Origin: Parcubacteria group bacterium GW2011_GWD2_42_14
GTDB taxonomy: Bacteria; Patescibacteriota; Minisyncoccia; Phycocordibacterales; UBA12088
Direction: 5' to 3'
DNA: 49,030 nt
NCBI GenBank assembly: GCA_000998045.1
Contig: LCCS01000018.1
Span: forward strand, 1 to 49,030
Every line of letters starts with the position of its first letter. The first letter of the stretch is position 1. This document shows, one piece after another, positions 1 to 49,030 of this stretch. The notes below the pieces were generated by a model. The model did not search any database. It was given only the letters and a program-made list of their open reading frames with translations, and had not been told where the DNA came from. The translations under genes were made by a program, and so were the position numbers.

Positions 1-145
1 GACTAATTTCTTCTCGGTCTTCAAAAGTTAGCCTATGTTACATAATTCATATACAACACATTACTTGATAAGTGTTGCGTTAGAAAACTGAGAGGAAGTT
101 CTTATATTTTGCGTGCGTACCCTGCGGGGCATGCTACGGCTTGCG

Positions 146-186
146 CTACTAAAATACCCACAACAACGTTGTGGGTATTTTAGTAG
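146..186 (-). terminator. Hairpin downstream of tRNA-Ile
   Basis: Two 19-nt arms (146-164 and 168-186) are perfectly complementary around a 3-nt loop. The hairpin lies 8 nt past the 3' end of the tRNA-Ile gene on the minus strand and is the likely end of the HTH gene/tRNA transcript. It lacks a clean U-run, so it may also be a processing or stability hairpin. Confidence 0.6.
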
Positions 187-193
187 AAGCCTG

Positions 194-267
194 TGCGCGT
201 GCCAGGACTCGAACCTGGGACCTCACGATTATCAGTCGAGCGCTCTAACCAGCTGAGCTACACGCGC
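194..267 (-). tRNA. tRNA-Ile (GAT anticodon)
   Basis: A cloverleaf reads on the minus strand: acceptor arms GCGCGTG/CACGCGC, a D arm with AGCTGG, an anticodon loop CTGATAA giving GAU, and a T arm with GGTTCGAGTCC. The discriminator is A and no CCA is encoded (next bases CAG), so CCA must be added after transcription. The anticodon stem has one T-T mismatch. It begins 5 nt after the stop codon of the HTH/LAGLIDADG-like gene, so the two are probably co-transcribed. Confidence 0.95.
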
Positions 268-272
268 ATGGA

Positions 273-950
273 TTATTTCTTGAGCAGTTCTAAAAAAGCT
301 TTCGTCGCCATAGCTACTGCTCGGCGACGTTCTGTCCCGAAAACGTACACACTACAGGTGCCATGCCCATGACTTGATGAATAGGTAAAACTATGCGGTT
401 GTAGCTTACGAACGGAACTCTTATAGAACTGTTCTTTCTTTAACCTCAACGTATCTTGCCAGACTTTCTGCTCTTTATCAAGGTTCATAGACTCATATAA
501 ATGTAGTTGAATTCGAACCTCAGATCGTGGAATCTGAAAACATTTTTCAATCCACAAAAGAAATAGCTCAATAACTTCAGGGTCAGTATTTGCTAAAGTT
601 AACTGAGAATCTTTTTTCTTTCCTCCTTCTCCAACATACAGCATGAGACCTGCAATCATTAAGTCTTTTTTTGACGTTTTTTTAAAATATTTCAACCAGT
701 GTTTATATTCTTCCTCATCTTTTACCTCTTTTTTCTTACGCATTGTATTCCTGTACCGCTCTCGCGATGCTTCCCCTTTCGACCACCCTTTCCTTCGCAA
801 TTCAAGAATACGTTCCTCAGAAAGTGGGTACTCTCGTAGCCAATAACTCAGTGTACTTTTGGGAACATCTAATGCTTTGCTAATAGCTGAATAACTCAAG
901 TGTTCTGTAACTCGCATTTTAATAGCTTTTGTTCGCAGCTCCTTCTGCAT
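273..950 (-). CDS. HTH protein with degenerate LAGLIDADG-like core
   Basis: Encodes about 225 aa. Residues ~18-40 form a helix-turn-helix (SYSAISKALDVPKSTLSYWL), followed by a basic charged linker. Around residue 100 comes IAGLMLYVGEG, which resembles one LAGLIDADG motif, then LTLANTDPEVIELFLLWI and a C-terminal GTCSVYVFGT segment, both common in single-motif LAGLIDADG-like proteins of CPR genomes. The acidic residue normally closing the motif appears as E in GEG. I chose ATG at 950 rather than 968 because TATACT lies 8 nt upstream. It may be a domesticated homing-endonuclease relative acting as a DNA-binding protein; activity is not shown. It lies directly upstream of tRNA-Ile. Confidence 0.7.
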   Translation of the reverse strand: MQKELRTKAIKMRVTEHLSYSAISKALDVPKSTLSYWLREYPLSEERILELRRKGWSKGEASRERYRNTMRKKKEVKDEEEYKHWLKYFKKTSKKDLMIAGLMLYVGEGGKKKDSQLTLANTDPEVIELFLLWIEKCFQIPRSEVRIQLHLYESMNLDKEQKVWQDTLRLKKEQFYKSSVRKLQPHSFTYSSSHGHGTCSVYVFGTERRRAVAMATKAFLELLKK

Positions 951-958
951 TGTATGCA

Positions 959-964
959 AGTATA
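959..964 (-). promoter_or_regulatory. -10 box, probable leaderless start
   Basis: TATACT on the minus strand, 8 nt before the ATG at 950. With the usual 6-7 nt from -10 to the start of transcription, the mRNA would begin at or next to the A of ATG. Confidence 0.5.
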
Positions 965-1021
965 CCACATGTTGATGTTACATACATAAGTACAATTCCA
1001 TAGTTACTTAAGTTGCGATTA

Positions 1022-1066
1022 CGATAAACCCTCAACCATTTTAAAAACTGGTTGAGGGTTTTATCG
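1022..1066 (-). terminator. Rho-independent terminator of the 1584-1068 operon
   Basis: A 17-18 bp stem (arms 1022-1038 and 1049-1066) with an A/T-rich loop lies immediately after the stop codon of the second gene of the operon. The 5' arm contains AACCCTCAACC, and the hairpin repeats the design of the other strong terminators in the window. Confidence 0.7.
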
Positions 1067-1067
1067 G

Positions 1068-1295
1068 CTAGATCTGGCCGATGATGCAGAAGTTGATGGG
1101 ACCACCTTTTTCTGCACCTGGCGGTCTGGCTGCTTCAAGCTCACGAGCTTCCATCTGGCTCGATACTTCGTCCAATCGAGTAGCTGTTTCGAAGTCTGGC
1201 ATTAAACCCATCCAAACCAAGAACTTTTGAAACGGTGTATACCCAGTACATCGTTGTTCAATATCCTGACCAAAAATACTTCGAGTAGCCTTCAT
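1068..1295 (-). CDS. Small protein of unknown function
   Basis: 75 aa, not recognised. The N-terminus is basic and aromatic (FQKFLVWMGLMPDFETATRLDE), the middle is acidic and helical, and the end is GPINFCIIGQI. A strong Shine-Dalgarno GGGAGG lies 6 nt before the ATG. It is the second gene of an operon with the 92-aa membrane protein, with a 10-nt gap. The terminator directly after its stop supports a real, short transcription unit. Function cannot be assigned. Confidence 0.6.
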   Translation of the reverse strand: MKATRSIFGQDIEQRCTGYTPFQKFLVWMGLMPDFETATRLDEVSSQMEARELEAARPPGAEKGGPINFCIIGQI

Positions 1296-1305
1296 GGTAT
1301 CCTCC

Positions 1306-1584
1306 CTATATTTTTGTGACTACAGAAAAGCAAAAAGTAATCAATCCAATGCCACCGACAATTACCCCTATGAAAATAATTGTACGTTTAAGCGGATAAA
1401 ATACTTCCACTACTGGTCGCTGCCCTGGAACATGTTTTACGCGTATCCTCCCGAACTGATTTAATTCAAACCTCTTTGCGCAACGCAGAACATAATTTTT
1501 CCAATAGAATCTGGGAATAGCACTTATCTTCCTTTCCAGTTCTTCTACTGAACTCGCTATTACTATTTTTTGCTTTTCCATCAT
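1306..1584 (-). CDS. Small single-pass membrane protein, unknown
   Basis: 92 aa. The first ~65 residues look soluble (VEELERKISAIPRFYWKNYVLRCAKRFELNQFGRIRVKHVPGQRP); residues ~68-90 form one hydrophobic helix (TIIFIGVIVGGIGLITFCFSVV), so it is probably tail-anchored with the bulk in the cytoplasm. AGGAGG lies 6 nt before the tandem ATG-ATG start, and a consensus promoter lies upstream, so unlike most genes here it has a leader and a strong ribosome binding site. First gene of a two-gene operon. No family recognised. Confidence 0.65.
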   Translation of the reverse strand: MMEKQKIVIASSVEELERKISAIPRFYWKNYVLRCAKRFELNQFGRIRVKHVPGQRPVVEVFYPLKRTIIFIGVIVGGIGLITFCFSVVTKI

Positions 1585-1638
1585 TGCCTCCTAGGCATAT
1601 TTATCACAAGCAAGTGGACATTGTTTTCCCTATTTGTA

Positions 1639-1668
1639 ATAGTACAACAAACAACACACTTTTGTCAA
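1639..1668 (-). promoter_or_regulatory. Sigma-70-type promoter of the small-protein operon
   Basis: -35 TTGACA at 1663-1668 and -10 TACTAT at 1639-1644, spaced by 18 nt on the minus strand. This predicts a leader of about 45-50 nt before the 92-aa gene, containing AGGAGG. The promoter lies in the distal 16S trailer region. Confidence 0.75.
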
Positions 1669-1899
1669 GTATGTTGTTCTTACACGTAAAACCTAATAGA
1701 TATACTCTCTTTTGTTCCGCCTGCTCTACTTCACCAGAAAGTGAAATAGGCGCTCATTCCTACTTAGTCTTTCCCAATGTCATCTAGTCTTTCCTAGTTG
1801 TCATCATAGATTTAAGGCTCGTATGCACACCTTCTTGTCCTCGATCGAGGGACAAGAATCGACTGTAAGTGAGTCACTGTCGTGACCACACGTTCCATT

Positions 1900-3356
<1,457 letters not shown>

Positions 3357-3595
3357 ATAGGAATCTTGTGCTAAATACTGCATGAGTATTTAGACTTTTG
3401 AGCTGATGAGTGTCTGCATTACCTCCATCCGAAGACGGGTAAAAATCAAACACTCAAAGACGGAACAAAAGAGAATATGTCTCAATTTGTCCCTATATTT
3501 GTATATTTATCATGTACCACGTCGGGTACACGATATTAGGTTCTCGTCTTTATTCGGTTGTAAAAGGTCTTAAAACCACCTCATTAGGCAGTGGA
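3357..3595 (-). other. 16S precursor leader with processing stem
   Basis: This stretch between the promoter and the mature 16S holds no gene. Positions 3462-3479 are complementary (17 of 18 bases) to 1699-1718 in the 16S trailer, as expected for the long flanking helix cut by RNase III-type processing. A small hairpin (CTAAATAC/GTATTTAG) lies at about 3371-3394. Confidence 0.6.
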
Positions 3596-3599
3596 AACA

Positions 3600-3627
3600 A
3601 GTATACTTACAGCACACAGGAAGTCAA
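3600..3627 (-). promoter_or_regulatory. 16S rRNA promoter
   Basis: -35 TTGACT at 3622-3627, 16-nt spacer, -10 TATACT at 3600-3605 on the minus strand. It lies about 240 nt upstream of the 16S 5' end. A weaker TTGACC box further upstream (about 3734-3739) may mark a second start. Confidence 0.65.
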
Positions 3628-3660
3628 CCCCGTACCAGTGCAAGCTCGGTACAAGGCAAG

Positions 3661-3735
3661 CCCCGTTGTGAATTAGCGAGATTTGAACAGTAAAGTTCAT
3701 CCGCACGAAGTGTATCGCTAATTTCTACTACGGGG
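3661..3735 (-). other. Structured element upstream of the 16S promoter
   Basis: Nested inverted repeats: CCCCGT/ACGGGG outside, then ATTAGCGA/TCGCTAAT, then a small GAAC/GTTC hairpin. It contains no open frame. It may be transcribed from an upstream 16S promoter or may bind a regulator; nothing in the sequence decides between them. Confidence 0.35.
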
Positions 3736-3778
3736 TCAAGTTTCTGACCACTAAAAATACATGGTTTACATAACAAAA

Positions 3779-3821
3779 TAACCCCTCCAAACAATGTCCT
3801 AAAACAGCGTTTGGAGGGTTA
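3779..3821 (-). terminator. Terminator of the phosphoribosyltransferase-like gene
   Basis: A GTTTGGAGGG-type stem (arms 3780-3792 and 3809-3820) is followed on the minus strand by a T-rich stretch (TTATTTTGTT). It lies 11 nt after the stop codon of the gene at 3832-4449. Confidence 0.75.
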
Positions 3822-3831
3822 AAAAAGAGAA

Positions 3832-4449
3832 CTAATATCGTACAGGGACTTCATGTATGAGGTCGATTATCTTTCTACCATCAAGATGCGTCATGCCTGA
3901 CTGATTCAGAATAACGAAGATATTTTTAAATACTTCAGCACCTTTTCCTTCGATGAGAGCTATGACCTTCCTCATACGTTCTTTATTGAAGACCATGTCA
4001 ACAACCAGAACTTTTTGCCCCATTTCTATTCCATGCCGAAGTACCATTTTCTGATCAACAGTACTTGTAACACCTTGGAATTTGGCACGTAGGAATTGGA
4101 AGAGGGTTTTTGCGACAAACGGGACCGTAAGTGTCTCTGGGGTCATTTCAGTAAAGCCAGTTCTAGCACCGAGTCTCCTTGCAATCTCATGCGACATCAC
4201 GATTGATGTATGTGACCCGATTACCCAATCGAAACCATCACTAGGAAAACTTTGCCCAAAAAGCACATCTTTACAAGCGTCCTCAATGAGAAGGGGTTGT
4301 TGTCGTATCACACTACCATCAAAAAAAGCATCGGTTTTTTGCCCGCTTGTTACCAAACGATGTACTCGTATCGGATCGGCATCTTTTTCCCAACAGACTC
4401 CAGCTTTCCTTCCAAGTTCTTCCCATAAATAACGTACATTTTCCATCAC
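3832..4449 (-). CDS. Degenerate orotate phosphoribosyltransferase-like protein
   Basis: 205 aa with the type I phosphoribosyltransferase layout of OPRTase/PyrE: the hood-like SGQKTDAFFDGSVI, then DWVIGSHTSIVMSHEIARRLG, then the beta strand KVLVVDM. The PRPP-binding loop, normally VVEDVxTTGGS or DD followed by TTGxS, reads VVDMVFNKERM: one acidic residue and the whole TTGGS are missing. Catalysis as a standard OPRTase is therefore doubtful; it could bind nucleotides or act as a regulator. GGAGG lies 8-9 nt before ATG, a strong ribosome site that most genes here lack. It is divergent from pyrH, another pyrimidine gene, and is followed by its own terminator. Confidence 0.65.
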   Translation of the reverse strand: MMENVRYLWEELGRKAGVCWEKDADPIRVHRLVTSGQKTDAFFDGSVIRQQPLLIEDACKDVLFGQSFPSDGFDWVIGSHTSIVMSHEIARRLGARTGFTEMTPETLTVPFVAKTLFQFLRAKFQGVTSTVDQKMVLRHGIEMGQKVLVVDMVFNKERMRKVIALIEGKGAEVFKNIFVILNQSGMTHLDGRKIIDLIHEVPVRY

Positions 4450-4534
4450 ACAACCTCCTCGGTAGTTAGGTAGTTACGTCTTGCAAACTAGTCTCAGTTC
4501 ACTATACACAGGTACCCGAATATCACAACAGTGG

Positions 4535-4540
4535 TATAGT
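4535..4540 (+). promoter_or_regulatory. -10 box of pyrH, leaderless
   Basis: TATAGT ends 8 nt before the pyrH ATG, and no Shine-Dalgarno fits in the gap, so the mRNA probably starts at or just before the start codon. Confidence 0.55.
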
Positions 4541-4548
4541 AGTCAGCA

Positions 4549-5235
4549 ATGCAAAATAATGAAACAATCGTTATCTCTGTTGGTGGCTCACTTATAGCTC
4601 CCGACCAGATAAACGTACCTTTTCTTAAAAATCTTAAAAAATTTATTACAAAAGAAGTAGGGCTTGGAAAAAAGTTTATTATCATTGCAGGAGGTGGTAA
4701 AACTTGTCGTCGCTACCAAGATGCAGCAAAGCAGATAGGTAGTCTCGTGCATGAAGACCTCGACTGGCTCGGTATACACGCCACACGGTTAAACGGTCAC
4801 CTACTCCGCACTGTCTTCTATGACATAGCCTTCCCTGCACTTATCAAAAGCCCCCACAAGAAGGTTAAAACAGACAAGCCTGTCATTATTGCTGCAGGAT
4901 GGAAACCTGGCTGGAGCACCGACTACGTCGCGGTACGTATTGCCAAAAACATGGGAGCAAAACGACTCGTCAACCTATCAAATATCGACTACGCGTACGA
5001 CAAAGATCCAAACAAATTTAAAGATGCTGTAAAGATTAAAGAGGTAAACTGGAAAACATTCCGCGCTCTCCTACCCACCGAATGGACCCCGGGGCTCTCA
5101 GCACCCTTTGACCCTATCGCTGCTGCTGAAGCAGAGAAGAGTAGTATCGAAGTCGCTATTATCAATGGATCACGACTTACACAAGTAGAGAACTATCTCG
5201 AAGGCAAGACATTTACAGGTACCAAAATATCGTAG
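4549..5235 (+). CDS. pyrH: Uridylate kinase, archaeal-like
   Basis: 228 aa, amino-acid-kinase fold. It makes UDP from UMP and ATP in the cytoplasm, the entry step to UTP and CTP. Visible motifs: N-terminal ISVGGSLI, IIAGGGKTCRRYQ (phosphate-binding GGG), AAGWKPGWSTDYVAV, and NLSNIDYAYDKDP, the nucleotide-binding segment shared with archaeal UMP kinases. The length fits that group rather than the ~240-aa enterobacterial PyrH. It stands alone, divergent from the phosphoribosyltransferase-like gene, with a leaderless-type start. Specificity for UMP is inferred from family resemblance. Confidence 0.85.
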   Translation: MQNNETIVISVGGSLIAPDQINVPFLKNLKKFITKEVGLGKKFIIIAGGGKTCRRYQDAAKQIGSLVHEDLDWLGIHATRLNGHLLRTVFYDIAFPALIKSPHKKVKTDKPVIIAAGWKPGWSTDYVAVRIAKNMGAKRLVNLSNIDYAYDKDPNKFKDAVKIKEVNWKTFRALLPTEWTPGLSAPFDPIAAAEAEKSSIEVAIINGSRLTQVENYLEGKTFTGTKIS

Positions 5236-5263
5236 GATTATAGAAACATATACGAAGTTTCTC

Positions 5264-5818
5264 TTATACGAGATTTCGTTTCGCGAGTTCTTTTTCCAAT
5301 GTTCGTTCTAATTCCTCAATGGTTCCGTTGTTCATAAGATGTAAATCGGCCTTTTGCATGACAGCAAAAAGACTCTGTTTGTTTGGGTCATCTGATATGC
5401 TCTCACGTTTTTCTTGGGCCACAAACTCCTCAAAGCTCACGCGATCTGTCTCACTCTTGCGGGCAGAAACACGCGCATACCGAAGTGTGACGTCGGCATC
5501 GACGTCGATAAGCACTCCTCCTTTTTCGTGCAATGCATCAACTTCACCAAGCACGCGAAGTGATTCTATAACGGCATTTCCTCCTTGTTCTTCTGCTTGA
5601 GCCAGAAGTTGCTCAAGAATGTATCCAGACGAGTGTGTTTTTCGCAAGTCATTTGCGACATCTATCATCGTGTTTCTATTTACAGAGAGACCTCTCCTTT
5701 CTATCTCCTCGACAATAAACGCACGTGCTGAGTAGTGAACAAAACCTTTCTTTACAAGATATGCCACGACTGTACCTTTTCCAGCCCCCGATGTCCCTGT
5801 GATACCAATAATCACCAT
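5264..5818 (-). CDS. P-loop nucleoside/nucleotide kinase
   Basis: 184 aa. The P-loop GITGTSGAGKGTV is at residues ~5-17, a lid-like basic region ARVSARKSETDRVSFEEF lies near 120-135, and ISDDPNKQSL follows, a layout of adenylate-kinase and dephospho-CoA-kinase relatives. The substrate cannot be read from the sequence. The start at 5818 lies one base after the secF stop (TAA-A-ATG), so it is translationally coupled as the third gene of secD-secF-kinase. Dephospho-CoA kinase is the main alternative, but the usual CoaE motifs are not convincing. Confidence 0.75.
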   Translation of the reverse strand: MVIIGITGTSGAGKGTVVAYLVKKGFVHYSARAFIVEEIERRGLSVNRNTMIDVANDLRKTHSSGYILEQLLAQAEEQGGNAVIESLRVLGEVDALHEKGGVLIDVDADVTLRYARVSARKSETDRVSFEEFVAQEKRESISDDPNKQSLFAVMQKADLHLMNNGTIEELERTLEKELAKRNLV

Positions 5819-5819
5819 T

Positions 5820-6764
5820 TTATTTTTTAGCCTTGAGGGCAGTTTCTTCTTGAGCAAGTTTATGTGCTTGCATTTTTTCGAAAGCAACCAGAAGTGGTGC
5901 TGCTAAGAACAGTGACGAGTACGTACCTGCAATCACCCCTGCAGTGAGAGCTAGTGCGAAGTACTGGGTGGCGCTTCCACCAAAGAGAAGTATTGCAACA
6001 ACCACAATAAGCACGGTGACTGACGTGTTAAACGAACGTACGAAGGTTTGTTCAAGTGAGGTGCCGACCACTTCGTCAAAAGGCTCTTCTATTTCATCTT
6101 CTTGGTTATGCTTTAGGTTTTCTCGAACACGATCAAAGATGACAATGGTGTCATTAACACTGTATCCCAAAATGGTAAGTAGAGCGGTCACAAAAAGTAC
6201 ATCGATTTCTGCTGTGCCATAAAAGTGTCCAATAATAGCAAAGACGCCTATAGGAATAGTAACGTCATGGATAAGTGTCAGAATCGCAATAAACCCGTAC
6301 TTCCACGAAGACACTGGTTCGCTCACGTGACGAAACGCGAATGCTACATATACAATCGTGAGAGCAAGCACCACAAGAAGTGCCATTACAGCTTTACTTT
6401 GGAGTTCCGCCCCTATCGTAGGTCCTACGGTGTTTTGCCGGTGAAGTTCTGGCGTAGTCACTCCCCCCACAGCAAACGCATCTAAAATTGCAGAGAGCTC
6501 ATTCTGCTCTATTTCACGTACCCGCAATAGATACGCCTTTTCTCCAAATGGTCTGAGTGAGTAAGCGCCAAGCTCTAGAGTATTTAATTTTTCTTCAACA
6601 AGATTCTTGTCTGCACGAGCATCACTATACCCTATTTCAAGCAATGTTCCCCCTGTAAACTCAATACTTGGGCGTAGTCCATATACGATACTGGCAATCA
6701 AAGAACCACCGACCAGTAGCATTGCGATTGTAAAAAAGATATTTCTATGTTTAATAATCCACAT
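5820..6764 (-). CDS. secF: Protein translocase subunit SecF
   Basis: 314 aa. The N-terminal membrane helix is followed by the periplasmic part starting RPSIEFTGGTLLEIGY, then five membrane segments containing VTIPIGVFAIIG, LTILGYSVNDTIVIFDRVREN (the signature SecF loop) and a late glycine-rich ALTAGVIAGTYSSLFLAAPLL. SecDF uses the proton motive force to help pull proteins across the membrane after SecA. The start lies one base after the secD stop. The order secD-secF followed by the kinase indicates one transcript. Confidence 0.95.
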   Translation of the reverse strand: MWIIKHRNIFFTIAMLLVGGSLIASIVYGLRPSIEFTGGTLLEIGYSDARADKNLVEEKLNTLELGAYSLRPFGEKAYLLRVREIEQNELSAILDAFAVGGVTTPELHRQNTVGPTIGAELQSKAVMALLVVLALTIVYVAFAFRHVSEPVSSWKYGFIAILTLIHDVTIPIGVFAIIGHFYGTAEIDVLFVTALLTILGYSVNDTIVIFDRVRENLKHNQEDEIEEPFDEVVGTSLEQTFVRSFNTSVTVLIVVVAILLFGGSATQYFALALTAGVIAGTYSSLFLAAPLLVAFEKMQAHKLAQEETALKAKK

Positions 6765-6765
6765 A

Positions 6766-8085
6766 CTATTTTTTATCTACACCACTGAGGAACAGCACTC
6801 TCAATATTTTATTTTCGGAGATACCCGCGACCGCGAGCAAGAACGTGCGAGTTACGACTATTGCGGTAAACATCGAAAGGAGAATACCAATAATAAGCGT
6901 AAGTGCGAAACCTTGTACACTCGCAGTCCCAAACCAGAACAATACAACAGCGGAGAGAACACTGGTTAGGTTACCGTCACGTATAGGCAACCATGCCCGA
7001 GCAACACCCTCCATAACCGCATCACGAACACTCTTTCCTCGACGAAGTTCGTCTTTCATGCGTTCAAATATAAGTATATTTGCATCAACTGCCATACCAC
7101 TTGAGAGCACGAGTCCCGCAAGTCCAGCTGCGGTAATCGTCACAGGAATAAAGAGGTATACCGCAAGATTTAAAATAAGGTAGAGTACAAGCGCCACAGA
7201 GGCAATAAGCCCAGGAAGTCGGTACCAAAGGGTAAGAAACAGCATTACAATACTAATACCATACAGTCCTGCGACCGTACCCTTATCAAGTGTTTCCATG
7301 CCTAGTGAAGCACCTACTGACTCCGTAGAAGCAAGCTCTATGGGTACGGGAAGTGCGCCAAGGTTTAGATTGCGTACGAGCTCACGCGCCTTTTCTGCGG
7401 TAAATCCACCACTGATGACCGCTGTTCCCCCTCGTATTTCTTCATTTATAACTGGCTCACTGATGAGTCGATCGTCGAGAAAAATCGCAAGCTGTTTTCC
7501 AATATTATCACCGGTAATGTTTGCAAAAAGCTCCTTACCTTCAGCATCAAAATCAACCATAACAAGGGGTTCGTTGGCATACCCACCGCTTTGGGTTCCC
7601 GAAAACTGAAGATTGGCACGGGTGAGGTATTTCCCTGTGAGACCTGTTTCAATATACGTTCTTTCTGTTGACGTGCCTACAGGATCTCCTACGAGTTTAA
7701 ATTCTAACGAAGGTGTTGCTCCAATCATTGCGATTGCTTTTTCTAGATCAGTTACTCCTGGGAGTTCAACGATAAGCCTTTCTGTCTTATCACTCTCTGA
7801 AAGAACACTAGCCTTCTCAACCTGTACAAGTGGTTCTGAAACTCCAAAGACATTAACCCGTTGCTCAATCACATCTCGAAGAGCGCTCATTGCTTCGTTC
7901 ACGTTAGCAGAATCTACTTCAGAAGTGTCAGCCTCATATACCAAATGACTTCCCCCTACCAAATCAAGACCGTACGAAAAATGACGACCTGTATCAGAGT
8001 GGGTCGTCGAAAACATGTAGTACCCAATTCCAGCACCTGAAATAAAAAGTATGAGCGCCCAAGCGCGTACAACCGTAAGATTCAT
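6766..8085 (-). CDS. secD: Protein translocase subunit SecD
   Basis: 439 aa. An N-terminal membrane helix is followed by the YGLDLVGGSHLVYE motif, the P1-type periplasmic domain (ALRDVIEQRVNVFGVSEPLVQVE, LIVELPGVTDLEKA), then five C-terminal membrane segments with SSGMAVDANILIFERMKDELRRG, the SecD signature. It works with SecF in Sec-dependent export. The ATG sits at the edge of a 22-nt leader segment (8083-8104) that also precedes the gene at 20258; no Shine-Dalgarno is visible. Confidence 0.95.
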   Translation of the reverse strand: MNLTVVRAWALILFISGAGIGYYMFSTTHSDTGRHFSYGLDLVGGSHLVYEADTSEVDSANVNEAMSALRDVIEQRVNVFGVSEPLVQVEKASVLSESDKTERLIVELPGVTDLEKAIAMIGATPSLEFKLVGDPVGTSTERTYIETGLTGKYLTRANLQFSGTQSGGYANEPLVMVDFDAEGKELFANITGDNIGKQLAIFLDDRLISEPVINEEIRGGTAVISGGFTAEKARELVRNLNLGALPVPIELASTESVGASLGMETLDKGTVAGLYGISIVMLFLTLWYRLPGLIASVALVLYLILNLAVYLFIPVTITAAGLAGLVLSSGMAVDANILIFERMKDELRRGKSVRDAVMEGVARAWLPIRDGNLTSVLSAVVLFWFGTASVQGFALTLIIGILLSMFTAIVVTRTFLLAVAGISENKILRVLFLSGVDKK

Positions 8086-8134
8086 CCCGTTAGAGACAGG
8101 TCACCCCGTCTGTTAAACTGATAATTTTTAAATT
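8083..8134 (-). repeat. Leader repeat copy 1 (secD start)
   Basis: The minus-strand segment GTGACCTGTCTCTAACGG plus GATG, which includes the start codon, is identical to that at 20256-20277, and the A/T-rich sequence further upstream is similar. It may be a mobile 5' leader or a shared regulatory element. Confidence 0.6.
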
Positions 8135-8224
8135 CTGAATATTTTTCATACAACACAAATACGACGCGTTAAGACAGGATTTTACGTATGTGAAGAAGTA
8201 TAGCCTTTTTATACAACTCTGCAA

Positions 8225-9058
8225 TTATAGCGTACGTGGGTGCGTGATTTCACGAAGTGCTACAATATTTTCAAAAAGCTTGGCAACGGTCACGGGCCCG
8301 ACTCCCCCAGGGGTAGGTGTAAATAGTGCAGATTTCTCCGCACAAGCTTGATCAGCATCACCCTGCACCACCCCAGCTACCTCACCACTCCCCGCGTCTA
8401 AAATGATAACACCTTCTTGAATCATGTCTGGTTTCAAAAGCCCAGGACTCCCTGCGCCTAGCATAATCACCTCTGCTTGTTGTGTAAGGGTCTCAAGGTT
8501 GACTGTTTCTTTGTTTGCTACAGTAACGATTGCACCGAGACGTCTTGCCCATACAGCTGAAGGACCACCTACCAACCTTCCCTCTCCAATCACAAGTACT
8601 TTCTTTCCTACAAGTTTTATTTTGCTCCTACTGAGAATCTCTGCAAAAGCACCAACCACAGGGGGTAGGAACGGGAGATTACCTTCCTTGAATTGTTGGT
8701 AAGCGGTATTCCCCAATACATCCACATCATGGGTTAACGGAAAAATACTAAGAATGTTGTCCAACATGAAAGTTGGAGCAATAGGTAGCTGCAACACAAT
8801 ACCATCAAACTTTCGTGTTGAGTGCATGATGAGTTGCAACAGGTGTTCGTTTTTTTGCTCGAAAGGACCCAGTTTAAGGATTTCCGTAACAACACCAATA
8901 CTCTTCCCAAAACTTTGCTTGAGTGCAGCGAATTGTCGTATCGCTGGAGTTTCGTGTGTCACCACGATACCAAGAGAAAGATGTGGGTCCTGCTCGGATG
9001 TTATATCTTTAAGCCTTGTTTTAATATCATGGGCAATGAGTTTTCCATCTATAATCAT
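8225..9058 (-). CDS. folD: Bifunctional methylene-THF dehydrogenase/cyclohydrolase
   Basis: 277 aa, close to the family's usual ~285. FolD interconverts methylene-, methenyl- and formyl-tetrahydrofolate using NADP. Visible motifs: substrate-domain AALKQSFGKS with the catalytic lysine, DGIVLQLPI, THDVDVLGN in the place of KDVDGFHP, the dinucleotide motif VIGEGRLVGGPSA, and the C-terminal TPGGVGPVTVA. The tyrosine of the usual YxxxK motif is not evident (RQFAALK), so the pair should be checked in a structure-based alignment. It is a single gene, possibly with its promoter near 9070-9120. Confidence 0.9.
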   Translation of the reverse strand: MIIDGKLIAHDIKTRLKDITSEQDPHLSLGIVVTHETPAIRQFAALKQSFGKSIGVVTEILKLGPFEQKNEHLLQLIMHSTRKFDGIVLQLPIAPTFMLDNILSIFPLTHDVDVLGNTAYQQFKEGNLPFLPPVVGAFAEILSRSKIKLVGKKVLVIGEGRLVGGPSAVWARRLGAIVTVANKETVNLETLTQQAEVIMLGAGSPGLLKPDMIQEGVIILDAGSGEVAGVVQGDADQACAEKSALFTPTPGGVGPVTVAKLFENIVALREITHPRTL

Positions 9059-9138
9059 TCAGACCAGTGTACCAGATAGCTTGAGCAATTGCATTATTTA
9101 CGAGACACACACTGTTAATTTAATACTGTACAGACGCG

Positions 9139-9167
9139 TTGACTTTATTAGATTTTCAATGTATTAT
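9139..9167 (+). promoter_or_regulatory. Promoter of the 93-aa gene
   Basis: -35 TTGACT (9139-9144), 17-nt spacer, -10 TATTAT (9162-9167). A leader of about 45 nt would precede the ATG at 9218, with AGAGG about 11 nt before the start as a weak ribosome site. Confidence 0.65.
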
Positions 9168-9217
9168 TTTTTTTGGGAACGTGAAGCAACTAACCTTTAT
9201 ACTAGAGGACAGAAACC

Positions 9218-9499
9218 ATGAAGAAGGTCAAGTCGAACTCAGGGAGGTACGGAGAATACATACGTGCCATGCAACAAACTTTGTATGAAAGCCACCAAAT
9301 CATGGTGGAACGTGGAAAAATGACAGACGGGCTAGAACAAGCATATCTAGAATTCTGTCAGGCAATTTCAGTTGTATTCGAAGAGAAAAGAGAGCAGTTT
9401 CGTATGGATGATGTGATGGTAAAAATCCCTTTGAACCAGTGGGCACAAGTTTACTTTTCACACATTGAAGAGTTTTACACAAAACGTTCTGCACATTGA
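9218..9499 (+). CDS. Small protein of unknown function
   Basis: 93 aa, soluble and mostly helical by appearance, basic at the N-terminus (MKKVKSNSGRYGEYIR), with no membrane segment. The middle has an amphipathic stretch LEQAYLEFCQAISVVFEEKREQF, and the end is QWAQVYFSHIEEFYTKRS. It has a clear promoter upstream and a hairpin terminator 16 nt downstream, so it forms its own transcription unit. No family recognised. Confidence 0.6.
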   Translation: MKKVKSNSGRYGEYIRAMQQTLYESHQIMVERGKMTDGLEQAYLEFCQAISVVFEEKREQFRMDDVMVKIPLNQWAQVYFSHIEEFYTKRSAH

Positions 9500-9515
9500 G
9501 CTCTATACAAAATTT

Positions 9516-9554
9516 TTAAGACCCAAGGATGCTGTTGTATTCCTTGGGTCTTAA
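9516..9554 (+). terminator. Terminator after the 93-aa gene
   Basis: A perfect 14-bp stem TTAAGACCCAAGGA/TCCTTGGGTCTTAA surrounds an 11-nt loop. The following bases are A/T-rich but contain no long T-run. Confidence 0.65.
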
Positions 9555-9590
9555 CTTATACTATAAGTATATACATAATTATAAATCACC

Positions 9591-9935
9591 ATGAACGAGG
9601 GATTTGAAGATTTTCAAAAGTATTCAACACAACCAACTGTTGAAAGTTTTATTGAAGAAGCAGGTTTGTCTGCAGAAGACACAGAAAAGCTTCAAGAATA
9701 TTTTGACCAAGACCCAACTACTTCTGAAGAGAAGATACAGAAGGCAAAGTGGATTGTCCAAAATCTTACTGGCGATAGAACAATCGAAGAATTGGAAGAA
9801 GAGTTCCAAGCGAAACGAGCAGAGATATTATCTGAAAGCGGTTTTGAAGACCATGATTATACGGTCACTACTGGTAATCAAGAGGGAGCAGGTGCCGTAA
9901 ATTTGGGACTTAAACGACCTGAAGAAGGACTGTAA
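9591..9935 (+). CDS. Small acidic protein of unknown function
   Basis: 114 aa, strongly acidic, helical in the middle (SAEDTEKLQEYF, EEKIQKAKWIVQNL, IEELEEEFQAKRAEILSE) with a glycine-rich unstructured tail (GNQEGAGAVNLGLKRPEEGL). No membrane segment or signal. TATAAA ends 5 nt before the ATG, consistent with a leaderless start. A palindrome at 9968-9995 separates it from the convergent glycosylphosphotransferase gene. No family recognised. Confidence 0.6.
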   Translation: MNEGFEDFQKYSTQPTVESFIEEAGLSAEDTEKLQEYFDQDPTTSEEKIQKAKWIVQNLTGDRTIEELEEEFQAKRAEILSESGFEDHDYTVTTGNQEGAGAVNLGLKRPEEGL

Positions 9936-9967
9936 ACAGTTTAATTTATACTGAAATTTTTGACACA

Positions 9968-9995
9968 ATAAGACACAAGCCCCATTGTGTCTTAT
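9968..9995. terminator. Palindrome between convergent genes
   Basis: ATAAGACACAA and TTGTGTCTTAT form an 11-bp stem with a 6-nt loop between the stops of the convergent genes at 9935 and 10022. It probably serves both strands. Confidence 0.6.
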
Positions 9996-10021
9996 ACAAG
10001 CGGTGTGTCGTTCTAACTTCC

Positions 10022-11377
10022 TTACTTCCCCACTGCAGAAAGGAGTGTCTTAATGGTTTTCAACCCAGTCTCAAAATCAAGCCAGAACGAACGGTTTTTG
10101 AGGTAATACAAATCGTACGAAAGCTTATTTCTCGTTTGTTCTATATCTACCCCATGATGAGGATGCTCGTGATGGTTGAGCTGAGCCCAGCCTGAGAGCC
10201 CAGGGGTAACAAGATGACGTGCATTGTAATACGGTATTTCATTTGCATACTTGTGCACAGCTTCAGAAAATTCCGGACGTGGACCAATAAGTGAGTATCC
10301 CCCTTGAAGAACATTCCACAGCTGAGGTAACTCATCAATCCGTGTTGTACGTAAGATAGCCCCGACTCTGGTGACTGTGTTTGACCCCTTCGCCCAATCC
10401 CCTTTATCGTTGGCAATCGTCATTGTTCTGAATTTTACAAGGTCCAAAGGCTGATTGTCCTTACCAACCCGTCGCTGGAAAGAAAAAATCGGCCCGCCAT
10501 CATCAAGTTTTATAGCAAGTGCAACAAACGGAAGAAGTACGAGAGTAAACATACCAAGAAACAATGACACGACTATATCAAAAGTTCGATGATAGAGGTT
10601 GTAGACAAAGAGAGGTTGCCGAGTCACATGTGCAATGAACCATGTCTCCTCAAGCATGGAAATAGGAATACGTCTAAAAATATCCTCATAGAGTTGTGAG
10701 GCATCAAGGATGGTAAGTTTCTGACTTAAGAATAAGAGATTGTAGAGAATTGGAGTGATGCTCACTATATGCGGATCGCGAGTGTCAACAATAATAACCG
10801 TAATCTTTTCTTGCGTAATAAAGTTGAGTATCTGCTCCTGAAATTTTTCTGATACATCAACATTATGTGGTGCAAACTGATGTCGCACGTCCAAACCGTA
10901 CCTTTCATTTATCCGCAATTCCTGAGTGAGTTGCTCTATTTCTTTTCCTTCCCCTAAAACAAGGGCACCTGTCTGGTGGCGTACACCGACATAACGGGTG
11001 AGCACCAAGCGCCACAACACCACGAGTGCAGAAGAGACTCCAAGAAAAATCACGAGAATAGTCTTAGGAGTAATTCCAAAATACGGCACAAGAAAGAAAA
11101 ACAAGGCTGCGAGTATGACGGTAACCGTCTGACTGTAGGCAATTAGAGAGGGGAGCTTACTTCTGAAAAGTGACGTATGCTGATCATACAGACCAGCAAT
11201 AAAATAAACGATGATCGAAACAAAGAAGAGCAGTGTAAACGGTGCTGCGTGCTGAACCCAAACTTCACGTGTTGGAAAGGAGAATTCCCGGAGGACAAGT
11301 GTTAGCCATAGTGCTACGTAGAAAACCAGCACATCGCCAAAAAGCAGTAAAAGTGGCTCATTTCTTATATATCCCAT
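10022..11377 (-). CDS. Polyprenyl sugar-phosphate transferase (WcaJ/WbaP type)
   Basis: 451 aa. Four or five N-terminal membrane helices are followed by a soluble CoA-binding-like region (residues ~140-240), another membrane segment (VVSLFLGMFTLVLLPFVALAI), and the catalytic domain with KLDDGGPIFSFQRRVGKD, LVKFRTM, TRVGAILRTTRIDELPQLWNVLQGGYSLIGPRPE and PGLSGWAQLN, the hallmarks of the bacterial sugar transferase family. It would load a sugar-1-phosphate onto undecaprenyl phosphate, starting synthesis of a surface polysaccharide or glycan. It is divergent from the glycosyltransferase gene at 11532, which probably extends the chain. The sugar is unknown. Confidence 0.92.
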   Translation of the reverse strand: MGYIRNEPLLLLFGDVLVFYVALWLTLVLREFSFPTREVWVQHAAPFTLLFFVSIIVYFIAGLYDQHTSLFRSKLPSLIAYSQTVTVILAALFFFLVPYFGITPKTILVIFLGVSSALVVLWRLVLTRYVGVRHQTGALVLGEGKEIEQLTQELRINERYGLDVRHQFAPHNVDVSEKFQEQILNFITQEKITVIIVDTRDPHIVSITPILYNLLFLSQKLTILDASQLYEDIFRRIPISMLEETWFIAHVTRQPLFVYNLYHRTFDIVVSLFLGMFTLVLLPFVALAIKLDDGGPIFSFQRRVGKDNQPLDLVKFRTMTIANDKGDWAKGSNTVTRVGAILRTTRIDELPQLWNVLQGGYSLIGPRPEFSEAVHKYANEIPYYNARHLVTPGLSGWAQLNHHEHPHHGVDIEQTRNKLSYDLYYLKNRSFWLDFETGLKTIKTLLSAVGK

Positions 11378-11531
11378 AGGTTATCCGTGTTAAGATGCTA
11401 CCATACTTAGACCACATTGTCTCCTTTATGCAAGTCTACGTATAAAACACTGCCAGGCACATATAGAAACATGTAACATTCTTCGCATGACATAGGTTAC
11501 AGTAACTAAACACGACATACTATATATACTC

Positions 11532-12695
11532 ATGGAATCTAAATCTAAACTTAAAAAAATCAAAGTCTTGTACATCATCACCAAAAGCAACTTTGGCGGA
11601 GCCCAACGCTACATATACGATATCGCTACCAACCTCAACAAAGAAATATACGAACCGGTTGTGGCACTGGGGGGGACAGGTGACAAACACGCGCCACAGG
11701 GTGTCTTGCAACATATGCTTGAGGAAAAACAGATACGCATAGTGCCCGTATTACACTTTATGCGAGACATGTCTTTTTCGGAAGATATTACTGCCTTCTT
11801 TGAGCTTGTACGTATAATAAAAAAAGAAAAACCAGACGTGCTCCATGTGACGAGCTCCAAGGCAGGTGGACTCGGTGCACTCGCAGGACGTATTGCTCGA
11901 GTACCATGTATCATCTTTACCTCTCACGGACTTGCGTACGATGAAGTATGGAGACCACAGTGGCAACGAGTACTTATTTGGATATCGTCGTGGTGTACAA
12001 TGTTGCTCTCAACAAAAACGATACAGATTTCTGAAGATACCTGTAGACGGGCGCAACGTATGCCATTTCTTGCTCATAAAATTGAACTCATTCATAATGG
12101 TATCAATCCACCACAGTATTTACCTCGTTATGAAGCACGCACGTTTCTCGACTCACAACATGAGATGTTGAGTACCCCTTGGATAGGCACCCTTGCAGAA
12201 TTAACGTCCAATAAAAACTTGGGAATTTTAATAGATGCCTTGGCACTTCTTCATACAGAAGGAATCCCTGCTCACCTATGGCTCATCGGTGATGGGGAAA
12301 AGCGTAATGGTCTCATAGAGCAAGCTTCAAGGTGCGGGCTTTTGAACTTCGTGCACCTTCCTGGGTACCTCACGAACGCATCGTGCTTTCTACAGGCCTT
12401 TGATGTATTTGTACTTCCCTCTCGCAAAGAAGGCCTCCCGTATGTACTCTTGGAAGCAGGGTATGCGTCTCTGCCTGTTGTGGTAAGTAACATACCAGGA
12501 GTAAAAGATATAGTTACCCATAAAAAAAACGGTCTCGCGGTCGAGGCAGACGCAAGAACCTTTGCTACCGCAATCGCTCGACTCCTTCTAGATAGCACGC
12601 TTCGCACTTCACTTAGCAAAGCACTCTACAACCATGTTTCAGATTCTTTCTCGATAGAACGAATGGTACAGAAAACATCAGCACTCTACACATAA
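11532..12695 (+). CDS. Glycosyltransferase family 4
   Basis: 387 aa, GT-B fold. The N-domain has IITKSNFGGAQRYIYDIATNL and DVLHVTSSKAGGLGALAGR; the C-domain has IGTLAELTSNKNLGILIDAL, LWLIGDGEKR and the donor-binding RKEGLPYVLLEAGYASLPVV, which carries the E-x7-E pattern of GT4 enzymes. It probably transfers a sugar from a nucleotide donor to a lipid-linked glycan. A -10-like TACTAT lies 8 nt before the ATG. The stop is 5 nt from the convergent rodA stop. Donor and acceptor are not predictable. Confidence 0.9.
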   Translation: MESKSKLKKIKVLYIITKSNFGGAQRYIYDIATNLNKEIYEPVVALGGTGDKHAPQGVLQHMLEEKQIRIVPVLHFMRDMSFSEDITAFFELVRIIKKEKPDVLHVTSSKAGGLGALAGRIARVPCIIFTSHGLAYDEVWRPQWQRVLIWISSWCTMLLSTKTIQISEDTCRRAQRMPFLAHKIELIHNGINPPQYLPRYEARTFLDSQHEMLSTPWIGTLAELTSNKNLGILIDALALLHTEGIPAHLWLIGDGEKRNGLIEQASRCGLLNFVHLPGYLTNASCFLQAFDVFVLPSRKEGLPYVLLEAGYASLPVVVSNIPGVKDIVTHKKNGLAVEADARTFATAIARLLLDSTLRTSLSKALYNHVSDSFSIERMVQKTSALYT

Positions 12696-12700
12696 AGGGC

Positions 12701-13855
12701 TTACTCTGCATCAAAACCCTCCAGCTCACTGTCGAGTTTACCGCGTCGCACAGAATGCTCATAACGGGTCATTGAGAGCACGAGCCCGAGAGCTGCAAAC
12801 TTAGTAATGAGATGACTTCCTCCATACGATAAAAAAGGTATCGTCGTACCAGTCACCGGCAAAAGTCCGATATTCATTCCAGTATGAATAATCACGTGGG
12901 TTAAAAACCAGAGAACAATACCACTACAAGCAAGCGTTTCGAAGTTGGTGGCACCAAGATACGCATGCATGAGAATACGCCAAAAGAGCACCCCGAACAG
13001 CATGAGAAAAACCAAAATGCCAACAAACCCCCATTCTTCAGCAAACGCCGCGAATATAAAATCTGTCTCATACTCAGGTAAAAATTCAAGCTTTGATTGG
13101 GAACCATACCCAATACCTTTCCCTGTAATCCCACCTGAACCAACTGCAATCGTAGACTGGTATGCATTGTAACCAGCTCCTTGAATATCGGCGAGTGGGT
13201 GCAAAAAAGATACGATGCGCAATTTTTGATAATCTGCTAAACCAAAAAACCACAGACCTGAAGCAACCACAGCTCCTGTTAGAAACACAACAAACAGATG
13301 CGTTCGAGAAATACCTGCTATCAGTACCATTCCAAACCACACAGCAAACACGATCATTGCTGAACCGAAGTCAGGCTGGAGAAAGAGGAGAAAGAAAATT
13401 ACAAATGTATACGCGCCTGAGATAAGGATATGTTTGAAGTGTCCTATCTCCATATGGCGACGAGCAAAGTACTTTGCAAGGACGAGCACGAGAACCAGCT
13501 GTGCGACATCAGAAGGTTGAAACGCAAAGAATCCAAGGTCAAACCTGTTTTGTGCACCTAGCACCACCGTCCCAAAAAAAAGAACAAGAACAAGCAGTCC
13601 CACTGCACCTAGGTACAAACTAAATACAACACTTGATTTATACAGGAGTCGTGTATCAACAAAAGAGACAGCAAACATTACAAGCAGAGAAATGAGAATC
13701 CAAATTACCTGACGTTCAAAAAAGACACTTTCCCCTAGGAAAGAGTTCATGGTGACGAGTCCAAGTAGCGAAAGGAGTGTGGCTGACGTAATGAGAGCCC
13801 AATCCATGCTACGGAACAGGCTACCTTCTCGTAGACTGTTTTTGAGTGAGCGCAT
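12701..13855 (-). CDS. rodA: Rod shape-determining SEDS protein RodA
   Basis: 384 aa, about ten membrane helices. The SEDS signatures are present: QPDFGSAMIV, GSGGITGKGIGYGSQSKLEFLPEYETDFIFAAFAEEWGF, HIIHTGMNIGLLPVTGTTIPFLSYGGSHL. SEDS proteins polymerise lipid II glycan strands together with a class B PBP; the partner is not in this window. The catalytic aspartate is expected in the ETDFIF loop. ATG lies 2 nt after the stop of the upstream envelope-protein gene, so the two are one operon. FtsW is the alternative; the sequence and neighbours favour RodA. Confidence 0.88.
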   Translation of the reverse strand: MRSLKNSLREGSLFRSMDWALITSATLLSLLGLVTMNSFLGESVFFERQVIWILISLLVMFAVSFVDTRLLYKSSVVFSLYLGAVGLLVLVLFFGTVVLGAQNRFDLGFFAFQPSDVAQLVLVLVLAKYFARRHMEIGHFKHILISGAYTFVIFFLLFLQPDFGSAMIVFAVWFGMVLIAGISRTHLFVVFLTGAVVASGLWFFGLADYQKLRIVSFLHPLADIQGAGYNAYQSTIAVGSGGITGKGIGYGSQSKLEFLPEYETDFIFAAFAEEWGFVGILVFLMLFGVLFWRILMHAYLGATNFETLACSGIVLWFLTHVIIHTGMNIGLLPVTGTTIPFLSYGGSHLITKFAALGLVLSMTRYEHSVRRGKLDSELEGFDAE

Positions 13856-13857
13856 AG

Positions 13858-14625
13858 TTAATTATCTTGTGTAGGTACTCGGACAATAAGTTGCCACCGC
13901 TCAGCAGGTGCTGTAAAAGGCGAAGTCCAAGAAAATGTTATAGGGCTTTTCCCACGAGCAGAGATTAAATCAACATACGTCTTTGAAATACCGACAGCAT
14001 TATTGTTGACATCAAATACAATAGCGACCACCTCAACATCTGTGAGAGGAAACGGCTCCTTGTTGACGAGGGATGCGGTGAGTTCTGGCTGTGTGGATGA
14101 GTTTGAAAGCTCCTGTTCTTCGACCGAAAGGATGTAGAGCGCGCGCATCTGTGTCCATACGAGTGGCTCTATCCACTCAAATTCAGTCCTGTAAGGCACT
14201 TGATTCAAAAGTTCTATTCTTCCCTCAAATACGGGCACAATACCACCTTGGGTAATAAAAATAGAATTTTCTTTTTCTGCAATGATTTCATTGTTTCTGT
14301 TGTACAGCGTAAAACGATATCGCGCAGCATCTACCTTACCTGTTGGATTCGGGTTTTCTACGTACGCGAGAGCACTCCAGAGCGTCGGGGTGGCTTGTAT
14401 GGCGCGAGACCAGACTGTATTGAGTGGCTTTACTTGTGAGGCACACATGAGTGAACAACCACCTCCGCAGTCGACACCAATTTCATCTTGATTGAGTTTT
14501 CTATCAAAACATGACGGAGGACGATACATTCCAATCGTAATGTACGCCGCAAATATAACGAAGCCAATAGAAACTAATCCGAATAGTATCTTTGAACGTT
14601 GTTTAGTTGCCCAAGCGGAATACAT
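13858..14625 (-). CDS. Membrane-anchored envelope protein with GVDCGGGC motif
   Basis: About 255 aa. The N-terminus (MYSAWATKQRSKILFGLVSIGFVIFAAYITIGM) is one signal-anchor helix, followed by PPSCFDRKLNQDEIGVDCGGGCSLMC, a cysteine cluster frequent in CPR surface proteins, and then beta-rich Ig-like modules (RYRFTLYNRNNEIIAEKE, VEVVAIVFDVNNNAVG, ITFSWTSPF). ATG at 14625 is preferred because the longer frame starts inside the 5S terminator. Upstream gene of the rodA operon, suggesting a role in the cell envelope or in wall synthesis. Function unknown. Confidence 0.75.
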   Translation of the reverse strand: MYSAWATKQRSKILFGLVSIGFVIFAAYITIGMYRPPSCFDRKLNQDEIGVDCGGGCSLMCASQVKPLNTVWSRAIQATPTLWSALAYVENPNPTGKVDAARYRFTLYNRNNEIIAEKENSIFITQGGIVPVFEGRIELLNQVPYRTEFEWIEPLVWTQMRALYILSVEEQELSNSSTQPELTASLVNKEPFPLTDVEVVAIVFDVNNNAVGISKTYVDLISARGKSPITFSWTSPFTAPAERWQLIVRVPTQDN

Positions 14626-14719
14626 TCTGTTAAAGGTACTCCAAAAAGGAGGTGACCTTATTACTATTCCTATAATGACGCCTTCGTACGATATACATCG
14701 TATGTATTGTATCAGAAAC

Positions 14720-14754
14720 AAATAGCAGTGGTATACCGTATACCACTGCTATTT
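14720..14754 (-). terminator. Terminator of the 23S-tRNA-5S operon
   Basis: A perfect inverted repeat of two 17-nt arms around a single base (AAATAGCAGTGGTATAC and its complement), about 28 nt past the 5S 3' end on the minus strand and followed by GTTTCTG. Confidence 0.75.
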
Positions 14755-14782
14755 CATTTTGAAAAGTTATAAAAATAAATGC

Positions 14783-14898
14783 CTTATGCTGGCGACTAGC
14801 TACTCTCCCCTTTACGAGTACCATCGCCACTACTATGCTTAACTTCTGTGTTCGGAATGAGAACAGGTGTATCCACAGCGTCAAATCACCAGCATAAG
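14783..14898 (-). rRNA. rrf: 5S ribosomal RNA
   Basis: 116 nt. The ends pair (CTTATGCTGG with CCAGCATAAG), and the interior carries CCGAACACAGAAGTTAAGC and GATGGTACTC, the standard 5S landmarks. It lies 180 nt downstream of tRNA-Pro in the 23S operon. Between them, complementary GGTCCCTG/CAGGGACC segments (about 14991-15063) form a likely processing helix. Confidence 0.95.
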
Positions 14899-15077
14899 AA
14901 ATTTATTTTATTTGAATGAACTACCACTTACAGCGAGATGAATAAACAGAAAAAGTCTTGAAAATATGGCCATACAAATAAGTATGGCTAAGGTCCCTGG
15001 TTGGAATAGTCACCAACCTATATGGCGTGACAGGCCAATAGAAATCATATAGTACAGGGACCAACATAGAAGAACTA

Positions 15078-15154
15078 TGGTCGGGACGGTAGGATTTGAA
15101 CCTACGACCTTCTCCGTCCGAGGGAGACGCGCTACCGGTCTGCGCTACGCCCCG
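15078..15154 (-). tRNA. tRNA-Pro (CGG anticodon)
   Basis: Minus-strand cloverleaf: acceptor arms CGGGGCG/CGTCCCG, anticodon stem TCTCC/GGAGA with loop CTCGGAC (anticodon CGG), and T arm GTAGGTTCAAATCCTAC. The discriminator A is followed by an encoded CCA, unlike tRNA-Ile in this window. Its position in the spacer between 23S and 5S is unusual. Confidence 0.95.
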
Positions 15155-15373
15155 ACACATTTTCAAGATTGCAAGCATTTGTTTTGTATACACTTCGTCT
15201 TACGACGAACAACGAATCACATATATAATATGTGACCATGCGATTATCAGATTTCCTAACAGGAAACTCGACGAATTAGTACACCTCGGCTTAATACATT
15301 ACTGTACTTCCACCTGGTGCCTATCAACGTAGTAGTCTCCTACGGGTCTCAAATGATTCCTTATCTTGGAGTT

Positions 15374-15406
<33 letters not shown>

Positions 15407-15548
15407 ATTCCCAACTTAGCTACTCGGCAGTGCAGCTGACGCTACAGCCGATAGACCAGAGGTCAGTTCATCCCGGTCCTCTCGTACTAGGGACAAATCT
15501 CCTCAAGAATCAACGCCCACGGTAGATAGAGAACCAACCTGTCTCACG

Positions 15549-15932
15549 CTCCTTTTCACATGTTTCCATATGGGATGGACTGTAACTTTCCCCCCCACCA
15601 CTTTTTTTAGAAAAGTGGTGGGGGGTAGTCGACGTTCAGTCTCTACAGGTCCAAGTTCTAACTTTGTTAGGACTTGGTTCCCTCGGTATTGCCCTCAGAC
15701 ATATGTCTGGTCGGGTTTCACCGATTTTAGTCAACTTTAAACCCGAACACTATCCTTGATAGTGTTTTAGGGACCGCCGTAATAAGGTTGTTCTCTACAC
15801 TTTTTGTATATACATGAATCACCACCGCTGGTGAAATGTATAGACACTTTATAAGACAGAAAAACTAAAACTCTCTATGCGGGTTCAAACTGTTCAATTG
15901 TCAATTCGCCAACTGGCGGATTCAACCTCTGA
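15549..15932 (-). other. Group I intron in 23S helix 93 (site 2593)
   Basis: 384 nt interrupting the peptidyl-transferase hairpin: the exons join as AAACCGT + CGTGAGACAGG, matching the E. coli ACGUCGUGAGACAG. The 5' exon ends in U and the intron ends in G. Core elements are visible in order: P-like AATCGGTGAAACC, Q-like GGCAATACCGAGG, R GTAGAGACTGAACG and S GTTACAGTCC, with P7 GACTG/CAGTC. P1 forms between exon CAAACCGU and internal GAGGUUG with a U-G at the splice site. No endonuclease frame lies inside. This is the insertion site known for I-CreI introns. Confidence 0.85.
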
Positions 15933-15979
15933 ACGGTTTGAACCCAGCTCGCGTACCACTTTAAACGGCGAACAGCCGT

Positions 15980-16011
<32 letters not shown>

Positions 16012-16068
16012 GTGAGCCGACATCGAGGTGCCGAACTCCGCCGTCGCTTTGGACGCTTGGGCGGAACT

Positions 16069-16101
<33 letters not shown>

Positions 16102-16597
16102 AATCTCCAGCCGCATCTAATGCGAACTGTCGGTTCACTAGATTCTGCTTTCGCACCTGCTCGGGATGTACCCCTTGCAGTCAAGCTAGCTTATGCTCTT
16201 ACACTATCGGCACGGTTTCCATTCGCGCCTAGCTAACCTTTGAACCCCTCCGTTACTCTTTAGGAGGGTACCGCCCCAGTAAAACTGCCTGCCACGCACT
16301 GTCTCTCATGGGTTTTATGTCCATGTAGGTTAGAACCTGCACATTTATAGAGTGGTATTTCACTGTCGACTCCACAACCCCCAAAAGGGCCGCTTCAAAG
16401 TCTCCCACCTATTCTACGCAATAAACACACAGATCCAATACGAAGCTGCAGTAAAGCTCCACGGGGTCTTTCTGTCTAACCGCGGGTAACCGGCATCTTT
16501 ACCGGTATTGCGTTTTCACCGAGCTACTCCCCGAGACAGTTGCCCAGTCGTTACACCATTCGTGCGCGTCGGAACTTACCCGACAAGGAATTTCGCT

Positions 16598-16814
16598 CTT
16601 CTATTCCTCTACGAAGGGCCATATCTTCATCCCCAACACCTTAATGGTGAGGAGCACGGCGTATGGTCTCTAGTTGGCCGTGGGCGGACAATATACTCGT
16701 TACCAAGTATAAAGGTAGCCTTGTTGTATGGTGTAATGTACTGTCTGTACTCCTGTTTACCCACTCTATAATCGTTCCAGTCCTTTGTTACACATCACGA
16801 ATGACATGTAACAA
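16598..16814 (-). other. Group I intron near 23S position 1931
   Basis: 217 nt between exon CTAAGGT and exon AGCGAAATTCC, just after helix 69. The 5' exon ends in U and the intron ends in G. R (CTAGAGACCATACG) and S (GAAGATATGGCC) are clear, pairing as P7 CCATA/TATGG. A 12-nt intron segment GAACGATTATAG is exactly complementary to the upstream exon, so exon-intron pairing is extensive. No coding frame. Small for a group I intron; splice points are inferred from alignment to conserved rRNA and could shift by a base or two. Confidence 0.75.
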
Positions 16815-16868
16815 ACCTTAGAACGATTATAGTTATCGCTGACATTGACCAGGGCTTATATCGTCCAG

Positions 16869-17007
16869 CAACGTATCACGCTGCGCACGATACTTAAGTT
16901 AAAAGTTTTAAAGTTGAAAGTTAAAAGTTACGACGTTTTTCGTTTTTACTTTATAAACTTTACACTTTTTACTTTTTACTCAGTATCACATGCAATGTGA
17001 TACGTTA
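16869..17007 (-). repeat. Intervening sequence in 23S helix ~68 built of heptad repeats
   Basis: About 140 nt extending a domain IV helix. The outer arms (GTATCAC.../...GTGATAC) pair, and the interior is AAGTTAAAAGTTTTAAAGTT-like sequence facing its inverted copy around ACGAAAAACG. It is closely similar to the insert at 17687-17825. It probably forms one long hairpin that is either kept or cut out by RNase III, fragmenting the rRNA. Confidence 0.75.
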
Positions 17008-17686
17008 CCAACAATATTTAACCTTCTGGCATTGGTCAGGTGTCACCCTCTATACATCCTCTTACGAGTTCGCAGAGAGCTGTGTTTTTGGTAAACAGTC
17101 GCCAGGCAAACTTTCGCTGCGGCCCCCACCACAAGTGGTGGGGGCAGGCCTTATCCCTAAGTTACGGCCGCTTTTTTGCCGAGTTCCTTGGGGAGAAATC
17201 ACTCGTTCGTCTTAGTCTTCTCGACCTTCCCACCTGTGTCGGTTTAGGTACGGTCTCTACATATCTAGAGCTTAGAGGCTTTTCTTGGAAGCGTGCTCCC
17301 TTACATTGCCGTTGGCCGAAGCCGCCAGCTTCCCGCTCTGCTTGGATTTCTGATTAAACAGAGGTGTCCGGATTTTCCTAAACACCATCCTCACAGCACG
17401 GACGATAAGTCAATAAATCGCGTAAGGTACAACACTCCGTCCCCCCTTCGCAATATGCAGAGGTGATGGAATATTAACCATCTGTCCATCGGGTCCCCTT
17501 TTCAGGATCCCCTTAGGCCCGACTAACCCTTGGCTGATAAACATGGCCAAGGAAACCTCGGGATTTCGACGTGCAGGGATCTCACCTGCATTGCGGTTAC
17601 TCGCGCCGGCATTCTCACTTCCATACGCTCCACCATGGGTTACCCCTTTGGCTTCATTGCAGAATGGAACGCTCTCCTACCACGCC

Positions 17687-17825
17687 GTACACATCACGCT
17701 ACGCGCGATACGTAAGTTGAAAGTTTAAAAGTTGAAAGTTAAAAGTTACGACGTTTTTCGTTTTTACTTTATAAACTCTACACTTTTTACTTTTAACTTC
17801 GCATCACATGCAATGTGATGCGTAC
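17687..17825 (-). repeat. Intervening sequence in 23S helix 45 built of heptad repeats
   Basis: About 139 nt replacing the tip of H45, a classic location of bacterial 23S intervening sequences. The outer stem GTACGCATCAC/GTGATGTGTAC has one G-U pair, and the interior repeats AAGTTGAAAGTTAAAAG facing an inverted copy. It shares most of its sequence with the insert near H68, so the two are copies of one element. Confidence 0.78.
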
Positions 17826-18522
17826 GACATCCGCAGTTTCGGTACCATACTTTAGCCCCGATTATCTTCGGCGCAAAATCTCTGGATCAGTGAGCTGTTA
17901 CGCTATCTTTAAAGGATGGCTGCTTCTAAGCCAACCTCCTGATTGTCACAGAAATTTCACCTCCTTAAAATGCACTGAGTATGGATTTAGGGACCTTAAC
18001 TGGCGATCTGGGCTGTTTCCCTTTTGAACAGTGGAGCTTAGCCCCCACGTTCTGACTGCCACGCTATAAACTACTGGTATTCGGAGTTTGATAGGTCTGA
18101 CGAGATTTCTCCCTATTCAGACCTTCCAGTGCTCTACCCCCAGTAGGAACACATGACGCTAGTCCTAAAACTATTTCGGAGAGAACCAGCTATTGCTAGG
18201 TTCGATTAGCTTTTCACTCCCTACCACAGGTCATCCGATGGCGTTGTACAACCAACCGGTTCGGTCCTCCACGGCTTGTTACAGCCGCTTCAACCTGCCC
18301 ATGGCAAGCTCACCTAGCTTCGGGTCTTGCGCGTACGACCTATAGGTCGCGCTATTCACACTCGCTTTCGCTGTGGCTCCGGGGGTCTCCCCTTAGCCAA
18401 GCCGCATGCGCAAACTCGCCGGCTCATTCTTCAATAGGCACGCCGTCACGGATTATACTTGCGTATATCCGCTCCGACTCCTTGTAAGCATACGGTTTCA
18501 GATCTATTTCACTCCCCTCGCC

Positions 18523-18568
<46 letters not shown>

Positions 18569-19120
18569 TTGAAGAGTATTTAGCCTTGGGTGTTAGTCCA
18601 CCCGGATTCACGCAGGCTATTCATGTCCCACGCTACTCAGGAATAGTGACAAAAGAGACGTATTTGTTTTCATGTACGGGGCTATTACCCTCTGGGGCCG
18701 CACTTTCCAGCACGTTCCACTAACAAATACATTTTTTGACTCTTCTCGTTAAGAAGTCACTACCCTACAACCCCAGTTCCCGAAAGAACTGGTTTGGGCT
18801 TCTTCCGTTTCGCTCGCCGCTACTAAGGAAATGCCAGGATTTTTTACCGTATCGGCAAACATCGCCAACACAGTAAAAAATCCGCATATTGGTTTCTTTT
18901 CCTCCAGGTACTAAGATGTTTCAATTCCCTGGGTTTGCTCCCCGCCTAGGCGGGGTGACCGAGGTTTACTCGGACGGGTTTCCCCATTCAGACATCTCCG
19001 GATCAAAGGTTGCTAGACACCTCCCCGAAGCTTTTCGCAGTCGTGCCACGTCTTTCTTCGCCTCTTCAAGCCAAGGCATCCACCGTACGCCCTTAGGTTT
19101 CCTGTTAGGAAACCTAATAA

Positions 19121-19479
19121 CCGCATGCACACATGTCAGTGATTAAGACATTGTGTGCGTTGTGTCTGGCGCGCTAAACGCTAACGCTTACCAGACTGTG
19201 TATACTTACTCACCGCATCATGCTCTACGCACAATACGATGAATTTGCTTGCTTCTACGAGCACCACGCTCGCAGAATTCCCGCTTATTCGATTGTCAAT
19301 GTTCGGATTTTCTGCCATTCATCTTTCTTTCCTTCCCCGTTGCAACACTCTTTGAGTACTGTGACCGAGAAGCAAAAACCGCCTGTTGCGGTTGGTGGGT
19401 ACATGTACATGTAGAAGACCCAACTAACCGACTTGTTTGTTTGATACGCTTGTAAAAATCTCCATAGACAATGAAAGCT
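19121..19479 (-). other. 23S rRNA leader region
   Basis: About 350 nt between the promoter and mature 23S without a gene. Next to 23S it holds a hairpin (GCACACA...TGTGTGC, about 19127-19158) and the outer part of the 23S processing stem (CATGCGGTTATTAG with CTGATAATCGCATG at 15238-15251). Farther out there is a GTACATGTAC palindrome at about 19399-19410. No other signal recognised. Confidence 0.5.
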
Positions 19480-19507
19480 AGTATATACGTATACCGTTCT
19501 TTGTCAA
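19480..19507 (-). promoter_or_regulatory. Promoter of the 23S-tRNA-Pro-5S operon
   Basis: -35 TTGACA at 19502-19507, 16-nt spacer, -10 TATACT at 19480-19485 on the minus strand. The spacing and boxes match the 16S promoter at 3600-3627, suggesting matched control of the two separate rRNA units. Confidence 0.75.
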
Positions 19508-19643
19508 AAGAGGAAAAAGAAATCCAACACATTCTCATGGCTAAAGGCATTGACACCATATTTTTATGTGTTCTATTTTCGTTATATGTATACAAAGAAC
19601 CCCAGGTATGTTGCCCCTACAGTGGGCTTCTTGGCCCGATTCC

Positions 19644-20258
19644 TTACATTTTAAGGAGGCGATTAATAATTTCCTTGTGAGGAAAATCCATTATTTCACG
19701 AACAATTTTATCTCGAACACGACGACGATAATGATATTCCTCGGTAGGTACTATCATATAGCGTATATCTTGCCCGTATTCCGCCTCAAGTGAAGTGACC
19801 GCATTTTTAATATCAGACTCTATAAGCCGGTCTCCCACAATCAATATATCTATGACTCCCTCCCGCTCCCCTACGAGGAAACCAGAAAGGACCAGTAGCT
19901 TTATTGCCCCAGCTCGACGGAAACGTTTGCCAATCTCAGCATCTGACACAGACAGTGTTGTACGCATAAAGTGTGTAAGTGCTACAAGGTGTGGATACTT
20001 TTGGTTGAGTACCCAGCCGATAGTTTTTCTTTTTTTAGGAATTTTACTTCCAGGACGGAAAACTTCTTTAAAGAAAGTTTTTCTATTTACAATACTTGCT
20101 CGGGCGAGTGCGCTGAGTTCTTTTGATGCAGTTTCTGGCGTGACACGTGCTTTCTGTACCACAACATCCCTGTCAAACACTTCTTCAGGATTAAAAGTAA
20201 ATAACCGTATTACTTTAACGCGTGCCGGAGAACCAAAAAGTTTACTTAGATATTCCAT
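19644..20258 (-). CDS. Winged-helix regulator with nucleotidyltransferase-like domain
   Basis: 204 aa. The N-terminus (LSKLFGSPARVKVIRLFTFNPEEVFDRDVVVQKARVTPETASKELSALARASIV) is a winged helix of the ArsR/MarR kind. The C-terminal half (VLSGFLVGEREGVIDILIVGDRLIESDIKNAVTSLEAEYG, then YMIVPTEEYHYRRR) resembles a minimal nucleotidyltransferase fold in which GxFx...DILIVGD holds the acidic residues. This combination is common in Parcubacteria next to ribosomal genes; its target is unknown. Its start codon lies in a leader repeat shared with secD. Confidence 0.75.
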   Translation of the reverse strand: MEYLSKLFGSPARVKVIRLFTFNPEEVFDRDVVVQKARVTPETASKELSALARASIVNRKTFFKEVFRPGSKIPKKRKTIGWVLNQKYPHLVALTHFMRTTLSVSDAEIGKRFRRAGAIKLLVLSGFLVGEREGVIDILIVGDRLIESDIKNAVTSLEAEYGQDIRYMIVPTEEYHYRRRVRDKIVREIMDFPHKEIINRLLKM

Positions 20259-20310
20259 CCCGTTAGAGACAGGTCACAAAATGACCGTCGATTAAGTTAA
20301 TAATAGTTAT
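20256..20310 (-). repeat. Leader repeat copy 2
   Basis: The minus-strand 22 nt ending in the start codon of the wHTH gene are identical to those before secD. Upstream, GGTCATTTTGTGACC can form a small hairpin within GAC...GTC. A third, degenerate copy without a start codon lies at 22350-22390. Confidence 0.6.
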
Positions 20311-20431
20311 TTTTGTATTCTTCATAGTCTTCTTTTTTGTCCTAGTCCTATCCATTGGAAACTATTCTACAGCCCACCGTACCACTTGAACAGTTGACGA
20401 TTTCCTAGAAGGGGGTGGTCACATAAAATAC

Positions 20432-20464
20432 ACAAAAAACACCCGATTACGGGGTGTTTTTTGT
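20432..20464 (-). terminator. Terminator of the rplJ-rplL operon
   Basis: ACAAAAAACACCC and GGGTGTTTTTTGT form a 13-bp stem with a short loop; on the minus strand the 3' arm ends in a T-run. It lies about 90 nt after the rplL stop. Confidence 0.85.
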
Positions 20465-20556
20465 ATTTCTGCGTCGACTCTCCTCGCAGGCTTGCTCGGC
20501 GAGCGACCTGATTCGGAATTGTCGTTTTTGCGATGCAAAAACTCTGTTCCTCATTT

Positions 20557-21048
20557 CTATTTCAATTCAACTTTCCCTCCAGCTTCCTCTATTTTTTTCT
20601 TGAGTTCAGCAGCTTCGTCTTTAAGAACGTTTTCTTTCAAAACTGAAGGAACTCCATCAACGAGATCCTTTGCTTCTTTAAGTCCGAGTCCTAGTATTTC
20701 CTTAACTGCCTTAATGACAGCAATTTTTTGAGCACCGGCATCGGTAAGCTCAACAGTGAATGAAGATTTTTCTTCCTCATCGCTTCCTGCAACTGCACCT
20801 GGAGTAGCTATAGCGACAGCTGCTGCAGATACACCAAACTTCTTCTCAAGTATTTTGACAAGCTCGTTGAGTTCAAGAACACTCATATTTTCTACTTGCT
20901 CAACAAGTTTTTTAAACTTTTCAGGAACTTCTACTTCAGTAGTTTCCGTAGCAGGTGTTTCTGCTACTACAGGTGTAGCTTCAACCTTAGTCTCCTCCAC
21001 AGGAGCTTCTGTGGTTTCTGCAACCTTTTTTTCTTCTGTATCTGACAT
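20557..21048 (-). CDS. rplL: Ribosomal protein bL12
   Basis: 163 aa, longer than the usual ~120. The C-terminal domain is typical ([50 protein letters not shown]), and the dimerisation segment is [29 protein letters not shown]. The extra length is an N-terminal tail of ~40 residues made of Thr/Val/Glu/Pro repeats ([18 protein letters not shown]), probably unstructured. bL12 forms the ribosomal stalk with uL10 and recruits translation factors. TATAAT lies 10 nt before ATG, so it may have its own leaderless mRNA besides readthrough from rplJ. Confidence 0.95.
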
Positions 21049-21154
21049 GATAATTACTATTATATAGTGATAATTATTGCAACGCGTGTTTAAGCGGTCG
21101 TGGCTTCTTTCTTCCTACATTATTTGCAAAGCAAATAATCGGACGAACATCAAG

Positions 21155-21649
21155 CTAGCTTGATGTTTTAGTCTCCGCAATCTTGCTTAGGCTTACAACA
21201 AAGCCTTGGATTGGTGAGTTGATGACATTTACGAACATTCCATACAACATATGCTGTGATGGGATAGATGCTATCTCCGTCATTTCTGACGCGTTCATAT
21301 ATCGTCCTTCAAAAATTCCTCCAAGAATAGCAACCTTGTCTTTTGTGCTTTTTACAAAGCCTTGCACCTCTCGCGCTGGTGCAACAAAGTCTTCTCCCCA
21401 TGCAAGCGCAAGCTCCCCTTCAAAGACAGGCATTTCGCCTTCATACTTTTTCTCTTCAAGCGCTCGCTTAATGAGGGACTTCTTGGCTACATAGTACTTG
21501 ACTCCGTTTTCACGAAAAGTGTTCCGCATGCTCTGTGTTTCGCCAACAGTAATACCTTTGGCATGCACAAAAACAACAGAACCCGCTTCTGCTAGTGCGC
21601 TTTGCACTTTCGTGAATACTTCTTCTTTTTTTTGTTTTGTAAGGGCCAT
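21155..21649 (-). CDS. rplJ: Ribosomal protein uL10
   Basis: 164 aa. Motifs: MALTKQKKEEVFTKVQSAL, SVVFVHAKGITVGETQSMRNTFRENGVKYYVAKKSLIKRAL, and the C-terminal stalk helix that binds bL12. It anchors the stalk on the 23S rRNA. The order rplJ-rplL is conserved. No Shine-Dalgarno is visible before ATG, and a copy of the TIR element ends about 20 nt upstream, between this gene and anything further up. Confidence 0.95.
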   Translation of the reverse strand: MALTKQKKEEVFTKVQSALAEAGSVVFVHAKGITVGETQSMRNTFRENGVKYYVAKKSLIKRALEEKKYEGEMPVFEGELALAWGEDFVAPAREVQGFVKSTKDKVAILGGIFEGRYMNASEMTEIASIPSQHMLYGMFVNVINSPIQGFVVSLSKIAETKTSS

Positions 21650-21670
21650 AATGATTTTAATTTGTGTGAT

Positions 21671-21793
21671 GGGACTTACGCAGATGGATGAAGTTCGAGG
21701 CGCCCAAGCAAAATTACTACGAAACGTATGAACAATACAATGAGGAGTATTTTGTGTAGCGCAACGAAGAAATTCGCCGTATGTGTAAGTACC
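21671..21793 (+). mobile_element. TIR element copy R1
   Basis: About 123 nt bounded by GGACTTACGCA and its diverged complement GTGTAAGTACC. The interior carries the family segment GAAGTTCGAGGCGCCCAAGC. It lies just upstream of rplJ. The most diverged of the five copies. Confidence 0.65.
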
Positions 21794-21798
21794 ATAAA

Positions 21799-21826
21799 AA
21801 CAAAAAGCCTAATTTGACAACTAGGC
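21799..21826 (-). terminator. Terminator upstream of the rplJ operon
   Basis: The minus strand reads GCCTAGTTGTCAAATTAGGC followed by TTTTTGTTTTT, a hairpin with U-run. It would end transcripts from the small membrane-protein gene at 22088-22231. Confidence 0.65.
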
Positions 21827-22087
21827 ACCGAATCCATCTCGCTATCGACCTTGTCCGAGATATGAGTTAAAACCTAAGTTGGCTTAAACAAAAGCAAAGC
21901 CTTTGTTCGCCCAACCATTTGCATTGCAAGCAAATAGTTTAGGGGCTTTTACCTGTTCTAATCAATATTTGAATTGCACTATTGATTAAAACAGAACCAA
22001 CCGTCTTCGGTGCTATGGGCGTATAGTATAGGAAAATGAAAACATCCGCAAGTCCATACTTACAAACCCTTTGTCAGATTATTAGAC

Positions 22088-22231
22088 TTAATTCCCCGAA
22101 GGAACAATGGCGGAAATGGTGTTATTCGCATCAAGATTGGTCACAACTGCTGTGAACATAAAGGAAAGAAACAGAATGGTTAAGAATCCAAACAACAGTC
22201 GAAAGAAATTTTTTGTAAACAAGTTTTTCAT
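22088..22231 (-). CDS. Small single-pass membrane protein
   Basis: 47 aa starting MKNLFTKNFFRLLFGFLTILFLSFMFTAVV, a basic end followed by one hydrophobic helix, then a short polar tail ending NTISAIVPSGN. It could be an anchored peptide or carry a signal peptide. TATTCT lies 6 nt before ATG, the leaderless pattern of neighbouring genes. Degenerate copies of its start region lie upstream at 22300-22350 and 22430-22490. Function unknown; it may be spurious. Confidence 0.45.
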   Translation of the reverse strand: MKNLFTKNFFRLLFGFLTILFLSFMFTAVVTNLDANNTISAIVPSGN

Positions 22232-22495
22232 AGTATTAGAATACCTCAAAAGTCCTTTGAAGGTAATAGTCACTGGAAGGTGCAGAAATGAAGGGACCAG
22301 GTCATTTTCTAAAAGTCGAAAGAAATTTTTCGTACAAGTTTTTCAACTCAGTTAGAGTCAGTTCACAAAGTAACCGTCGATTATGTTGTTTCATTTTTCA
22401 TATCATGTATCTGTCTCGCATTCCAAACTTTTTGTCAATAACGGGTTCAAAGTCTTAGCATACCCTAAATCCTTTGAAGGTGTACTCGCTGACTC
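22188..22495 (-). repeat. Degenerate tandem copies of a gene start region
   Basis: The segment GTCGAAAGAAATTTTT...CAAGTTTTTCA occurs at 22197-22230 and again at 22315-22345, and TCCTTTGAAGGT with its neighbours occurs at about 22252-22263 and 22470-22481. These look like two decayed duplicates of the promoter and first codons of the small membrane gene. The third leader-repeat copy (22350-22390) lies among them. No other gene is seen between 22232 and 22649. Confidence 0.55.
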
Positions 22496-22584
22496 CACAG
22501 ACTAAGTATGTGGACAAGTCCTGTGGATATCATGAGGAAAACAGTTTTCCCTCTGGGGCCAAACTACAAATCACAACTAATGTA

Positions 22585-22620
22585 TATATGCTTATTCTGC
22601 GACCGTAGAATAAGCATATA
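22585..22620. repeat. Palindrome copy 1 (TTAAGCATA family)
   Basis: A 36-nt inverted repeat with arms TATATGCTTATTCT and its complement around a short GC-rich GACC centre. It lies 30 nt after the stop of the PaaX/Cas2-like gene. Compared with copy 2, both arms changed together (TTATTCT/AGAATAA), so pairing is preserved. Confidence 0.7.
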
Positions 22621-22649
22621 CCGAAAATACATACAAAATTTTAAGTTTG

Positions 22650-23297
22650 TTAGGCCCCTGGAAGCTGAAAATATTCTCGGAGCCATTCATCCCCTTCTAT
22701 AGCATCAGCTATAATATACACCGCTCTTCTACCGAGCTTGAGATTAAATTTGAGCAAGGCAACAATTTCATCACAACGAAAAGGATACACCCACACACTA
22801 TCTTGTAATTTTACAAAACCTGTTTGTACCAGAACATCACGTAAAGCGTTACGTTTCTTATTTTCAATCTCAGGTATATCATAAATAACAATACGCCACT
22901 TCTTATCCCAAGACTTTTCCGAATTTGAGAGTGTGAAAGCTTGGGATTGTAAGACAAGTGACTCAAGTCTATTCTCTCCGACTGAAGTAATGTAGTACTT
23001 ATTATTACTTTTTTTGATATACCCCTTACGGATAAGTCTCCCGATGGCATTTTTTACAGACTGTTTTTGACTCAATGGTCGTACATCCGGAAGCACTTTT
23101 TGTAATACACTTATTGCGTTAGGAGCCACCACTACTGCAGCAAGGAAGCCTGCAAGTGACAAGCTTCCCAGTATTGCTGTTTCAATTCTTTTCCTTTTAG
23201 TTTGAACTCGCACTAGCTCCTCAATGTCTCGTAGAGTTTTTTTACCTTCCACATCTTTGAAAAGTGAGCCAGTTTCTTTTAGGTTTTCAACCTGCAT
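22650..23297 (-). CDS. PaaX/Cas2-like winged-helix regulator
   Basis: 215 aa. The N-terminus has one hydrophobic segment (AILGSLSLAGFLAAVVVAPN), then a winged helix (KQSVKNAIGRLIRKGYIKKSNNKYYITSVGENRLE), then a C-terminal ferredoxin-like domain beginning KKWRIVIYDIPEIENKKRNALRDVLVQTGFVKLQDSVWVYPF, the motif shared by Cas2 and PaaX repressors. The aspartate of the Cas2 active site (YDIPE) is kept. No CRISPR array or other cas gene is present, so a transcriptional role is more likely. TATACT lies 7 nt before ATG. Palindromes at 22585, 23371 and 23638 are candidate binding sites. Confidence 0.8.
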   Translation of the reverse strand: MQVENLKETGSLFKDVEGKKTLRDIEELVRVQTKRKRIETAILGSLSLAGFLAAVVVAPNAISVLQKVLPDVRPLSQKQSVKNAIGRLIRKGYIKKSNNKYYITSVGENRLESLVLQSQAFTLSNSEKSWDKKWRIVIYDIPEIENKKRNALRDVLVQTGFVKLQDSVWVYPFRCDEIVALLKFNLKLGRRAVYIIADAIEGDEWLREYFQLPGA

Positions 23298-23370
23298 TAA
23301 TATTAGTATATGCTAACTATTCATATTTTAAGATTGTGTATATGTATATATTGTTTAATTGATTCACACT

Positions 23371-23402
23371 TATGCTTAATTTACGGTCGTAGATTAAGCA
23401 TA
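23371..23402. repeat. Palindrome copy 2 (TTAAGCATA family)
   Basis: Arms TATGCTTAATTTAC and GTAGATTAAGCATA (14 bp with one G-U) around GGTC. It lies about 60-75 nt upstream of the promoter of the PaaX/Cas2-like gene. Confidence 0.7.
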
Positions 23403-23508
23403 AATAGTGTAAGAGATTAGGTACGACCTAGTTTATCTACGACCTAGTTTATCAAAGTACCAGTACCTTCATTTTCTGCGGGATACTACATATTCATCAG
23501 GTACGCCA

Positions 23509-23533
23509 AACCCCCCACTGTAAGTGGGGGGTT
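23509..23533. terminator. Hairpin of the first palindrome-terminator module
   Basis: AACCCCCCACT/AGTGGGGGGTT stem with a GTA loop, followed on the plus strand by GCTTTATCTT. Its flanks (AGGTACG upstream) match the hairpin at 23726-23756. Confidence 0.6.
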
Positions 23534-23637
23534 GCTTTATCTTCCGTAACTCCGAAGAGTGTAGGAGGGTTTTCTCCGAAGAGAAACTAGTTAGAGTTTT
23601 GTTCTGAATTGCAATTTTACAAATAAGTTTAACAACT

Positions 23638-23669
23638 TATGCTTAACGCACGGTCGGAAATTAAGCATA
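23638..23669. repeat. Palindrome copy 3 (TTAAGCATA family)
   Basis: Arms TATGCTTAA and TTAAGCATA are intact but the inner positions mismatch around CGGTCG. It begins the second of two similar modules of palindrome, A/T-rich spacer, TTAGGTACG-like segment and GC-rich hairpin. Confidence 0.6.
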
Positions 23670-23725
23670 GGTTTGTATGGAATATTTGTATAGTTATTAG
23701 TTTGTATAGTTATTAGGTAGGTACG

Positions 23726-23756
23726 ACAAAACCCCCACTGGAAGTGGGGGTTTTGT
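23726..23756. terminator. Terminator of the surface-protein gene
   Basis: ACAAAACCCCCACT/AGTGGGGGTTTTGT, a 14-bp stem with T-runs on both strands. It lies 40 nt past the stop of the surface protein on the minus strand. Confidence 0.8.
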
Positions 23757-23796
23757 GTAGCTAAGATTTGATTCTTAATCTACTACAGACAAGCTA

Positions 23797-25882
23797 TTAG
23801 GCTTGGATGTAGATAGGATCAGTTTCGAAATCAGCAACAGGAGCGACTGTGTGAGCAGTCTGGTCTAGAGGTGCAGACTCGAGAGCTCCATAGTCAACAC
23901 TTTGAAGTCGAGCGGTGTAGTTTCCTGCAGCGCCTGGCTGAATTGTGATTGTCAATGTTACTGTCTCAGTTTGTCCCTCATCAATGCGGTATGCATTGTT
24001 GTTCTTTGTTGCTGTAGATGAGATAGCTATAGAGTGACTTGTAGTAGCAGTATCAACTCCAGCAAGCAGTATATCAACGTCGTATGCTGCAGTGTTGGTA
24101 GCTGATAGGTAGTATGTCTCCTCAAAGGCAGTCACATCAAACTTGATGATGAACTCTCCAAGATTGTTGACCTCAGTACCAGCATCCTTCGTATCTGCAT
24201 CTGTAGATACGATTTCAGCGTAGATACCTGCAGTCATAAGTTGATGAAGTTCACCGTTTGCAGTTCCTCCAAGATCTGCAGCAAGGTCGTCACCGTTTAC
24301 ATCATCAACAAGCCAACCGTCAACAGCATTAGAGTTCACATCGAACTCAACTGTTGCACCCTCATCGAAGTTTGTACCTCGCTCGTTGAATTTAACAAGG
24401 ACTTCGATTGATACCTCTTCGTCTTCATCAAGTGTGTACTCATCATTATCCTCTTCAAGGTCGAATACAATGTATCCGCTCTCGTCAGGATCAGTATCAG
24501 CAGCACCTGTAGCAGTCTCTGCATAGTACCAATCTGTGAATCGGTTTCCGTCAATCTCTATCGCGACGTCGTTGATCACGTCAATAAGATCCTCGTCAGA
24601 AGTAGTGGCGAAGATAACAATCTTGTTGATTGTAGTCTCTCCCTCTTCTGATTCGTAATCCATGACGAGAGTAGCAACCTCTTCACTTGTGCTGTTTGCC
24701 TCAACCTTGATGATTGAAGAACTTGGGTTAGCAGAAGCGGTTGTGATGTTGCCCTCGGTGTCGCCACCAGCAATCTCAACATCAAACGTTCCTTCGTTAG
24801 TAGCATCTGCAACAAGGTTAGCATCACCAATGTACTGGTCTAGACCAGCGCCATCGATAGTGCGAACTCCCTGAGCAGGAACCCATACTGACCATACCAT
24901 TTCTCCAGCAGTGTCGATCTTTCCGTCATCAATACTGCCAGTTGATACCGCAACGATAAACTCAGCTTTTTCGCCTTCGTTTATCACTGCATCAAGTCCT
25001 GAGAATCGCATACTAAATGCATTACCAGTCTCATTACCCCAAGCATCCTCATCGTCTGCAGTCTCCTCAGCAATCATTTCACCATCGTGCCAAAGTGATA
25101 CAGTTTCAAATACATCCCAAGGGTCTAGCTCAGTTCCTGTACCTGTCATTTCGAAGCGAACGTCAACACGGTTTACTTCCGCATCAGCATCCTTAACGTC
25201 AAACTCAAATCCATATACTTCAGTATCCTCTGTGTTTTCTTCTACATCTACGCTTGAAGGAGAAGAAAGTTTGTCGAAGTCCTCAAGTGAAGCTTCTCCA
25301 CCTGAAAGGTCATTGTCTTCATCAGTGTCTGTGTCTGTGTCATCATCTCCTGGTTCGGTAGGAATTGTAGGTTCGGTAGGAGTTGTAGCTGAACAAAGAG
25401 CGTTTGCCTTTGCTCGAGTAGAAGCTCCGAAGAATCCAGTACCAGTTGTAAGTCCAAGTGGTGCAAGAATCTCACCTGCGAATGCGTTTTGCATTGCTGT
25501 TACAGCTCCAGCTGTAGCTGGACCGTAGTACATGGTCTCCATTCCTGGAGAACCAGCAGAACCTCCTGTAGCTACTGTGAAACCACGAGCGTTAAGAAGC
25601 TGTTGTAGCTCTTTAACATCTGCGCCTGTGTCACCTACTTTAAGGTTTCGGCTAAATGTACCAGTACATACTACTGAACCAGCTGGTGCTCCAGGTGTGG
25701 TAGGTGCAGTAGTGTCTTCTTCACCACTAAGAACTGTTCGAGCCTCGTCAGCTTTGTCAGCTGGGATGACTTCGAGAGCAATGAAGAGCTCTACGAGCTC
25801 TGCAAGTGTGAGAGCGTGAGCTACCAGCAATCATTGCTAGACCGACTACGCCGGCTGCAATTTTATTGATCGATATTTCCAT
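23797..25882 (-). CDS. Large secreted surface protein with peptidoglycan-binding domain, frameshifted start
   Basis: About 690 aa. The signal peptide begins at 25882 (MEISINKIAAGVVGLAMIA), but the rest is in another frame from about 25824; dropping one G at 25824/25825 restores VAHALTLAELVELFIAL. Then follow a Thr/Pro linker, a PG_binding_1-type domain (LKVGDTGADVKELQQLLNARGF, YGPATAGAVTAMQ), an Asp/Glu/Thr-rich linker, and several beta-rich repeats rich in Asp and Glu to residue ~690. It probably coats the cell like an S-layer or stalk protein. Low-GC-biased codons and a long structured leader suggest high expression. Confidence 0.8.
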
Positions 25883-26160
25883 AATGTTAATTAATTATCT
25901 TACCTTTCGGGTGCTTTAGCTTTTAAATATCCTAGAGCCTTGTTGTGACTCTAGGGCTTGTAAGCCCTATTCGGAAAGATTGTCTTGGAGAACGTTTAAA
26001 GGGTTTTGACACCCCGTTCTTCCAAGACGAACCGTTAATAATCTGACCCCTCTACCCGCCCATGCATCCCTAGATATCTTTCAATATCTTTCGGTATACA
26101 TTTCGCGGGCGAGTTTCTCACTCATCGTAGCGAGGCTACTTTGAGTAAGAGCGAAGGCCC
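25883..26160 (-). other. Structured 5' leader of the surface-protein gene
   Basis: On the minus strand this holds a long hairpin (GTCTTGGAAGAACG/CGTTCTCCAAGAC, about 25982-26035), then GGGCTTACAAGCCC and CTAGAG...CTCTAG hairpins, then an A/T-rich stretch before ATG. Candidate -10 boxes (TATAGT, twice) lie at about 26160-26180. Such leaders often stabilise abundant surface-protein mRNAs. No Shine-Dalgarno is seen near 25882. Confidence 0.5.
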
Positions 26161-26274
26161 TGACTATACCAACTATACTAATTTTTCATACGTAGGTAGC
26201 TCGACCAGCCACGTACGAAAAGTTGGTGACAAGAATGTTAGTCTGCGTGATCTGTTGGTTCGTGCGATCCATTG

Positions 26275-26398
26275 TAGGACTTACGCAAACGACGCATTTC
26301 TTCGTTGCCCGTCACAAAATGTCTCTCGTAGTATTTTTCATACAACTCGTTCCATTTTGTTTGGGCGCCTCGAACTGCATCCGTTTGCGTGAGTCCTA
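26275..26398 (-). mobile_element. TIR element copy R2
   Basis: 124 nt with ends TAGGACTTACGCAAACG and CGTTTGCGTGAGTCCTA. Read on the minus strand it is open through its whole length (begins IGLTQTDAVRGAQ, ends RRLRKSY). It lies about 390 nt upstream of the surface-protein start. Confidence 0.75.
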
Positions 26399-26847
26399 TC
26401 GGGACAAGGTTTGTCTGAAGTACATAGGCTACATTTTTTTATAGCTATGCGTTTATTTTTTCGTCCGTATTCAGTTGTCAAAAAACGATCAGTTTCCCGT
26501 ACAATAAGTAGTTACTATTCTTCCATTCTATCGAATCGTCTTTCTGCTCACAGTACTACCATTATAATAAACGACAGCGCTTGTGCTTGCCGTTTTGGGT
26601 TCAGGTGTAATTATAGGGTTAAAATAGCTAAAAAAGCAATGAAATATGTGGATAAACCGTCATATCTCATAGTGCGTCAAGAAAACTATTTTTAACACTA
26701 CTCCCAACTCGTTCATATATCCATGTTGCATATCACTATATACAACTAAACATACGAATTTCCTACCTATTACGACGAGATGCTCGTAGAAAACTTACCC
26801 TATATAGATAGAGTCAACATCGAAATGGGGCGTTTGTCAACACACGA
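26399..26847. other. Gene-free interval
   Basis: A/T-rich sequence between the TIR element and the heptad-repeat cluster. Short plus-strand frames (for example 26411-26695) have no recognisable protein features, so none is called. No RNA or regulatory element recognised. Confidence 0.4.
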
Positions 26848-27178
26848 AGTTGGAAGTTAAAAGTTATAAAGTTGAAAGTACGAAAGACAGTATACGATAC
26901 GAAGGTATATATGAAGGTAAATATATTGAATGTAGAAAACGGAGTTAAATGTTAAAAGTTATAAAGTTGAAGTTACGGAAACAGGTGTGGATTGCTGCGC
27001 CTGCGGGCGTAACTAGTTGAATGTTGAAAGTTATAAAATTGAAAGTAAAAAGCAAGAAAAATAGAGGTTAAAAAAGCGAGTTACAAGAAATGGATCGCTT
27101 CGTTGCGACTCGCGATGACGGACGGTAGAGTTCGTCACTTTCTACTTTATGAACTTTACGAACTTTTAACTTTTCACT
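26848..27178. repeat. Heptad-repeat cluster downstream of the 277-aa gene
   Basis: Several runs of AAGTTGAAAGTTATAAAGTT-like sequence at about 26848-26880, 26940-26977 and 27014-27052, and an inverted run (ACTTTATGAACTTTACG) at 27139-27178 touching the stop of the wHTH gene. The direct and inverted runs could fold into long A/T hairpins. Confidence 0.75.
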
Positions 27179-28010
27179 ACGCGAGGCTGTACGTACTCCA
27201 GCGACGTTCCCCTTCCTTCACAAGGACACCTTGTTTTACCAGCGCCAACAATTCTCTCTGGATTGTCTTTTCACTACAGTCCTTGATGACGTTTGAGACG
27301 TCTCTTACTGTAATCTTATCCTTCTTTTGTACAAGACCAAGAATAGTTGCGCGCCTGTCCTTTTGTACTTCTTGCACACGTTCCTTATATTGCACTCGTC
27401 CACTTGGAAGAGAAATCATAGTGTCCTTTACTGTCTGCTGTGTATAAGAGTCACTACGTGCATCGTGCAAAGACATACTTTGTGAATGCATGTCCTTAGC
27501 ATGTCTCTCAAAAGACTCTGACCTTGTAGGGCGTGGTTCTGTATCAAATAATTCTCTCGGCACATTTCCCCCGAACAATGACTCCTCCACAAATCGCCGT
27601 CCCGACTGCCAATCAATAGCTTCTATAAGTTCTGAAAGTGATGTAATCTCATCGGAAAGTGTATCCGTATTCATGCGTGACAGTAATCCTCCACGCGCTC
27701 CTGTGTCGAGTAGCACAACAAGTTCCAATAGGTGCATTAAAAATGTTTCGCGTTTTTGTGTGGAATGTGCTGTTTGGGTAACGTCTTTAAGAAGTCCTAT
27801 ACCTGACTTTTTAAGTTCTATTTTTAGTTCTTCATTTTCATCAAGAACATCTGCGAGTAGAAAAGACACTGTCGCAATCCGAGATGTTTTTTCAACAATG
27901 TATGACAGGGCTTTGATGTCCTTTTCACTTAAACTACGACTTGCACTGCATAGTTTATTTATTCTTTCTGTGGCCTTTAGAATGTCTGTGTTGTTTGTCT
28001 TTGACTCCAT
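27177..28010 (-). CDS. Winged-helix protein of unknown role
   Basis: 277 aa. Residues 1-130 are helical (ILKATERINKLCSASRSLSEKDIKALSYIVEKTSRIATV, FLMHLLELVVLLDTGARGGLLSR), the middle is polar, and the last ~65 residues form a DeoR-like winged helix (RRATILGLVQKKDKITVRDVSNVIKDCSEKTIQRELLALVKQGVLVKEG). Proteins of this design occur in many Parcubacteria; the regulated genes are unknown. No catalytic motif. It stands alone between two heptad-repeat clusters. Confidence 0.7.
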   Translation of the reverse strand: MESKTNNTDILKATERINKLCSASRSLSEKDIKALSYIVEKTSRIATVSFLLADVLDENEELKIELKKSGIGLLKDVTQTAHSTQKRETFLMHLLELVVLLDTGARGGLLSRMNTDTLSDEITSLSELIEAIDWQSGRRFVEESLFGGNVPRELFDTEPRPTRSESFERHAKDMHSQSMSLHDARSDSYTQQTVKDTMISLPSGRVQYKERVQEVQKDRRATILGLVQKKDKITVRDVSNVIKDCSEKTIQRELLALVKQGVLVKEGERRWSTYSLA

Positions 28011-28118
28011 GTCCTATGTGTCTTATATATTCTCTATCCTGTCGTTGACCTATACATGTCCCCAAGCTTCAGTCCTTAGGATTATAGCTTACCGACACGT
28101 GTCCGCAAGGGGGAGGTA

Positions 28119-28275
28119 AAGTTGAAAGTTAAATGTTAAAAAGTTGAAAGTTTGCCCGCTGAGGCGGGGTAAAAGTTATAAAGTTCGTAAAGTTGAAAGT
28201 AACGAGCTTGCTTATTAAACTCGACCCTTCTTCGTTTTTACTTTCTACTTTATCACTTTCAACATTTAACTACTT
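28119..28275. repeat. Heptad-repeat cluster upstream of ftsK
   Basis: AAGTTGAAAGTTAAATGTT-type repeats (28119-28155 and 28170-28200) face an inverted run (TTTACTTTCTACTTTATCAC, about 28236-28273). A CCCGCTGAGGCGGG hairpin is embedded at 28155-28169. With the cluster at 26848-27178 it brackets the wHTH gene. Confidence 0.75.
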
Positions 28276-28362
28276 ATGTCCGTAGGCATGGAAGGCAAGA
28301 AAATACGAGTGCGAGTGTGAATATAGTGTGTGTTTTTCTATATAAAGGTTTGTTCAATATGT

Positions 28363-28368
28363 TACAAT
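28363..28368 (+). promoter_or_regulatory. -10 box of ftsK, leaderless
   Basis: TACAAT ends 6 nt before the ftsK ATG with no Shine-Dalgarno, the clearest leaderless arrangement in the window. Confidence 0.6.
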
Positions 28369-28374
28369 TAGGCT

Positions 28375-30702
28375 ATGTCTCAGAAGAAAAAAGGTTCACG
28401 AAAAAACACAAAAAAAGAGGAGTTTGAAGAAGTGTCCCCCAGCCTTTCATCTTCTATGAGTCCCGAGACACTACGAGGTATAGTGGGGGTACTTCTCTTC
28501 ATTACCTCTATATTGCTCGTGCTCTCTTCGCTTGGTCTCGCGGGTATAGCGGGAAATACTGTCTTTAAAGGTATCTACTATGTAGTAGGTATCGGCTACT
28601 GGCTCCTCCCTATCATGCTCACCGCACTCGCGTGGTCATACTTCAGTAGTGCATACGATAAGAACAATTTGCGATCTATAAAGACGGTAGGAGCTGTCGG
28701 TTTCTTCCTCTCGTCACTCGGAGTCGTGGCGGTCGTTGCCTCTCCGGAGGCTTCGGGCAAGCTCGGCATGCTTCTTGCAAAACCGCTTATCCTCTACCTT
28801 GATACTATCGCCACACTCGTAACGCTCGCAGGGGTGCTCGTCGTTTCCCTTCTCCTCCTTTTTGATAGTGAGCTATGGATACTTATGGGGAAAAAAATAT
28901 TTGGTCTCTTTAAACGCACCCCTGCTGAAACTGCCTTATCTGCTGAAAGAGACGAGCAAGTACAAGTAGGAGCAGGAGACGCTTCATCTGTAGAACAATC
29001 CTACGAACATACCTCTACTGGCGCGGAGCACGCTGTAGCGCTTCCGTATGAGTCTACGCTGGAAGAAGATGAAGACGAGCTCGCAGAACTAGCAGCACTC
29101 AACAAACCTGATCCGCAAAAGAAGAAGAAAAAGGAAGTGGTCTTCCAGCTACCCAGCAGGTACGACCCCCCACCTCTCTCTATACTTGAGGGAGACCGAG
29201 GTAAGGTAAACGTGGGTGACACCAAAATACGTGCCAACGTCATACGTAAGACCCTCCAGCACTTCAAAATACCGGTCGAGATGGATGAGGTGGTAGTCGG
29301 ACCTACTGTCACGCGCTACTCATTGAAGCCCGCGGCGGGCGTACGCCTCTCAAAGATAGTTGCTTTGCAGTCAAACTTGGAGCTTGCCCTCGCAGCGTCC
29401 CCTATCCGTATCGAAGCGCCCATCCCCGGGAAGTCACTGGTCGGTATCGAAGTGCCAAACACCAGCAAGTCGTTTGTGGGACTCAGTAGCCTACTCTCCT
29501 CACCTGAGTTTAGCGAAGAAACTGTTCCCCTCTTCATTGCCCTTGGTAAGGACATTGCTGGTAGTGCGCATTACGCAAATGTGGGGAAGATGCCTCACCT
29601 ACTCGTTGCTGGTACGACAGGATCTGGAAAGTCAGTCATGATACATTCTATAGTAGCCTCACTTCTATATCGTAATGGTCCTGAACGTCTCCGATTTATC
29701 ATGGTGGACCCAAAGAGAGTCGAACTGACCCTATACAATGATATTCCCCACCTCCTCACCCCTGTCATCACCGATGCAAAAAAGTGCATCCTCGGACTCA
29801 AGTGGGCGGCAAAGGAAATGGATAGACGCTACGACATCCTCCAAGAGAACAAGGTGCAGGACATTGGCGGATATCACAACGATGTGGTCGCCCCTGCCCA
29901 TGCACGGTACGAGAAAGCAGAGCAAAAGGGACAAGACATGGAGCAGTTTGAAATGCCTGAACCTATGCCACATATCGTCATCATTATTGATGAGCTTGCG
30001 GACATCATGAGCAGTTACCCTCGAGAGCTTGAAGGAGCTATCGTACGTTTGGCACAGATGAGCCGTGCAGTCGGTATACACTTGATACTTTCCACCCAAC
30101 GACCCTCAGCACAGGTAATCACCGGACTCATCAAAGCAAACATCCCTTCACGTATCGCCCTCAAAGTTTCTTCCCTCCTTGAATCGCGCATCATTCTTGA
30201 TCAGTCTGGCGCTGAAAAGCTTCTCGGAGCTGGTGACATGCTCTACCTCTCTGCAGACATGGCAAAACCGCGACGTATACAGTCACCTTTCCTCACGACT
30301 CCCGAAGTACGCCAAATAGTCTCGCACCTCATAAAACACAACGACTACGAGCTCCCTGCTGCAATGGATTTCACTGACAATGATGGTAACGGAGCGAGCG
30401 CAGGCATACCTTTTGACCAAATAGAAGAGGATGACGAGCTTGATGAGCTCTATGGGGAGGTAAAGGAGCTACTTGTTCGAGAAAAGAAAGCCTCAACCTC
30501 TCTCATACAGCGACGATTCAAGATAGGCTACGGACGTGCGGCGCGCATCATGGACCAGCTCGAGCAACGAGGCGTTATTTCCGCATCGGACGGCACCAAC
30601 AAGCCACGTGAAATCATGGGCGGTGACGGGTATGGCACTATCGGTAGTGTGGAAGATACGTTTGATTCAGAGGAAACTAATGAAGAACAACGCTATGTCT
30701 AA
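28375..30702 (+). CDS. ftsK: DNA translocase FtsK
   Basis: 775 aa. A basic N-terminus is followed by four membrane helices (residues ~33-170), a short acidic linker (~200-260), the alpha-beta motor with RYDPPPLSILEGDRGKVNVGDTKIRANVIRKTL, VVGPTVTRYSLKP, Walker A VAGTTGSGKSV, MVDPKRVELTLYNDIPHLLTPV, Walker B IVIIIDELADIM, STQRPSAQVITGLIKANIPSRIALKV, and the gamma winged helix (LIQRRFKIGYGRAARIMDQLEQRGVI). It moves chromosome termini at the division septum. Its stop overlaps the start of the next gene by 8 nt. Confidence 0.95.
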   Translation: MSQKKKGSRKNTKKEEFEEVSPSLSSSMSPETLRGIVGVLLFITSILLVLSSLGLAGIAGNTVFKGIYYVVGIGYWLLPIMLTALAWSYFSSAYDKNNLRSIKTVGAVGFFLSSLGVVAVVASPEASGKLGMLLAKPLILYLDTIATLVTLAGVLVVSLLLLFDSELWILMGKKIFGLFKRTPAETALSAERDEQVQVGAGDASSVEQSYEHTSTGAEHAVALPYESTLEEDEDELAELAALNKPDPQKKKKKEVVFQLPSRYDPPPLSILEGDRGKVNVGDTKIRANVIRKTLQHFKIPVEMDEVVVGPTVTRYSLKPAAGVRLSKIVALQSNLELALAASPIRIEAPIPGKSLVGIEVPNTSKSFVGLSSLLSSPEFSEETVPLFIALGKDIAGSAHYANVGKMPHLLVAGTTGSGKSVMIHSIVASLLYRNGPERLRFIMVDPKRVELTLYNDIPHLLTPVITDAKKCILGLKWAAKEMDRRYDILQENKVQDIGGYHNDVVAPAHARYEKAEQKGQDMEQFEMPEPMPHIVIIIDELADIMSSYPRELEGAIVRLAQMSRAVGIHLILSTQRPSAQVITGLIKANIPSRIALKVSSLLESRIILDQSGAEKLLGAGDMLYLSADMAKPRRIQSPFLTTPEVRQIVSHLIKHNDYELPAAMDFTDNDGNGASAGIPFDQIEEDDELDELYGEVKELLVREKKASTSLIQRRFKIGYGRAARIMDQLEQRGVISASDGTNKPREIMGGDGYGTIGSVEDTFDSEETNEEQRYV

Positions 30703-31162
30703 TAAAAACGGTGCTTATTTTGCCTTTACTCTCTGTCTCATCACTGTCACATATGGAGTATTCCAAGCTCGAACACTCATCCATGGACCCACCCTCATGG
30801 TATCCTCCCCTCGCCACGGGGAGACTATTTCTACGGTACTTATGGCTATCAATGGTAAAACCGAAAACGTGACCCATGTGAGTGTGAACGGACAACCCAT
30901 TACTATGGACACCTCTGGGACCTTTGACGAAACATTTGTAACACCAGAAGGATACGGAGTAATACTTGTCGAAGCAAAAAACCGATTTGGTCGCCATCAA
31001 GAACAGCGCATTGAATTTATTGGCGCTCCACAACCTCAAGCTTCTACAGGTGTAGCAGGACAACCAGCACCTGGGGAGGACGAGGCGAGTATACAGGCAA
31101 GCTCAACTGGACCAGTCACTACCGCAGGTACCACGCAAGATCCAAGTGCTACCCTGCTCTAA
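30695..31162 (+). CDS. Secreted or anchored Ig-like small protein
   Basis: About 155 aa. The N-terminal helix (AYFAFTLCLITVTYGVFQA) is a signal anchor, then one Ig-like/glucodextranase-B-like domain (LMVSSPRHGETISTVLMAINGKTENVTHVSVNGQPITMDTSGTFDETFVTPEGYGVILVEAKNRFGRH), then a Pro/Ala/Thr/Ser tail. ATG overlaps the ftsK stop (TATGTCTAA), so it is coupled; ATG at 30680 is an alternative. This ftsK-linked protein is common in Parcubacteria and may act at the envelope during division. Confidence 0.75.
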   Translation: MSNKNGAYFAFTLCLITVTYGVFQARTLIHGPTLMVSSPRHGETISTVLMAINGKTENVTHVSVNGQPITMDTSGTFDETFVTPEGYGVILVEAKNRFGRHQEQRIEFIGAPQPQASTGVAGQPAPGEDEASIQASSTGPVTTAGTTQDPSATLL

Positions 31163-31190
31163 CATATGCAACACCAAAGCCACAACTATC

Positions 31191-31348
31191 ATAGGACTTA
31201 CGCAAACGGACGCAGTTCGACCTTGTCCGCCCGCAGCTTTAGCGGAGGAGGGGGCGCCCAAGCAAAATGGAACGAATTGTATGAGCAATACTCTGAGAGA
31301 CATTTTGCGTAGGGCAACAAAGAAATGTGTCGCTTGCGTAAGTCCTAT
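31191..31348 (+). mobile_element. TIR element copy R3
   Basis: 158 nt bounded by ATAGGACTTACGCAAACG and its complement. It carries the family segment GCAAAATGGAACGAATTGTA plus an extra CCGCCCGCAGCTTTAGCGG insert. It lies in the gap between the ftsK operon and recA, ending 29 nt before the recA ATG, and could contribute promoter sequence. Confidence 0.8.
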
Positions 31349-31377
31349 ATCATATTAGTAACTAACATCACACACCC

Positions 31378-32442
31378 ATGGCCAAGAAAAAAACAGCAGA
31401 AAAAACCGTTGAGAAGAGGAGGACGGTATCTGATAGCGAGAGTACTGCAACGCAGCAAGAAAACATACATACAGACGTTGACGAGGCTCTACGTGCGATT
31501 AAGACAAAGTTTGGTGAAGAAGCTATCATGACTCTTGGTTCTAAACCTAAAGTAAACGTAGACTCCATACCCTCTGGCTCTCTCGGCGTAGACTGGGCAC
31601 TCGGCATAGGTGGCTACCCTCGTGGACGCATTCTTGAAATATTCGGACCAGAATCTTCTGGAAAAACAACGCTCTCGCTCCATGCTGTGGCGGAGGCGCA
31701 GAAGAAAGGAGGTGTGTGTGCTTTTATAGATGCTGAGCATGCACTTGACCCTGAATACGCTTCACACATAGGCGTGAAAATAGACCAGCTCCTCGTAAGC
31801 CAGCCCGATACCGGTGAGCAAGCGCTCGAAATAGTCGAATCACTCGTGCGATCGGGCAAAATAGACATAATCGTCATCGACTCAGTCGCGGCACTGACGC
31901 CGAAGGATGAGATAGAGGGTGAGATGGGTCAGATGCATATAGGAAAACAAGCGCGTCTCATGAGCCAAGCCTTGCGGAAACTCACTGCTATTGTAGCAAA
32001 GAGCAAGACTATTGTTATCTTCATTAACCAAATACGCATGCAAATAGGTGTCATGTTTGGAAACCCCGAAACTACCCCTGGTGGAAAGGCGCTCAAATTC
32101 TATACCTCAGTACGTATCGATATACGTCGAATAGCACAAATAAAGAAAGGTACGGATGTTGTCGGAGGTAGACATCGAGTCAAGATTGTCAAAAATAAAG
32201 TTGCACCTCCTTTCCGCGTGACTGAATTTGATCTCATGTACAACGAAGGTATCAGTCGTGAGGGCGAGCTACTCGCGCTTGGCGAAAAGTATGGACTCGT
32301 GTCAAAGTCCGGTTCTTCATACTCCTATGGTGAGGAAAAACTTGGCAGAGGATACGATGCTTCGCGTACGTTTCTCCAAACAAACAAGCCCGTAGCCACT
32401 GCACTGCTTAAAGAAATACGTAAGGCATTGGATGGGAAGTAA
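31378..32442 (+). CDS. recA: Recombinase RecA
   Basis: 354 aa. Walker [11 protein letters not shown], the MAW-type [30 protein letters not shown] (Walker B and loop 1), [32 protein letters not shown] (loop 2), and a C-terminal domain with [20 protein letters not shown]. The N-terminus has a basic ~25-residue extension ([16 protein letters not shown]). It forms filaments on single-stranded DNA for recombination and the SOS response; no LexA box was seen upstream. No Shine-Dalgarno. Confidence 0.97.
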
Positions 32443-32475
32443 GTTAAAAGTTGAATGTTATAAAGTTGAAAGTAT
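32442..32475 (+). repeat. Heptad-repeat run after recA
   Basis: AGTTAAAAGTTGAATGTTAT-type run beginning at the recA stop codon, same unit as elsewhere. Confidence 0.65.
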
Positions 32476-32538
32476 CCCTGAAGAACTCGAATGGGTGACT
32501 AATTTGAAATTTTTAATTTAGAAATGAAAAATTAAGTT

Positions 32539-32862
32539 TTACGCGTGCGTAAAAACACTCTTTTGTTTGAGGTTTTGTAGAATGTCTCTTATAAGAAGTG
32601 CACATACTACCCCTATACCAACAACCACAAACTGTACAAACATTTCTGTATGCACTACTGCATTGAGGGTGAAGGACACTACCTGCGCTGGTGACGTGAC
32701 CGAAGGCATGTTGGCGAGAACATTGGCTATAGATACCATAGATCCAAGTGTCCCAAAGAGGAGGAAACCACTATAAACTTTCATCATAGTGGGATGCATA
32801 AATCGACGCAAGGAATGTATCCTCCGAACACGTGCCATAACTACTGTTTCAATGTTATTCAT
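32539..32862 (-). CDS. Small membrane protein partner of the sigma factor
   Basis: 107 aa with two hydrophobic helices (YSGFLLFGTLGSMVSIANVL and FVQFVVVGIGVVCALLI) and basic ends. ATG overlaps the sigma-factor stop, so translation is coupled. Position suggests a membrane anti-sigma or accessory protein, but no zinc anti-sigma motif (HxxxCxxC) or known domain is visible, so that role is inferred from context only. Confidence 0.65.
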   Translation of the reverse strand: MNNIETVVMARVRRIHSLRRFMHPTMMKVYSGFLLFGTLGSMVSIANVLANMPSVTSPAQVVSFTLNAVVHTEMFVQFVVVGIGVVCALLIRDILQNLKQKSVFTHA

Positions 32863-33500
32863 ATGTACGGTGCAAATTGTTCTTGTAATTCTCTAAACTG
32901 AGCCTTGGCTCTATGTACTCTCGTCTTGATAGCCCCGACAGATACTCCCTCTTCATCTGCAATAGCCTGCTGTGGTACCTGCTGTATGAAGTGTCGTGAG
33001 AGAACTCGGGAGAGCTGTTCAGGCATTTTTGCAAACACAGAAATGACTACATCTGACAACTCAAGTCCGAAACTTTCTTCGTGCACTGTGTCGGGCAAAC
33101 TCTCGTACATTTCAGGTGAGATGGCAGCATTTCGTGCTGTTTCTTTTTGTTTTTTACGATATACCGTGAAAGCAGTATTCATGACTATGGTATACCCCCA
33201 ACTCTTGAATGACGCCCCCTCCACTTTCTTAAATCGCTCTGCGTGTAGGTATATCTTGGTGAAAGCGTCTTGTACCACATCTTCTACATCTTCCTCTGAA
33301 TACACAATCTTGCGAACTTTGCGTTTAAAAGCTTCCTCGTACCTACGTACTATATGAACAAAAATTTCAGGATTATTGACGGAGAGCTCCAGTAATTCCT
33401 CGTCTGTCTTATCCTTAAGTACATCAAACACTCGCGGTTGTCCCTGCACTGGCGTTGAGGAAGTATTGTTTTGTGTAAAATATCCCATATGTTTGCTCAT
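32859..33500 (-). CDS. ECF-type RNA polymerase sigma factor
   Basis: 213 aa. Region 2 reads PEIFVHIVRRYEEAFKRKVRKIVYSEEDVEDVVQDAFTKIYLHAERFKKVEGASFKSWGYTIVMNTAFTVYRKK, and region 4 reads QLSRVLSRHFIQQVPQQAIADEEGVSVGAIKTRVHRAKAQFREL. It would direct RNA polymerase to a special promoter set. TATAAC ends 9 nt before the ATG, so it may also be leaderless. Coupled to the small membrane protein, perhaps its control partner. No autoregulatory promoter motif could be singled out. Confidence 0.9.
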   Translation of the reverse strand: MSKHMGYFTQNNTSSTPVQGQPRVFDVLKDKTDEELLELSVNNPEIFVHIVRRYEEAFKRKVRKIVYSEEDVEDVVQDAFTKIYLHAERFKKVEGASFKSWGYTIVMNTAFTVYRKKQKETARNAAISPEMYESLPDTVHEESFGLELSDVVISVFAKMPEQLSRVLSRHFIQQVPQQAIADEEGVSVGAIKTRVHRAKAQFRELQEQFAPYI

Positions 33501-33544
33501 GAGCTTGTAGTTATATGGTACCTTTCCCTACATATACTGCAACT

Positions 33545-33580
33545 ATGAAAAGCACCGAGAAGTTTCAAGGAGGTAAGTAG
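33545..33580 (+). CDS. Candidate 11-residue leaderless ORF
   Basis: ATG to TAG encodes MKSTEKFQGGK. TATACT ends exactly 6 nt before ATG, the same leaderless arrangement as ftsK. It is divergent from the sigma-factor gene. GGAGG occurs near its end but no frame follows. It may be a leader peptide or a chance reading frame. Confidence 0.25.
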   Translation: MKSTEKFQGGK

Positions 33581-33796
33581 CGAGTTACCGAGTTCTGAGT
33601 AACGAGTAAAAGACGCTAATCGATTTTGATACAGATTGTAGAAAATTACTAGTATTCCCACTAGTATTAATTCTAGTATTTATTTTTTAAAAATATACTT
33701 TCAAGTTTTAACATTAAACTTTAAACTTCCTCGCTCTGTGGACAGAACAGCTGTAATTAGCTAGAATGCTCCACACATAACCGAACAAATACTCAT

Positions 33797-34366
33797 ATGT
33801 TGAATTACAATGAAATCATCACAGGCAAAACTATTGTTTTTAATGAAGAACCCTGCAAGGTACTGACACATCACGTTTTCCGCAAACAACAAAGAAAACC
33901 AGTGAACGCCACCAAACTTAAGGGGCTTATAAGTGGAAAAATGTATGAGAATTCATTCCACCAGACTGAGAACGCAGAGGAAGCAGAACTTGAAAAACAA
34001 ACAATCGTGTTTATTTTTGAAAGCAAGGGCGAGTATATGTTCCATAAAGCAACGGACCCGAGCAAACGCTTCCCTCTTTCAGCAGAGCTTATCGGAGACG
34101 GTGTTAAATTCCTCAAGCAAAAAGGAGAATACGAAGCAGTACTTTTTGAAGAAGAAGTAATAGGTATCGAAATCCCAATCAAGATAGTAGCCCGTGTTAC
34201 AGAAGCTGCCCCAGCAGTAAAAGGTAATACCGCTACAGGTGCGACCAAAACAGTGAAGCTAGAAACGGGAGCAACGGTGACGTGTCCTCTTTTTATCAAT
34301 GAGGGAGATATTATCGAGATAAATACAGAGACCGGAGAGTATGTGTCGAGAGCGGAGAAAGCGTAA
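33797..34366 (+). CDS. efp: Elongation factor P
   Basis: 189 aa, the family's normal length, with the three-domain layout: N-terminal KOW-like ITGKTIVFNEEPCKVL, ATKLKGLISGKMYENSFHQTENAEEAE, and C-terminal OB domains ending GATVTCPLFINEGDIIEINTETGEYVSR. It relieves ribosome stalling at proline runs. The tip loop that normally carries the modified Lys or Arg (PGKGQA) reads FRKQQRKPVN, so the modification state cannot be predicted. TAGAAT near 33763 may be the -10, giving a short leader. Confidence 0.9.
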   Translation: MLNYNEIITGKTIVFNEEPCKVLTHHVFRKQQRKPVNATKLKGLISGKMYENSFHQTENAEEAELEKQTIVFIFESKGEYMFHKATDPSKRFPLSAELIGDGVKFLKQKGEYEAVLFEEEVIGIEIPIKIVARVTEAAPAVKGNTATGATKTVKLETGATVTCPLFINEGDIIEINTETGEYVSRAEKA

Positions 34367-34368
34367 AC

Positions 34369-34408
34369 AAGTTGAAAGTTAAATGTTAAAAGTTAAAAGT
34401 TAAAAGTG
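34369..34408 (+). repeat. Heptad-repeat run after efp
   Basis: CAAGTTGAAAGTTAAATG and further AGTTAAA units directly after the efp stop. Confidence 0.65.
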
Positions 34409-34490
34409 ACTACTTCGCCAGGGGCTACTACGGATAGAAAGCTCAGGTGCAATGACTGTTAGTAAAGCGAGTTATGAGATAGCAAAAAAA

Positions 34491-34514
34491 CCGAACATCC
34501 GTTCGGTCTTTTTG
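34491..34514. terminator. Bidirectional terminator between efp and rpsR
   Basis: CCGAAC/GTTCGG stem with ATCC loop, an A-run before and TCTTTTT after, so it has a U-run on both strands. It separates the convergent efp and rpsF-ssb-rpsR units. Confidence 0.85.
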
Positions 34515-34529
34515 TACGTGGTTTAGAAT

Positions 34530-34739
34530 TTAGCGAATCACAAATGGGAGAAATCCCATAAACCGTGCGTTCTTCACCGCACGTGCGAGTAGACGCTGTT
34601 GTCTTGCAGGAAGGTTGGTGTGGTTGCGAGACTGAATACGACCATGAGGGTTCAGAAAACGTTTAAGTGTTTCTACATCTTTATAGTCAAAATATCGCAC
34701 GTCTGGGAGTGCTCCCTCTGTTTTTTTCTTTTCAATCAT
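34530..34739 (-). CDS. rpsR: Ribosomal protein bS18
   Basis: 69 aa. DVRYFDYKDVETLKRFLNPHGRIQSRNHTNLPARQQRLLARAVKNARFMGFLPF matches bS18 throughout (R-x-K/T-L-K-R-F-L and the basic helix ARQQRLLARAVKNAR). It pairs with bS6 on the small-subunit platform. Last gene of rpsF-ssb-rpsR, 28 nt after ssb. Confidence 0.96.
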   Translation of the reverse strand: MIEKKKTEGALPDVRYFDYKDVETLKRFLNPHGRIQSRNHTNLPARQQRLLARAVKNARFMGFLPFVIR

Positions 34740-34767
34740 ATTTTAATGTGTTATTCGTAAGACAATA

Positions 34768-35223
34768 CTAGAATGGAATATCATCTGGGTTAATTTCTTC
34801 ATCTGGGTAGTCAATCGCATCATTCTTTGACTCTTCTGTCCGACGGGGCGCAGTACTTTCCCCTCCTTGGCTCTGATACGAATCAGAACCTGCTTTACGA
34901 TCCCCAAACTGGAAATCGACAACAAAAATTTCAGTTCGATACATTTTTTTCTGTGTTTCTTTGTCCTCCCACGATCTTGTCTGCAATCGTCCTGTTACGT
35001 AGAAACTATCACCTTTTTTAACATACTTAGCGATAACGTCTGCACGTTTTCCAAAACATACGAGGTTATGCCACTCTGTTTGTTCTTTTTTCTGTCCACT
35101 TTCGTCTTTCCAGCTTCGAGTAGTTGCCATTGTAAAGGTCACGACCGGCGTTCCATTTGGTAAAGATTTTAGTTCTGGATCACGTCCTAATCTTCCATAT
35201 AGTTTTACTTCGTTGATATACAT
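34768..35223 (-). CDS. ssb: Single-stranded DNA-binding protein
   Basis: 151 aa. OB fold with VKLYGRLGRDPELKSLPNGTPVVTFTMATTRSW, TEWHNLVCFGKRADVIAKYVKKGDSFYVTGRLQTRSWED, and a Gly/Ser-rich linker to the acidic tail NPDDIPF, which recruits repair and replication partners. It coats single-stranded DNA. Its place between rpsF and rpsR is conserved in bacteria. Confidence 0.97.
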   Translation of the reverse strand: MYINEVKLYGRLGRDPELKSLPNGTPVVTFTMATTRSWKDESGQKKEQTEWHNLVCFGKRADVIAKYVKKGDSFYVTGRLQTRSWEDKETQKKMYRTEIFVVDFQFGDRKAGSDSYQSQGGESTAPRRTEESKNDAIDYPDEEINPDDIPF

Positions 35224-35255
35224 AACAATGTTTGTAAGAGAATAAGGCTATATGT

Positions 35256-35759
35256 CTAGTGTATCAGCTGTTCAATCTGTTTGTCGAGCTCTTCCTCGGA
35301 TACTTCTCCCTTTTCTTCCTCATCCTGCTTGTGCACAAGCGCCTTCGGCTCAACATCAACTTCAGTTGTTTCCTTTCGTGGTGCTCGAACTGGCTCTGGA
35401 GCAAGTACGATTGGGTCAGGTTTGATAATAAGGTACCGTACGAGATACTCGTTGTGCTCAAGTATATCCTTGAGTTCACTCATTGCTTCAGACGGAGCTT
35501 CAAAGCGAATCCATCCAAAGAAACTTGAGTCGTATGAATCCCAACGACCGCCTCGCATTTTACGCATAGTGTACTCAAGCGTAAATGTCTGAGGTTGACC
35601 CTCAGAGAGTATAGACCCACCTAGAGCGGTAATCGCCTTTTGAAGGTCTGTAACACGAAGCGCGAGGTCATCTTCCCCAAGCGATGGAACAAGGTGGTAG
35701 CCGAGCTCGTAGAGCGTCAAAGCCTTTTCCTTGTCTTCATGTGTTGTTTTTTCTGCCAT
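35256..35759 (-). CDS. rpsF: Ribosomal protein bS6
   Basis: 167 aa, longer than the typical ~100-130. The core is recognisable (TLYELGYHLVPSLGEDDLALRVTDLQKAITALGGSI, RWDSYDSSFFGWIRFEAPSEAMSELKDILEHNEYLVRYLIIKPD). The extra length is an N-terminal charged segment and a C-terminal acidic tail (ETTEVDVEPKALVHKQDEEEKGEVSEEELDKQI). First gene of rpsF-ssb-rpsR, from TATAAT ending 9 nt before ATG. Confidence 0.93.
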   Translation of the reverse strand: MAEKTTHEDKEKALTLYELGYHLVPSLGEDDLALRVTDLQKAITALGGSILSEGQPQTFTLEYTMRKMRGGRWDSYDSSFFGWIRFEAPSEAMSELKDILEHNEYLVRYLIIKPDPIVLAPEPVRAPRKETTEVDVEPKALVHKQDEEEKGEVSEEELDKQIEQLIH

Positions 35760-35768
35760 GAAAAATTA

Positions 35769-35774
35769 ATTATA
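35769..35774 (-). promoter_or_regulatory. -10 box of the rpsF operon
   Basis: TATAAT on the minus strand, 9 nt before the rpsF ATG; no Shine-Dalgarno in between. Confidence 0.55.
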
Positions 35775-35878
35775 TAATAATACTCCACAGTGCTGTGAAG
35801 TTGAGTTACTGTACCACATACATCTATACGATGGAAGAGTGGAAGTCTCATGCGTAAAAATGACATATTGCTCATGTC

Positions 35879-36712
35879 CTACGCAATACCGTACATTTTC
35901 TCTACGTTTTGTATGAGCACCTGCTGAAGTTGCCCTACTTCCACTCCGCGTAGCTCCGCCATCTTCGCGACTACCTCACGAACATGTACGGGTTCGTTGC
36001 GCTTACCCCGAAATGGTACCGGGGCAACATACGGGGCATCCGTCTCCGCATGGATAAGTCCATCTGGTGCCTGTAAAGCAATGTCATCGTATTGGTGTGT
36101 AAACGTAATCACACCGGTAAACGAAGTTGAATATCCCATTTCCCAAAACAGTTTGGCATCTTCCAAGGTTCCTGCAAAGAAATGCGCATTCCCGAGCACC
36201 TTGGCATCACGTTTGAGTATTGCATATGCATCACGGTATGCATTCCCTCGTGCACCATTACGGAGATGAAGCATAAGAGGCTTCCCCACCTCGTTTGCAA
36301 ATGCGATTTGTGCCTCAAAAGCCTCAATCTGTTTTTTCCACGCATTATCTTCTATGTCATGGAAATAATCGAGACCACACTCTCCTATCGCAACCACTTT
36401 GGGATGTAGTGCTAATTCTTTATACTTCTTTGCATCAAACACTTCGCCACTATCTACTGAGGTTTTATCATCTACAGAAAGTTCGTTTGGATCAAAAAAG
36501 CTCTTGCTAGTGTGGTGTGGATGCAAGCCCACAGTCGCATACACGCCCTTTTCATAGTGCTTGAGTAACTCTACCGCAAACATACTCGTGTTGTACTCAG
36601 TACCGACGTTTATCATCCAGACATCTTCCGCCAAGGTCTTTCGAGTAACATCATCATAGTCATCTTTGAACGCCGCTAAGTTTACGTGCGTATGTGTATC
36701 TATATACCGCAT
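35879..36712 (-). CDS. tatD: TatD-family metal-dependent hydrolase
   Basis: About 277 aa from the ATG chosen at 36712. The metal-binding YIDTHTHVNLAAF is at the N-terminus, ATVGLHPHHT, IGECGLDYF (bridging glutamate), PLMLHLRN, NAHFFAGTLEDAKLFWEMGYSTSFTGVITF, and HAETDAPYVAPVPFRGKRNEP at the end, the complete TatD set. TatD enzymes act as 3'-5' DNA/RNA exonucleases in repair or decay. The upstream in-frame region is not used because it runs into the operator palindrome. Divergent from the TrpR-like gene and sharing its control region. Confidence 0.93.
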   Translation of the reverse strand: MRYIDTHTHVNLAAFKDDYDDVTRKTLAEDVWMINVGTEYNTSMFAVELLKHYEKGVYATVGLHPHHTSKSFFDPNELSVDDKTSVDSGEVFDAKKYKELALHPKVVAIGECGLDYFHDIEDNAWKKQIEAFEAQIAFANEVGKPLMLHLRNGARGNAYRDAYAILKRDAKVLGNAHFFAGTLEDAKLFWEMGYSTSFTGVITFTHQYDDIALQAPDGLIHAETDAPYVAPVPFRGKRNEPVHVREVVAKMAELRGVEVGQLQQVLIQNVEKMYGIA

Positions 36713-36760
36713 AATTCTACGTATCCTAGTACCACTCCCACTGTAATGCAAGAATATCCA

Positions 36761-36796
36761 TTGCCTTATCTTACGGTTAACCGTAAGATAAGGCAA
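36761..36796. promoter_or_regulatory. Operator palindrome at the tatD/TrpR-like control region
   Basis: A perfect 36-bp inverted repeat centred on CGGTTAACCG with arms TTGCCTTATCTTACGG. It overlaps the -10 (TAAGAT, 36784-36789) and the first base of the TrpR-like ATG, so bound protein would block that promoter. Probable autoregulation by the TrpR-like protein. Confidence 0.7.
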
Positions 36797-37212
36797 TGAC
36801 GAATGTATCAAAACGTAAACTACAACCTTCACATCTCAACAAACTGTATACCGAACTGGCAAAGACAATTGTCAGTCTTGATAAGAAAAGTGCAGACATT
36901 TTTCTTGACGAGTTACTTGGAGATGAAGAGAAAATAATGATTGCAAAAAGGTTAGCGGCAATAGTGATGTTGATAGAAAAAAATTCCGTGTACCGTGTTG
37001 CACAGTTACTCCTCTTGAGTCCTTCGACAGTAGCTCAGCTTAAAGATAAGTTAACCACTGGAAAGTACATGCGCATTGAACATATGCTCAAGCGTAGGAA
37101 GAAAGAGTATGCAGATTTTTGGAACACGCTAGAAGTAATCTTGCGTGCTGGAATGCCTCCTCAAGGAAGAGGAAGATGGAAATCGACTATAAATTTGTTG
37201 AACAAAAGATAA
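36796..37212 (+). CDS. TrpR/YerC-like DNA-binding repressor
   Basis: 138 aa. The TrpR-fold region reads LDELLGDEEKIMIAKRLAAIVMLIEKNSVYRVAQLLLLSPSTVAQLKDKLTTGKY, the helix-turn-helix expected of TrpR and YerC/YecD proteins, followed by a basic helix (IEHMLKRRKKEYADFW). The C-terminus is basic. There is no tryptophan operon here, so the ligand is unknown. Leaderless-type start; its own operator palindrome covers the -10, and two more palindromes lie at 37219 and 37361. Confidence 0.8.
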   Translation: MTNVSKRKLQPSHLNKLYTELAKTIVSLDKKSADIFLDELLGDEEKIMIAKRLAAIVMLIEKNSVYRVAQLLLLSPSTVAQLKDKLTTGKYMRIEHMLKRRKKEYADFWNTLEVILRAGMPPQGRGRWKSTINLLNKR

Positions 37213-37218
37213 AACTTT

Positions 37219-37250
37219 TTACTACCTTACGGTTAACCGTAAGGTAGTAA
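37219..37250. promoter_or_regulatory. Operator-like palindrome 2
   Basis: A perfect 32-bp inverted repeat sharing the core TTACGGTTAACCGTAA with the other two copies; the flanks (TTACTACC/GGTAGTAA) differ but stay complementary. It sits just after the TrpR-like stop and may also act as a terminator. Confidence 0.6.
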
Positions 37251-37360
37251 GCGTTCTTTTGAAGAATCTTGGAATTTTCGTTTTCTAAAACATTCTTTCG
37301 TTTTTTCTTTAGATTAAAAAGACAAATATTTACAGTACTTCCCTACAGGGTTGCGTAGAA

Positions 37361-37390
37361 CAATACCTTACGGTTAACCGTAAGGTATTG
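37361..37390. promoter_or_regulatory. Operator-like palindrome 3
   Basis: A perfect 30-bp inverted repeat (CAATACC flanks) with the same TTACGGTTAACCGTAA core, 14 nt past the metG stop. With palindrome 2 it fills the gap between the convergent TrpR-like and metG genes. Confidence 0.6.
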
Positions 37391-37403
37391 TGGATAGGAC
37401 AAC

Positions 37404-38852
37404 TTACAAGTCCAGTCTTGGAAACATGATTTCCGGCTTTTTATTGGCGAGGATAGTCTCTTTGATGAGCTTACTAGTAGTTGGCATACTAGGATGTAGC
37501 ATCCGAGCAATATGGTAGAGCTCAAGTACTAGCTCTGCAATAATCCGCTTACCTTCCTCGGGATTAGTTTTTACAACTTTAAACGGTTCTTCCTCAGTCA
37601 TGTGTGCATCAGCACGACCTATCCTGCTCCAAACATAATCCATCGCAGTACTGAACTCAAAGGCATCAAGCGCTTGGGTAAACTCATCGGGAAAATCAAT
37701 AGCGTCTGGTCTCTGCACTGGAGCATCTAGGTGCGTCTCTGCAAGCTTCATCACTCGCGAGACAAGGTTACCCAAACCATTCACCAGGTTTGCGGTGTAC
37801 GCGGTATGGAATTTTTCCATGGTAAAATCACCATCTTCAAAGGGATGTTGATGGCGTAAGAAATAGTACCGCACCGCATCAATACCATATTTTTCTATAA
37901 GATCTATCGGATTAATGACGTTACCTATCGACTTACTCATCTTCTGTCCGTCGACCGTAAAGTAACCGTGTACAAAGACAGTATGTGGAAGCGGTATTCC
38001 ACCAGATAGCAACATGGCCGGCCAATATACCGTATGAAATCTGTTTATGCCCTTACCAATACAATGAATTCGCTCGTTAGCATCAAGCCAAAAATCTTGA
38101 AACGCCTTACCTTCATGTGCGTAATCCAAGACGTTAATATAATTCGACAAGGCATCGAACCACACGTACATAACTTGCGAATCGTCCCCAGGGACAGGCA
38201 CCCCCCACCCATGCGCCCGTTCGACTGAGCGCGATATGCTGAAATCTTCAAGTCCAGATTTTATGAAAGAAAGAATCTCATTCTTACGCGTCTCTGGGAT
38301 AATGTGCAATGTGTCGGACTCTATAAGCTCAGTGAGAGTTTTTTGGTAATTGCTAAGCTTGAAAAAATAATTCGATTCTTTAATCTGTTCTAGTTTTTTT
38401 CCCGGGTGCTCGGGACACTCGCCCTGCTCATTGATATCCTTCTCAGTCTTAAACTCCTCACACCCAACACAGTACAACCCTTCATATTCTTTTTTATAAA
38501 TGTCGCCTTTCTTATTCGCCACATCCCATAGCTTCTGTGCTCCTTGAGTATGTACGTCGCTGTTTGATGTCTCAATAAAACAGTCGTATGAAATGTTCAA
38601 ACGGTCACATGTTTCTTTGAAGTATGCAGCATGCCGACGTACAAATGGTTGCACAGCTTCGTTTGCTTCCTCGGCCTTGAGCACATTCTTTAGTGCATTG
38701 TCGTCTGTGCCTGTGGTAAAAAACACATCGTCGCCAGCGAGTCGTCGATACCGTGCATACGTATCAGTCTGCACAAACTCTAAAGCATGACCAATATGCG
38801 GTCGCGCATTAACATACGGAATGGATGTAGATACAAATACTTTATTCTTCAT
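37404..38852 (-). CDS. metG: Methionyl-tRNA synthetase
   Basis: 482 aa, class I. HIGH-type PYVNARPHIGHALEFVQTDTYARYRR, a cysteine knuckle (GLYCVGCEEF...GECPEHPGKKL), WFDALSNYINVLDY, KMSKS as DGQKMSKSIGNVINPIDL, and an anticodon-binding helical C-terminus. The C-terminal EMAPII-like domain of some family members is absent. It charges tRNA-Met for initiation and elongation. No Shine-Dalgarno; ATG follows TTGTCGC. Confidence 0.95.
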   Translation of the reverse strand: MKNKVFVSTSIPYVNARPHIGHALEFVQTDTYARYRRLAGDDVFFTTGTDDNALKNVLKAEEANEAVQPFVRRHAAYFKETCDRLNISYDCFIETSNSDVHTQGAQKLWDVANKKGDIYKKEYEGLYCVGCEEFKTEKDINEQGECPEHPGKKLEQIKESNYFFKLSNYQKTLTELIESDTLHIIPETRKNEILSFIKSGLEDFSISRSVERAHGWGVPVPGDDSQVMYVWFDALSNYINVLDYAHEGKAFQDFWLDANERIHCIGKGINRFHTVYWPAMLLSGGIPLPHTVFVHGYFTVDGQKMSKSIGNVINPIDLIEKYGIDAVRYYFLRHQHPFEDGDFTMEKFHTAYTANLVNGLGNLVSRVMKLAETHLDAPVQRPDAIDFPDEFTQALDAFEFSTAMDYVWSRIGRADAHMTEEEPFKVVKTNPEEGKRIIAELVLELYHIARMLHPSMPTTSKLIKETILANKKPEIMFPRLDL

Positions 38853-38876
38853 GCGACAATTTTTACAACTTTTAAT

Positions 38877-39941
38877 CTAGACAACCACACCTCTTTCATT
38901 CGGATACTCAAGCTGTTCCTTTCCCCGCTGAATGTCTCTCACCCACTCTCGTATCGCCGCAGCCACTGGAACTGCGATAAGAATACCGAGAAATCCAGCA
39001 AGTTGCGAACCTGCAATAATGGCAAGGATTACCACGAGCGGAGGTACTCCCAATATTTTTTGTACCACCATCGGGTAGATAACGTTTCCTTGAAGCTGGT
39101 TAACAATCACATAGAGTACAATCACAAAGAGTGCCATTGCCGTTCCTGAATCAATAAACGCGAGCATAACTGCAGGAATAGCTGCTAAAATAGAACCGAA
39201 AACAGGGATAAGCTCAAGTATTGACGCAACGATAGCCAAGAGAAGCGCGTACTTTACCCCAAGAATAAGCAACCCAAAGTACACCAGTACACCCACAATG
39301 AGCGAAAGCAGAAGCTGTCCTTGAAGCCAGCGACCTATTTTTACCTGTGCTCTTTTCCAAAGATCGAGCATATATGCATGGTGATGAGGTGGCGTTACTA
39401 AACGTAAAAAGTCATCAAGTCCCCTATCCTGTACCGCAAAGTAAAACGAAAGAACCATGATAAGTATAAAAGAGATAAGTCCACCAAAGATTTTATTTGC
39501 AACATTCAATACCCCACTTGAAGATGTTTTTACCACATCCTGTAGCTGGAGGAGCTGTTCGGTTATAGAGACTGTGCCGTTACCATCTCCCACCATACTC
39601 TCAACTGGAGCAAGGTTCAGTGTTTCTAGATACACAGGCAGTGAGCGGAAAAAGTCCGCAGCTTCGGTAAGGAGTGGGGGAAGGAAAAAGTAAAAAAACA
39701 AAACCGTGCTTAAGACCACAAGTAAATATATAATGACCACCGCAAGTACCCGAGGAAAACTCCGCCGGACAAACCACATTGTGACAGGCTCTATCGCACT
39801 CGCAAATACTACCGCGGTGAGTATGACGAGCAAAAGATCTCTAAGAAGAAACGCTAACCAAAAACCCAAGATTATAAATAGCACCATAACCACCGTTCCC
39901 GGAGTTATTGAAATCGTTATGATAGGTTTTTGAGTAGACAT
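38877..39941 (-). CDS. AI-2E family permease (PerM-like)
   Basis: 354 aa with about eight membrane helices and the family features VLFFYFFLPPLLTEAADFFRSLP, SFYFAVQDRGLDDFLRLVTPPHHHAYMLDLW, GVKYALLLAIVASILELIPVFGSILAAIPAVMLAF and NQLQGNVIYPMVVQKILGVPPLVVILAIIAGSQLAGFLGILIAVPVAAAIRE. Relatives export small molecules or ions; the substrate is unknown. Its ATG is 49 nt past the glycyl-tRNA synthetase stop, so it could be part of the same transcript. Confidence 0.85.
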   Translation of the reverse strand: MSTQKPIITISITPGTVVMVLFIILGFWLAFLLRDLLLVILTAVVFASAIEPVTMWFVRRSFPRVLAVVIIYLLVVLSTVLFFYFFLPPLLTEAADFFRSLPVYLETLNLAPVESMVGDGNGTVSITEQLLQLQDVVKTSSSGVLNVANKIFGGLISFILIMVLSFYFAVQDRGLDDFLRLVTPPHHHAYMLDLWKRAQVKIGRWLQGQLLLSLIVGVLVYFGLLILGVKYALLLAIVASILELIPVFGSILAAIPAVMLAFIDSGTAMALFVIVLYVIVNQLQGNVIYPMVVQKILGVPPLVVILAIIAGSQLAGFLGILIAVPVAAAIREWVRDIQRGKEQLEYPNERGVVV

Positions 39942-39990
39942 TACTCAAAATAGTAACGTATTGTAAGTATTTAGCAAATGTCCTCAAACA

Positions 39991-41367
39991 TTATGCTCGT
40001 AGAGTATGCACGAGTTCAGAAATAGGGATACGTTTTTGTTCACCACTGTCTCGTTCCCTGACAGTAACCGCAACGTCTTCAAGTGTCTCAAAATCAACAG
40101 TGACACAGTACGGTGTTCCTATTTCATCTTGTCGTCGATACCGCTTGCCGATATTTCCATTGTCATCAAACTCGCAGTGCATTTCTACCTTAAGTAAATC
40201 AAATATCTCGCGAGCTTTTGCGACTAATTCAGGTTTGTTTTTGAGAAGAGGAAAAACCGCTACCTTAATAGGGGCCAAGTGGTACGGGAATCGTAACACC
40301 GTTCGAATATCACCACCCAACTCGTCCGTATCATAAAATTCAGTCAAGACCGCAAGAAATGTTCTATCTACACCGACCGATGTTTCCACGATATGTGGCA
40401 CATACTCAACGCCACTTGTTGGGTCACGGTACTTTAAACTCACCCCTGAGTGTTTCTGATGCTGGGTTAAGTCATAGTCACCACGCGCATGTACACCTTC
40501 AAGCTCCTTAAATCCAAACGGAAAACGATACTCAATATCCCATGCTGCTTTAGCGTAGAAGACTAGGTTTTCATGTTGATGCCACTGGATGTTTTCTTTG
40601 CTAAAACCAAGACTTTCAATGTAATACTTCATACGCTTCTCACGCCACACCTCGTACACCTCCATTTCTCTATCAGGCTCAACAAACATCTGCATTTCCA
40701 TTTGTTCAAATTCGCGTTTTCTAAAAATATATTGGCGTGGAGCAATTTCGTTTCTAAACGCCTTGCCTATTTGTGCTATACCGAAAGGTACCTTTACTCG
40801 TGTCGTGTCCAACACATTCTTAAAATTGAGATATATTCCCTGACACGTCTCACCTCGTAAGTATACAGGCTCTTTACTCCAGTCTTCAGTAAAATTACCA
40901 AGATTTGCCTTGACGAGTAAGTTGAAATTTTTTATCTCAGAAAAATTCTTTTTCCCACACTTTGGGCAAGCTATCTTTTCACGGTACGTATCAAACACCT
41001 GATTAATTTCCTCTACTGTCATTTTCTCATCAGCAAAACCACCCGCCTCTTCGATAAGATGGTCTGCGCGAGAACGGGTATTACACTCACGACACTCCAC
41101 CACAGGATCAGAGAAACCACCAACATGCCCCGATGCCACCCAAACCTCTGGGCGGGTAAAAATGCTCGAATCCAATCCAACAATGTTGTCCTCAAGTTGT
41201 ACCATAGAGCGCCACCATGCGGACCTAATGTTTTTCGCAAGCTCTGCCCCATACGGACCGTAGTCATAGAGTCCTATAAAACCACCATATATTTCCGAAT
41301 TGGGATATACGAACCCTCGTCTTTTTGCGATTGCCACGATTTCATCTATGGTTGGTGTTTTTTTCAT
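39991..41367 (-). CDS. glyS: Glycyl-tRNA synthetase, dimeric type
   Basis: 458 aa, class II alpha2 type as in archaea, eukaryotes and many Gram-positives rather than the alpha2beta2 form. Motifs: RGFVYPNSEIYGGFIGLYDYGPYGAELAKNIRSAWW, a zinc-type knuckle CRECNTRS ... CPKCGKKNF, RGETCQGIYLNFKNVL, GIAQIGKAFRNEIAPRQYIFRKREFEQMEMQMF (motif 2), and GVDRTFLAVLTEFYD (motif 3). It follows the 686-aa membrane protein by 12 nt, so they share a transcript. Confidence 0.95.
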   Translation of the reverse strand: MKKTPTIDEIVAIAKRRGFVYPNSEIYGGFIGLYDYGPYGAELAKNIRSAWWRSMVQLEDNIVGLDSSIFTRPEVWVASGHVGGFSDPVVECRECNTRSRADHLIEEAGGFADEKMTVEEINQVFDTYREKIACPKCGKKNFSEIKNFNLLVKANLGNFTEDWSKEPVYLRGETCQGIYLNFKNVLDTTRVKVPFGIAQIGKAFRNEIAPRQYIFRKREFEQMEMQMFVEPDREMEVYEVWREKRMKYYIESLGFSKENIQWHQHENLVFYAKAAWDIEYRFPFGFKELEGVHARGDYDLTQHQKHSGVSLKYRDPTSGVEYVPHIVETSVGVDRTFLAVLTEFYDTDELGGDIRTVLRFPYHLAPIKVAVFPLLKNKPELVAKAREIFDLLKVEMHCEFDDNGNIGKRYRRQDEIGTPYCVTVDFETLEDVAVTVRERDSGEQKRIPISELVHTLRA

Positions 41368-41379
41368 ATGTAGTAATTA

Positions 41380-43440
41380 TTATTTAACGACACCCCATAC
41401 TTTACTAAAATATGGATCTTTTTCCAGTTTTGAGTTTACCACGCGAATTTTTTGAGTAAGAACATTTTTGGTGAAGGCATCTGTACCCTGCAACACTATA
41501 CTGTCAACAAGTATCAATTCCTCACCCAATTGACTGATACTAGGGACCACACCCACTTGGAAACTAATCTTGCGTGATGCTTCTTGGTATCCCGTATCCC
41601 GAGCAACAGTCCCAAGCGACCAAATCACTTCACGGGTCACTGGGTTGAAGACGACGGACTCACTTTGAGGGACAACCTGTCCCAACCATTCCATGTACAC
41701 GGGGAGTTCACCCTTCAAGATAACTGAATCTGCATTGTTTGTAGAGTTGGAGACATCCCACACAATCGTGTACGTCGTGCGCTCATTAACTTCCGGCGGG
41801 TGTGGCCCGGTATTTGTAAATGAACCAACCCCATACAGAGCGTAGGCTTCATAATCTAAGTCGGTATTAAAAAGTATCGTCCTTTTTGACTGTTCCTGTA
41901 AGTTCTGTTGTACAGGTATATTGTCAGAGATTCTTCGTGCTCGTACGACAAACTCAATATCCATCGAGGGATTACTTGCTCTTGTACCTTTCTCATACGG
42001 CTTAGTGCTAAATTTAAATGGTAATTCTCCTTCCTGCCCTGCCTCTACATTTCTTAAAAAATCAGCAGTTTGTGGGGTCCAGATAAGTACTCTATCAATG
42101 GAACGGAAAAAGCCTGTTCCTGCAGTAACTGATGCAAGATTGAGCATAACACCAGTAAAGTGAGCCTCAATTTCAACATCATGAAGCGCGTCTCCCAACG
42201 CGTTTTTCCATTTGAGGTTACCTCGAACTTGTTCCCCTAATGTGCTTGTGACTTGTGGATTTGCGTTATCATCAAGCTCGAGTGAGAGTTCCATAAACGG
42301 CTTCGTAACCAGGAGAGGGTGCTCAATTTTTTGAAGTATAGTAGCTAAGCCTTTTGCGTCAACTGTATCTTTTTCCCCAACAGAGAAGGTAACGGTTCTC
42401 GCCTCAACACCCTGCCCTCTCACAATCCCACGTACCTTTACCGTCCGTACTTTCCCGGCAATCAAATCTCCCACCTCCCATACCCTGTCATCCTCGGTCG
42501 GTTCCGGTACTGATGAAACGAATTCAAAACCATATGGATACTCAGCAACGATTCTAAGATCAGGAACTGTTTCTTCTGAGTTAGAGGTAACCGACACTTC
42601 AAGTTCTAACTCCTGTCCTGACGAAATTTCCTCTAACCCTTCTACCGTCAAACTAACTGGTGATGTAGAGATGAGAATGACATAAGGTTGTTCACAAGTA
42701 AAAGATGCACTACTGTCATCTATTTCATAGGATACAATGGTTTTTATTTCCTGCTCCGTTTGTTCTTGTCCAAACAAAAGTGCCGTCGTTGATGTACGCA
42801 CATGCTCTCCCACCTCAATGGTTCCTACTTGTTCTTTCGTCGAAGGGAGCCCACTTGAAGATAGTTGTGCATCACGTGCTCCGTCGGGAAAAACAACTTC
42901 TAAGGAAGCATTCTTCATGGGAACGGGATTGTTGTTCGTGACTGAGACATCGAGAATAAGTTTCTTACCACTTGGGATAGAGTGCGGACCGGTAACAGCA
43001 ATGGCGACATTTTTACACGACACTTGATTTTTACCTCCAATCAGGTAAAAACCCGCAAGTCCAATTGCAAAAAGAAAGAACAGGAAAGAGGCAATAAGTA
43101 CGGCTTTGATAATACGCGACACAAAGCGATCTTCCTGCGGATCTTCAACCTCCACTGCATCAGCAGAAAACCGTTTATCATCAAGTATTGACGGCTTTGG
43201 TATCACTTGCCCAGGTATATGTCCTCGATGAAGCTCATCCAAAATTTCTTGTGGGTCTTGTGGCATCTCATACCTCTCTTCCCCTTCCCCTTCCTGCATA
43301 CGCTCGGCTTCATCCCATGAAGACGCAACTTGGTGCGGAGCATCTTCATGGAGTGCACGACGCTCGTGTAGAACTGGCTCTACGTTCCGAACATAGAGCT
43401 TCTTTTTCATTTTTTCTACGCTACTATCTTTGTCTACCAT
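41380..43440 (-). CDS. Membrane-anchored multi-domain surface protein
   Basis: 686 aa. A cytoplasmic, charged N-terminus (~110 aa, many Glu, Arg, Gln) precedes one membrane helix (AVLIASFLFFLFAIGLAGFYLIGG), then repeated beta-sandwich domains of the DUF11 or Ig-like kind (LDVSVTNNNPVPMKNASLEVVFPDG, LEVSVTSNSEETVPDLRIVAEYPYG, YTIVWDVSNSTNNADSVILKGELP). It probably faces outwards on the cell surface. Co-transcribed with glyS downstream. A TIR element lies just upstream of its start. Function unknown. Confidence 0.8.
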   Translation of the reverse strand: MVDKDSSVEKMKKKLYVRNVEPVLHERRALHEDAPHQVASSWDEAERMQEGEGEERYEMPQDPQEILDELHRGHIPGQVIPKPSILDDKRFSADAVEVEDPQEDRFVSRIIKAVLIASFLFFLFAIGLAGFYLIGGKNQVSCKNVAIAVTGPHSIPSGKKLILDVSVTNNNPVPMKNASLEVVFPDGARDAQLSSSGLPSTKEQVGTIEVGEHVRTSTTALLFGQEQTEQEIKTIVSYEIDDSSASFTCEQPYVILISTSPVSLTVEGLEEISSGQELELEVSVTSNSEETVPDLRIVAEYPYGFEFVSSVPEPTEDDRVWEVGDLIAGKVRTVKVRGIVRGQGVEARTVTFSVGEKDTVDAKGLATILQKIEHPLLVTKPFMELSLELDDNANPQVTSTLGEQVRGNLKWKNALGDALHDVEIEAHFTGVMLNLASVTAGTGFFRSIDRVLIWTPQTADFLRNVEAGQEGELPFKFSTKPYEKGTRASNPSMDIEFVVRARRISDNIPVQQNLQEQSKRTILFNTDLDYEAYALYGVGSFTNTGPHPPEVNERTTYTIVWDVSNSTNNADSVILKGELPVYMEWLGQVVPQSESVVFNPVTREVIWSLGTVARDTGYQEASRKISFQVGVVPSISQLGEELILVDSIVLQGTDAFTKNVLTQKIRVVNSKLEKDPYFSKVWGVVK

Positions 43441-43450
43441 GTAATTGAGT

Positions 43451-43557
43451 TAGGACCTACGCAAACGGCACATTTCATCGTTGCCTGTACGCCTCCTCCT
43501 TCGCTCCTCTGAGCTACGGCGGACAAGTCGAACTGCATCCGCTTGCCTAGGTCCTAT
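43451..43557 (-). mobile_element. TIR element copy R4
   Basis: 107 nt, the shortest copy, bounded by TAGGACCTACGCAAACGG and a diverged complement (GCTTGCCTAGGTCCTA). The central region is replaced by an unrelated segment ending CTACGGCGGACAAG. It lies in the gap between recO and the 686-aa protein. Confidence 0.7.
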
Positions 43558-43578
43558 GAGTATAGCATGAGCGCACGA

Positions 43579-44157
43579 TTATTTTGCTCCTTCAAGTGCA
43601 TTATTAACACGCATTACAAGGGTTTGCTTATGGACTTGGGCCAGCTCAATAAGCTCAACTGTAAATGCTGTATTGCCAAAAAACCTTTCTATAAGAGGGT
43701 CTTGTACTGGTCGCGCCACATAGCCGAGTATGTTGAGAAATCGTAAAACAGTTACTACCTCAATAAGTGTCGCGTACTCTTCAGGAAATGTATGAAATGC
43801 TTGAGTACCGCATTTCAGCACATCAAACAACTCAATAGTGGTATCTTCAACTGGCACCATACTACCAATAAGGTGCAGGATTCTCTTTTTATATATTTGT
43901 TGTGCCAGAGGGACACGCTCTTCTCTCCCTGTTTGCGCTCCCGTGATACGCCACGTCTCTCTGCCTCGTACGAGTGTTATGTCTGACATTTCTCCTGTTT
44001 GCAGAGCGTACCTGTTGCGACTTTTTAGCTCACGCACACTCTGTCCATGAGCGTAGAGAAGTCCTAGCTCTCGGGTAAGCAGTTTGTACACCTTATTTGA
44101 TTCACCTTGCGGATACGCTTCTAGGATATACGCTTCAGTTGTATACAGTGTATGCAT
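43579..44157 (-). CDS. recO: DNA repair protein RecO
   Basis: 192 aa, shorter than the usual ~240. The N-terminal OB fold (YTTEAYILEAYPQGESNKVYKLLTRELGLLYAHGQSVRELKSRNRYALQTGEMSDITLVRG) is typical, then a helical region. The C-terminal zinc cysteines found in many RecO proteins are absent. RecO helps load RecA on gapped DNA. TATAAG, partly formed by the end of TIR element R5, lies 11 nt before ATG. Confidence 0.85.
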   Translation of the reverse strand: MHTLYTTEAYILEAYPQGESNKVYKLLTRELGLLYAHGQSVRELKSRNRYALQTGEMSDITLVRGRETWRITGAQTGREERVPLAQQIYKKRILHLIGSMVPVEDTTIELFDVLKCGTQAFHTFPEEYATLIEVVTVLRFLNILGYVARPVQDPLIERFFGNTAFTVELIELAQVHKQTLVMRVNNALEGAK

Positions 44158-44171
44158 GAGAACTAGTTCTT

Positions 44172-44352
44172 ATAGGACTTACACAAACGGCGCACCACAA
44201 GAGTACTTCATTTTTCTAATTGCAAAGCTCATAAGAAAAATTAGTCGCATTTCATCGTTGCTCGTCACAAAATATCTCTCGTAGTATTGTTCATACAACT
44301 CGTTCTATTTTGCTTGGGCGCCTCGAACTGCATCCGTTTGCGTAATTCCTAT
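44172..44352 (-). mobile_element. TIR element copy R5, overlapping the ileS 3' end
   Basis: 181 nt with ends TATAGGACTTACACAAACGG and CGTTTGCGTAATTCCTAT. It includes a ~45-nt insert with a hairpin TTTTTCTAATT/AATTAGTC-like segment. On the minus strand its first codons are read as the C-terminus of IleRS (IGITQTDAVRGAQAK, then stop), while the far end supplies a -10-like TATAAG to recO. Confidence 0.8.
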
Positions 44353-45720
44353 CTTAGTAAGTGAGGCAGTGAAGGTAACCGTGTCCACTGTAAAAGGTAT
44401 ACCCTCGTCGAGTGACGTTGCAAAGGAAACTGTCTCAACACCTGCCACACGAGTAAGCTCACTCTCCGCAACTTCAAGCAACTGCTTCCCCTCAACACTC
44501 GTCTCTACAGTCAGTGTAACTTTGTCTTCTGGAGAAAGACCTGTCTTTTTTCGCATATCTTGAATAGCACGCACAATATCTCGCACAGCACCTTCTTGTC
44601 GGAGATCATCAGTAAGCTCTGTGTCCAAGACCACCTCATCTTCCTGTGATGCGTCTACGGCGCATACTTTTACATTTATCTCATCACAAAGAATTTCAAG
44701 AAGGGCTGATTCAGATTCAAAACGATTAGTTGCAAGGGTGATTTTCGCAAGCGGTTGTCGCACTTTTATACCTGCTTTTTGTCGTGCCTCAAGCGCAAGG
44801 GATGCGAGACGTCGTATTTCTGACATATCATCTATGATTTTCTTATCAGGCTCACTATATGAAGGCCATTCCTCAAGATGAACACTCTCCTTTTCTCCCC
44901 CGACACCTTTGTATAGGCTCTCAGCGATGTATGGTGTGATAGGCGCAACGATCTTTGCAAGAGTAAGAAATACTTCACGCGACACCGCAAGGACACGGAG
45001 GCGGTCTTCGGCATCCTCTGATTTGAAACGATCACGAGATCTGCGGATATACCATGTCGAGAGATCAGTCACAAAGTCACGCAACACACGTGCACTTCGT
45101 ATCGTGTCATATGCATCCATGTGGCGCGTCACGCTTTGTACAGTTTCCCCAAGTCGAGCGAGTACCCATGTATCGAGCTTCGTAAGGTTTTGCACATCAC
45201 GCACCTTCTCTGTGTTTGTGCCGATGTTCATCTCGTAAAACTTATACGAATTCCATATCATGTTGATGAAACGGTTGTGTGCTTCGCGAAGCTCTTCGTC
45301 CTTAAAGGCAGAATCTTCCGCCGACATCACCACAGATCCCATCATGTAAAAGCGCATGGCATCAGCTCCGTAGAGGTCTATGTTGACGTATGGGTCGGTG
45401 AAGTTTTTCTTTGATTTGCTTATCTTTGCTCCATCGAAAGCAAGGAGTGTGCCTGTCGTGACACAGTTCTTAAAACTTGGATTGTCAAAGAGCAAGACGC
45501 CCATCGCATGCATGTAGTAAAACCATGTTCGTGTCTGAGCAATGTACTCGGTGATAAAGTCTCCTGGGTATCGTCTCTCCACCACTTCTTTGTTTTCATG
45601 CGGATAATGCTCTGAGGCAAATGGCATCGAGCCTGACTCCACCCAGCAGTCCACTACTTCAGGAGTACGTATGAGACGCGCTCCATCTTCTGCAACAAGC
45701 TCAAGTATATCGATATAACT
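44305..45720 (-). CDS. ileS: Isoleucyl-tRNA synthetase, C-terminal part (frameshifted)
   Basis: About 471 aa continuing the synthetase after the frameshift at 45720. It begins SYIDILELVAEDGARLIRTPEVVDCWVESGSMPFASEHYP, includes the KMSKS motif as AKISKSKKNF, DPYVNIDLYGADAMRFYM, an anticodon-binding helical region (SRDRFKSEDAEDRLRVLAVSREVFLTLAKIVAPITPYIAESLY), and a C-terminal domain. The last 15 residues come from TIR element R5. Not a separate gene; ATG at 45654 lacks start signals. Confidence 0.85.
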   Translation of the reverse strand, partial: SYIDILELVAEDGARLIRTPEVVDCWVESGSMPFASEHYPHENKEVVERRYPGDFITEYIAQTRTWFYYMHAMGVLLFDNPSFKNCVTTGTLLAFDGAKISKSKKNFTDPYVNIDLYGADAMRFYMMGSVVMSAEDSAFKDEELREAHNRFINMIWNSYKFYEMNIGTNTEKVRDVQNLTKLDTWVLARLGETVQSVTRHMDAYDTIRSARVLRDFVTDLSTWYIRRSRDRFKSEDAEDRLRVLAVSREVFLTLAKIVAPITPYIAESLYKGVGGEKESVHLEEWPSYSEPDKKIIDDMSEIRRLASLALEARQKAGIKVRQPLAKITLATNRFESESALLEILCDEINVKVCAVDASQEDEVVLDTELTDDLRQEGAVRDIVRAIQDMRKKTGLSPEDKVTLTVETSVEGKQLLEVAESELTRVAGVETVSFATSLDEGIPFTVDTVTFTASLTKIGITQTDAVRGAQAK

Positions 45721-47852
45721 AGCTCGTATTCTTTGTTATGGGAAAGGGGTACGAAATCAACCACGCGGAAGTCTGCGTTTCTAAGAAAATCTTCACTGTC
45801 TCCTCGTATAGCGACACACTCCTTACCTGCTGCGCCCTGTGCGACACATTCAGCAAACCAGACCGTATATTCATGACCAACAATAAGAATGGTTTCGCCG
45901 TGGTACTTCTCTTCAAGTTCGTAGAGTGCTTCACCTATACGTCGCTTCATGTCACGAAGTGTCTCCCCAGTACCACACCCTTGCTCAAAACGGTTTTTAT
46001 ATGAGGGACACACTGTTTGCAATTCAGAAACTGGCTTACCGTTTAAATCACCGAGTTGCCATTCTTGGAACCTTGCTTCGATAGTAATTTTTTGTTTATC
46101 AAATCCTATTTCGTCTGCAAGAATATCAGCGCTCTCCTTGGTGCGCACGAGCGGGCTCGTGATGATTTTGGTAATGCCTTTGTCTTTGAGTTGTTTTGCA
46201 ACTGCACGAAGCTGTTCCTTACCCTTCTCAGTTAGCTTGTGGGTATTCTCGGGAAGTGAGCTAATAACATGCTCCACATTACTCCCGGCTTCTCCGTGTC
46301 GTAAGAAAATATACGTGTTGCCTGATTTTTTTGTGCGTTCACGAAGCTCGGCGAGTGAGCCAAATACTTGTATCTCCCCTGTCTTCTCATGCTTCCAAAT
46401 AGGAAGAGGACTTGCCCAAAAACGGTTGCGGGAAATAGTCCAGTCAGGAGCGGTCTCAACAATATTCTTGAAGCGACCGTGCTTGAGATGCTCTGGGTAC
46501 CAACTCACTTCTTCGTTTGCCTCGAGCAGGCGTTTCTTTACCGACTGAATATCGATAAACCATGACGTAAGTGCGTTGTAGATAAGCGCCGTGCCACATC
46601 GGTAGCAGTGTGGGTAGGAATGCGTGTGGTTGTGCTTTGCAAACAGTAGACTTCGTTTTTCTAAATCTTCCATCACATACTTCCCTCCTTTTTTGTAGTA
46701 CATGCCTTGCAGTTCTTTCGGAGCATCCGTGTTGTATGTACCTGTACCATCGAGAAGTGGTACCACAGGAAGATTGTTTTTTAGTCCAAGTGCATAGTCG
46801 TCTTCTCCATACATTGGTGCGATATGGACCACTCCCGTACCATCTTCAGTCGTTACAAAGTCTGCAGAAAGTACTGTCCATGCCTTTTCACTTTTTGCAT
46901 TCTTAGCTTTCTCTATTTCATAGAGTGGTTCGTAGGAGATACCGACTAATTCACTTCCTTTATACTCACTTACAACCGAATATTCTGAATCTTTAAAAAC
47001 TGTTGTGAGTAAACTCTTTGCAAGAATAAATCGCACCAGCGGCCCCATACCCTCGTCTTTCTTTTCAATCAACACATAGTCAATGTTTTCACCAACCGCC
47101 AACGCCATGTTCGCAGGCAATGTCCAAGGTGTTGTTGTCCATGCGAGAATAAATGTTGGAAGATTGTCATCTACTTTTATTCCTTTTACTTTCAACTTTA
47201 AACTTTCAACTTTAAACTTTATATAAACCGCTTCATCCGTCACATCCTTGTAACTGTTATCCATCGCAATCTCCGCCTTTGAAAGCGGGGTTTCGCAACG
47301 CGGACAGTACATTAAGACCTTCTTCCCTTCATAGAGCCGTTTGTCCGTATGAATTTTTTTGAGTGCCCACCACACACTCTCGATGTAGCTGTTGTCCATC
47401 GTCTTGTAGGAATTGTCAAAATCTACCCAACGTCCGATACGGTCGACGTAATCCTTCCATTCATCCACATACGCAAGCACCGAGTTCTTTGCTTCTTCGT
47501 TAAACTTGTCAATGCCAAGCTTTTCAATATCTTTCTTGGTCGCGAGTCCAAGCTTTTTTTCTATCATGTGCTCAATAGGAAGACCATGGCAGTCCCAACC
47601 CCACCGACGAGGCACGTAGTACCCCTGCATCGTTTTATATCTTCCAACGACATCTTTTACCACAGACGATAGAAGCGAGCCGTAGTGAGGCAAACCGGTG
47701 GCAAACGGCGGTCCATCGTAAAACACGAACTCACCATTTGGAGCTTCTTTTTCAAGACTTTTTTCAAAAATAGTGTTCTCTTCCCAGTGCTTAAGCACCT
47801 CTTCTTCTCGAAGCGATGTCTCTGATTTCTTGTTTTGAGGTTTTTCTGACAT
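45654..47852 (-). CDS. ileS: Isoleucyl-tRNA synthetase with inserted histidine phosphatase (N-terminal part)
   Basis: Eukaryote-like (type 2) IleRS. HIGH appears as PFATGLPHYGSLL, WDCHGLPIEH follows, the editing domain contains LAWTTTPWTLPANMALAV, then WTISRNRFWASPLPIW. From residue ~510 to ~710 a full histidine-phosphatase domain is inserted: YIFLRHGEAGSN, SPLVRTKESADIL, FQEWQLGD and LIVGHEYTV give the RHG, second Arg, acidic and second His residues. It then shifts frame at 45720. Start at 47852 is preferred because TACGAT lies 7 nt upstream. A heptad-repeat segment at 47182-47224 adds KFKVESLKLKVKGIKV in frame. Confidence 0.9.
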   Translation of the reverse strand: MSEKPQNKKSETSLREEEVLKHWEENTIFEKSLEKEAPNGEFVFYDGPPFATGLPHYGSLLSSVVKDVVGRYKTMQGYYVPRRWGWDCHGLPIEHMIEKKLGLATKKDIEKLGIDKFNEEAKNSVLAYVDEWKDYVDRIGRWVDFDNSYKTMDNSYIESVWWALKKIHTDKRLYEGKKVLMYCPRCETPLSKAEIAMDNSYKDVTDEAVYIKFKVESLKLKVKGIKVDDNLPTFILAWTTTPWTLPANMALAVGENIDYVLIEKKDEGMGPLVRFILAKSLLTTVFKDSEYSVVSEYKGSELVGISYEPLYEIEKAKNAKSEKAWTVLSADFVTTEDGTGVVHIAPMYGEDDYALGLKNNLPVVPLLDGTGTYNTDAPKELQGMYYKKGGKYVMEDLEKRSLLFAKHNHTHSYPHCYRCGTALIYNALTSWFIDIQSVKKRLLEANEEVSWYPEHLKHGRFKNIVETAPDWTISRNRFWASPLPIWKHEKTGEIQVFGSLAELRERTKKSGNTYIFLRHGEAGSNVEHVISSLPENTHKLTEKGKEQLRAVAKQLKDKGITKIITSPLVRTKESADILADEIGFDKQKITIEARFQEWQLGDLNGKPVSELQTVCPSYKNRFEQGCGTGETLRDMKRRIGEALYELEEKYHGETILIVGHEYTVWFAECVAQGAAGKECVAIRGDSEDFLRNADFRVVDFVPLSHNKEYELVISIYLSLLQKMERVSYVLLK
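47182..47224 (-). repeat. Heptad repeat inserted in the ileS coding sequence
   Basis: On the minus strand AAAGTTTAAAGTTGAAAGTT-type sequence lies in frame between VYIKF and DDNLPTFILAWTTTPW, where relatives need only a short loop. It is translated as basic and hydrophobic residues (SLKLKVKGIKV). Confidence 0.7.
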
Positions 47853-47974
47853 GCTATGCATCGTATCACTTTTTCGCTATTAGGAAAATGACAAAGAGTA
47901 GTAAGTAATGCCGAGAGCCTGCCCTGTACCGACTGGTACGGGGTAAAAAGTCAGAAGTTTGTAAATAAAAGTTT

Positions 47975-48003
47975 AACCCCACTTCAAAAATTGAAGTGGG
48001 GTT
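47975..48003 (-). terminator. Terminator of the 48829-48043 operon
   Basis: AACCCCACTTCAA/TTGAAGTGGGGTT, 13-bp stem with 3-nt loop, about 40 nt past the stop; A/T-rich sequence follows on the minus strand. It lies between this operon and ileS. Confidence 0.8.
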
Positions 48004-48042
48004 ATTTGTCAAAAAAATTAAGATTAATGAACGAGAGTCTGA

Positions 48043-48450
48043 CTAGCGAAGACCCGGATACGAAAAGGAGTCATGCTGTGGGTCAAAATCCCAAGTCTTA
48101 CTCTCTATGGACTTTAGATTAATCCAGAATCTTTGACTCAGGTCGTCGGGAGACACCCAACATTCAGCGTTCGCCTTCGGTAAGTGTTTCTTGAGCGCCA
48201 CTCCTAAGCGTTCAGCTAAATGATTACGACACTTTTTGGTCCGGTCTGATTTTTCTAAGTGACCTTCGATGATGGTTTCGGTCCCTAGACCAAACTCCAT
48301 TATGTCGAGCGGAAAAAGGACTTTCATCGAATCCTTGCCTTTGAGATCAAGTTCGGGAACATCCTCTACGGCTTTGATAATACTTTCGAAAACGTGCCTG
48401 AGCTTGCGCTCGGTAGACCTCGGAAGACACCAAACTTTTATAACAAGCAT
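48043..48450 (-). CDS. Unknown protein, possible tautomerase-like fold
   Basis: 135 aa from ATG 48450. It starts MLVIKVWCLPRSTERKLRHVFESIIKAVEDVPEL, followed by DSMKVLFPLDIMEFGLGTETIIEGHLEKSDRTKKCRNHLAERLGVALKKHLPKANAECWV. The repeated beta-alpha-beta pattern with IIEGHLEKSDRT and a final ECWVSPDDLSQRFWINL resembles small tautomerase/MIF-like proteins found in Patescibacteria; no catalytic Pro-1 is present. A strong AAGGAGGTAAC site precedes ATG by 5-6 nt. It follows the membrane-protein gene by 4 nt. Inference only. Confidence 0.6.
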   Translation of the reverse strand: MLVIKVWCLPRSTERKLRHVFESIIKAVEDVPELDLKGKDSMKVLFPLDIMEFGLGTETIIEGHLEKSDRTKKCRNHLAERLGVALKKHLPKANAECWVSPDDLSQRFWINLKSIESKTWDFDPQHDSFSYPGLR

Positions 48451-48454
48451 ACGG

Positions 48455-48829
48455 TTACCTCCTTCTCTTTTGCCTGACTGTTTTCCAGAATTCTTCGCCG
48501 AACATATTGTATATGAACGACCAGATTCCAAACACGGTAAGCATTGTCGCAATAACACATGCTCCACCCGGAGCAAAATCTTGTAGCAGAACATTCAGTG
48601 AAAAGAGAACTATCAAACCAGCGGGATGAATTGAAAACAAACCTAGCCCCACCGTAAAGTAGGCAAGCCAGTGGTACTGGACACGCTGATGCGAAACAGC
48701 GTCCTGTCTTATCATGTCGAACAGTAGACCTGCAATCATGATTAATGCAGACCAGCCGATAATAAACACGTACAAATACTGCCATCCCTCAAACTGAGGA
48801 ACATATCCAAGCGTGTATGCTACGTTCAT
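48455..48829 (-). CDS. Small multi-pass membrane protein
   Basis: 124 aa with three to four hydrophobic helices (LYVFIIGWSALIMIAGLLF, WLAYFTVGLGLFSIHPAGLIVLF, CVIATMLTVFGIWSFIYNMF) and a basic tail EFWKTVRQKRRR. GGAGGAG lies 7 nt before ATG, a strong Shine-Dalgarno. It is the first gene of an operon with the 135-aa protein and has a promoter about 65 nt upstream. No family recognised. Confidence 0.7.
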   Translation of the reverse strand: MNVAYTLGYVPQFEGWQYLYVFIIGWSALIMIAGLLFDMIRQDAVSHQRVQYHWLAYFTVGLGLFSIHPAGLIVLFSLNVLLQDFAPGGACVIATMLTVFGIWSFIYNMFGEEFWKTVRQKRRR

Positions 48830-48895
48830 CTTTTTCTCCTCCGTAGTAGAATTTCACTTTGGTAAACTGCATTTCTTCCTTGATGTTCTAATGTA

Positions 48896-48924
48896 TATTT
48901 ACGTCATTTTTACACACAAGTCAA
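48896..48924 (-). promoter_or_regulatory. Promoter of the 48829-48043 operon
   Basis: -35 TTGACT (48919-48924), 17-nt spacer, -10 TAAATA (48896-48901) on the minus strand. It predicts a ~60-nt leader with GGAGGAG. Confidence 0.6.
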
Positions 48925-49030
48925 TGTGTTTGGGTAATGTGCACACACATATGGCGGATTTAGTAGAGTAGCTAAATGACCGTCAAAATGAACGAAACAA
49001 TCCAAATGGAGCGATATCAGTGGATACTGC

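Follow-up and report, generated by a model that had tools for sequence, protein, structure and literature searches.

A conserved histidine phosphatase domain inside the isoleucyl-tRNA synthetase of a patescibacterial order

The tRNA synthetases are among the best-studied enzymes, yet in one order of bacteria the isoleucyl-tRNA synthetase (IleRS) contains a conserved phosphatase. The order belongs to one of the largest bacterial radiations, and its members are tiny and uncultured. A histidine phosphatase (HP) domain is present, complete and conserved within the IleRS gene (ileS) across this order and beyond, and it is repeatedly associated with IleRS or valyl-tRNA synthetase (ValRS). Conservation, repeated insertion and adjacency of separate genes fit a real enzyme that is connected with IleRS and ValRS. 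The combination has more than one origin and involves both synthetases, and it can be read in two ways: either there is an undescribed phosphorylated molecule tied to isoleucine or valine charging, or essential synthetase genes are safe capture sites in reduced genomes. Both readings can be tested with one purified protein.

The ileS gene of the window

In the window, i.e., the whole 49,030-nucleotide stretch of DNA that was analyzed, ileS lies on the reverse strand in two parts (Table 1). The first part is a frame of 735 amino acids, which holds the first half of the catalytic domain, then the CP1 editing domain, with its motif TTTPWTL retained, and then the HP; tRNA-synt_1 (PF00133) scores 294 bits in this frame. 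The second part contains the second half of the catalytic domain, the KISKS signature, the anticodon domain and DUF5915. The match to the IleRS model TIGR00392 is divided by the frameshift between the parts, with 566 bits for the N-terminal part and 267 bits from position 45717 onward. The HIGH signature, an altered active-site motif of the synthetase, reads HYGS instead of HxGH in the window's family and in one distant family (the window, L005, L006, L008, L009, L010 and L160, with HAGS in L006).

The frameshift comes from the absence of 13 nt that are present in the nearest relative (L034/L005, 88% amino acid identity). The missing nucleotides encode most of the conserved DLHRP, the frame of the N-terminal part and HP terminates at 45654, and the C-terminal part is read in another frame; the HP reading frame is untouched. 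The preliminary description quoted both IleRS halves as one protein and overlooked the frame change at the 3' border of the HP. Its placement of the HP between IleRS halves is right in that the HP lies within ileS, but the half that it quoted as "SYIDILELVAEDG...VVDCWVESG" is in a different frame. The gene is single copy in the window's genome, where no second intact ileS was found, and, given the frameshift, the essential IleRS of this genome is broken as assembled. In most order-level relatives recovered with the 735-aa frame as the query, ileS is a single frame of about 1110 to 1270 aa that aligns through the HP, and in all near relatives it is one open frame of about 1160 to 1200 aa. The break is therefore private to this genome and is likely a sequencing or assembly error or a rare inactive allele.

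Table 1. Features of ileS, its inserted phosphatase and its neighbor in the window, and insertion positions across Patescibacteria
Feature	Location	Strand	Basis or remark
ileS N-terminal part plus HP, one frame, 735 aa	45654..47861	(-)	ORF; Pfam; TIGR00392
HIGH signature of IleRS, reading HYGS (last His to Ser)	47676..47687	(-)	Common to nearest relatives
Inserted HP domain with linkers, residues 514-716	45714..46322	(-)	Pfam; alignments; Foldseek fold
Pfam core of HP	45831-46310	(-)	PF00300
R521-H522 of RHG motif, phosphate-binding Arg and nucleophile His	46296..46301	(-)	Invariant in 45 IleRS-HP proteins
R573, second catalytic Arg	46143..46145	(-)	Invariant
E600, catalytic acid	46062..46064	(-)	Invariant
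H663, second catalytic His	45873..45875	(-)	Invariant
13-nt deletion junction versus L034/L005, shifting the frame directly 3' of HP	45718..45719	(-)	DNA alignment
ileS C-terminal part, different frame	44305..45717	(-)	ORF; Pfam; TIGR00392, 267 bits
KISKS signature (for KMSKS) in ileS C-terminal part	45412-45426	(-)	Common to near relatives
recO, downstream neighbor of ileS	43579..44157	(-)	Pfam RecO_N; neighborhoods
IleRS position A	Between GSxxELR and DLHRPYID		As in the window
IleRS position B	Between DLHKxxVD and RIPEVLDCWFESG		
IleRS position C	After DCWFESGxMPYxxxHYPF		
IleRS position D	After KMSKS half, before NELDxWILSEL		
ValRS positions, two	Before and after DTWFSSG		

The inserted domain

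The insert matches His_Phos_1 (PF00300) over residues 518 to 677 with 105.4 bits (E 4e-30; cutoff, 21.7). The central claim of the preliminary description, a complete HP inside IleRS with all active-site positions, is borne out by this match and by R521, H522, R573, E600 and H663. The span that it gave, 45740-46325, does hold the HP; with its linkers, however, the domain runs from about 46322 to 45714, slightly past 45740. By its sequence, the inserted domain is a branch-1 histidine phosphatase with a complete catalytic set. Structure prediction, which had also been suggested, agreed: a two-sequence AlphaFold model of the HP (pLDDT 61, a middling confidence) was matched by Foldseek to solved HPs with a probability of 1.00 (9mmh, PspA 4ij5 and PhoE 1h2e). 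These solved matches are of the small-molecule type, namely, a riboflavin-pathway phosphatase, phosphoserine phosphatase and PhoE. A full-length prediction made from three sequences reached a pLDDT of 34. Among functional equivalogs, the HP scored under every NCBIfam curated cutoff (CobC, PspA, GpmB, dPGM and SixA), the best being dPGM_arch with 83.9 bits against a cutoff of 225, while CobC gave 71.4 against 162.9 and SixA 35 against 74.5.

Conservation within the order

A PF00300 scan found an HP inside ileS in 42 of 46 relatives from the window's order, or 42 of the 44 with a readable ileS. The remaining four comprise two genomes that have no readable ileS and two, G030 and G037, whose gene has no insert, and the fusion is thus nearly fixed in the order. 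That 42 of these 44 genes carry it at one and the same site excludes chance, and the possibility that the insertion was peculiar to this assembly, raised in the preliminary description, is ruled out by the same count. The empty site in relatives (in G030 it reads "...GSTQELKAHSASTIAEQADLHRPNIDS...") shows that the domain was inserted cleanly, with GSxxELR on one side and DLHRPYID on the other, and solved IleRS structures have a short loop at the homologous stretch.

The catalytic set R-H-R-E-H (R517, H518, R569, E596 and H659 in L005 numbering) is invariant in all 45 of 45 diverse full-length orthologues, which are 35 to 71% identical to L005, and it is also invariant in an alignment of 18 regions. 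Between the window and L005, the dN of the HP is 0.15 and its pS 0.74, with synonymous sites near saturation; the synthetase part evolves more slowly still (dN 0.045). The HP evolves under strong constraint. Of the 42 genomes with the insert, 15 yielded no HP other than the one in ileS, and 13 of these 15 assemblies are ≥93% complete. Nevertheless, some relatives have lost the insert and G037 has neither an insert nor any HP in its genome, so the HP is inessential for charging.

Insertion positions and host range across Patescibacteria

How common the insert is, and at which positions in IleRS, was surveyed with a profile scan of 381 Patescibacteria genomes, a check that the preliminary description had advised. 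The insert is widespread and occupies several positions: HP-bearing synthetase frames occur in many families outside the window's order, at four positions in IleRS (A to D) and two in ValRS (Table 1), with up to three HPs per protein. L072 carries three (B, C and D), L080 and L155 carry two each (A and B), L081 has them at A and D, and the ValRS L074 has two in tandem. Two members of the window's order, G020 and G043, have a ValRS-HP in addition to the IleRS-HP. The full catalytic set is retained by 79 of 82 IleRS-inserted and 10 of 13 ValRS-inserted HPs. Two further IleRS proteins, L148 (1188 aa) and L149 (1129 aa), have additional segments without any Pfam match.

Host range was assessed in 80 whole genomes, approximately one per family, a sample that was chosen rather than random and was enriched for flagged families. 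These genomes gave 128 HP matches, 18 of them in frames of >320 aa, and 16 of these 18 lie inside IleRS or ValRS (8 IleRS and 6 ValRS proteins); no long-frame HP among the 18 was in LeuRS or MetRS. The remaining two long-frame HPs belong to a 2-hydroxyacid dehydrogenase-HP and to an HP-APH protein. Such fusions, of HP with 2-hydroxyacid dehydrogenase and with an APH-type phosphotransferase, are seen at L165:1988-3643 and L166:1566-3140. A VTT (DedA-type) membrane protein with a C-terminal HP was also observed in three genomes (L082:4366-5676, L083 and L084, with Pfam run on L082 only).

Other enzymes are found in the same synthetases. L150, L073 and L075 are synthetases with several different enzyme guests: one IleRS holds a serine hydrolase, a NUDIX domain and an HP, another (L073) holds GNAT and HP, and one ValRS holds HAD, a serine hydrolase and HP. 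NUDIX is much commoner than HP (178 matches in 30 genomes), yet among the 152 NUDIX matches listed, one is in IleRS/ValRS and six are in LeuRS. The latter (L212 to L216 and L217) come from at least 6 of the 30 Patescibacteria genomes, among the matches listed. In L212 to L216, the NUDIX domain keeps its box intact and is placed by Pfam inside the LeuRS editing domain, and L216 contains a HAD domain in addition; L217, assigned to LeuRS by eye, is without a canonical NUDIX box.

Origins and gene neighborhoods

A phylogeny of 111 HP domains does not recover the inserted copies as a single clade, and the AU test, run on a quick tree, rejected one origin for all synthetase-inserted HPs (P = 0.004). 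As internal support in the tree is often low, our claim is limited to more than one origin, with no number attached. Stand-alone HPs of G395, G321 and G227, members of the same class, nest among the IleRS-inserted HPs.

Gene order links HP and ileS as well. In G395, G321 and G378, which belong to the class and have no insert, a stand-alone HP gene lies between argS and ileS; it is directly upstream of ileS in G395 and G321, and a short frame intervenes in G378. These three genomes have common synteny and are not independent cases, and HP-ileS adjacency is absent from G227, G256 and G329. The argS-ileS-recO block is common to related genomes and is also found in L208, a member of the order that carries the insert, while argS is not adjacent in the window. 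Either the insert derives from the adjacent gene or that gene is an excised insert; in both directions of transfer, HP and ileS travel together.

Possible functions

The narrow host range, repeated origin, operon adjacency and strict catalytic conservation lead us to favor, tentatively and at a little short of an even chance, an active phosphomonoesterase that is tethered to IleRS and whose substrate is a small phosphorylated molecule tied to charging. The HP sits in a catalytic-domain loop of IleRS, which would make the protein bifunctional, and it would act independently as a phosphomonoesterase through the phospho-histidine mechanism typical of such enzymes, in which H522 would attack, E600 would protonate the leaving group, and R521, R573 and H663 would hold the phosphate. 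The substrate may be a small, diffusible phosphorylated compound that either arises from isoleucine or valine charging or acts on it; a nucleotide by-product would be one candidate, a phosphorylated inhibitor or effector another. Action on a by-product or regulation of charging, which the preliminary description had raised, may thus be the function. Insertion sites vary, which speaks against a requirement for any single geometry and hence for a diffusible substrate. Tethering would hold phosphatase and synthetase at 1:1. Several observations weigh against this proposal: the scores under the cutoff of every functional equivalog, the other enzymes inserted in the same synthetases, the loss of the insert in some relatives (with G037 devoid of any HP), the chosen nature of the 80-genome set and the shared synteny of the three adjacent-gene genomes.

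A wider version of the charging-linked proposal, which we regard as speculative and rather unlikely, would make the branched-chain synthetases a common scaffold for built-in phosphohydrolases, with HP in IleRS and ValRS and NUDIX in LeuRS. Such proteins could form an undescribed layer of quality control or regulation whose targets would be the nucleotide by-products of charging, its effectors or its inhibitors.

Nearly as likely as the tethered, charging-linked phosphatase is a captured passenger, i.e., an HP whose everyday metabolic function has nothing to do with charging and which became nested in an essential gene. Insertion-tolerant loops of the branched-chain synthetases would have taken up small compact enzymes, HP most often, and the HP would be kept because the cell needs its activity and cannot lose the host gene. 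The diversity of guests (NUDIX, HAD, GNAT and serine hydrolase), the several sites and several HP lineages, and the 15 genomes in which the IleRS copy is the sole HP are all consistent with capture, as is G037, which lost insert and HP altogether with no replacement. Capture accounts less readily for the near confinement of long-frame HPs to IleRS and ValRS (16 of 18), since the commoner NUDIX is found there only once among the matches listed, and for the side-by-side HP and ileS genes of some class members.

A role in repairing or regulating the synthetase or its tRNA is improbable. Here the HP would dephosphorylate Ser, Thr or His of IleRS or ValRS (e.g., after the action of a HipA-like kinase) or phosphorylated tRNA. 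Branch-1 HPs include protein phosphatases, there is similarity to SixA (only 35 bits here), and the HP adjoins the catalytic site in the chain. A fixed target would favor one geometry, however, and the sites are scattered over the synthetase; we also know of no kinase or phosphorylation site in these organisms.

A missing housekeeping activity is a very unlikely explanation, whether that of an inorganic pyrophosphatase that draws charging forward or that of a glycolytic phosphoglycerate mutase. The window's genome has enolase and is without the PF01676 phosphoglycerate mutase, and the best NCBIfam match of the HP is to the archaeal dPGM (84 bits), but this score is far under the cutoff of 225. 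The pyrophosphatase role is unlikely because 14 of 15 relatives have a soluble pyrophosphatase. The mutase role is unlikely as a general explanation because G012, whose sole HP is the one in IleRS, lacks both enolase and PF01676 and because G013, which has PF01676, still retains the HP. Two tandem stand-alone HPs are present in the window's genome (G000:C31; L002 and L003) and in several relatives, and, with enolase present and PF01676 absent, one of them could be the missing mutase.

An assembly chimera or a dead structural spacer, to which the 13-nt deletion at the 3' border of the HP might point, can be given hardly any weight, as the same junctions lie in one open frame in dozens of independent assemblies across the order, which refutes a chimera, and the catalytic residues are invariant.

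Novelty and relation to known systems

In the literature, we found no paper joining HP with IleRS or ValRS, or NUDIX with LeuRS, in a search that mostly did not extend to subscription journals and preprints. As NCBIfam lists an IleRS with GNAT, an enzyme-bearing IleRS is a known kind of protein; as far as we searched, what is undescribed is the form with a phosphatase, together with how widely and how repeatedly that form occurs. For annotation, this means that one gene conceals two enzymes.

Four known systems can be compared with the protein described here. (i) Branch 1 of the HP superfamily (the CobC, PhoE, PspA and GpmB group) has the same fold and the full catalytic set; the window's HP differs in scoring under every equivalog cutoff and in its location inside a tRNA synthetase. 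(ii) All domains of IleRS as defined by TIGR00392 (solved in 8c8u, 7d5c and 1ile) are present in the relatives, and the L005 orthologue scores 829.6 bits against the cutoff of 621.4. In contrast to the solved enzymes, there are approximately 200 extra residues between GSxxELR and DLHRPYID, and HIGH is HYGS. (iii) The bifunctional RNase H/acid phosphatase family NF005567 is an example of an HP fused to an RNA-related enzyme, and its HP part aligns with ours at 75 bits (cutoff, 326), but the partner is another one and the HP is not nested in a synthetase. (iv) A precedent for an enzyme domain within IleRS is NF040702 (ileS_w_GNAT), in which the guest is an N-acetyltransferase; L005 reaches only 326 bits against its cutoff of 1999, while L073 carries both GNAT and HP.
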